Source of the DNA: a virus
Direction: 5' to 3' (one strand)
DNA length: 33,094 nucleotides
Virus record (IMG/VR): IMGVR_UViG_3300037502_004193
Span: 1 to 33,094 of that record
Both the position numbers and the translations under genes were made by a program. Below the pieces are notes generated by a model. The model was not told where the DNA came from. It saw only the letters and a list, made by a program, of their open reading frames with translations, and ran no database searches. The stretch's first letter is position 1. The number at the start of each line of letters is the position of its first letter. This document shows, piece after piece, positions 1 through 33,094 of the stretch.

Positions 1-15
1 CTTAAAATCTATGTT

Positions 16-1881
16 ATGAGCCTCCCTACTGACGCCCAGATTAGATATTGGGATAAAGAGAAGCAGCAGGTAGGAGTTATCCCCGACCATAGAATCAATG
101 AATATCCCGAAAAGGTCAGAGAAGAAGCAGTTATCAAAAAGCATATGGTAGCCAAAGCCGATGAAATCATTCAAAATCTCAAAGATGAAGTTGGTAAGAC
201 CAAGGCAACCAAGAATGCTTGTAAAGTAGTCAGTGCCATGTATCCTGAACAACCATTTTCAGTTGGTAGTTACTATAGATGGTCTAAGATACTTCGAGAA
301 GAAGGTGTTGTTGGTTTGATGGATGATAGGACACTCAAGCAAGAACAAGCACAAGGTAAAGTTCCTCCCAGTGTCAATGAGGAAGCTTGGCGGTTCTTTT
401 TAGGTCTCTATCTTGACCAGAACAAACCATCAGTTGCCCACTGCTGGGAGATAACCAAACTCAAAGCACAAGCGGAAGGCTGGGGAGATATCCCCACCCG
501 CAGAAGTTTTCAAAGATATGTTAATAAATTTGTTCCAAGACATGTCTTGATAGCTTACCGAGAAGGCAAGAAAGCCCTTAAAGATAAGGCTGAACCCTAT
601 ATCGAGCGGAATATTGCAGGGCTTAAGAGCAATCAAGTTGTTATTGGTGACCACCATATCTTTGATTTATTTGTTCTTAATGAAGAAGGCAATCCTGCTA
701 GACCGTGGATTACCGCTTGGATGGACATGCGTTCTAGAACCATAGTCGGATATAGGATTACTTTTAATCCTAACCTAACAACTATTATGGAAAGCTTTGC
801 TAATGTCTGTCAGGACTATGGTATCCCAGAACACATCTACATTGATAATGGAAAAGATTATCGAGCTTATCAATTCGCAGGAGGGCGACCAGTCAAGCAG
901 GAAGGCAAGATTGAAATTGATGAATGGCAAGCTACATCAATGCTAGATACTCTTGATGTTAAAATTCACTTTGCTAATCCTTATAATGCTCGTGCCAAGC
1001 CGATTGAGCGGATATTTAGAAACTTCAAAGAACACTTCTCTAGACTCTTCCCTACCTATCGTGGGGGCTATGTAGGAGAAGCACCAGAGCGATTAAATGA
1101 AGTTCTTAAAAACAAGGACAAGCTAATCACTATGGAAGAGTTTGAAGATATCTGTAGTCGCTGGATAAAGCTAGTTTATCACGAACAACCACAGAATGGT
1201 AAAGGAATGGAGAACCAATCTCCCCTTACAGTTTGGCAAGAGAATATCGAAACAGTTCGTAAGGTTAGCAAGACAGAATTAACCTTCCTATTAACTAAGG
1301 TTAAAGGAACTAGAGTTGTAGGTAGAAATGGAGTTTCAATTGATGGTATTAACTATTATAGTAGTGAAATCACTCAGTATCTAGGACAGAAGGTACAGGT
1401 TCGTTATGATACTAGCGATATATCTCAAGTCTATATCTGTGATTTAGAAGATAGATTCTTATGTATGGCTCACCCAGTAGAACAGAGCCCATTTATCGGA
1501 ATGGACGAGCAGAGCTTCAAACAAAGCAAGAAAGAGGTCAAAAAGATTAGGGATGAGGTCAAACAGTATGAAGATTATATCTTACCAGGTAAAGAGTTTG
1601 ATGTAGAAGACTTATTAGATTTAAAAGCTAAAGAGAAGGCGAAGCGTGATAAAGAAGAAGCTTTACAAGCTCCAAATGTAGTAGAAATCCAAAGAACTCA
1701 TATTAGAGAATCGCTTAAGAAATTAGAAGCAGCCAATGAAGATAGACTCAACAACTTAACAGAAGAGGAATTAGATAATATTCACCAATTATTCAAAGCC
1801 AAACAGCCACCAAAACAAGATGAAGAAGAGCTTCGTAAACAGGATATGCAGGATTTAAAAGATGCCTTAGAAGGATTATAG
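16..1881 (+). CDS. Mu A-type DDE transposase (start possibly upstream of window)
   Basis: Catalyses strand transfer of phage ends during integration and replicative transposition. A D,D,E catalytic triad is visible: D212 in GDHH, D277 in YIDNGKDY and E331 in AKPIERIF. The spacings of 65 and 54 residues are close to those of MuA (67 and 56). The N-terminal ~200 residues look like the helix-turn-helix DNA-binding part, and the C-terminal ~120 residues are highly charged and helical, as expected for the region contacting the B ATPase. At 621 residues it is near MuA length. The frame is open back to base 1 and no ribosome site precedes the ATG at 16, so the true start may lie outside the window. 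The small gene at 1897 follows after 15 bases and MuB lies ~0.85 kb downstream. Family call is secure; the start is not. Confidence 0.95.
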   Translation: MSLPTDAQIRYWDKEKQQVGVIPDHRINEYPEKVREEAVIKKHMVAKADEIIQNLKDEVGKTKATKNACKVVSAMYPEQPFSVGSYYRWSKILREEGVVGLMDDRTLKQEQAQGKVPPSVNEEAWRFFLGLYLDQNKPSVAHCWEITKLKAQAEGWGDIPTRRSFQRYVNKFVPRHVLIAYREGKKALKDKAEPYIERNIAGLKSNQVVIGDHHIFDLFVLNEEGNPARPWITAWMDMRSRTIVGYRITFNPNLTTIMESFANVCQDYGIPEHIYIDNGKDYRAYQFAGGRPVKQEGKIEIDEWQATSMLDTLDVKIHFANPYNARAKPIERIFRNFKEHFSRLFPTYRGGYVGEAPERLNEVLKNKDKLITMEEFEDICSRWIKLVYHEQPQNGKGMENQSPLTVWQENIETVRKVSKTELTFLLTKVKGTRVVGRNGVSIDGINYYSSEITQYLGQKVQVRYDTSDISQVYICDLEDRFLCMAHPVEQSPFIGMDEQSFKQSKKEVKKIRDEVKQYEDYILPGKEFDVEDLLDLKAKEKAKRDKEEALQAPNVVEIQRTHIRESLKKLEAANEDRLNNLTEEELDNIHQLFKAKQPPKQDEEELRKQDMQDLKDALEGL

Positions 1882-1896
1882 AGAGGAGGTGCAAGG

Positions 1897-2148
1897 ATGG
1901 AGGTTAAGATTGAAGAGATTCTTAAGACCAAACAACCTACTGAATATAAAAAACTCTGTATCCTCAAGATGAGCCTAGTAATCAAAGCAACAGTCAATCC
2001 AGCTATTAAACATTTATCACTAATAGCCAAAGAGGCAGCCAAAGGAATAAAAGCAGTATTTGAACAGTTCAGAGAAAATTACAGGAAATTAGCTCTAGCA
2101 GAAACCAAGCAAGCAATGGAGAAAAGCAAAGAGGAGGTTCAACAGTGA
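1897..2148 (+). CDS. Small early protein, unknown function
   Basis: I do not recognise this 83-residue protein. It is charged and lysine-rich with predicted long helices, and no signal peptide or clear motif. GAGAGGAGGTG lies a suitable distance before the ATG at 1897. Its stop overlaps the GTG of the next gene by four bases (GTGA), indicating translational coupling. It sits between the transposase and MuB-like ATPase genes, so a role in the transposition or early programme is possible, but this is inference from position only. Confidence 0.7.
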   Translation: MEVKIEEILKTKQPTEYKKLCILKMSLVIKATVNPAIKHLSLIAKEAAKGIKAVFEQFRENYRKLALAETKQAMEKSKEEVQQ

Positions 2149-2351
2149 GCAAACCCAACCCGAAGAGTAATTTTATTAATCAAAGAGAGTTAGCCTGGTT
2201 AGTGGGCAACCCAGATTATTTAGCCCAGCAGGCTCAAGCCTTAAGCTCTCATACTAAAAAGGATAAAGTAGATATTACTTATCTATTAGAGAAGGTTGAG
2301 AATATCAATCGTGTAGCAAACAATATTAAAGCACACTTTGCTAGTAAATAG
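2145..2351 (+). CDS. Small early protein, unknown function
   Basis: A 68-residue protein starting at GTG 2145, which overlaps the upstream stop by four bases. GAGGAGG precedes it at about 2130. It reads as mostly helical, with a hydrophilic N-terminus and a repeated Lys/Asn-rich C-terminus. No known motif is seen. It is part of the run of small genes between the transposase and the B-like ATPase, and function cannot be assigned. Confidence 0.65.
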   Translation: MSKPNPKSNFINQRELAWLVGNPDYLAQQAQALSSHTKKDKVDITYLLEKVENINRVANNIKAHFASK

Positions 2352-2362
2352 GAGGCGTTAGG

Positions 2363-2554
2363 ATGGCAGATAAAGTTGATAAGGCATTTCAAAGAAAAGA
2401 TTTAGCAAGAAGGATTGATTTTTTAGCTACTATAGTTAAGAACTGTGACTTAGAAGAGCAGACAATCCATTATTTGAATGAGAAAGTAACTGATATTTTT
2501 AAAGAGACTGTTGTTAATGACCCGATTTTCAAACATCAATCAAAGGTAGGTTAA
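2363..2554 (+). CDS. Small early protein, unknown function
   Basis: A 63-residue protein with GGAGG about eight bases before the ATG at 2363. Composition is charged and helical (two amphipathic helices are plausible), with no cysteine cluster beyond a single Cys and no membrane segment. It lies 11 bases after the preceding gene in the same co-directional early operon. No family is recognised. Confidence 0.65.
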   Translation: MADKVDKAFQRKDLARRIDFLATIVKNCDLEEQTIHYLNEKVTDIFKETVVNDPIFKHQSKVG

Positions 2555-2576
2555 AGAGCCTTTAAGGAGGAGTTAA

Positions 2577-2738
2577 ATGGCTGTTTATGGAGTTGCTTTT
2601 AAATTTGATTCTGTTGTTGAGTTGGTCGCTTGGTTGAATAGGATAGAAGCTGATTTTGGTGATATTAAGATTAAAGATATATGTAAATTCAAAAATTCTA
2701 AAACAATTCAAAGGAGAGGGTATCAATGGAAGCACTAA
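2577..2738 (+). CDS. Very small early protein (53 aa), unknown function
   Basis: This ORF is below common length cut-offs but has a very strong ribosome site, AAGGAGG, seven bases before ATG 2577. It runs 53 codons to TAA 2736-2738 and overlaps the ATG of the MuB-like gene (2726) by 13 bases, so translation of the two is probably coupled. The protein begins MAVYGVAFKF and ends with a basic tail. It has no recognised family. Without this gene the 2555-2725 interval would be an unexplained gap in a tightly packed operon, which supports its reality. Confidence 0.6.
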   Translation: MAVYGVAFKFDSVVELVAWLNRIEADFGDIKIKDICKFKNSKTIQRRGYQWKH

Positions 2739-3682
2739 AAATGAAAAAAGAGCCTCAAGATGGAGGCTCAGAAGTTAAAGATCATCAATCTGTGAAAGAA
2801 ATTTTGCAAAGATACATTGACAATTCTGATAAGTCACAAACTCAAGTTGCCAAAGAGATTGGAATTTCAGGCTCAGCACTAAGCCAATTTCTCAATGGAA
2901 CTTATAAAGGTAGTATATCAAATATCTGTAATGCGGTCAAGAAATACCTCAACTTAGAGAAGCAGAAACTAGACACACCCAAAAAGCCTGAGTTTGTAGC
3001 TACAGAGATAGCTCAAGAGATTCAAACAGTCCTTAGTTTCTGTAGATTGAATGATGATATCGGGGTAATTGTTGGCGACCCTGGTATTGGCAAGACCATG
3101 ACCTTAAAAAAGTATGCAGATGAGAACCCAAATGTAGTCTTAATCTCAGCCAACCCTGCCCTTCGTTCTCCTAACTCACTATTGGACGAGCTATTATACT
3201 CTTTGGGTAAGAAAGAGACTGGTAAACTAGCAGCTAAACAGAGAAGTTTGATTAAATACCTAAGTGATAGTGGAATGATGATTATTATAGATGAAGCCCA
3301 ACACTTGACTTATAGTTCTCTAGAGACTATTCGAGCCATCTATGATGCTACTAGAATCTCATTAGTTTTAGCTGGTAACCCTCTAGTATTAGATGAAATG
3401 AGGGACAAAAGAGCAGAGTTTGCTCAGTTCTTCTCTCGAATCGGTATCCAAAGAAGAATTTCAGGCAAGAAGAAGCGAAAGGATATTGAGAAGATAGCTA
3501 AGCAGTGTATTACCAATCCATCAAAGGAGATTATAGATTTTTTGGCAGGTAAGGCTAATGTGCATGGGGGGTTTAGATATATGACTAAACACTTAGTTCT
3601 AGCCATGACTTTAGCCTATAACAAAAAGACCACTGTTGCTTTAGAACATTTCAAACAAGCTGAAAGAATACTTAAGGGGTGA
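2726..3682 (+). CDS. Mu B-type transposition ATPase with N-terminal HTH
   Basis: An ATP-dependent DNA-binding protein that selects target DNA and activates the A transposase. Residues ~20-77 form an XRE-like helix-turn-helix (SQTQVAKEIGISGSALSQF). The AAA+ domain follows, with Walker A GDPGIGKT at 117-124 and Walker B MIIIDEAQ at 185-192. The 318-residue length matches MuB (312). AAGGAGAGGG precedes ATG 2726, and a second in-frame ATG at 2741 is a possible alternative. The gene overlaps the end of the 53-residue ORF by 13 bases. The A-small genes-B arrangement is expected for transposable phages. Confidence 0.94.
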   Translation: MEALKMKKEPQDGGSEVKDHQSVKEILQRYIDNSDKSQTQVAKEIGISGSALSQFLNGTYKGSISNICNAVKKYLNLEKQKLDTPKKPEFVATEIAQEIQTVLSFCRLNDDIGVIVGDPGIGKTMTLKKYADENPNVVLISANPALRSPNSLLDELLYSLGKKETGKLAAKQRSLIKYLSDSGMMIIIDEAQHLTYSSLETIRAIYDATRISLVLAGNPLVLDEMRDKRAEFAQFFSRIGIQRRISGKKKRKDIEKIAKQCITNPSKEIIDFLAGKANVHGGFRYMTKHLVLAMTLAYNKKTTVALEHFKQAERILKG

Positions 3683-3686
3683 TTGG

Positions 3687-3929
3687 ATGAAGATTAAAGA
3701 TGATATTAAATACTATCCTGTAATCTGTTGTGAATGTGGGACAGAGTTTCATGCAGCTAAATCAATAGGACAAAAGTTAGGGATGGATTTAGATGGTTGT
3801 GGAAGATGCCCTAACCCAGATTGTAACACTTTCTTAAACTTAAGGTTTGACCTTAAGAGTGGAGTAATGATAAGCAAGAAATGGGATGACTATCTAGCGG
3901 AAAGGAGAGCTAAACAACATGAACATTAA
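3687..3929 (+). CDS. Small zinc-ribbon protein
   Basis: An 80-residue protein with two CxxC-type knuckles: CCECGTEF near residue 14 and CGRCPNPDC near residue 38. This is the layout of a zinc ribbon or rubredoxin-like fold. It could bind nucleic acid or a protein partner; the sequence does not say which. It starts four bases after the MuB-like gene, with AAGGGGTGA as ribosome site, and its 3' end overlaps the tiny membrane-protein gene at 3919. Phage early regions often carry such ribbons. Exact family not identified. Confidence 0.75.
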   Translation: MKIKDDIKYYPVICCECGTEFHAAKSIGQKLGMDLDGCGRCPNPDCNTFLNLRFDLKSGVMISKKWDDYLAERRAKQHEH

Positions 3930-4029
3930 GGGCAGATTATTAGCATTTATACTTGGTGTCTTTGTAGGGGGCAACTTTGGGGTTGTGATTGTTGCCCTCC
4001 TCAATGCTAATCGTAGAGAGGAAAGGTGA
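3919..4029 (+). CDS. Tiny single-span membrane protein (DUF3789-like)
   Basis: A 36-codon ORF (ATG 3919 to TGA 4027-4029). AAAGGAGAG lies eight bases upstream, inside the end of the zinc-ribbon gene. It encodes a basic N-terminus, one glycine-rich transmembrane helix (LLAFILGVFVGGNFGVVIVALL is split here: LLAFILGVFVGG then NFGVVIVALL) and a charged tail NRREER. Size, the Gly-x3-Gly spacing and layout resemble the DUF3789 micro-proteins common in Firmicute phages and mobile elements, whose function is unknown. It overlaps its upstream neighbour by 11 bases, suggesting coupled translation. Assignment to DUF3789 is from memory of the family pattern. Confidence 0.6.
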   Translation: MNIKGRLLAFILGVFVGGNFGVVIVALLNANRREER

Positions 4030-4033
4030 TAAA

Positions 4034-4303
4034 GTGGTAGATAAGAAGAAACCACCTAAAGAGATTGTGGATGCTTGGACTAAAGTTTGTTCTTACATTA
4101 GAGACCAACAGGCAGAGTTAGAATTTGCTGCATTGTTCTTCGATATTAAATACGGAACTAAAGAAAGGTTAGTTAAAAATAGAGGTTATTACGCCCTACC
4201 AGAATACGAAGTTTATAACTCTTATACATTAAGCGATTTAGATAACAAATTCCAATTAGAAAGCAGACCTCTTAAAGATAAGAAGTTAAGTTCAAGGCTT
4301 TAA
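4034..4303 (+). CDS. Early protein, unknown function
   Basis: I choose GTG 4034 as the start because AAAGGTGAT lies 5-6 bases before it. A longer reading from ATG 3989 would run through the tiny membrane-protein gene and has no ribosome site. The 89-residue product begins with a lysine/proline-rich stretch and then has a soluble mixed helical region containing one Cys and several aromatic residues. No domain is recognised. It sits in the continuous early operon between two small genes. Confidence 0.65.
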   Translation: MVDKKKPPKEIVDAWTKVCSYIRDQQAELEFAALFFDIKYGTKERLVKNRGYYALPEYEVYNSYTLSDLDNKFQLESRPLKDKKLSSRL

Positions 4304-4330
4304 AACATTGATATTAAAGGAGTGGTCAGA

Positions 4331-4534
4331 ATGAATATTTGGAGAATATTTAAATCTTGGCTAGATGATATAAGAATGAGTCCTTTACTTACAAGACTTC
4401 GTCTCAGAAAGATTAAAAAGAATGCTTATGAGATAACTGGTGTAAGTCCTTTCCCTCTTGATACTAGAATCGAAGCCAAGAATAAACACCTTCCCGTTAA
4501 TGAATCTGGATATACAGGAGGCGATAGGAAATGA
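4331..4534 (+). CDS. Small basic early protein, unknown function
   Basis: ATG 4331 is preferred over GTG 4322 because AAAGGAGTGG (4316-4325) then has a spacing of five bases; GTG 4322 lies inside that ribosome site. The 67-residue protein is Arg/Lys-rich, with the N-terminal helix MNIWRIFKSWLDD looking amphipathic. There is no recognised family. Its stop overlaps the next gene by four bases (ATGA), so the two are probably translationally coupled. Confidence 0.6.
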   Translation: MNIWRIFKSWLDDIRMSPLLTRLRLRKIKKNAYEITGVSPFPLDTRIEAKNKHLPVNESGYTGGDRK

Positions 4535-4884
4535 AACTTACTCAGCAAGAATGGGAAGCGGAAGGCAGGAAACTATTTGGTTCAGATAAAAGAAAGTGGA
4601 AATTTATTTGCCCTAATTGTGGGCATGTGCAAAGTTCAGAATCTATCAGAAAAGCTATAGAGAATGGAACACTAGACTCTAAGAGGAACTTTCTCAAGGG
4701 AGATATTCCTCCTGTGGCTTATTGTGAATGTACTGCTTCTGATTGTACTTATGTAGGTTATGGTTTAATCCCAGCACCAATTACAGTAATCATTAATCCA
4801 GAAGAAGATTATGATTTAAACAAGATGGAGAATTGTGCTTTATCATTTAATTTTTACAGAGGTGAAGAGGATGAAAGTTCGTGA
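4531..4884 (+). CDS. VVA0879-like zinc-ribbon phage protein
   Basis: A 117-residue protein starting with a pattern I associate with the VVA0879 phage family: LTQQEWEAEGRKLFG, then KWKFICPNCGHVQSS. The CPNCGH knuckle near residue 28 and a second CxC/C pair (YCECTASDC, about residue 69) would form one zinc site. Function of the family is not known. The ATG at 4531 overlaps the upstream TGA by four bases, and the 3' end overlaps the next gene by 14 bases. The family name is from memory; the zinc-ribbon reading is visible in the sequence. Confidence 0.65.
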   Translation: MKLTQQEWEAEGRKLFGSDKRKWKFICPNCGHVQSSESIRKAIENGTLDSKRNFLKGDIPPVAYCECTASDCTYVGYGLIPAPITVIINPEEDYDLNKMENCALSFNFYRGEEDESS

Positions 4885-5062
4885 TTTAACAGGAGAAGAG
4901 TTACAGAAGGCTTATAACCAGTCTTTAGTTAAAGTCAAAAAAGCAATGACAACTAAGCCTAAAGAGGTTAAAAAAGATGTTAACTTTCATTGGAGAAAGC
5001 AAGTAGCTCAAAGATTTTCAAGGATTATAGGCAAGTCAGTACCAGTAGATTTAAAATCATAA
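4871..5062 (+). CDS. Small early protein, unknown function
   Basis: The start is ATG 4871, preceded by AGAGGTGAAGAGG inside the end of the previous gene. The longer in-frame reading from 4835 has no ribosome site. The 63-residue product is Lys-rich and basic in its C-terminal half, with no recognised domain. It ends 26 bases before the hammerhead-like RNA at 5089, so it is the last gene upstream of that element. Cleavage there would separate its mRNA from the following gene. Confidence 0.6.
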   Translation: MKVRDLTGEELQKAYNQSLVKVKKAMTTKPKEVKKDVNFHWRKQVAQRFSRIIGKSVPVDLKS

Positions 5063-5088
5063 TTGTTAATCCCCTATTAACATAAATA

Positions 5089-5152
5089 GTCGAAACTGGG
5101 CAACTGCCCAGTCGGTAAGGATTAGCTCCCTTGCCCTGATGATGACAGGCTA
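5089..5152 (+). ncRNA. Candidate type II hammerhead ribozyme
   Basis: All conserved hammerhead core elements occur in type II order. A stem II strand (GTC 5089-5091) is followed by GAAA (5092-5095). Stem III is CTGGGC 5096-5101 with GCCCAG 5106-5111, loop AACT, closed by A5095-T5112. The cleavage nucleotide C5113 comes next. Stem I is GGTAAGG 5114-5120 with CCTTGCC 5129-5135 (one G.U) and an eight-base loop. The catalytic CTGATGA is 5136-5142, and the stem II partner GAC is 5144-5146. Loop I (TAGCT 5123-5127) can pair with GGCTA 5148-5152, a loop I-stem II pseudoknot of the kind natural hammerheads use. Oddities are a short stem II (3 bp) and an extra U at 5143 beside it. Cleavage between 5113 and 5114 would leave stem I at the 5' end of the mRNA for the gene at 5171. 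Confidence 0.82.
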
Positions 5153-5170
5153 GAAAGTGAGGTGAAAATT

Positions 5171-5521
5171 ATGAATGACATAGAGAAGAAAGAAAATGCT
5201 CCGATAATAATTCAGGGAGATACTACCCTAGTTGTTACTGCTACTGTAGAAGAAAAGACATCACTTACAGAAGCTTTAAGAGAATTAAAAAAAGAAGTAT
5301 ATCCACAAAAGCTATCTAAGGATGATGAAGAACCCAAAGAAGGTAATACAGTAGTTGAAATATTAAAAGGTCAATTAGAAGAATTAAGTGAGGTTAATTC
5401 TTTGTTTTTAAAAAGAAGCAAGACAAAAGGAATTATTAGCGAAGAAGTTGCTTTTTTAAAAGTAGTTAACTCTTCAATAATCGAATTAGGGAAATTACTT
5501 AAAGATGAATGGGATATTTAA
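5171..5521 (+). CDS. Early protein downstream of hammerhead, unknown function
   Basis: A 116-residue acidic/lysine-rich soluble protein, not recognised. ATG 5171 is chosen over GTG 5162 because TGAGGTGA (5158-5165) is then correctly spaced. Residues ~30-116 look strongly helical, with heptad-like Leu spacing in the EILKGQLEELSEVNSLF region, so a coiled coil is plausible. The leader of this gene carries the hammerhead-like RNA. If that RNA cleaves, this mRNA would begin with a 5'-OH and a 7-bp hairpin some 35 bases before the ribosome site. Confidence 0.65.
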   Translation: MNDIEKKENAPIIIQGDTTLVVTATVEEKTSLTEALRELKKEVYPQKLSKDDEEPKEGNTVVEILKGQLEELSEVNSLFLKRSKTKGIISEEVAFLKVVNSSIIELGKLLKDEWDI

Positions 5522-5529
5522 TATTAGGT

Positions 5530-5755
5530 GGGGAGAGATTTTAAAAATTAGCTTTCAGAAGTTTCTTTTATAGCTTGGCAAACAGTTTTATAGAATTTAG
5601 CTATTTCTTTTGAGTATCCTTCTATACTCAAAAATCCAGAAGATTTAGCCCAATCTTTTGGTTTGGTTAATTCCATAGCTTTAAGAGTTAGTTCTTTAGC
5701 GATTTCTTGTTCAATACTCATAGTACCACCTCAAATATAAATTTTACCTCTCCCC
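5530..5755. repeat. Inverted repeat pair flanking a reverse-strand gene
   Basis: GGGGAGAG at 5530-5537 and its exact complement CTCTCCCC at 5748-5755 bracket a 57-codon gene on the opposite strand. AT-rich bases adjoin both arms. A second, closer inverted pair (5708-5721 and 5760-5773, 13 of 14 matching) spans the start of the reverse gene: ATGAGTATTCAACA on + mirrors ATGAGTATTGAACA on -. The arrangement suggests an inserted cassette or a divergent duplication, but eight bases is short for a transposon end. Confidence 0.5.
5548..5721 (-). CDS. Reverse-strand small protein (57 aa), unknown function
   Basis: This is an opposite-strand gene in an otherwise all-forward early region. The reverse strand reads GAGGTGGTACT then ATG (5721-5719) and runs 57 codons to TAA at 5550-5548. 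The protein begins MSIEQEIAKELTL and ends with a helical Lys/Ser tail. It is soluble, with one Cys and no known motif. A correct ribosome site, in-frame length and the lack of any + strand gene in this 290-base gap support it. Location and orientation suggest cargo (a moron) transcribed independently of the lytic operon. No convincing promoter was found for it. Confidence 0.6.
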   Translation of the reverse strand: MSIEQEIAKELTLKAMELTKPKDWAKSSGFLSIEGYSKEIAKFYKTVCQAIKETSES

Positions 5756-5810
5756 GATGATGAGTATTCAACATAGAACATTAATAATCCTGTAAAAGAG
5801 GTGAATATCA

Positions 5811-6017
5811 ATGGCTGATTCCAACAGCAATGAGAAATATAAGATTTTATTACTTAATACCTTTATGAAAGACTTTTATAAGTTTCACGATGAAGAGTAT
5901 GACACTTTAGAGGAAGCTAAAGAGGAAGTTAAAAGAATGATTACAGAGGAATTCATACATGCTCAAACGATTCAAATTGTTAAGACAGTTTATAAACCTA
6001 AAGTAAATGTATTATAA
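5811..6017 (+). CDS. Small early protein, unknown function
   Basis: A 68-residue protein with AGAGGTGAAT before ATG 5811. It reads as an alpha/beta small domain (KYKILLLNTFMKDF, then an acidic helix EAKEEVKRMITEEF, then a strand TIQIVKTVYK). This resembles a ubiquitin-sized fold, but no family is recognised. It lies 21 bases before the Gam gene and is probably co-transcribed with it. Confidence 0.65.
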   Translation: MADSNSNEKYKILLLNTFMKDFYKFHDEEYDTLEEAKEEVKRMITEEFIHAQTIQIVKTVYKPKVNVL

Positions 6018-6038
6018 AAAATAAAGGGAAGTGATATT

Positions 6039-6518
6039 ATGGCAAATGTTAAAAATTGGAGTGAAGCAGATTTAGTTTTAAAGGAGATCAGTGAGCTACA
6101 ACTAAAAAAAGAGAAGATTGAGAATGAAATGAACTCATTAATTGCAGAGACTAAGTTAGAATATGGGCTAGAGGTTGAACCATTGCAAGCCAAAATTAAA
6201 GAGTTATCCCAAGAGTTACAAGAATTTGTTGAATCTAACAAAGAAGATTATGATGGTAAATCTAAGCAGCTAAACTTTGGTCGAGTAGGTCATAGAAGCT
6301 CAACTAGATTCAAAGTTCCTAGCAAGGAAGAGGCTGCTATTATTGCTAAGCTAAAAGAAAGAGGTATGAATGATTGTGTTAAGGAGAAGTTGACTAGAAA
6401 GGTCTATAAAACTGCTCTTAAGAATTATGATGAGAAGTTATTAGCTGAGATTGGCATTATCAAGGTTGATAAGAATAACTTCTACTATGACATAGATAAA
6501 AAGGCATTAAACTTTTAA
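6039..6518 (+). CDS. gam: Host-nuclease inhibitor Gam-like protein
   Basis: Mu Gam proteins bind double-stranded DNA ends as dimers and shield linear phage DNA from host RecBCD/AddAB-type exonucleases; they are distant relatives of Ku. The 159-residue product has the family layout. Residues ~10-75 form a long charged coiled-coil helix pair (LVLKEISELQLKKEKIENEM onward). Then come YDGKSKQLNFGRVGHRSS and a C-terminal KLTRKVYKTALKNYDEKLL helix ending in an Asp/Phe-rich strand. Its place between small early genes and GemA is as in Mu. GGGAAGTGAT precedes ATG 6039. Length is close to Mu Gam (174). Confidence 0.9.
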   Translation: MANVKNWSEADLVLKEISELQLKKEKIENEMNSLIAETKLEYGLEVEPLQAKIKELSQELQEFVESNKEDYDGKSKQLNFGRVGHRSSTRFKVPSKEEAAIIAKLKERGMNDCVKEKLTRKVYKTALKNYDEKLLAEIGIIKVDKNNFYYDIDKKALNF

Positions 6519-6523
6519 CCTCA

Positions 6524-6547
6524 AGCCTCGCCTGGGAAGGCGGGGCT
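6524..6547 (+). other. Stem-loop between gam and gemA
   Basis: AGCCTCGCC (6524-6532) pairs with GGCGGGGCT (6539-6547) through nine base pairs, including one G.U, around a six-base loop. It stands out as GC-rich in AT-rich DNA. No T-run follows on the + strand, so it is more likely an mRNA-stabilising 3' hairpin or processing site than a classic terminator. Confidence 0.55.
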
Positions 6548-6570
6548 AAAAAGATTAAGGGGGTCGTAAG

Positions 6571-6975
6571 ATGATTAATAATAAAAAGATTGCTTTAATC
6601 CATGTAGCTAAGAATCAATTAGGTTTAGATGATGGAATTTATCGGGATATCTTGTATCGTGAAGCTCAAGTTAGGTCATCTAAAGACCTTAATGAAGCAG
6701 GGTTTGAAGCGGTAATGAATTGCTTTAATGAAATGGGCTTTCAATCTACTTCTAATAGGAGAAAGAAGAAAAGGAAGGTCAGAACTAATGGGACTGTTAC
6801 TCCTGAACAGCAAGAATACATTAATGATTTATATGATAAATTAGGTTGGGACAGTCCCAAAAGAAGAATAGGATTCAATAAAAGACAGATTGGTAAGCCT
6901 TGGGCACAGACAGTGAAGGAGGCAAGTGATTTGATAGAAGGTTTAAAAGCTATGCTAAACAGAGGTTATAGTTAA
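6571..6975 (+). CDS. gemA: GemA-like regulatory protein (Mu gp16, DUF1018)
   Basis: A 134-residue protein matching the Mu gp16/GemA family. The N-terminal helix KIALIHVAKNQLGLDDGIYRDIL is the family signature (written here as KIALIHVAKNQLGLDD then GIYRDIL). A basic linker RRKKKRKVR follows, and the C-terminal region (TPEQQEYINDLYDKLGW ... KRQIGKPWAQTVKEA) is also characteristic. In Mu, GemA affects host gene expression and DNA supercoiling and lies upstream of mor, the same order as here. AAGGGGGTCGTAAG precedes ATG 6571. Confidence 0.9.
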   Translation: MINNKKIALIHVAKNQLGLDDGIYRDILYREAQVRSSKDLNEAGFEAVMNCFNEMGFQSTSNRRKKKRKVRTNGTVTPEQQEYINDLYDKLGWDSPKRRIGFNKRQIGKPWAQTVKEASDLIEGLKAMLNRGYS

Positions 6976-6986
6976 GGAGGGGTTTG

Positions 6987-7307
6987 ATGAGGACGATTGA
7001 CCAGTATAAAGATGAAATTACGATTGAAGACTTACCTGAAACATATCGTTTGATTGCTGAAAAATGTGGATTAAATACTGCTCTTGAAATAGCTTATCTC
7101 TTTGGAGGGGTTAATATTTACTTTCCTAAACCAGAACAGATTATTCAAGATATCAGGGATAAAAGAATTGTAAAGGAATTTGATGGGGAAAACTATAATC
7201 AACTAGCTAAAAAGTACAACCTATCAACAAGCTGGGTGCGAGAGATAATTAATCGTGCTAGAGCAGCAGATAGACAGACTAATATCTTTGATTATGTCAA
7301 AGAATAA
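6987..7307 (+). CDS. mor: Mor-family middle transcription activator
   Basis: Mor activates the middle promoter in Mu by binding a dyad upstream of a promoter that lacks a good -35. The 106-residue product has the family's N-terminal dimerisation part (LPETYRLIAEKCGLNTALEIAYLFGG, seen as LPETYRLIAEKCGL then NTALEIAYLFGG). A C-terminal helix-turn-helix follows (NYNQLAKKYNLSTSWVREI, about residues 70-90). ATG 6987 is chosen because AAGGAGG (6974-6980) is six bases away; TTG 6984 is the longer alternative. It closes the early operon: a dyad-rich region and a terminator follow. Confidence 0.92.
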   Translation: MRTIDQYKDEITIEDLPETYRLIAEKCGLNTALEIAYLFGGVNIYFPKPEQIIQDIRDKRIVKEFDGENYNQLAKKYNLSTSWVREIINRARAADRQTNIFDYVKE

Positions 7308-7329
7308 GTTCGTTGTTTCAATCAAGTGC

Positions 7330-7366
7330 CTAAATTAGTTGATTAAAGCAATTTAGTAAATCAACT
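7330..7366. promoter_or_regulatory. Interleaved dyads after mor, candidate Mor operator
   Basis: Two perfect inverted repeats interlock. CTAAATT 7330-7336 pairs with AATTTAG 7350-7356, and AGTTGATT 7337-7344 pairs with AATCAACT 7359-7366. No ORF covers them. A weak -10-like TATCAT lies at 7397-7402 without a recognisable -35, which fits the Mu middle-promoter pattern in which Mor supplies activation. The assignment is inferred from position and symmetry; no Mor site from this phage group is known to me. Confidence 0.4.
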
Positions 7367-7404
7367 GAAATATAGGAAGATAAAAGAATACTGTAGTATC
7401 ATAG

Positions 7405-7445
7405 CCTTAGTGATGGTAAACATTGCTAAGGTTTTTATTTTTTTT
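7405..7445 (+). terminator. Intrinsic terminator between mor and endolysin
   Basis: CCTTAGTGATG (7405-7415) pairs with CATTGCTAAGG (7421-7431) over eleven base pairs, two of them G.U, with loop GTAAA. TTTTTATTTTTTTT follows at once. It ends the early operon. The endolysin ribosome site starts right after the T-run, so no promoter fits between them. Late transcription must therefore start upstream and pass through this structure, making it a possible attenuator. Confidence 0.85.
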
Positions 7446-7458
7446 GGAGGTGTTAAAA

Positions 7459-7989
7459 ATGAAAATTATCATCGACCCAGGACACGGGGGAAAAGACCCA
7501 GGAGCTTGCGGAGAGTTTAGCCAGGAAAAAGATATAACATTAAAGATTGGCATAATGTTATATTCATTATTAAAAATGTATGAGAACTATGAAGTGGAAA
7601 TGACTAGAGAAAGAGATACTTATCCCACTTGGGTAAGAAGAGTCAAGTCGGAAGCAGAAGATATTTTTATCTCTATTCATTGTAATGCAACAGTTAATAA
7701 AGAAGTTAATGGAATAGAAACCTTCCATTATCCAAATAGTGAGCAAGGTGAAAGATTAGCTAATTTAATTCAGTCTAAATTGATTGCAGCTACTAATCAG
7801 AAAGACAGAGGGGTTAAATCAGAAGAAGGATTATATGTACTACGAAAAACAAAATGCCCGTCAGTTTTGGTGGAGTGTGGATTTATCTCCAATCCAGAGG
7901 GAGAGAAATCCCTTAATGAAGCTAAATATCAATATTTATTAGCTTTGACTATTCTTGAAGGGATAAAAGAATACCTGGAGGGCGAATGA
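7459..7989 (+). CDS. Endolysin: N-acetylmuramoyl-L-alanine amidase (Amidase_3)
   Basis: A zinc hydrolase that cuts the bond between muramic acid and L-alanine in peptidoglycan to release phage. The catalytic-domain motifs are all present: IIIDPGHGG with H9, QEKD with E23, SIHCN with H74 and VLVECGFISN with E139. Together these supply the zinc ligands and general base. The 176-residue protein is a bare catalytic domain with no separate wall-binding module. ATG 7459 follows GGAGGTG, while the longer in-frame reading from 7423 starts inside the terminator. No signal peptide is seen, so export relies on the holin. Its stop overlaps the next gene by four bases. Confidence 0.95.
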   Translation: MKIIIDPGHGGKDPGACGEFSQEKDITLKIGIMLYSLLKMYENYEVEMTRERDTYPTWVRRVKSEAEDIFISIHCNATVNKEVNGIETFHYPNSEQGERLANLIQSKLIAATNQKDRGVKSEEGLYVLRKTKCPSVLVECGFISNPEGEKSLNEAKYQYLLALTILEGIKEYLEGE

Positions 7990-8216
7990 TGCAGAAGGAC
8001 AAATTGTTACATTTTATTGTAGGTGTTGCAATAGCACTAAGTGGTCTATTTATCAGACTTAACCCTAAGATGGTATTGGGTTTAGTAGCGTTTGCAGGAT
8101 TAGGCAAAGAAATACGAGATTACTTCCACCCCAAAGGGTGTGCTGATTTTTATGATGCACTAGCAACTTTTTTAGGTGGACTAGCAGTTATTTTATTAAT
8201 TAAAAGTATTTTATAA
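7986..8216 (+). CDS. Small two-span membrane protein in lysis cassette
   Basis: A 76-residue protein with two or three hydrophobic segments: LLHFIVGVAIALSGLFIRL, MVLGLVAFAGLG and ATFLGGLAVILLI. Between them is a polar GKEIRDYFHPKGCADFYD stretch. This resembles the YfiM/DUF2279 type of small membrane proteins found beside phage lysis genes. Position between endolysin and a 3-span holin suggests a lysis role (auxiliary holin or antiholin), which is inference. ATG 7986 overlaps the endolysin TGA; ATG 7989 is an alternative. Confidence 0.7.
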   Translation: MMQKDKLLHFIVGVAIALSGLFIRLNPKMVLGLVAFAGLGKEIRDYFHPKGCADFYDALATFLGGLAVILLIKSIL

Positions 8217-8250
8217 ACCTTTTAAAAGATATTTAAAGGGAGGTGAGAGC

Positions 8251-8709
8251 GTGAATCCATTTAAAATTGGTCAGTTAGTCAAAGATGGTTTGGAGACAGT
8301 TCGCAAGACCATTGATGACTTGAATACCTCAGAGGAAGAAAAGTTACAGGCTAAGGAAAATTTAACTGTAATAGAAAATAAGTTAACTAGCCAGTTAATT
8401 GAGGTTCAAAAGCAGGAATTAGAAGCCAAAGAAGCAGTCTTAGTTGCTGAGGCTAAGTCAGAACACTTCTTGACCAGCAATTGGCGACCGATTACCGCCC
8501 TAGTCTTTACCTCTATCATAGCTAATAATTATATCATTGCCCCCTACACAGAGGCTTTATTTAATGTAAAGGTAGTTCTTGAGATACCTCCTGATATGTG
8601 GCAGATAATTAAGCTGATGATTGGTGGTTATGTAGGAGGAAAATCCCTTGAGGTTGTAGCTGGAAGGTTATCAAAGAATCATGATAGTGGCAAAGAAGAT
8701 TTTAGGTAA
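8251..8709 (+). CDS. Holin of the 3TM (GTA-type) family
   Basis: A 152-residue protein with a charged N-terminal helical half (~70 residues, coiled-coil-like) followed by hydrophobic segments. NWRPITALVFTSIIANNYII is the characteristic family stretch, and IIKLMIGGYVGGKSLEVV forms a second membrane region. This layout is that of holins of three transmembrane segments found in gene-transfer agents and many phages. They form membrane lesions that release the endolysin. It starts at GTG 8251 after GGGAGGTGAGA. Neighbours are the amidase and another membrane protein. Confidence 0.82.
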   Translation: MNPFKIGQLVKDGLETVRKTIDDLNTSEEEKLQAKENLTVIENKLTSQLIEVQKQELEAKEAVLVAEAKSEHFLTSNWRPITALVFTSIIANNYIIAPYTEALFNVKVVLEIPPDMWQIIKLMIGGYVGGKSLEVVAGRLSKNHDSGKEDFR

Positions 8710-8754
8710 TTAATTGAGAGGAGATGGATAAGGCAATGAAAGGTGGTGGGGACA

Positions 8755-9084
8755 ATGCCAGCAGGTACAGTTGAAGTGATGGTTACTGTATCAATTGCTA
8801 TTTTATCAGCACTATTAGCTATAATAGGTTATTTATTAGCTGATATCAAAAAGACTTTAAAAGAAGATATCAATGACCATGAGAACGAGATTGAAGGTAT
8901 TAAAAAGGAATTTTCAGAGTTTAAGGCTGGTTTACCAAGGCAATATGTAATGAGAGATGATTTTTTAAGGTCTATCAATACGCTAGACCATAAGATTGAT
9001 AAAGTAACTGATACTATTGGGGAGATGAATAAGACATTATCTAAAATGTTAGGTATAGGTGGTGAGAAGATTGAAAAAGGTTAG
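8755..9084 (+). CDS. Membrane-anchored coiled-coil protein (Mu gp25/DUF2730 position)
   Basis: A 109-residue protein with one N-terminal transmembrane helix (VTVSIAILSALLAIIGYLL) and a long charged coiled coil. ATG 8755 fits the ribosome site AAGGTGGTGGGG; the GTG codons at 8743/8746 fall inside that site. In Mu-like genomes a DUF2730 protein of the same architecture (gp25) stands just before gp26, gp27 and the terminase, matching the order here. It could also act as a spanin or lysis accessory. Its 3' end overlaps the next gene. Confidence 0.65.
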   Translation: MPAGTVEVMVTVSIAILSALLAIIGYLLADIKKTLKEDINDHENEIEGIKKEFSEFKAGLPRQYVMRDDFLRSINTLDHKIDKVTDTIGEMNKTLSKMLGIGGEKIEKG

Positions 9085-9370
9085 CAAGAACAAAGAGATA
9101 AGAGGCAGAATCCTTAAAATTCTATATATGAATTATCCGCAACCAGCAGGAGATCGCTTAATCAGTGAGATTTTAACTGATGTTCAATATATGATTTCAC
9201 CTGCTGAGGTCAGCGGCTTACTTACTTATCTTAAGGAGAAAGGCTACATTACTTTAGAGGTGGCTAAATTTCCAGAGTATGATATCACTAGAAATATTGC
9301 AAAGTTAACTCCTAGAGGTATGGACTTAATAGAAGGGAACATTGACCCCGACCCAGGGGTGATATTATGA
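9071..9370 (+). CDS. Winged-helix-like phage protein (Mu gp26, VpaChn25_0724-like)
   Basis: A ~100-residue protein with a winged-helix pattern: a helical N-terminus (RGRILKILYMNYP), a recognition-helix-like region (ISPAEVSGLLTYLKEKGYI) and a wing. It ends LTPRGMDLIEGN followed by a Pro/Asp tail, an ending I associate with the VpaChn25_0724 family found between gp25 and gp27 in Mu-like phages. TTG 9071 is chosen because AGGTGGTGA is correctly spaced. GTG 9059 or 9062 would give a product three to four residues longer. It overlaps the previous gene by 14 bases. Role unknown, perhaps DNA binding in packaging. Confidence 0.7.
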   Translation: MKKVSKNKEIRGRILKILYMNYPQPAGDRLISEILTDVQYMISPAEVSGLLTYLKEKGYITLEVAKFPEYDITRNIAKLTPRGMDLIEGNIDPDPGVIL

Positions 9371-9915
9371 GTTTTAGAAGAAAACACCATAAGGTAAGAA
9401 ATGAGTTACCTGACGAGCTAATAGAAGCAGTCAATAAACGATTGATTGAAGGCGACACCTATCGAGAGGTTGCAGAGTGGATTAATCAAAAGGGGTATGA
9501 AATATCTAAGTCAGCAGTAGGCAGATATGGCAAGGACTTTTTATCACGGTTAGAGAGGCTTAAAGTGGTTAAGGAGCAAGCAAAGACAATTGTTGAAGAA
9601 GGTGCTGACAGACCAGCTACAGAGTTGTATGAGGCTACTTCTCAATTAGCTACTCAGCTAATTATGGAAACTCTAGTAAAGGTAGATAAAGATGAACTAG
9701 AAAGTGCTGATGTAGTAAAACTTCTTAATGTTATACCCAAATTAGAAACATCTGCAACCAAAAGAGAGAAGATTAAACTCTCTTATAACCAAGGCGTAGA
9801 TGCTGCGGCTGAAAGGATAAAAGAAGAATTAAAAGCAGAGTTAGGCAAAGATGGTGAACTCATTGAGAAGATTACAACCCTTGTTAATGAAATCAAAGAT
9901 GAAGTTAAGAGTTAG
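9367..9915 (+). CDS. Mu gp27-like small terminase protein (DUF3486)
   Basis: A 182-residue protein of the DUF3486 family. It has an N-terminal helix-turn-helix with LPDELIEAVNKRLIEGDTY and EVAEWINQKGYEISKSAVGRYG (split at EVAEWINQKGYE and ISKSAVGRYG). A long helical, charged body follows for oligomerisation. In Mu-like phages it is the presumed small terminase subunit that recognises phage DNA for headful packaging. It overlaps the previous gene by four bases and lies nine bases before the large subunit. Confidence 0.88.
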   Translation: MSFRRKHHKVRNELPDELIEAVNKRLIEGDTYREVAEWINQKGYEISKSAVGRYGKDFLSRLERLKVVKEQAKTIVEEGADRPATELYEATSQLATQLIMETLVKVDKDELESADVVKLLNVIPKLETSATKREKIKLSYNQGVDAAAERIKEELKAELGKDGELIEKITTLVNEIKDEVKS

Positions 9916-9924
9916 GTGATATAG

Positions 9925-11691
9925 ATGACTCAATTAATAGATGAGTTGTTACAAGGTGTTGACTACATTGACAATCAGCAAGAAGAGTTTGATAGTGAAG
10001 AGTTATTAGTGAAATATCTCAAAAGAGGTAGAACCAAAGAACACCAAAAGCTTCTTGAAGAGTATGAACAAGATGCAGAAATTACGGGTTCGAATGGTTT
10101 AAGGAAAAAGTTAGGTGCAATCGACCTTGAATATTTTGGTAGAGCTTATTTTCCTCATTACTTTGTTCGTAAGTCACCTGAGTTTCATCGTGATTTAGAT
10201 GAGATATGGGAAGAGGGAGTTTTAAAGGATAAGAGTTTATTAGATGATGATACTCCTAAAGAGTTGGCTCAAATGAAAGGTCGTAAGCGTGCTATTGCTG
10301 CACCTCGTGGTCATGCTAAATCTACCACCTTTACTTTTAAAGATAGTTTACACGCTATTTTATACCAGTATAAGCATTATATTTTGATTTTATCTGATTC
10401 CAGTGACCAGGCAGAAGGCTTTTTAGGAGATATTAAGATTGAACTGGAAGAGAATCAATTTGTTAAAGAAGATTTTGGAGAGTTACAAGGCAAAGTTTGG
10501 CGTGAAGGTGAGATTGTAACAAGCACAAATATCAAGGTTGAAGGTATTGGTTCAGGCAAGAAAGTCAGAGGTAGAAGGCACAGAAATTGGAGACCAGATT
10601 TAATCGTTCTTGATGATATTGAGAATGATGAAAATGTTAGAACTCCTGAGCAAAGAAAGAAATTATCTAACTGGTTCTTTAAAGCAGTTTCCAAGGCAGG
10701 AGATAGCTACACCGATATTATGTATGTGGGTACTATTCTTCATTATGATTCTTTATTGGCTAATATTTTAGAGAATCCAGGTTGGAAGAGTATTAAGTAC
10801 AAAGCGGTTATCTCTTTTGCTAAAAATCAGAGTTTATGGGATACTTGGGAGAATATCTTTACAGACTTATCAAATGATGAGCGTGAAGAAGATGCCCTTT
10901 ACTTCTTTGAGGAATTTCAAGAAGAGATGCTTGAAGGAACTAAAGTTTTATGGCAAGAGAAGAATAGTTATTATAATTTGATGGTCGATAGATTAACCGA
11001 GGGAGAAGCTTCCTTTAATTCTGAATTACAGAATGAGCCAATCGACCCTGATGATGCTTTATTCAATGAAGAGTGGTTTGATTACTATAATGAAGCTGAA
11101 ATTAACTTTAGGGATAGCCGATTTATATTCGTTGGCTTCGTAGATCCATCACTAGGTAAGACTAAGAAAAGTGATTATTCTACTATTATTATATTAGCTA
11201 AAGATATTTTAACAGGTTATATCTATGTAGTTGAAGCTTCTATTGAAAGAAGGCATCCAGATGTAATTATTACTGATATCTTTGAAAAGGAAAAATGGTT
11301 AAGGCGTGAGTTTGGTCGAGGTTTAACTAAGTTTGGAGTAGAGACCAATCAGTTCCAATGGTTCTTAAAAGAAGAGCTTGCTAAAAGAAGTGCTAAAGAG
11401 AATCTGTATCTACCAATTGAAGAGATTAATCAAAATAGCGATAAAGAGATGAGGATTCAAACACTTCAACCTTATATTAAGAATAAGTACATTAAATTCA
11501 ATAAGCAACATAAGACACTACTGGAACAATTAAAGTTCTTCCCAATGGCAAGCCACGATGACGGACCCGATAGTTTGGAGGGTGCAACTAAGTTGGCTAT
11601 TGAGATTGGCAGTGGTGATAAAGAATACGAATCAGTATCTAAAAGAAGATTTGGAAAATTATTAGAAAACTTAGGAAGGGGGGCTTATTAA
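9925..11691 (+). CDS. Terminase large subunit (Mu gp28-like)
   Basis: The ATP-driven DNA packaging motor and nuclease. The ATPase domain shows a Walker A-like APRGHAKST at residues 126-134 and Walker B LIVLDDIE at 226-233. The C-terminal RNase H-like nuclease has acidic residues in FVDPSLG (D407), GVETNQ (E473) and HDDGPDSLEGA (D545/D546). At 588 residues it matches the large terminases of transposable phages, which package host-flanked DNA by headful cutting. GTGATATAG precedes ATG 9925, so the ribosome site is modest. The portal gene follows after four bases. Confidence 0.94.
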   Translation: MTQLIDELLQGVDYIDNQQEEFDSEELLVKYLKRGRTKEHQKLLEEYEQDAEITGSNGLRKKLGAIDLEYFGRAYFPHYFVRKSPEFHRDLDEIWEEGVLKDKSLLDDDTPKELAQMKGRKRAIAAPRGHAKSTTFTFKDSLHAILYQYKHYILILSDSSDQAEGFLGDIKIELEENQFVKEDFGELQGKVWREGEIVTSTNIKVEGIGSGKKVRGRRHRNWRPDLIVLDDIENDENVRTPEQRKKLSNWFFKAVSKAGDSYTDIMYVGTILHYDSLLANILENPGWKSIKYKAVISFAKNQSLWDTWENIFTDLSNDEREEDALYFFEEFQEEMLEGTKVLWQEKNSYYNLMVDRLTEGEASFNSELQNEPIDPDDALFNEEWFDYYNEAEINFRDSRFIFVGFVDPSLGKTKKSDYSTIIILAKDILTGYIYVVEASIERRHPDVIITDIFEKEKWLRREFGRGLTKFGVETNQFQWFLKEELAKRSAKENLYLPIEEINQNSDKEMRIQTLQPYIKNKYIKFNKQHKTLLEQLKFFPMASHDDGPDSLEGATKLAIEIGSGDKEYESVSKRRFGKLLENLGRGAY

Positions 11692-11695
11692 GAAG

Positions 11696-13273
11696 ATGGG
11701 AAAGATTCTTGACCAATATGGAAGAGAGCTTAGTTCTACTAAAAAGCCAGATACTAAAGAGATAGCTACTTTCTCTTTACAAGATAGATATTCAACCTAT
11801 CCTTCCGAAGGGCTAACACCATATAAGTTAGCTAGAATTTTTAAGCAAGCTGATAATGGTGATATTATGCGACAAAGCGAGTTATTTGAGGAGATGGAGT
11901 CTAAAGATTTACATCTGTTTGACTGTCTTCAAGTTAGGAGAAAAGCAGTCTTGGGTGCAAATGCTACTTGGGAAGTGATAGCTACTTCTGACTCAAAAGA
12001 AGATAAGAAAATAGCTGAATTTATTGAATCGCAATTTGATAACATCCCAGACTTAGAAGATTATTTTGAAGATTTGTTAGAAGCAGTAGGTAAAGGCTTT
12101 AGAATACAGGAAATCAGATGGGATATTTCAGAAGGTCAAGCTATCATAGAGAGATTGAAGAGTATTCCAAATAAGAGATTTACCTTTTTTGACTCTAACT
12201 TACCTAAGATTATAACTGATAAAGCACCAAATGGTGAGGAACTACCAGCTTATAAATTTATTTATCATAAGCCAAGTGTGAAATGTGGTAGCCAGTTAAA
12301 GGGTGGAATCTTAAGAATAGCTGCTTGGATGTATCTGTTTAAGAACTATTCAATCAAAGATTGGGTTAGCTTTGCTGAAATCTATGGAATGCCCTTAAGG
12401 TTAGGGAAGTATGATACAGGAGCTTCTAAAGGAGATAAAAGGGCTTTAATACAAGCACTTAGAAGTCTAGGCTCTGATGCTGCTGGAATCATTTCAAAAA
12501 ATACTGAGGTAGAGTTTGTGGAAGCGATGAAGAACGCTAAAGGTGATATTTATGAAACCTTAAGTAATTTCTGCAATCGTGAAATAAGTAAAGGTATCTT
12601 AGGTCAGACTTTATCTATTGACACTGCTGGTTCTACAGGAACTTACTCTGCTGCTAAGGCTCATGAGTTAGTAAGGCAAGATTTAAGAGAAGCCGATGCC
12701 AAGAGTCTAGCTGCTACAATACAATCACAGCTTATTGTTCCTTTAGTAGGATTTAACTTTGGTTGGGATATAGCTAAAAAATCATGTCCTAAGTTTAAGA
12801 TTAATGTCTATAAATCAGAAGACTTATATAAGACGGCTGAAACCTATGACAAATTAGTCAATATGGGCTTGGAAATCTCCCAAGACCATGTCTATAAGAA
12901 GTTTGGAGTAGCTAAGCCCAAAGAAGGCGAAAAGACTCTTAAACCTCCTAAATATCAGCAGGTTAATCAGATAGAAAATAAAGCAACTACTCAAGTGTTC
13001 CCTTTCAAGAAGGAGAATAAAGAGTTTACACCTGAGCAAGAAGAGATAGAAGGCTTAGTTGATACTGCTGTTAATCAAGCTCAAGGTGTTTATGATGAGT
13101 ATATAAAGACAATTAAAGAGGTAATTGTCAATGCTCAAAGTTATGAGGAGATTCAGGAGAAGTTGTTTGACTTGTATGATGATTTAGATAGTGGTGATTT
13201 AGAGGAGTTAACAGCAAGAGTCTTTTTTGTAGCAGATCTTTATGGGAGAGGAAGGGTTTTAGATGGAGATTAA
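11696..13273 (+). CDS. Portal protein (DUF935, Mu gp29-like)
   Basis: Forms the dodecameric ring at the capsid vertex through which DNA enters. The 525-residue product carries DUF935 features: a helical N-terminus with TPYKLARIFKQADNGD, a LHLFDCLQVRRKAVLGA segment, EIRWDISEG, and a clip/stem region with GILGQTLSIDTAGSTGTYSAA (split as GILGQTLSI and DTAGSTGTYSAA). It starts four bases after the terminase, and its AGGAAGGGGGG ribosome site lies in the terminase 3' end. It overlaps the MuF gene by 11 bases. Confidence 0.93.
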   Translation: MGKILDQYGRELSSTKKPDTKEIATFSLQDRYSTYPSEGLTPYKLARIFKQADNGDIMRQSELFEEMESKDLHLFDCLQVRRKAVLGANATWEVIATSDSKEDKKIAEFIESQFDNIPDLEDYFEDLLEAVGKGFRIQEIRWDISEGQAIIERLKSIPNKRFTFFDSNLPKIITDKAPNGEELPAYKFIYHKPSVKCGSQLKGGILRIAAWMYLFKNYSIKDWVSFAEIYGMPLRLGKYDTGASKGDKRALIQALRSLGSDAAGIISKNTEVEFVEAMKNAKGDIYETLSNFCNREISKGILGQTLSIDTAGSTGTYSAAKAHELVRQDLREADAKSLAATIQSQLIVPLVGFNFGWDIAKKSCPKFKINVYKSEDLYKTAETYDKLVNMGLEISQDHVYKKFGVAKPKEGEKTLKPPKYQQVNQIENKATTQVFPFKKENKEFTPEQEEIEGLVDTAVNQAQGVYDEYIKTIKEVIVNAQSYEEIQEKLFDLYDDLDSGDLEELTARVFFVADLYGRGRVLDGD

Positions 13274-13991
13274 AGATTTAATATCTATCCCCTTTGAGGA
13301 AGCTATTGAAGCCTTTAGTCAAACAGTAACATTAACTCCCGAGGAATTTTATCTGCTAGCAGATGAGGCTAAAGCTAAAGCTTTTACAGTTGCTGGTGTT
13401 AGTAAGTTAGATATTTTAAATGATGTTTATAAGGAGTTAAATAAGGTTTTTGAAGAAGGGACTCCTTTAGGAGAGTTTCAAAAGAATGTTGATAAACTCT
13501 TTGAAAGAAAGGGGTGGGCTAAGAAGGATAAACTTCCAGCCTATCGAGTAGAGAATATTTATCGAACTAATATTCAAAAACACTTCCAAGCAGGAAGATA
13601 TAAGCAACAGACCGACCCTGATATTTTAATAAGAAGACCTTTTTGGGAATATGACGCTATTAACGATAATGCTACTAGACCAAGCCACAAAGCACTTGAC
13701 AAGACAGTCAAAAGAGCAGATGACCCCTTTTGGGAGACTTATTATCCACCTAATGGTTTTAAATGTAGATGTTCAGTCCGTTCTCGTTCTGCTAGAGATT
13801 TAGAGCGGAGAGGACTTAAATTGACCGAAGGGTTGCCTAAGATAAAAGAAGGGCTTAATAGAGGAATGGTTGCAGTACCTGACACACATTGGAATCATAA
13901 TCCAGCTAAGGAGATTTGGAATCCTGATTTGAGTAAATATCCTAAAAAATTAAGAGATAAATTCACTAAAGAGCGAGGTGAGAAAGAATGA
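13263..13991 (+). CDS. MuF-type head morphogenesis protein (Mu gp30)
   Basis: A minor head protein of the SPP1 gp7/MuF family that travels with the portal and helps form infectious heads. The 242-residue product carries the MuF signature. It has a helical NIYRTNIQKHFQAGRYKQQ segment, then EYDAINDNATRPSHKALDKT and NGFKCRCSVRSRS, the conserved Cys-x-Cys end of the domain. No toxin domain is fused at the C-terminus, unlike in some Firmicute MuF proteins. It overlaps the portal gene by 11 bases and the protease gene by four. Confidence 0.92.
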   Translation: MEIKDLISIPFEEAIEAFSQTVTLTPEEFYLLADEAKAKAFTVAGVSKLDILNDVYKELNKVFEEGTPLGEFQKNVDKLFERKGWAKKDKLPAYRVENIYRTNIQKHFQAGRYKQQTDPDILIRRPFWEYDAINDNATRPSHKALDKTVKRADDPFWETYYPPNGFKCRCSVRSRSARDLERRGLKLTEGLPKIKEGLNRGMVAVPDTHWNHNPAKEIWNPDLSKYPKKLRDKFTKERGEKE

Positions 13992-15049
13992 TAATTCCGA
14001 TTATATTAAAAGGAAAGTTAAAAGATGGTGAAGTTCCAGAGATGATTCAACTTTGTCCATTAGGAGAATGGACAGACCATCCTAGTGGGAAGTTCAAAGT
14101 AACTAAAGCAGATGTCGCTAAGATTATTGAGGGTTTTGAGCAAGAAGAGAATGATATTGTGATAGATTATGAACATCAAACTCTTAATGGGACAGAAGCA
14201 CCTGCTGGGGGTTGGATTAAAGAGTTAGTTAATAAAGGTGATGAAGGTTTATGGGGAAAGGTTGAATGGACTAAAAGAGGTAAAGGGTATCTTGAAGGCA
14301 AGGAATACAAATACCTCTCTCCTGTGTTGTTGTCATCTTATCGTGATGATGAGGGCTGGGCAAGACCTAGTGTTTTACATTCGGCTGCTTTAACCAACAA
14401 GCCTTTTATTGATGGAATGGAGCCGATTATCAATAAATTTAATTTTACAATGAAGGAGGAAGAAGAGATGGATAAAAAACAATTGATTCAGATGTTAGGC
14501 TTGAAAGAAGGTGCAAGTGAAGAAGAGATTATGACAGCTTTAAGCCAATTAAAGGCTAGTGAAGCTGGGCAAGGCAGAGAAGAAGGTGAAGGTGATGAAG
14601 GAGGTGAGCAAACAGAAGAGACTCAGATAGCTAATAGTAAATTACTAGAAGCATTAGACTTGAAGGATGGAGCAAGCCAGTCAGAGGTGATTGCCACTAT
14701 CCATGCCTTAAAGCAGAGCAATGTGAGTGGAGTTAATGCCCAAGAGTTCTTTGCTTTAAAAAAGGAGATTGCAGAGCAAAAGAGAGATGAGTTAGTTAAG
14801 ATAGCTCTAAGCCAAGGTAAAATTACACCTGCTCAAAAAGAATGGGCTGAAAAATATGCTTTAGATGACCCTAAAGGTTTTAAAGTATTTATCAATAAAG
14901 CACCTCAAGTTGTACCAGTAGGAGATAAAGGTGATGACTTTGAATATACAAAAGCCAGTAAAGGTCAGCTAGATGAGGTACAGACTATCATCAATAAGCA
15001 GTTGGGTGTAGATGAGGAAATCTTTAAAAAGTATAATCAAGAAGATTAA
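13988..15049 (+). CDS. Head maturation protease with nested scaffold (Mu I/Z-like)
   Basis: The Mu protein I family protease processes the prohead. Residues 1-155 hold the protease region, with IQLCPLGEW, DIVIDYEHQTL, EAPAGGWIKEL and VLHSAALTNKPFIDG, all typical of this family. The C-terminal 190 residues are an acidic, Gln/Glu-rich scaffold region with two homologous repeats (LGLKEGASEEEIMTALSQLK and LDLKDGASQSEVIATIHALK). An in-frame internal start with its own ribosome site would release this scaffold alone. Total length is 353 residues. It overlaps the MuF gene by four bases and precedes the head decoration and capsid genes. Confidence 0.92.
   Translation: MIIPIILKGKLKDGEVPEMIQLCPLGEWTDHPSGKFKVTKADVAKIIEGFEQEENDIVIDYEHQTLNGTEAPAGGWIKELVNKGDEGLWGKVEWTKRGKGYLEGKEYKYLSPVLLSSYRDDEGWARPSVLHSAALTNKPFIDGMEPIINKFNFTMKEEEEMDKKQLIQMLGLKEGASEEEIMTALSQLKASEAGQGREEGEGDEGGEQTEETQIANSKLLEALDLKDGASQSEVIATIHALKQSNVSGVNAQEFFALKKEIAEQKRDELVKIALSQGKITPAQKEWAEKYALDDPKGFKVFINKAPQVVPVGDKGDDFEYTKASKGQLDEVQTIINKQLGVDEEIFKKYNQED
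14468..15049 (+). CDS. Nested in-frame scaffold protein (Mu Z-like)
   Basis: Inside the protease gene, AAGGAGGA (14453-14460) lies seven bases before the in-frame ATG 14468, as good a ribosome site as any in the window. Translation from here gives 193 residues beginning MDKKQLIQML, comprising the acidic helical scaffold half only. In Mu, gene Z is likewise an in-frame 3' product of gene I and supplies the scaffold. Free scaffold would be made in excess over protease-scaffold fusion. Confidence 0.75.
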   Translation: MDKKQLIQMLGLKEGASEEEIMTALSQLKASEAGQGREEGEGDEGGEQTEETQIANSKLLEALDLKDGASQSEVIATIHALKQSNVSGVNAQEFFALKKEIAEQKRDELVKIALSQGKITPAQKEWAEKYALDDPKGFKVFINKAPQVVPVGDKGDDFEYTKASKGQLDEVQTIINKQLGVDEEIFKKYNQED

Positions 15050-15078
15050 TTTTTAAATTAAATTAAGGAGGAATGAAG

Positions 15079-15441
15079 ATGCCTGATAGAAATACACCGA
15101 TGAGAAATGGGGATTTTTTGGTTCTAACACCTGCCCCAGATGTTAAAATTTATACTGGAACTATGGTGGCTATTAATTCTAGTGGTGAGGTAGTGCCTGC
15201 TAGTGATACTGCCAATTTAAAAGTGCTAGGTAGAGCAGAGAATTATTCAGAAGGTGAAGATGTAAAGATTCGTAAAGGGGTTTTTGCTTACAACAATGAT
15301 GGAAGCATAGGTAAGACCAAGATTGGTGCAGATTGTTTTGTTGTAGATTCTATCACTGTTGGAGCAGCTACAACCAATAGTATTAAAGCAGGAACTATCT
15401 TTACTGTAGAAGGTAATCAAGTTTGGGTTAAGATTGACTAA
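15079..15441 (+). CDS. Probable capsid decoration/cement protein
   Basis: A 120-residue beta-rich protein between scaffold/protease and major head genes, where decoration proteins stand. The glycine/valine-rich pattern (VLTPAPDVKIYTGTMVAINS, GRAENYSEGEDVKI) resembles DUF2190-like or gp24-like capsid cement proteins, but I cannot name the family with certainty. ATG 15079 is preferred over ATG 15073, because AAGGAGG (15065-15071) needs that spacing. A soluble protein with no membrane segment. Confidence 0.7.
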   Translation: MPDRNTPMRNGDFLVLTPAPDVKIYTGTMVAINSSGEVVPASDTANLKVLGRAENYSEGEDVKIRKGVFAYNNDGSIGKTKIGADCFVVDSITVGAATTNSIKAGTIFTVEGNQVWVKID

Positions 15442-15474
15442 AGAATTAAATTATAAGTTAAAGGAGAGATGAAG

Positions 15475-16353
15475 ATGTTAATAAATGGTCAAGTGTTAGC
15501 AGGGTTATATAGAAGTTTTAATGCAATTTTTAAGAATGCCTTTACACAGGCAGAAACTTATTGGGATAAGGTGGCTACAAGAGTACCTTCGACTACTAAG
15601 GCTAATGATTATGCCTGGATTGGTAAGTTTCCAAGATTAAGAGAGTGGGTTGGAGAAAGAAATGTACAGAAGTTGGCTGCTCATAGTTACTCTATTAAGA
15701 ACAAGAGTTTTGAGAGTACTGTAGCTGTAGATAGGGATGACATAGAAGATGACCAACTGGGAATCTACAATCCAATGATCCAAGAGATGGGACAGTCAGC
15801 CAAAGAACATCCTGATTTCTTAATCTTTGATTTATTAAAGAAAGGTTTTGAAACTCAATGCTATGATGGTCAATACTTCTTTGATGCTGACCACCCTGTA
15901 GGCGAGGAAAGTGTATCAAACTTTGGTGGAGGAGCTGGAAAGGCATGGTTCTTATTAGACACTACTAGAGCTTTGAAGCCTCTTATCTTCCAAGAACGAA
16001 AAAAACCAGAGTTTGTATCATTGACTAAGGTTACAGACACTAATGTCTTTATGAATAAGGAATATGTGTATGGGGTAGATTACAGGGGTAATGTTGGTTA
16101 TGGTTTTTGGCAGATGGCTTATGGAAGCAAGCAGGACTTAACTGCTGAGAATTATCAAGCTGCTAGAGCTGCGATGATGGAATTCAAAGATGAGGAAGGA
16201 AGTCCACTTAATGTTAAGCCAAACTTACTTGTAGTTCCACCTAGTTTAGAAGGGGCTGCTAAAGAAATCTTGGAAGCAGAGAGAAATGCTCAAGGAGCAA
16301 CTAACCCTTGGAGAAATACTGCTGAGATTTTAGTAGTTCCATACTTAGCATAA
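15475..16353 (+). CDS. Major capsid protein (Mu T-like)
   Basis: The main shell protein of the head. The 292-residue product matches the Mu T family: an N-terminal LYRSFNAIFKNAFTQAETYW, then ANDYAWIGKFPRLREWVGER, the VAVDRDDIEDDQLGIYNPMI stretch, FFDADHPVG, and a C-terminal domain ending in NTAEILVVPYL. ATG 15475 is chosen over 15469 because of AAGGAG at 15461-15466. It is followed by a ~200-base AT-rich noncoding stretch, so this gene probably ends a transcription or processing unit. Confidence 0.94.
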   Translation: MLINGQVLAGLYRSFNAIFKNAFTQAETYWDKVATRVPSTTKANDYAWIGKFPRLREWVGERNVQKLAAHSYSIKNKSFESTVAVDRDDIEDDQLGIYNPMIQEMGQSAKEHPDFLIFDLLKKGFETQCYDGQYFFDADHPVGEESVSNFGGGAGKAWFLLDTTRALKPLIFQERKKPEFVSLTKVTDTNVFMNKEYVYGVDYRGNVGYGFWQMAYGSKQDLTAENYQAARAAMMEFKDEEGSPLNVKPNLLVVPPSLEGAAKEILEAERNAQGATNPWRNTAEILVVPYLA

Positions 16354-16555
16354 GAGTTATTATAGCTTAAAAATAAAAATGCTCTAAAATAGCCTTAAAA
16401 TGATTTTTAAGAGGTCTTAGATAAATTATACCTCTAAAAAAATTTAAATGGATTTGAAAGAATTTAAATGGAGTTTAAACGGTCTTGTAGCAAATAGGAC
16501 AAGCATAATATGACTTATGTTATTCACTTAGTCAAAAAAGGTGGTGAAGAACTCA
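16354..16555. other. AT-rich noncoding gap after capsid gene, with hairpin and direct repeat
   Basis: No ORF with a ribosome site is present. TTTTTAAGAGGT (16404-16415) is complementary to ACCTCTAAAAAA (16430-16441) at 11 of 12 positions with a 14-base loop. There is no clear T-run after it on +, so its use as a terminator is uncertain. AATTTAAATGGA occurs twice, 20 bp apart (16441-16452 and 16461-16472). The element may lower expression of the connector genes relative to the capsid. Confidence 0.5.
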
Positions 16556-16738
16556 TTGAAACCAAGAACAGAATTGATGATTATTTCAAGTAGTTTAGAT
16601 GAAATAGTAGAGTATGTAGAGGAAAGCCGAGAAGGATTGAGTCCAGAAGGTAAAGAGGAATTAATTGAAATGCTGGAAGAAACCAAAAGCAGAGTTGATG
16701 AGGTCATTGATGAAATGGGGGTGTTAGCCAATGATTAG
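16556..16738 (+). CDS. Small acidic helical protein, unknown function
   Basis: A 60-residue acidic protein, probably a helical hairpin (SSSLDEIVEYVEESREGL and KEELIEMLEETKSRVDEVID). TTG 16556 fits the ribosome site AGGTGGTGA; GTG 16541/16544 would lie inside that site. It stands just after the capsid module and overlaps the HI1506-like gene by eight bases. No family recognised; in Mu the corresponding place holds gp35-region genes. Confidence 0.55.
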   Translation: MKPRTELMIISSSLDEIVEYVEESREGLSPEGKEELIEMLEETKSRVDEVIDEMGVLAND

Positions 16739-16919
16739 AATTACAGCTAAAAGAGATGGGTTTCGTAGATGTGGAATAGCTCATCCTGAAAAAGCGACTT
16801 TATATCCTAATGACAAGTTCAATAAAACAGAGTTAGAAGCTCTTAAAAATGAACCAATGTTAGTTGTAGAAGAGAATGTTGATGCTAAAGAGGCTAAAAA
16901 AGAACAGGATGATAAATAA
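16731..16919 (+). CDS. HI1506-related protein (Mu gp35-like)
   Basis: A 62-residue protein with a pattern known from Mu gp35/FluMu HI1506 proteins: an RITAKRDGFRRCGIAHPEKA start, an aromatic/proline turn, then LEALKNEPMLVVEE and a charged tail. Its role in the virion or assembly is not established. ATG 16731 overlaps the previous gene by eight bases and its TAA overlaps the ATG of the gp36-like gene by one base (TAATG). Synteny gp35-gp36-G supports the call. Confidence 0.75.
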   Translation: MIRITAKRDGFRRCGIAHPEKATLYPNDKFNKTELEALKNEPMLVVEENVDAKEAKKEQDDK

Positions 16920-17344
16920 TGTACTGCTCTGTAGATGATCTGTTGGCTAGATACTCAGAAGATGTGTTGATTGACATTACAACTGATGGCACTGTAGATG
17001 ATACTGAGATAAACCAAGCTAAAGTCGATGGGACTATAGCTGATGTTTCAGCCTTGATTGATTCTTATTTACAAAAGGAATATAATGTTCCCCTTTCTCC
17101 AGTTCCGAGAGTGATTAGTAAAATATCTGTTGATATAGTTTTATATGAGTTGTTTTCAGATAGAGGAATTGATGAAGATAGTGAACAGGATATTATCCGT
17201 AAATATAAAAATGCTATCAGGTTGTTAGAGAAGATAGCTGAGGGTAAAGTTACTCTTGGCTCTTCTACTCCTCCACCAGATAATGGTTTAGAGGTAGTAA
17301 GTCAAGTTAGAGTTTTTTCAAGGGATAGTCTAAAAGGTTTTTAA
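16919..17344 (+). CDS. Mu gp36-like head-tail connector (DUF1320)
   Basis: A 141-residue protein with the DUF1320 layout: MYCSVDDLLARYSEDVLIDI, a helix TIADVSALIDSYLQKEYNVP, PRVISKISVDIVLYELF and the C-terminal helix IIRKYKNAIRLLEKIAEGKV. Family members are compared with gp6-type adaptor proteins that bind beneath the portal. It shares a TAATG junction with the upstream gene. In Mu it also lies between gp35 and the G/gp37 genes. Confidence 0.88.
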   Translation: MYCSVDDLLARYSEDVLIDITTDGTVDDTEINQAKVDGTIADVSALIDSYLQKEYNVPLSPVPRVISKISVDIVLYELFSDRGIDEDSEQDIIRKYKNAIRLLEKIAEGKVTLGSSTPPPDNGLEVVSQVRVFSRDSLKGF

Positions 17345-17355
17345 GGAGGTGTAGC

Positions 17356-17619
17356 TTGTTGGAGTTGATTAGAATTATTTTGCAGACTATATTAGTCATA
17401 ATGATCAATCTTTATTTAGGTCTTGCAATTTACAACCAATACTTAAATATGACTAAACTTAAGGAGTTAGATGGTTTAAAAGAAGAAGTTCTAGATAGTG
17501 TGCAGACAATGGAGCAAGAGATTGTTGATAAGATTTCTGTTGAAGTGGCTGCTAATTTAGAAGAGAATAATTATTCGAATGAATCATTTGAGGGAAATGA
17601 CTTTTACAAAGAGGATTAA
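17356..17619 (+). CDS. Single-span membrane protein inside connector genes, unknown
   Basis: Starts at TTG 17356 (or TTG 17359) with the excellent ribosome site AAGGAGGTG. The 87-residue product has an N-terminal membrane helix (IILQTILVIMINLYLGLAIY) and an acidic coiled-coil tail. Mu has no membrane protein at this position, so it may be an inserted cargo gene, or a superinfection or lysis accessory. It is transcribed with the late genes. No family recognised. Confidence 0.6.
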   Translation: MLELIRIILQTILVIMINLYLGLAIYNQYLNMTKLKELDGLKEEVLDSVQTMEQEIVDKISVEVAANLEENNYSNESFEGNDFYKED

Positions 17620-17642
17620 AATGCCCTTTAAGGGGTGGTTAA

Positions 17643-18098
17643 ATGGGAATTAAGATTACTGGTGATTTTGAAGAGTTTAATGGTGAGCTTAGAAGATTAG
17701 TTGATTTTAATTTCACTGGACTGCATAAAGAGATAGGTGAGTATCTGCTAGAAACAACTAAAGACCGCTTTAAAGATGAAGAGAGTCCTGATGGAGAGAA
17801 ATGGGAAGAGTCGCACCGAGCCAAAAAGAAAGGTGGTCAGACTCTAACTGATAAGGCAACCTTGAAGAATTCTATCACCTATAAAGCAACAAGTAGAAAG
17901 ACTGATGTAGGTTCTAATGTTATTTATGCCGCAGTCCATCAAAAGGGCAAGAAGATTAAATTTAAAAGTAGAAATTTAACTGTTAAAATGCCTAAGCGTG
18001 CTTTTTTAGGTATTAACTCTGGAGATCAGGCAGAGGTTAAGGAAATTATTAGAGATAGAATTTTGGAACATACAAGAGGTACTACAAGCACCAGGTAG
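17643..18098 (+). CDS. Virion morphogenesis protein (Mu G-like)
   Basis: A 151-residue protein of the phage virion morphogenesis family (P2 S/Mu G type), needed for tail completion and head-tail joining. Visible features are an N-terminal FEEFNGELRRLVDF helix, then KDRFKDEESPDGEKWEES, the conserved LTDKATLKNSITYKA region, YAAVHQKGKK and PKRAFLGIN. It lies directly before the gp37-like gene, as expected. AAGGGGTGG precedes ATG 17643. Confidence 0.9.
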   Translation: MGIKITGDFEEFNGELRRLVDFNFTGLHKEIGEYLLETTKDRFKDEESPDGEKWEESHRAKKKGGQTLTDKATLKNSITYKATSRKTDVGSNVIYAAVHQKGKKIKFKSRNLTVKMPKRAFLGINSGDQAEVKEIIRDRILEHTRGTTSTR

Positions 18099-18113
18099 GG
18101 GGGGTGGAGAACA

Positions 18114-18611
18114 ATGATTCAATTCTGTAAAGACTATTTAACTGAAATTTTAGGAAGGTTACAAGTTAAGAAGATTTATGATGATTTATCTGATTTGGGT
18201 CGCAATAGATTCCCAACCCCTGCTGTCTTTGTATATCCGTCAGAAGATGAAGATTTGAGCGAAGATGGTACTTTGGTCAGTAAAGAAGATGACCTTGTAG
18301 AAAAGATGAGGTATTATAAGGTTCGTAAATACAAGGTTGTCAATTATATTTATCTGCTGTTTGTAGCTAAAACAGAATCAGAAGCAACTCAATTAAGAAA
18401 TAGATTCTTGGCTGAGTTAAAGAAAACAATTACTGACAATGACAATAATCAAATTGATATCAAAGTGAATAAATCTACTCTTCATTTAAGCGAAGATATT
18501 CTAAAAAAGAAAGTTGCTAGAGAATTACTGCTAGAGTTTGAAGGTGGGATTTACACCACTAGAAGATTTAAGCTGATTGATAAATTTAATCCACAAGAAG
18601 AAAGTGAGTGA
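18114..18611 (+). CDS. Mu gp37-like tail completion protein
   Basis: A 165-residue protein placed between the G-like gene and the sheath, where Mu carries gp37, a probable tail terminator. It has an alpha/beta layout: an N-terminal helix (FCKDYLTEILGRLQ), strands around TPAVFVYPSEDED and NYIYLLFVAKTESEATQL, and a C-terminal ARELLLEFEGGIYTTRRFKLID strand pair (split at GG). This is compatible with tail terminators. Family call relies mainly on synteny and general pattern. A GGGGGGTGGAG ribosome site precedes ATG 18114. Confidence 0.7.
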   Translation: MIQFCKDYLTEILGRLQVKKIYDDLSDLGRNRFPTPAVFVYPSEDEDLSEDGTLVSKEDDLVEKMRYYKVRKYKVVNYIYLLFVAKTESEATQLRNRFLAELKKTITDNDNNQIDIKVNKSTLHLSEDILKKKVARELLLEFEGGIYTTRRFKLIDKFNPQEESE

Positions 18612-18616
18612 TGAAG

Positions 18617-18847
18617 ATGGCTGAAAAGGAAAAGACAACTTCTAATTCTAATAATCCTAAGCGAACTACTAAGGAAAAAGTTGAATTGTTAGCTATTGAA
18701 GAGTTAGCTAAAATCTATGATATTCCCCAATGGGTAATAGCTGGGTTGAAGCAAAGGCATAATTGGGGAATAGGTAAAAAGATAACTGAGGATGAGTTTA
18801 CAAAGAAGGTCAAAGGTTTCTTAAAAGGAGAAATGAAGAAGAGATAA
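18617..18847 (+). CDS. Small protein before tail sheath (Mu gp38 position)
   Basis: A 76-residue basic helical protein (KVELLAIEELAKIYDIPQWV ... VKGFLKGEMKKR). ATG 18617 best fits the ribosome site AAGTGAG; ATG 18611 and GTG 18608 are alternatives overlapping the upstream stop. Its place right before the sheath is that of Mu gp38, a small protein of unknown role. No domain is recognised. Confidence 0.6.
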   Translation: MAEKEKTTSNSNNPKRTTKEKVELLAIEELAKIYDIPQWVIAGLKQRHNWGIGKKITEDEFTKKVKGFLKGEMKKR

Positions 18848-18870
18848 TTTAATTTGAAAGGAGGAAGACG

Positions 18871-20304
18871 ATGAGTTTACCTGATGTTAATCTTAATATC
18901 CAAGATGGAGCTTTAGGGGTATCTGTCAACGACCCTTCTGGACTCCATGTCAAAATAGGGGTCAGTTCTCAAGGTGAAATTAATAAATTCATGATATTTA
19001 GCAGTGATGATAAAGAAGCTGTGGCAAAAAAATTAGGGACGGGTCCGCTAGTTGATAGCATATTCGATGCCTTTTCTGCTGGTGCTAGCACAATATATGC
19101 TGTTAAAGCCACCAAAGGGGTTGAAGGGTCGCTAGGGGCTATTGAAGCTGACACCAATAATACTGGAATAGGTGATATGACTGCTAGTGGAACACCTCTT
19201 GATGGTTATGAAGTAATAGTTGAGATTTTAGATGAAGGAGGTCTTAATGAAGCAACCTTTAGATACAGTCTAGATGGTGGTGATATTTTTTCTCCTAAGC
19301 TAACAGTTCCAGTTGATGGAAACTATGAACTAACAGGAACAGGAGTGACATTAAGTTTTAATGAAGACGCCACTACTCCAAGTGATAGTTTTAAAGTTGG
19401 TGATAAGTGGACTTTTAATACCGAAGCACCAAAGCCAAGTATAGGAACTATAGGAGATGCAATTGACGCAGCTCTAGAATCTAATCTTGAATATGAATTT
19501 ATTCATGTAGTTGGAGAGAGTGATTCTTCAATGTGGGCGGCATTGGATGCTAAAGCTACAGAAGCAGAAGCCAATTTTAAATATATTCACTTCTTAGCTG
19601 AGGCGTACAGTCCTCAAGAGGGCGAAGATGTCGATGCTTGGGTGCAAAATTTAGTTCAAGAAAGAGAAAGCATTGCTTCGACAAGGGTTGCGGTTTGTGC
19701 TGGTAGATTGGAGATAGCTGATTCAGATGCAGGAGTAGTAATTGAAAGAAATGGAGCAGGAAAATATTCAGGAAGACTTGCTTCTATTCATGTTGGGCGT
19801 TCGCCAGGTCGAGTAATGGAAGGTTCAGTTCCAGGGGCAGTTGAGATTAGACCTCAAGGAATTAATTCAGGTCATATCGAGGCATTAGATAAAGCTGGGT
19901 TTATAACCTTTAGACAATATGAAGGATATAGTGGAATTTATGTTACTAATGGTCGCATGTTAGCCCCAGAGGGTAGTGATTATTCTTATGTAGAGTTAAG
20001 ACGACCAATGGATAAAGCTTGTCGAGCTACTCGTAAAAAGGCTTTATTATATGTTCAAGATGAGGTTGAGATTAATGAAGATGGAACAATTAAAAGTGTA
20101 GATAATTTTAAAGCTCATGTACAACAGGCACTTGATGAAATGGTTGATAGTGGAGAAATTTCATCAGGAAGAGTTATTATACCACTTGACCAGAACATTT
20201 TATCAACCTCAACCTTAAGAGGTAAGATTAAAATTATTCCGCTTGCAATTATGAGAGAGATTGATTTTGATATCTCTTATGAGAATCCATTTATTACAGG
20301 CTAA
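18871..20304 (+). CDS. Contractile tail sheath protein (DUF2586/Mu L-like)
   Basis: Forms the contractile outer tube of the tail. The 477-residue product starts LPDVNLNIQDGALGV and ends with LDQNILSTSTLRGKIKIIPL and MREIDFDISYENPF, the conserved C-terminal handshake region of DUF2586-type sheaths. Residues ~95-190 form a beta-rich insertion with YSLDGGDIFSPKLTVP repeats, as in many sheath outer domains. Its presence shows the phage is a myovirus. AAAGGAGGAAG precedes ATG 18871. Confidence 0.92.
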   Translation: MSLPDVNLNIQDGALGVSVNDPSGLHVKIGVSSQGEINKFMIFSSDDKEAVAKKLGTGPLVDSIFDAFSAGASTIYAVKATKGVEGSLGAIEADTNNTGIGDMTASGTPLDGYEVIVEILDEGGLNEATFRYSLDGGDIFSPKLTVPVDGNYELTGTGVTLSFNEDATTPSDSFKVGDKWTFNTEAPKPSIGTIGDAIDAALESNLEYEFIHVVGESDSSMWAALDAKATEAEANFKYIHFLAEAYSPQEGEDVDAWVQNLVQERESIASTRVAVCAGRLEIADSDAGVVIERNGAGKYSGRLASIHVGRSPGRVMEGSVPGAVEIRPQGINSGHIEALDKAGFITFRQYEGYSGIYVTNGRMLAPEGSDYSYVELRRPMDKACRATRKKALLYVQDEVEINEDGTIKSVDNFKAHVQQALDEMVDSGEISSGRVIIPLDQNILSTSTLRGKIKIIPLAIMREIDFDISYENPFITG

Positions 20305-20353
20305 TACTTAGCTACAAAGGATTACTCATACTAAGCTGAAAGGAGGGAAACAG

Positions 20354-20788
20354 ATGTCTGTTAATGGTAAAAGTTATGATTGGGAAAGTATTAGTATTCA
20401 GCTTCCTCACGGGACTTTGATTGCTGTTGAAAGCATTGAATATTCAGATGGGAAAGAAGTCGAAGCCAACTATGGTAAAGGCTCAAATCCTTATGGATAT
20501 GGTGAAGGCAACTATTCTGCTGAGGGTAAATTGACTTTAGCCCGTGAAGAGTTTGAAAGATTATTAGAACATGTTAAGAAAAATAGTAAGACTCTTTATG
20601 GTCTTAAGCCCTTCCCTATTATTGTTAGCTATGCTAATGATGACAAGCCAACAGTGACTGATAAACTGCCTAAAGTCAAATTTAGCAGCAATTCAACCTC
20701 TGGTTCACAAGGTGATAAGAAAATCAATGTTGAGAAAGATTTCATTATCTTAGCACCGATTGAATGGAATGGCTTACCAGCAAACTAA
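20354..20788 (+). CDS. Tail tube protein (Mu M-like)
   Basis: The inner tube of the contractile tail. The 144-residue product is a beta-rich protein with YDWESISIQLPHGTLIAVES, GKGSNPYGYGEGNYSAEGKL and EFERLLEHVKK, the standard layout for tube proteins next to a sheath in Mu-like and defective contractile systems. AAAGGAGGGAAAC precedes ATG 20354. A hairpin follows directly (20802-20825), probably tuning expression of the chaperone gene after this abundant structural gene. Confidence 0.88.
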   Translation: MSVNGKSYDWESISIQLPHGTLIAVESIEYSDGKEVEANYGKGSNPYGYGEGNYSAEGKLTLAREEFERLLEHVKKNSKTLYGLKPFPIIVSYANDDKPTVTDKLPKVKFSSNSTSGSQGDKKINVEKDFIILAPIEWNGLPAN

Positions 20789-20801
20789 TGTTTGAAATTT
20801 G

Positions 20802-20825
20802 GGCGGTTGGAAAGTTCTAATCGCC
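20802..20825 (+). other. Stem-loop after tail tube gene, likely attenuator
   Basis: GGCGGTTGGA (20802-20811) pairs with TCTAATCGCC (20816-20825) over ten base pairs, two of them G.U, with loop AAGT. It is GC-rich against its surroundings and followed by TCTTAATT, a poor T-run. A hairpin between tube and chaperone genes commonly lowers downstream transcript or protects the upstream mRNA end. Confidence 0.6.
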
Positions 20826-20864
20826 TCTTAATTAAAAAATAAAACTAAGAAGGAGAGATTCGAG

Positions 20865-21275
20865 ATGAGCAAAGATAAAAAACAAGAGAATCTAAAAGAG
20901 GAAATCAAACAAGATAAAGTTGTAACTGCAAGTGGGGCTAAAAAAGATGATTTAAAACAGAAGATTGAAGGCTTTAAAGAACAATATGGCACTGTTTATG
21001 AGATTGCTGCTGATGTTGGGTTTGAAGAAGAGGCTGACGAGATGTTATTTGTCTTTAAAAAGCCTGGTCGTGCCGCTTTAAGTAGATACATCAAAGGTGC
21101 AATGAATGATGCTTACCGAGCAATGTATAATTTAGTCTTTGATTGTTTGTTATATCCAGATAGGGATTTATTAATGAATATGCTAGAGGATAAGCCAGGA
21201 CTAATTGTTGCTTTAGGAAATGAGTTACAAGAGTTGGTGGGCGTTAATCAAAATTTTACCAGCAAGAGATTGTAA
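20865..21275 (+). CDS. Tail assembly chaperone, zero-frame product
   Basis: The 136-residue short form of the tail chaperone pair that coats the tape-measure protein before tube assembly, at the Mu gp41 place between tube and tape measure. It has a charged N-terminus, then GFKEQYGTVYEIAADVGFEE and KPGRAALSRYIKGAMNDAYR. The codons near its end cross the slippery heptamer A_AAT_TTT at 21251-21257, and a -1 shift there continues translation to 21481. GAAGGAGAG precedes ATG 20865. Confidence 0.85.
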   Translation: MSKDKKQENLKEEIKQDKVVTASGAKKDDLKQKIEGFKEQYGTVYEIAADVGFEEEADEMLFVFKKPGRAALSRYIKGAMNDAYRAMYNLVFDCLLYPDRDLLMNMLEDKPGLIVALGNELQELVGVNQNFTSKRL

Positions 21276-21481
21276 AACGCCTTGAAGAGATTGAGAATAA
21301 TGGAATCTTGCAAGCGGAATTGTTGATGAAGAAATGGTTTCGCTTCTCTCAAAAGGAGATAGATCAGCTTAAAGATGAGGAGTTCTTTCAAAAGGCAGCA
21401 GAAGCCTATTATCTTCAAAAATCAGAGATAGAGAATGGGAAGTTAGCCTTTTTACAGGCTGTAGGTGAGCTATTTAAATAA
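20865..21481 (+). CDS. Tail assembly chaperone, -1 frameshift fusion product
   Basis: The fusion reads zero frame through TTT 21255-21257, shifts back one base and continues TAC CAG CAA from 21257 to TAA 21479-21481. This gives about 205 residues (131 + 74). The -1 segment encodes YQQEIVKRLEEIEN onward, a helical charged tail ending QAVGELFK. It has no start codon with a ribosome site and opens only just upstream of the slip (TAA at 21245), so frameshifting is the natural way to express it. Paired chaperones joined by a frameshift are conserved in long-tailed phages. Confidence 0.85.
21251..21257 (+). promoter_or_regulatory. Slippery heptamer AAATTTT for -1 ribosomal frameshift
   Basis: A_AAT_TTT is in the correct phase (CAA|AAT|TTT|ACC in zero frame) and fits the X_XXY_YYZ rule for tandem -1 slippage. 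The zero frame stops 16 bases later and the -1 frame stays open to 21481. No strong hairpin is obvious immediately downstream. Confidence 0.82.
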
Positions 21482-21483
21482 TT

Positions 21484-21654
21484 TTACTCACCTGCTTCAT
21501 CCCATCCTTCTTTAAAAGCTTTGCTCCATTCAACTATGATGGTGCGGATTAAGTCAAAGGTCATATAGATTATACTTGGCACAAAGACAACAGCAGCCCA
21601 CAAGAGACCTAAAATAATGGTAATGCCTACAATAATGCCTAAAATTGAGAACAT
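21484..21654 (-). CDS. Reverse-strand small membrane protein (56 aa), possible moron
   Basis: On the reverse strand, GAGGTGAT precedes ATG (21654-21652). The 56-residue product has a long hydrophobic N-terminal region (residues ~3-30, SILGIIVGITIILGLLWAAV then VFVPSIIY), probably one long or two short membrane helices. An amphipathic tail IVEWSKAFKEGWDEAGE follows. The longer in-frame reading from 21726 lacks a ribosome site. The gene is squeezed between the chaperone stop (two bases away) and the tape measure. A perfect consensus promoter drives it, so it is probably expressed in the lysogen. Function unknown; superinfection exclusion is a reasonable guess. Confidence 0.75.
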   Translation of the reverse strand: MFSILGIIVGITIILGLLWAAVVFVPSIIYMTFDLIRTIIVEWSKAFKEGWDEAGE

Positions 21655-21697
21655 AATTATCACCTCATTATTATTATTATATTCATTTTCTACTATA

Positions 21698-21726
21698 ATT
21701 ATACTCCTGAAAGGAGGTGTTGTCAA
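21698..21726 (-). promoter_or_regulatory. Perfect consensus sigma-A promoter, reverse strand
   Basis: On the reverse strand TTGACA (complement of 21726-21721), exactly 17 bases, then TATAAT (complement of 21703-21698). This is an exact match to the housekeeping consensus with optimal spacing. It points at the 56-residue reverse-strand gene, leaving about 35 bases of leader with a GAGGTGAT ribosome site. The promoter spacer contains the tape-measure gene's ribosome site on the other strand. Confidence 0.9.
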
Positions 21727-21729
21727 AGA

Positions 21730-24459
21730 ATGGGAATGGAAAGTATTTATAAATTAGGAGTAATCGTTTCAGCAGTCGATAAGTTAACGGGTCCGACTAG
21801 AAAGATGATTAAGTCAGTCCAGAATTTAGAGGATAATATGAAGCGTGCCCAAAAAACAATTAACTTTGGTAAGAAGATGACCACTACTGGTGCCGCAGTT
21901 ACTGGAGCTGCTGTAACTATGGGGGCAGGATTAAAGAGTTTATTAAGTCCTGCAATGGAAGTCAAAACAGCATTGCAGAAGTTAGAGTCTCAGGCAGCAC
22001 CTTCAATTCAGAATCTAGATAAGTTTATGGGCGAGGCTAGGAAGTCGGCTGTGGCTTGGTCAAAGGATCATAGTGATTCTGCTAGTAGTTATATAGAGAC
22101 AACTATGCGAATGGTCTCTGCTGGATTGGATGCCAAAGCCTCGATTGCAGCTACCAATACTGCCTTAACTGTTGCTAAGGCGACAATGGCTGATAGTGCT
22201 GCCACTGGTGAATTGTTGGCTAAGGTCTATAATAATATGGGAAATCAGAGTGCTGATGTTAATCAAGAGATGGCAAGGTTGGGAGACATCCTAACTAGAA
22301 CCCAACAGATGTTCCAGTTAAAGGATTTAGGGCAGTTGCAAGAAGGATTGAAGAATGCAATGCCTTCTGCTAAAGCCTTTGGAGTTTCTGTAGAAGAACT
22401 AAATACAGTTATAGGGTCATTAAATATGACTATGGAAGGTGCAGAAGCTGGAACGGTATTCAAAAGTTCCATCAATAAAATGCTAACAGCTAGTAAAGAT
22501 CTTAATTTTGAGATTGCTCGTAATGCTCAAGGTGGGGTATCTTATATCAAGACTTTACAAAATATTCAAAATCAATATGGGTCTTTTGCTAAAATGACAG
22601 ATGCAACAAAAATTAAGTTCCAAAAGGCTTTTGGAGATGATGGAGTAAAGGCATTACAATTAATGTTGAGTCAAACTGATAAATTAAATCAAAGTCTTAA
22701 AAAGATTAAAGACTCTAAAGGAGCAGCCTTTAATGCTCAAAAGATTATGGAAGCAGACCCTAGTGAACAATTTAAGATACTCTTTAATAATATCAATGCT
22801 CTAAAAATGGCTTTAAGTAAAAATGTATTGCCTGTGTTAAGTATAGCAATCTTGAATGTAACTAAATTTGTTAGTAAATTAACTGATATGGCTAAGGCTC
22901 ATCCAAGTCTTGCTAAGACTGCAACCTTAATCTTTGGAATCACTACTGCTGTATTGGCAGTTGTCGGTCCGATAATGGCTGTAGTCGGTGCTTTAACTAT
23001 GATGACAGGTTATTCTTATAAAGGTTTCAATAATTTAAGAAAAGGATTTACTAAATTAAAAGGCTGGGCTAGTGATAAAGGTCTAATTGATGGGATTAAG
23101 AATATAGGTCGCTCTTTTAGAAATATGGGGGCTACTATTAAACAAATGGCTATCAATGCTGCTCAAAGTTTAAAGACTATGGCTATTAATATCTATAATA
23201 TGGGTAAACAAGCTGTAGTAACTGCTGCTTCTTCTATGAAGAAGTTAGCAATATCAGTTTGGAACTTTGGAAAACAAGCAGCTATGCAAGCGGTACAAGG
23301 ATTAAAAAGTATGGCTTTAGGTATGGTTCAAATGGCAAAGAAGGCAATTATTGCTGGGGTCAATGCTATTCCAACCTTAGTTGCTAGTGTTTGGAGTTTT
23401 ACTACTGCACTTCTTGCTAATCCTGTGACTTGGGTAGTCATTGGGGTTGTAGCTCTAACTGCTGCCATCTATGGATTATGGAAGAATTGGGACAAAGTGG
23501 TCTCTTTCTTGCAAGGGGCTTGGAATTCCACAGTTAATTTAGTGGTAAGTGCTTTTAATTGGATTCAAGATACAATTGCTAATACTTCTAATCAAGCCTT
23601 AATGATAGTTAGTTTCTTTATGCCATTTATAGGTTTACCAGCATTAATTATTAAAAATTGGGACACTATAAAGAACTTCTTTATTAGTCTATGGCAAGGC
23701 ATAAAGAATGGTGCGGTAACAGGCATTGAATTTATTAAGAATGCTTTTATAGGATTTAAGAACTTTTTATTAACTCCTATCCAATTACCTGAATTAAGCT
23801 GGGAGACTATTAAAACTTCTTTAAATGGTGCTTTAAATTGGGTTAAAGGGCTGTTTATAACCTTTAGAAATTCAGGTATAGGATTATGGAATGCTTTTAC
23901 AGAGGGACTAAAATCGGTCATTACTAAACCTAAAGAGGCAGTACAAGCTGGATTGCAGAAGGTCAGAAATCTGCTACCTTTCTCTGATGCGAAAGAGGGT
24001 CCGCTATCTACTTTGACTAAAAGTGGTGGTGCTTTAATCGAAACTCTAGCTACAGGGATGAAGAATAAATCAAATGGACTTAAAGGTGTAATGCAAGGTG
24101 CTTTGGGTGGAGTTGCTAACTTTATTAAAGGGTTCAGTCTTCCTAGCAAGTTAACTAATATTAATGCTCAAGCTATCTATGATTTAATTATGCCTGACAT
24201 TCCACTACTACCAGATCTAGCAGGCGAAGCAAAATATGCTTTATCTTCAGAAGGTGGATTGACTTCTAGTATTTTGGGTTCTGGTGTAGGTAATGTTTCA
24301 ATTCCAAATTTCAAACAAGAATCCGCTTCAGCTTCAGATGGTAATAATGATAGACAGTTAATTATCCAAGGTGACATTAACCTTAATGTTCAACAAGTCA
24401 ATGAACCTATGGACTTGGTTAATGCTCTTAGAATGTTAAAGGAAGAAGTAGGTGGTTAA
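21730..24459 (+). CDS. Tail tape-measure protein (TP901 family)
   Basis: Sets tail length and is threaded through the tube. The 909-residue product has an N-terminal coiled region, then the TP901-type core (SAGLDAKASIAATNTALTVA ... GELLAKVYNNMGNQSADVNQ). A repetitive amphipathic helical stretch (~470-560) with recurring MAINIYNMGKQA and SMKKLAISVWNFGKQA units follows, then hydrophobic segments (WVVIGVVALTAAIYGLW; MIVSFFMPFIGLPALII). The C-terminus may contact the baseplate. AAGGAGGTG stands ten bases before ATG 21730. An opposite-direction promoter overlaps its start region. Confidence 0.93.
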   Translation: MGMESIYKLGVIVSAVDKLTGPTRKMIKSVQNLEDNMKRAQKTINFGKKMTTTGAAVTGAAVTMGAGLKSLLSPAMEVKTALQKLESQAAPSIQNLDKFMGEARKSAVAWSKDHSDSASSYIETTMRMVSAGLDAKASIAATNTALTVAKATMADSAATGELLAKVYNNMGNQSADVNQEMARLGDILTRTQQMFQLKDLGQLQEGLKNAMPSAKAFGVSVEELNTVIGSLNMTMEGAEAGTVFKSSINKMLTASKDLNFEIARNAQGGVSYIKTLQNIQNQYGSFAKMTDATKIKFQKAFGDDGVKALQLMLSQTDKLNQSLKKIKDSKGAAFNAQKIMEADPSEQFKILFNNINALKMALSKNVLPVLSIAILNVTKFVSKLTDMAKAHPSLAKTATLIFGITTAVLAVVGPIMAVVGALTMMTGYSYKGFNNLRKGFTKLKGWASDKGLIDGIKNIGRSFRNMGATIKQMAINAAQSLKTMAINIYNMGKQAVVTAASSMKKLAISVWNFGKQAAMQAVQGLKSMALGMVQMAKKAIIAGVNAIPTLVASVWSFTTALLANPVTWVVIGVVALTAAIYGLWKNWDKVVSFLQGAWNSTVNLVVSAFNWIQDTIANTSNQALMIVSFFMPFIGLPALIIKNWDTIKNFFISLWQGIKNGAVTGIEFIKNAFIGFKNFLLTPIQLPELSWETIKTSLNGALNWVKGLFITFRNSGIGLWNAFTEGLKSVITKPKEAVQAGLQKVRNLLPFSDAKEGPLSTLTKSGGALIETLATGMKNKSNGLKGVMQGALGGVANFIKGFSLPSKLTNINAQAIYDLIMPDIPLLPDLAGEAKYALSSEGGLTSSILGSGVGNVSIPNFKQESASASDGNNDRQLIIQGDINLNVQQVNEPMDLVNALRMLKEEVGG

Positions 24460-24462
24460 TAG

Positions 24463-25005
24463 ATGAGAATTATCACCAATGATTTTGGTTTAATTAAATT
24501 AGGAAATAAATTAGTCCCAGGAATCTATCAATCAATGTCAGTTAATGGCTCTATTAAAGTTGATAAGGTTGAGATTGAAGGTCAAAGTGGTAGCAGTAAA
24601 CAACCTTTGGGCTACAATGAACCTGATATTACTTTAAGTTTGAAATTACCGACAGATGAAGAAAGTGATTGTTATGATAAAGTCGAAGAGTTGGCGGGTA
24701 TCTTTCAAAAGACCGATGCCAATGCTAAACCTTATATTTATAATGTAGTAAATAAATTAACTGCTGCTTGGGGAATTAATGAGGTTATCTTTGATAGCTT
24801 AAAGACTAAAGATAGCAATAAAGATAATGCCATTATAGCAGAGCTTCATTTTATAGAGTATAAGCCTGTATTGGTTGAGAAAGAATCTAGAGCTAATTTA
24901 AGTGGTTCTCAATCAACCGATGAAGAAGCTTTTGCAGAAAGTAATGAAGGGAATAGTTCTAACAACCTCCCTGAGAGTCCAGCAGTGGATGATGATGAAG
25001 TATGA
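24463..25005 (+). CDS. Baseplate complex protein after tape measure
   Basis: A 180-residue protein: MRIITNDFGLIKLGNKLVPG, then a beta-rich domain with KVDKVEIEGQSGSSKQPLGY and DITLSLKLPTDEE, and an acidic disordered tail (~140-180). It resembles baseplate complex proteins (DUF6046-like) of Gram-positive contractile phages and tailocins rather than Mu N, which is about 490 residues. It lies four bases after the tape measure and overlaps the hub gene by four bases. The family name is tentative; the baseplate role is inferred from position. Confidence 0.65.
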   Translation: MRIITNDFGLIKLGNKLVPGIYQSMSVNGSIKVDKVEIEGQSGSSKQPLGYNEPDITLSLKLPTDEESDCYDKVEELAGIFQKTDANAKPYIYNVVNKLTAAWGINEVIFDSLKTKDSNKDNAIIAELHFIEYKPVLVEKESRANLSGSQSTDEEAFAESNEGNSSNNLPESPAVDDDEV

Positions 25006-25763
25006 TAGAGTATATTGCCCCTTATTTTGAGATTGAAATAGGTTCTTTCAAACTTAATAAAGTTATTGAGTTGAGCCATACCAGTAGCAGAATTAATCCT
25101 GTAGATTTAGCAGAGTTGAAGATCCCATTGACTGACCAACAGTTAAGTAACGGTCAAGAGATTATTATTAAACAAGGCTACAAGACTAAAGGGCTATGGC
25201 AATTGTTTAGAGGAAACATTTATAATATTGCTCATAAAAAGAGAACGGTATTATTTTGCAAAGATAAGATGGCTGAATTAAAAGAAGTCAAAATTACTAA
25301 AAGTTTTGTAGATTGTGTTCCTCAAGATATTCTAAAATATAGTCTAGCCAAAGCTGGGGTGGATTATACATTAAGTTCAAAAGTTTTTAGAAAGAGACAC
25401 CATTTTATAGTTAGGAATAAAGATATTATTACCATAGTTAAGTTAATTAATGAGACTTGGGGAGTAGATTTTGATTTCTACTTTGATGATACTATCTTTT
25501 TTTGGGGGGCTTGGGAAGAGTCGCCAAGGTATTCCAAGGAAGAGATAATCAAATTTGAATATGGTAAAAACATTATTGACATAACTCCTAATGAAGATGG
25601 TTCAGGACTACTCAAGACAATTTCAGTCCCTTTCTTAAAACATTCTAATGTTATCAAAATTATTCATCCTAGTTTTGAAGGATTGGCTAAAGTAGATAGA
25701 ATCAAGACTGACTACAAAAATAAAGGGAGGTGTTACATTGAATGGCAGGGATTAGAGGAGTAA
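25002..25763 (+). CDS. Baseplate hub protein (Mu P/gpD-like)
   Basis: A 253-residue protein in the place of Mu gpP, between the tape-measure neighbourhood and the spike. It has a beta-rich start (PYFEIEIGSFKLNKVIELSH), a middle domain with DILKYSLAKAGVDYTLSS and VKLINETWGVDFDFYFDD, and an ending around IKTDYKNKGRCYIEWQG. That layout is like late-control-D/gp27 hub proteins, which form the platform carrying the spike. It starts in a four-base ATGA overlap and its end overlaps the spike gene by 22 bases. Confidence 0.8.
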   Translation: MIEYIAPYFEIEIGSFKLNKVIELSHTSSRINPVDLAELKIPLTDQQLSNGQEIIIKQGYKTKGLWQLFRGNIYNIAHKKRTVLFCKDKMAELKEVKITKSFVDCVPQDILKYSLAKAGVDYTLSSKVFRKRHHFIVRNKDIITIVKLINETWGVDFDFYFDDTIFFWGAWEESPRYSKEEIIKFEYGKNIIDITPNEDGSGLLKTISVPFLKHSNVIKIIHPSFEGLAKVDRIKTDYKNKGRCYIEWQGLEE

Positions 25764-26422
25764 AAGAATTGAAGGGGATTATCCGCTCAATTGTTCTAGA
25801 AGTATTTCCAGAGCTACAGGGATATCATTATCCTATCAGAGCCAAAGTGGTTAAGGTTTATGAAAAAGGTGGCAAGATAGATGAATTCAATAACCTTTAT
25901 TCCTGTGATGTTCAACCTCTTAAAAAGGATGGCTCTGTTGATGAAGAGTCACCAGTGATTCCTGATATAGAGATTCCTGTGCTTTGGGCTGGTAATCAGA
26001 GAGGAATATTTTGTTTACCAAAGGAAGGGACTATTGTTCGAGTTGGTTTTTACTATAATGACCCTGCTCAACCTTTTTTGGATGCAGTATTGCCAAGGGG
26101 ATATGAGATACCAGAGCATTTATTAGATTCTATCATTATTCAACATAGTAATGGGATTAAGATAGAGATTAAGCCAAATGGGGAAATGTTGTTAAAAAGC
26201 AGTAAAAAGATAACTGCTGAAACTGCAACATTATTTGAAGCATTAGCCCCTAAAATCAAATTAGCTGGTTTAGACCATCCAGTAGCTTTTGCAGATGTAG
26301 TCAAAACAATACACGATGGGCATACTCATCCCTTTACTAATGCTCATGGTGCTACAGCAGAGACTAAAGCACCTTCTCAAAAGATGACTGGACATGATTC
26401 TAAAATAAGTTTTACTAAATAA
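25742..26422 (+). CDS. Baseplate central spike (Mu gp45/P2 V-like)
   Basis: The membrane-piercing needle under the tail. The 226-residue product has an N-terminal helix, an OB-fold domain (YPIRAKVVKVYEKG ... IPVLWAGNQRGIFCLPKEGT), then a beta-helix segment (IIIQHSNGIKIEIKPNGEML). The His-rich apex DGHTHPFTNAHG has H191, H194, H196 and H202. In P2 V and relatives an HxH motif holds a metal ion at the tip. AAAGGGAGGTG lies within the upstream gene, suiting the 22-base overlap. Confidence 0.88.
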   Translation: MAGIRGVKELKGIIRSIVLEVFPELQGYHYPIRAKVVKVYEKGGKIDEFNNLYSCDVQPLKKDGSVDEESPVIPDIEIPVLWAGNQRGIFCLPKEGTIVRVGFYYNDPAQPFLDAVLPRGYEIPEHLLDSIIIQHSNGIKIEIKPNGEMLLKSSKKITAETATLFEALAPKIKLAGLDHPVAFADVVKTIHDGHTHPFTNAHGATAETKAPSQKMTGHDSKISFTK

Positions 26423-26435
26423 GGGTGTGGTATTT

Positions 26436-26846
26436 ATGGGAGTAGAAATTTATGGTGTTGATATGGCTTTTGATGAAGATTATGAATTATTACCTGCTGG
26501 TGATGTAGAGGTGGTAAGTGGCGTTCATTGTGTAGTGCAAGATATAATTCACGAATTATCCACTCCAAAAGGTGATCTGTTTTATAATTCAGAATATGGA
26601 GTAGATATTTACAAGTATATTAATGAAGATAATACCTTTATTAATCGTTTAGGATTATCCCAAGAGGTTAAAAAAGTCTTAAATCATAACCAAAGAATTG
26701 AACCAACAACAGCTAAGGTGGAAGTTGTTGATTGGAATTTAAATAAGATTAAGTTAAAAGCTTCTTTCAGTTTAATTTCTGTAGATAATCCATTAAATCT
26801 GATATTAACCTATAGTCAGAATGATATCGAGGTTGAAGCAGGGTGA
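26436..26846 (+). CDS. Baseplate wedge protein (Mu gp46, gp25/W-like)
   Basis: A 136-residue protein of the T4 gp25/P2 W lineage. Signature parts are MAFDEDYELLPAGDVEVVSG, VVQDIIHELSTPKGDLFYN, SEYGVDIYKYIN and a C-terminal beta strand pair (NKIKLKASFSLISVD). It helps link sheath and baseplate and starts sheath polymerisation. ATG 26436 suits the AGGGTGTGG ribosome site better than GTG 26427. It is followed by an unusual repeat-rich gap before the J gene. Confidence 0.85.
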   Translation: MGVEIYGVDMAFDEDYELLPAGDVEVVSGVHCVVQDIIHELSTPKGDLFYNSEYGVDIYKYINEDNTFINRLGLSQEVKKVLNHNQRIEPTTAKVEVVDWNLNKIKLKASFSLISVDNPLNLILTYSQNDIEVEAG

Positions 26847-26867
26847 GTGTGAGTGTCTGTTATCTGT

Positions 26868-26921
26868 TGTCGGGAATCGGGAATCTGTTTTTACTGACTC
26901 CTGACTCCTGATTCCTGACAC
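26868..26921. repeat. Heptanucleotide repeats forming an 18-bp hairpin
   Basis: GGGAATC occurs twice in tandem (26872-26885), and four heptads CTGACTC, CTGACTC, CTGATTC, CTGACAC run through 26894-26921. The arms 26868-26885 and 26903-26920 are complementary at 15 of 18 positions; two of the three differences are G.U in RNA. It lies between two tightly linked baseplate genes where such DNA is not expected, and its composition differs from neighbours. Confidence 0.8.
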
Positions 26922-26946
26922 TAAAAAGGAGAGGTGGTGATTTGAA

Positions 26947-28083
26947 TTGGATTGGAAATCATTAATTGGTTTTAAAGATTTTGAAACTTTAACGAAGGAA
27001 GCCAAGGGTAGAATGGGAAGTTTAAAGAGTGCAATTACTAACTGGAATGATGGTGGAGTTTTTAAAACCCTTAGTTTTGTGTCTTTAAAGGCTGTTGAAG
27101 AGGTCTATAAATTGCTTTTAAAGATATTACCTCAAGGGTATGTTCAATATGCTACGGGCATATGGTTAGAGTTAAAGGTAGCTGAGATAGGATTGAAAAG
27201 AAAACCCGCTACCAAAACTAAAGGTATAGTTAAGTTTGTTAAAGATGACCCGACAGCAAATGTTAAAGTTGAAGCAGGAAGCATTGTAAAAACAAAGGTA
27301 TCTTCTCAAGGGGAAGAGTTAAGATATTTCACCACTGAGGAAGCTGTTTCTGTAGCTGGTGAGAGTGAATTTGAGATTAATGTAAAAGCAGAATTTGCAG
27401 GTGCTAAGTATAATTTAGGAAGTGGCTATATCACTACTTTGGTAACTCATATTCCAGGTATAAAAGAGATTGTAAATTTAGATAGTTGGATAACTCAAGA
27501 AGGTACTGAGGAAGAAAGTGATGAGAGTTTAAGGGAACGATATTATCTTAAGTGGGCTGAACTTTCAACAGGAAGCACTAAAGATGCTTATGAATCTTGG
27601 GCAAGGAGTATTCCAGGAGTAGTTGATGTTGAAATTGATGACATGCACCCTAGAGGTCAAGGAACTGTAGATGTAATTATTCATCCAGCAAGTCAAGAGT
27701 TAATTCAAGAGGTAACTGACTATATTATACCTAGAAAACCTTTGATTGATAATGTATTAGTTAGGTCACCAGAATTCAAGACTGTTAATTTTGATATAGT
27801 GCTTACCTTAGCTTCCTTTTATGGTGATGAAGCAGACATTATTAGTCAAGCAGAAGCAATTATTGACGGTTTATTTAGTGAGAATTATGAACTTAAGGAG
27901 TCTATTGGCTTAGAATATCTTCATTTAGGAGACGACCTTTACACAGGTAAGATAGTTTATTATTTAATGAAGATTGATAATGTTGTAGATGTTGAAGTGA
28001 TTTTACCTGATGATAATACCACTAATCCTTATCAATTACTGACTAAAGGAACTGTTAATGTCAGAACAGAAAGGGCTGCATAA
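26947..28083 (+). CDS. Baseplate J protein (Mu gp47-like)
   Basis: A structural wedge of the baseplate. The 378-residue product has the J-family features: LPQGYVQYATGIWLELKVAE, AGSIVKTKVSSQGEELRYFT, GAKYNLGSGYI, TEEESDESLRERYYLKWAEL and GSTKDAYESWARSIPGVVDV. TTG 26947 is chosen because AGGTGGTGA is correctly spaced, and no ATG lies close. It is the normal neighbour of the gp46-like gene, from which a 100-base repeat element separates it. The gp48-like gene follows after two bases. Confidence 0.92.
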   Translation: MDWKSLIGFKDFETLTKEAKGRMGSLKSAITNWNDGGVFKTLSFVSLKAVEEVYKLLLKILPQGYVQYATGIWLELKVAEIGLKRKPATKTKGIVKFVKDDPTANVKVEAGSIVKTKVSSQGEELRYFTTEEAVSVAGESEFEINVKAEFAGAKYNLGSGYITTLVTHIPGIKEIVNLDSWITQEGTEEESDESLRERYYLKWAELSTGSTKDAYESWARSIPGVVDVEIDDMHPRGQGTVDVIIHPASQELIQEVTDYIIPRKPLIDNVLVRSPEFKTVNFDIVLTLASFYGDEADIISQAEAIIDGLFSENYELKESIGLEYLHLGDDLYTGKIVYYLMKIDNVVDVEVILPDDNTTNPYQLLTKGTVNVRTERAA

Positions 28084-28085
28084 AA

Positions 28086-28991
28086 ATGAACTTCTTTAAT
28101 TACTTATGGTCGTTATTGAACAGACCATTAAAAAAGGGAACAGAAAATAAAAAGTGGTTAACCACTCTTGGGGAAGAATTTGATGAATTAAAGCAGTCCA
28201 TATTTAAGCTTAGAAGGGCATGGTTAATTAAAACTGCCTCTGGTAAATCTTTAGATTTATTAGGAGAGTCAAGAGGGCTACCAAGATATAAAAATGAAGT
28301 TGATGAACTATATCGTGAGAGATTATTAGCTGCTTTTGACACTTATTTGTTTGGTGGAACTTATCCAGCGATGAAAAAGACTTTATCTACTTTAGGTTAT
28401 CCCGATTCTGAAATTCAACTTTTATACGAAATTGACCCGCAGCGTTGGGCAGAGTTTAATATCTTTTTAGACCAGGAAAGGTTAAAACAACTAAATAACC
28501 TCGATGTGGTAAAAAAAGAAGTTAGAAGAATTAAACAAGCTAGTGCTTTGCCTAATTATATTTTAACTTATTACCAAACTTTTAGGATTAGAGGGCGACC
28601 TATTATAGGGAAATCAACTACACGCCCTGCCTGTGGAACTATTGTGGCTAATAAAAATAATTTCCGTAAATTTTATAAGTTTGTTGGCTTCTTGGCAGAT
28701 AGTAGTTTTGCCTTAGATGGTATGAATATAAAAGAATTTCATGAGCCTTTTGTGTGTAGCAAAAAGAAGAAAAATATCAATACTGGTTCAAGTATAATTA
28801 AAGATTTTAATTTGGTCAAAACAAAAGAAAGTCAGATAAATACGATTAAGGTTAGTAGTCAAAAGACTAAAACAATGAAAAAAGGTTTTATAGAAATAGG
28901 CAGCTTTAATATGGATTCTGTAAAAGAGAAAGTTTACAATCAATTGCCAGTTTGTAGTAAAAACTTTAAGTCGAGGAAGGTGGTATCGTGA
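28086..28991 (+). CDS. Mu gp48-like tail/baseplate protein (DUF2313-like)
   Basis: A 301-residue protein. Residues ~1-160 match the gp48 pattern: a helical start NYLWSLLNRPLKKGTENKKW, KTASGKSLDLLGESRGLPRY, DELYRERLLAAFDTYLFGGT and a strand region with PQRWAEFNIFLDQ. The C-terminal ~140 residues are basic and lower in complexity, more than Mu gp48 needs, and may attach fibres. It sits between J and fibre genes as in Mu. Its end overlaps a GTG-start gene by four bases. Confidence 0.78.
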   Translation: MNFFNYLWSLLNRPLKKGTENKKWLTTLGEEFDELKQSIFKLRRAWLIKTASGKSLDLLGESRGLPRYKNEVDELYRERLLAAFDTYLFGGTYPAMKKTLSTLGYPDSEIQLLYEIDPQRWAEFNIFLDQERLKQLNNLDVVKKEVRRIKQASALPNYILTYYQTFRIRGRPIIGKSTTRPACGTIVANKNNFRKFYKFVGFLADSSFALDGMNIKEFHEPFVCSKKKKNINTGSSIIKDFNLVKTKESQINTIKVSSQKTKTMKKGFIEIGSFNMDSVKEKVYNQLPVCSKNFKSRKVVS

Positions 28992-29281
28992 ATTCTATAG
29001 GTGTTAGCAGAATGGTAGAATCAGTTGAAGAGTTTCTAGAATCAGGCAGGTTCACTGTTAATGGCTCAAAAGAAACTGTTGATATAAGGAAGGTTGAAAG
29101 AGACAACAATCATATCAGAATATTTGTTTATCTTCCAGCCTCTGATGCAGAAGCAACAGTTACTAAAGTAGAGTTAATTGATGATAGAGGGCATGTCATT
29201 GATGAAAAAAATGATATTATGGAGAAGCCTGCCAGAAAAGGTTTGATGGTAGCCTTTGATTATACTATTGAGGAGGTGTAA
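28988..29281 (+). CDS. Small tail-region protein, unknown function
   Basis: A 97-residue soluble protein starting at GTG 28988 in a four-base overlap, with AGGAAGGTGG as ribosome site. It looks beta-rich (RFTVNGSKETVDIRKVERDN, IRIFVYLPASDAEATVTKVE), like a small fibre-adaptor or chaperone domain. No family is recognised; its place between gp48-like and fibre genes suggests a tail-tip role. Confidence 0.6.
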   Translation: MNSIGVSRMVESVEEFLESGRFTVNGSKETVDIRKVERDNNHIRIFVYLPASDAEATVTKVELIDDRGHVIDEKNDIMEKPARKGLMVAFDYTIEEV

Positions 29282-29284
29282 TAA

Positions 29285-29770
29285 TTGGATTTTAATGCAG
29301 ATTATCAAGCTATTAAGTGGCAAGATGAGATTGTAGATGAGCAAGGTAATGTATTAGTTGAAGGAACTTTATTTGATGAGGTTAATATGAACAGAATGGA
29401 GGCAGGCGTTGACCTTCAAAATACAACTAATGCTTTTGTAGCTTTGTTGGCTCAACAAATAAGGAGCAACTCTTTAGAACTTGAAAAATGGCAGAATCAA
29501 AGAATTCAAGAAGGATTTATTGAGATAGTGGGTAGTGGGAATGAAGGATATTTTAGGAGTTCAGAACCTTTTGCGATTGTCGCATTACAAGGTTATATTC
29601 AGTTTGATTCTCCTGATTATTCTGTTCTCACAGAGATTATTGAGGGTGATCCAGGACTAATTGGCGATTTGATAATTTACGATAAATCATCAAACGGGTT
29701 CAAAATAAAATTTACTGGTTCTGCTGACTATGCAAAAATAAGATGGTCTTTAATAAATCCTGATGTTTAA
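29285..29770 (+). CDS. Tail-fibre N-terminal-like protein
   Basis: A 161-residue protein starting at TTG 29285 after GAGGAGGTG. The region EGTLFDEVNMNRMEAGVDLQ resembles the conserved attachment stretch of phage fibre proteins, which is usually the N-terminal baseplate-binding piece. The second half is beta-rich (FIEIVGSGNEGYFRSSEPFA, FKIKFTGSADYAKIRWSL). It may be the stalk or adaptor that holds the variable receptor protein. The fibre call is by context and local pattern. Confidence 0.6.
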   Translation: MDFNADYQAIKWQDEIVDEQGNVLVEGTLFDEVNMNRMEAGVDLQNTTNAFVALLAQQIRSNSLELEKWQNQRIQEGFIEIVGSGNEGYFRSSEPFAIVALQGYIQFDSPDYSVLTEIIEGDPGLIGDLIIYDKSSNGFKIKFTGSADYAKIRWSLINPDV

Positions 29771-29784
29771 AAAGGGGTGATATA

Positions 29785-30150
29785 ATGCAAATCAAAGAGA
29801 TAAATCAAGGACAAAAAATACCTTATGCTCTTGATATAGAGAATAAGAGTATATCTTTTGATGAAGAGTTAGTTGTAAATTTAGCTGAAAGGCAATCAGA
29901 TGTTAAAAAGGTGATTGATATATCTTTAAATAAGCAGAAAAAGCTTATTGAAGGAACTGCTCAATGGTATGTGGCGAATTTAGTTATTCCTGCTGTTGAA
30001 TATAATTTTGTAGATACAGGAGAAATTAACGAGAATGGCGAGAGCATAATGGAGAAAATCAAAGTTCCTTTAAATGTAGATGATGTTGAATTGGTTTTAT
30101 GGGCTATGCCGACAGATTATTTTAATAAAGAAGATGGAGGGGTTAAATAA
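29785..30150 (+). CDS. Protein upstream of DGR target, unknown function
   Basis: A 121-residue soluble, acidic protein with AAGGGGTGAT before ATG 29785. No family is recognised. It shares a one-base TAATG junction with the DGR target gene, implying coupled translation and a functional link, such as a fibre chaperone or trunk for the variable protein. This is inference from coupling only. Confidence 0.6.
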   Translation: MQIKEINQGQKIPYALDIENKSISFDEELVVNLAERQSDVKKVIDISLNKQKKLIEGTAQWYVANLVIPAVEYNFVDTGEINENGESIMEKIKVPLNVDDVELVLWAMPTDYFNKEDGGVK

Positions 30151-31223
30151 TGAGTTTTGTATATAGTATGAAGGATAGTTATAGACAAGCGGTAGAGGCA
30201 CAAACAGGAGGGAAGAACACTGTTATTTATGATGACAAGGGATACCCTTCTATTATGGTGGCTATTCCAATGTTCTACTTAGATGATGTGATTGATGGAG
30301 CACCTCATGAAGTCCATCCTGCTTTTAAAGTTAATGGAGAAATTAAGGATGTTATTTATATCTCTAAATATCAAAATGTAGTGCATGATGGTAGAGCTTA
30401 TTCACTGCCGATGCAAGACCCAAGAACATATGTTAACTTTGACCAAGCAAGGAATTATTGCAAAGATAAGGGGCAGGGATGGCATCTTATGACAAACGCT
30501 GAATGGGCTGCTATAGCTCTATGGTGCAAGAAAAATGGTTTTGAACCTCATGGAAATAATAACTATGGACAAGAAGTTACTGCTTCTTACGAGAAAGGTG
30601 TAGCAACTTACAAATATGATGACCCTCAAGTGATTGGGAGAGTAGCTACAGGTTCAGGACCCGTTACTTGGGCACACGATGGAACTTTGGCAGGAATCTA
30701 TGATTTGAACGGTAATGTTTGGGAGTGGGTAGATGGACTAAGATTGATTAATGGTAAGATTTGGGTTTTTGACGATAATGACTTTATGACTGATAATGTT
30801 GCTGGTGATACTACTAACTGGTTTGATACAGGGACATATATTGATAATACTACTGCTGGGGATAGTATTGAAGATAGTCATAATGTAGGCGGGGAATTAA
30901 TCTTTAGTGATACACGAGATAACCCTATGTATGATAGTGATGTCAATGAACATTATGGGTATAGTGACACTTTGTTTGAGAGTTTAAGTAAAGATGCTGA
31001 TTTTACAGTGCCTGACTTGCTTAAACATTTAGCAATTTATCCCGCAGGAACAGGTTATTTAGGCGACAATATGTGGGCTAGGAACTATGGAGAAAGGGCT
31101 GCCATTCGTGGCGGGCACTGGTACCACGGTTCTAAGGCGGGTCTCTTTGCCTTGCACTTGCGCGCTCACCGTTCTAACTCGAGCAGCAGTATTGGCTTCC
31201 GCTCTGCTTATATTCCTTTATAA
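30150..31223 (+). CDS. DGR target: variable C-type-lectin/FGE-fold receptor-binding protein
   Basis: The diversified tail-tip protein, probably the receptor binder. The 357-residue product has a formylglycine-generating-enzyme-like C-type-lectin fold, with FDQARNYCKDKGQGWHLMTN, GIYDLNGNVWEWVDGL (about 182-197) and the terminal IRGGHWYHGSKAG ... IGFRSAY. The last 112 bp of interest (31097-31208) are the variable repeat. Eight residues differ from the template-encoded Asn: H323, Y325, H326, H336, R338, A339, S345 and S346. N343 is unchanged although its codon is also AAC. Its enzyme ancestry is only structural, and no sulfatase-activating role is implied. Confidence 0.93.
   Translation: MSFVYSMKDSYRQAVEAQTGGKNTVIYDDKGYPSIMVAIPMFYLDDVIDGAPHEVHPAFKVNGEIKDVIYISKYQNVVHDGRAYSLPMQDPRTYVNFDQARNYCKDKGQGWHLMTNAEWAAIALWCKKNGFEPHGNNNYGQEVTASYEKGVATYKYDDPQVIGRVATGSGPVTWAHDGTLAGIYDLNGNVWEWVDGLRLINGKIWVFDDNDFMTDNVAGDTTNWFDTGTYIDNTTAGDSIEDSHNVGGELIFSDTRDNPMYDSDVNEHYGYSDTLFESLSKDADFTVPDLLKHLAIYPAGTGYLGDNMWARNYGERAAIRGGHWYHGSKAGLFALHLRAHRSNSSSSIGFRSAYIPL
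31097..31208 (+). repeat. DGR variable repeat (VR)
   Basis: 112 bp, colinear with TR at a constant offset of 597. Ten differences lie at 31116, 31122, 31125, 31155, 31161, 31162, 31164, 31165, 31183 and 31186, and every one corresponds to A in TR. The 3' 22 bp (31187-31208) are identical to TR and would act as the initiation-of-homology end. Confidence 0.97.
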
Positions 31224-31251
31224 TCTGTAATCTGAACACTAAAAATCTGAT

Positions 31252-31274
31252 AGGGTGGGCGATAGCCCATCCCT
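31252..31274 (+). other. Hairpin/cruciform downstream of VR
   Basis: AGGG (31252-31255) and TGGGC (31256-31260) pair with CCCT (31271-31274) and GCCCA (31265-31269), with loop GATA and one bulged T at 31270. Nine GC-rich pairs lie 43 bp after the VR end. No T-run follows, so it is not a classic terminator. In the Bordetella phage DGR a stem with a four-base loop just after VR is needed for target recognition. Confidence 0.7.
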
Positions 31275-31316
31275 AAACTTTCATAACATAATCTATAATA
31301 CAAGAGGTGGTAACAG

Positions 31317-31652
31317 TTGGACAATCTTATAGTGTATCAGAAGACCTATGATATGGTTCAGTATGGCTATCAAGCTATTAAACAGTTTCCAAGGTCAGAG
31401 AAATATACTTTTGCGGCTGAAATTAAGAGTACAATGATTAGAATATTAAAATTGATTATAAGGACTAATAAAAAGTATTATAAAAAGACCACTATGAAAG
31501 ATTTAGATATTGAATTAGAATTATTAAAAACTTATATAAGGTTGGCAAGAGACCTTAATTTCTTGCCTTTTAAAAAGTATGAAATTTGGTCGAAACAACT
31601 GCATGAAATAGGCAGATTAATTGGCGGTTGGATGAAAAGTGTTCAAAAATAA
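31317..31652 (+). CDS. avd: DGR accessory variability determinant (Avd)
   Basis: A 111-residue, strongly helical basic protein of the bAvd/four-helix-bundle (S23-like) type. Avd forms a pentamer that binds the reverse transcriptase and the template RNA and is needed for mutagenic cDNA synthesis. Signature stretches are YQKTYDMVQYGYQAIKQFPR, EKYTFAAEIKSTMIRILKL and ARDLNFLPFKKYEIWSKQLHEIGRLIGGWMKS (split at KKY). It starts at TTG 31317 with AGAGGTGG as ribosome site. It lies between VR and TR, as in Bordetella phage BPP-1. Confidence 0.93.
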   Translation: MDNLIVYQKTYDMVQYGYQAIKQFPRSEKYTFAAEIKSTMIRILKLIIRTNKKYYKKTTMKDLDIELELLKTYIRLARDLNFLPFKKYEIWSKQLHEIGRLIGGWMKSVQK

Positions 31653-31693
31653 AATATAAATACATAATGATTTTTTGGGGAGAAAGCCATTGC

Positions 31694-31805
31694 GGCTGCC
31701 ATTCGTGGCGGGAACTGGAACAACGGTTCTAAGGCGGGTCTCTTTGCCTTGAACTTGAACAATCACCGTTCTAACTCGAACAACAGTATTGGCTTCCGCT
31801 CTGCT
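31694..31805 (+). repeat. DGR template repeat (TR)
   Basis: 112 bp noncoding template with 24 A residues, 18 of them in nine AAC/AAT codons. It matches VR at 102 positions, and all ten mismatches are at A. Lying between avd and the reverse transcriptase gene on the same strand, it would be transcribed into the RNA copied with errors at A. GGAGAAAG also precedes both repeats (31089-31096 and 31679-31686), with a 7-base insertion in the TR copy. Confidence 0.97.
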
Positions 31806-31999
31806 CTAGTTCAAACATTGGTCAGAAGTTAGCAACCTATGGGGTTGCTATCCAGTACCACAAGGAATAAAGGGGCTTTCTTCCCTGCTGAGATACCCAA
31901 AGGTCAATCCAGCAAAAAATATTAATTGTCAGGAAAGTAGCTAGTAGGATTATCTCGAAAGCTGCTACGCCTGACCTTTAAAATCAACTATACTAAGGA
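31806..31999 (+). ncRNA. Structured spacer of the DGR template RNA
   Basis: The 194 bases between TR and the reverse transcriptase have no ORF but contain inverted repeats. AGCAACC 31831-31837 pairs with GGTTGCT 31843-31849. AAAGGTCA 31899-31906 pairs with TGACCTTT 31972-31979. GTCAGG 31928-31933 pairs with CCTGAC 31970-31975 and encloses GTAGC 31937-31941 with GCTAC 31964-31968. The second and third are alternatives. In studied DGRs this spacer is part of the template RNA and primes or positions cDNA synthesis. Confidence 0.65.
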
Positions 32000-33094
32000 G
32001 TGATACAAATTCCTAAGACAATAAAGAATTTATACCCTAAAATATATGATTTTGAAAATTTGTATCAAAGTTATAAAGAAGCACGAAAGTCAAAAAGGTT
32101 TACTGATGAAGTCTTGAAGTTCTCTGCTCAATTAGAGGATAATTTAATTCAAATTCAAAATGAATTAATTCATAAAAGTTATCAGCAAGGTAGATATCAA
32201 GAATTTTATGTTTATGAGCCTAAAAAGAGACTTATAATGGCGTTGCCATTCAAAGATAGAGTGGTTCAATGGGCAATTTATAGACAGATAATGCCTATAT
32301 TTGATAACCAATTTTATGAGTATTCATGTGCTTGTCGCAGAGGCAAGGGGACTCATTATGCAGTTCAAAAGTTACAATATTGGTTAAAAAAGATGGATAG
32401 AAACCCTGATAAAATATACTATTTAAAAGCTGATGTAGCTAAATATTTTTATAGGATTAACCATAAAAGGCTAATACAGATTATTAGTAGAAAGGTAGGG
32501 TGTAAGGACACTCTAGAGCTACTATGGAAGATAATAAAGAGCGAAGATGGTGCTTTTGGTGTTAATCTTGGAGACCATCAACTGTCTGGGAGAAGGATAA
32601 AAGGAATAGGAATACCTATAGGGAACTTAACGAGCCAATTATTCGCAAATATATATTTAGATTGGCTAGACAAATATATTAAACACACTTTAAAGGCTGA
32701 ATATTATATCCGTTATATGGATGACTTCATTATACTAGGAAGAGATAAAAAAGAACTTCACAAGCTAAGAGAAGAGATTGAAATTTTTCTAGAAGATTAT
32801 CTAGGGTTAGAATTGAATAATAAAACAGCAGTTAGACCAGTTAGCCTAGGTATAGACTTTTGTGGCTATGTGACTTGGGCTACACATAGGAAATTGAGGA
32901 AGTCCACTAAAAAGAAGATGAAGAGAAGGATTAAATACATGGTTAGGAAGGTCAAAGAGGGAGAAATAGGGCTAGATAAACTAGATGCTACAGTACAGTC
33001 CTATCTAGGTATATTGAGGCATTGCAACAGTCATAATTTAACCAATAGTATTATAGGAAAGAATATATTTGACATGATAAAAAATAAATATTAA
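32000..33094 (+). CDS. DGR reverse transcriptase
   Basis: The enzyme that copies TR RNA into mutated cDNA. Motifs in order are FVYEPKKRLIMALPFKDR-like (YVYEPKKRLIMALPFKDRVV, residues 70-89), the first catalytic Asp D145 in LKADVAKYFYRIN, IGIPIGNLTSQLFANIYLDW with the DGR-specific IGxxxSQ (207-213), YMDD at 239-242, and IDFCGYVTW. About 364 residues, near the usual 330-380. The in-frame GTG at 32000 overlaps the only ribosome site (AAGGAG 31995-32000). ATT 32009, eight bases after it, would give an N-terminus MPKTIKNLYPKIYDF typical of the family, so the real start may be this rare codon. The stop is the last base of the window. Confidence 0.95.
   Translation: MIQIPKTIKNLYPKIYDFENLYQSYKEARKSKRFTDEVLKFSAQLEDNLIQIQNELIHKSYQQGRYQEFYVYEPKKRLIMALPFKDRVVQWAIYRQIMPIFDNQFYEYSCACRRGKGTHYAVQKLQYWLKKMDRNPDKIYYLKADVAKYFYRINHKRLIQIISRKVGCKDTLELLWKIIKSEDGAFGVNLGDHQLSGRRIKGIGIPIGNLTSQLFANIYLDWLDKYIKHTLKAEYYIRYMDDFIILGRDKKELHKLREEIEIFLEDYLGLELNNKTAVRPVSLGIDFCGYVTWATHRKLRKSTKKKMKRRIKYMVRKVKEGEIGLDKLDATVQSYLGILRHCNSHNLTNSIIGKNIFDMIKNKY

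What the first reader, a model, noticed from the sequence alone, without database searches (positions are those of the whole stretch)
30150..33094. Complete diversity-generating retroelement at the host-range end of a Mu-like phage
VR, Avd, TR and reverse transcriptase occur in the order known from Bordetella phage BPP-1. All ten VR/TR differences in 112 bp fall on the 24 template adenines; random placement of ten differences would do this with a chance of order 10^-8. The RT has YMDD and the DGR IGxxxSQ motif intact, so the system looks active.
Basis: partly seen in the sequence, partly recalled or inferred. Interest (0 to 1): 0.85.

Follow-up and report, generated by a model that had tools for sequence, protein, structure and literature searches.

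The report
Tail-protein diversifier in a Mu-like phage
A Mu-like virus of bacteria carries a complete, probably working copy of a known gene-scrambling system (a diversity-generating retroelement) that rewrites the tip of its tail protein; the system itself is ordinary, but a regularly spaced CTG array beside the rewritten stretch looks like a conserved target signal that I did not find described.

Summary
VR (31097-31208) and TR (31694-31805) differ at 10 of 112 positions, all on the 24 TR adenines (hypergeometric P = 3.5e-8). Target gene, Avd and reverse transcriptase are intact and in BPP-1 order. The target is a full-length relative of the Thermus variable protein TaqVP (5VF4).

Relatives show the system works: two near-identical phage pairs from different metagenomes differ almost only in VR, mostly at TR adenines. 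The known Mu-like phage BalMu-1 has the same layout. So this is a new member of a known kind; activity in this phage itself is inferred.

The phased YTG array is the most interesting by-product: 154 adjacent spacings of 7 or 8 bp against about 7 expected, absent at other gene ends, rare beside TR, and kept in a subclade without the hairpin. The few relevant papers held do not mention it; whether it is described elsewhere is open.

The parts
30150..31223 (+). target gene: lectin-fold (FGE/SUMF1-like) variable tail protein, 357 aa, VR at its C-terminus
   Evidence: 5VF4 (TaqVP) E 6.8e-72 over residues 2-355; PF03781; phrog_2889 E 3.8e-132
31097..31208 (+). VR, variable repeat
   Evidence: 112-nt repeat of TR, 10 differences, all on TR adenines
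31192..31208 (+). A-free 17-nt end of VR, identical to TR; counterpart of the GC tract at the start of the BPP-1 IMH
   Evidence: sequence; position analogy with PMC3240598
31222..31249 (+). phased CTG array: AATCTG at 31222-31227, 31229-31234 and 31244-31249, with a degenerate slot (CTA) at 31239-31241; spacing 7, 7, 8
   Evidence: conserved phased YTG units across relatives
31253..31272 (+). hairpin/cruciform: 8-bp stem GGGTGGGC / GCCCATCC (one G-T pair), loop GATA (GRNA class)
   Evidence: consensus from PMC3240598
31317..31652 (+). avd, accessory variability determinant, TTG start
   Evidence: NF033474 121 bits (cut-off 80), PF22296 116 bits (cut-off 40)
31694..31805 (+). TR, template repeat, 24 adenines
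31816..31974 (+). RT-14 RNA (RF02921): structured spacer between TR and RT
   Evidence: 69.8 bits, gathering 48.1, full model 1-144; covariation 18 of 27 pairs
32009..33094 (+). reverse transcriptase; IGNLTSQ 32618-32638, YMDD 32714-32725. Start probably ATT at 32009 (Shine-Dalgarno AAGGAG at 31995-32000); the mechanical ORF call gives GTG at 32000
   Evidence: phrog_1423 E 9e-143, PF00078, 8UB7 E 1e-59; start context
1..1881 (+). MuA-like transposase, which makes the phage Mu-like
   Evidence: PF02914, PF09039, PF09299; phrog_310

Best explanation
A complete Avd-type diversity-generating retroelement in a Mu-like phage, probably of a Firmicutes host. TR and the RT-14 spacer are transcribed together as an RNA that binds the RT-Avd complex; the RT copies TR into cDNA with errors opposite adenines; the mutated cDNA replaces VR at the 3' end of the lectin-fold tail gene, guided by homology at the A-free VR end, by the downstream hairpin and probably by the phased CTG array. 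The result is a varied ligand-binding face, presumably for host receptors. Shown here: anatomy, A-only substitution, conserved structured RNA, hairpin, VR turnover in close relatives. Taken from published BPP-1 work: spacer RNA recruiting RT-Avd, priming from the spacer, cDNA retrohoming. Inferred: activity in this phage, receptor role, role of the array.
For: 10/10 differences on TR A, P 3.5e-8. Avd, RT and target by curated profiles and solved relatives. RT-14 RNA between TR and RT here and in about 22 relatives, with covariation. Hairpin with GATA loop as described in PMC3240598. Natural experiment: L005 and L027 are identical over 6535 bp except 12 bases, all in VR, 9 at TR adenines; L008 and L009 differ at 14 of 6260, 12 in VR, all 12 at TR adenines. 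Same layout in BalMu-1.
Against: No second copy of this phage was found, so VR variation in it is not observed. The hairpin starts 44 nt after the repeat end, outside the 4-34 bp range of the published phage set, though relatives here lie at 32-46. The contig ends at the RT stop, so downstream parts are unseen.
Confidence: 0.93

Rival explanations
1. A DGR that once worked but is now silent in this phage: the present VR was fixed by selection and the cassette is a passenger.
For: Only one VR is known for this phage. The RT may start at a rare ATT codon, which would mean weak expression.
Against: All parts are intact, including RT motifs, RNA, hairpin and array. Close relatives, some with the same ATT start, show fresh VR turnover (L005/L027, L008/L009). 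No non-A differences have accumulated between VR and TR, which argues for recent copying.
Confidence: 0.1
2. The CTG array is not a DGR target element but serves something else at this gene end, such as mRNA processing, termination or expression of avd, or is inherited sequence without function.
For: It lies at a gene end with a fixed neighbourhood. In the BPP-1 group the CCTGnnnnTTG part is coding, so protein constraint could explain it there. No experiment was found.
Against: 140 phased pairs in the 35 non-coding nt after the stop against 6.2 in shuffles, and all three phases where coding; 0 of 445 other gene ends have two or more phased pairs against 67 of 104 VR ends; 2 phased pairs on the TR side against 151 on the VR side; kept in loci with different target classes and in a subclade lacking the hairpin.
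Confidence: 0.3
3. Chance or an ordinary gene duplication with later drift.
For: VR and TR are two copies of one sequence.
Against: P 3.5e-8 for the A-only pattern, with Avd, DGR-type RT and RT-14 alongside.
Confidence: 0.001

Closest known systems
Bacillus phage BalMu-1 DGR (NC_030945)
   Same: Mu-like phage; target, Avd, TR, spacer RNA, RT in the same order; VR/TR 11 differences, 10 on A; CTG array and GGTA-loop hairpin after VR
   Different: RT 54% and target 48% identical; lysis genes follow the RT, whereas here an endolysin gene lies at 7423-7989
Bordetella phage BPP-1 DGR (NC_005357)
   Same: Order mtd-avd-TR-brt, A-specific VR changes, hairpin with GRNA loop (GAAA) (PMC3240598)
   Different: Not a Mu-like phage; hairpin 4 bp after VR instead of 44 nt; 21-bp IMH inside the coding region instead of a post-stop CTG array; the spacer gave no match in the one comparison seen by eye, not tested with the model
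Thermus aquaticus prophage variable protein TaqVP (5VF4)
   Same: Target protein homologous over its whole length; same prophage DGR layout (PMC6328139)
   Different: Different host phylum; function of neither tested here
Rfam RT-14 RNA (RF02921)
   Same: Full-length match above the gathering score
   Different: Rfam lists it only as an sRNA gene; its place as DGR spacer is read here from position right after TR in about 22 related loci
Halanaerobium DGR loci (L002-L011, L029)
   Same: RT 68-71% identical, Avd 75% in L002-like loci, same layout and rare ATT start
   Different: L007-L010 have another target class and no GC hairpin

Membership tests
Diversity-generating retroelement | VR/TR repeat pair with differences at TR adenines | tested here: met
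   10/10 on A, P 3.5e-8
Diversity-generating retroelement | RT with YxDD and (I/V/L)GxxxSQ motifs | tested here: met
   YMDD and IGNLTSQ, invariant positions in alignment A3; motif definition PMC3521204
Diversity-generating retroelement | VR at the 3' end of a ligand-binding protein gene, lectin or Ig fold | tested here: met
   5VF4 full-length match
Diversity-generating retroelement | RT-dependent, A-specific transfer from TR to VR | not testable with these tools
   only indirect evidence from near-identical relatives
BPP-1 (Avd) type DGR | avd gene between VR and TR | tested here: met
   NF033474 and PF22296 above cut-off
BPP-1 (Avd) type DGR | GC-rich 7-10 bp stem with 4-nt GRNA loop downstream of VR | tested here: met
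   8-bp stem, loop GATA, but 44 nt from the repeat end against 4-34 in the published set
BPP-1 (Avd) type DGR | structured spacer RNA 3' of TR that recruits RT-Avd and primes cDNA | tested here: inconclusive
   structured RNA at the right place; recruitment and priming not testable here
RT-14 RNA (RF02921) | covariance-model score above the gathering threshold | tested here: met
   69.8 against 48.1 bits
Mu-like transposable phage | MuA transposase, DNA transposition protein (MuB-like), Gam, contractile tail | tested here: met
Mu-like transposable phage | terminal att ends and replicative transposition | not testable with these tools
   record is trimmed at gene borders; ends are missing

The most novel reading that the evidence does not exclude
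Avd-type phage DGRs carry an undescribed target-site element: four or five (A)A(T/A)CTG units phased 7-8 bp apart between the VR end and the hairpin, kept even where the hairpin is gone, acting as an extended IMH that marks VR and not TR as recipient, perhaps as a binding array for the Avd pentamer or another part of the machinery.
Probability: 0.4. Interest if true: 0.6.

Novelty: new member of a known kind. Interest (0 to 1): 0.4.

Why it matters
As a DGR it adds one more phage with a tunable tail tip. The wider comparison gives handles on two questions: how the retroelement tells VR from TR (a phased CTG array is present only at VR), and what the Rfam RT-14 RNA is (by position, the structured spacer of the DGR template RNA). 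A subclade without the hairpin but with the array and with clear VR turnover (L008/L009) offers a direct test.

Tried and rejected
(1) Base pairing between the array (TCTG/ACTG) and conserved CAGA/CAGT loops of the RNA: the base before CTG does not covary consistently with the RNA (L016 fits, L013 and L031 do not, and my automatic extraction of the RNA loop was crude), so dropped. (3) Papers defining RT-14, the BPP-1 spacer work and the large DGR survey: not held. (4) Avd against solved structures by sequence: no match. (5) Versailles/crAss-like DGRs checked for the array: no phased pairs in 6 non-redundant loci. (6) Structure prediction was not run because 5VF4 covers the target over its full length. 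(7) Pooled A-fractions over 109 and 235 loci are not used as proof, because the finder penalises non-A mismatches and pairs were selected at 70-75% A or more.

Full report
Observation. The window is a whole 33,094-bp virus record. A mechanical repeat search in its last 5 kb finds one long direct repeat, 112 nt, 31097-31208 and 31694-31805. The copies differ at ten positions and all ten are A in the second copy, which has 24 A; the chance under random placement is 3.5e-8. The ten changes sit in 8 of the 9 AAY codons of TR; mutated AAY codons give many amino acids and no stops (PMC6328139).

Proteins. The gene holding VR (30150-31223) matches phrog_2889 over nearly its full length and the solved variable protein of a Thermus aquaticus prophage DGR, 5VF4, over residues 2-355 (PMC6328139). 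In that alignment the window's VR falls on the C-terminal variable region of the lectin fold. Avd passes curated cut-offs. The RT carries YMDD and IGNLTSQ, and its best solved relative is 8UB7; that this entry is the BPP-1 RT complex is my recollection, since the tool names it only 'reverse transcriptase'.

RNA. Rfam places RT-14 RNA (RF02921) at 31816-31974, just after TR and before the RT. In about 22 related loci the same family begins within roughly ten nucleotides of the TR end. My own alignment of 14 spacers gives 27 consensus pairs, 18 of them with at least one two-sided change. A model built from it also finds the spacer in BalMu-1 (not in the training set, 97.5 bits) and, more weakly, in subclades below the Rfam cut-off. 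In BPP-1 the spacer folds, recruits the RT-Avd complex and supplies the priming adenine (PMC12875486). By position and structure RT-14 is this spacer. I could not read the paper that defined RT-14, so I do not claim that this link is new.

Target site. Downstream of VR lies GGGTGGGC-GATA-GCCCATCC (31253-31272). Phage DGRs have 7-10 bp GC-rich stems with GRNA loops (PMC3240598); of 60 non-redundant related loci 46 have such a stem by my scan, 42 of them with a GRNA loop, mostly GATA. Between VR and the stem is an array of AATCTG units. Across the 60 loci, adjacent YTG spacings of 7 and 8 bp occur 97 and 57 times against 3.6 and 3.4 in mononucleotide shuffles. Restricted to the 35 non-coding nucleotides after the stop codon there are 140 phased pairs against 6.2. 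None of 445 other gene ends in the same loci has two phased pairs, against 67 of 104 VR ends (loci not made non-redundant for that control). The TR side has 2 phased pairs against 151 on the VR side. The BPP-1 group keeps CCTGnnnnTTG within the VR tail where VR and TR differ, but there it is coding. A subclade (L007, L008, L030, L034) shows no GC hairpin by reading of the sequence, yet keeps the array. The held papers that I searched (PMC3240598, PMC12875486, PMC3521204) do not mention such an array; key papers were not held, so novelty is open.

Activity. No copy of this very phage was found elsewhere. Relatives give a natural experiment. L005 and L027, from different metagenomes, are identical over 6535 bp except 12 bases, all within VR, 9 at TR adenines. 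L008 and L009, also from different metagenomes, differ at 14 of 6260 bp, 12 within VR and all 12 at TR adenines. The latter pair belongs to the group without a visible hairpin. That fits PMC12875486, where the stem-loop is important but not strictly required.

Context. MuA, a DNA transposition (MuB-like) protein, Gam, large terminase, portal, major head protein, sheath, tape measure and baseplate proteins are present: a Mu-like contractile-tailed phage. RT relatives lie in Halanaerobium, Halanaerobiales, Tissierella and Tepidibacter genomes, so a Firmicutes host, possibly of the Halanaerobiales, is likely but not shown. BalMu-1 has the same cassette.

Verdict. Real, complete and very probably functional; a new member of a known kind. 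The main added value is the phased array and the placement of RT-14. The array's function is inference; its conservation is measured.

Noticed in passing
window 31222-31249; the 48 nt after VR in over 50 non-redundant loci: Array of CTG-bearing units 7-8 bp apart between VR and hairpin, conserved across Avd-type phage DGRs, not seen in the few Versailles/crAss-like loci.
   Followed up: yes
window 32000-32011; RT starts of L002, L005, L008, L010, L011, L030: The RT seems to start at ATT (ATC in L030): these relatives have no in-frame ATG, GTG or TTG after the last stop, and in the window AAGGAG lies 8 nt before ATT while the GTG overlaps it. A rare start codon could keep RT expression low.
   Followed up: partly
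L008 5119-5300; L007, L030, L034 downstream of VR: DGRs with another target class and no GC hairpin after VR, yet L008/L009 show fresh A-specific VR turnover.
   Followed up: partly
L033 5770-5901 (BalMu-1 gp52): Annotated hypothetical protein overlaps TR (5729-5848) and the start of the spacer RNA, so it is probably a false gene.
   Followed up: no
L012 7250-8736: CRISPR repeat array (CRISPR-DR2) close to the DGR on a 38.7-kb viral contig; could be host flank or carried by the phage.
   Followed up: no
window 1-40 and 33094: The record starts 15 nt before the MuA ATG and ends exactly at the RT stop codon, which looks like trimming at gene borders; repressor genes and phage ends are missing.
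   Followed up: no
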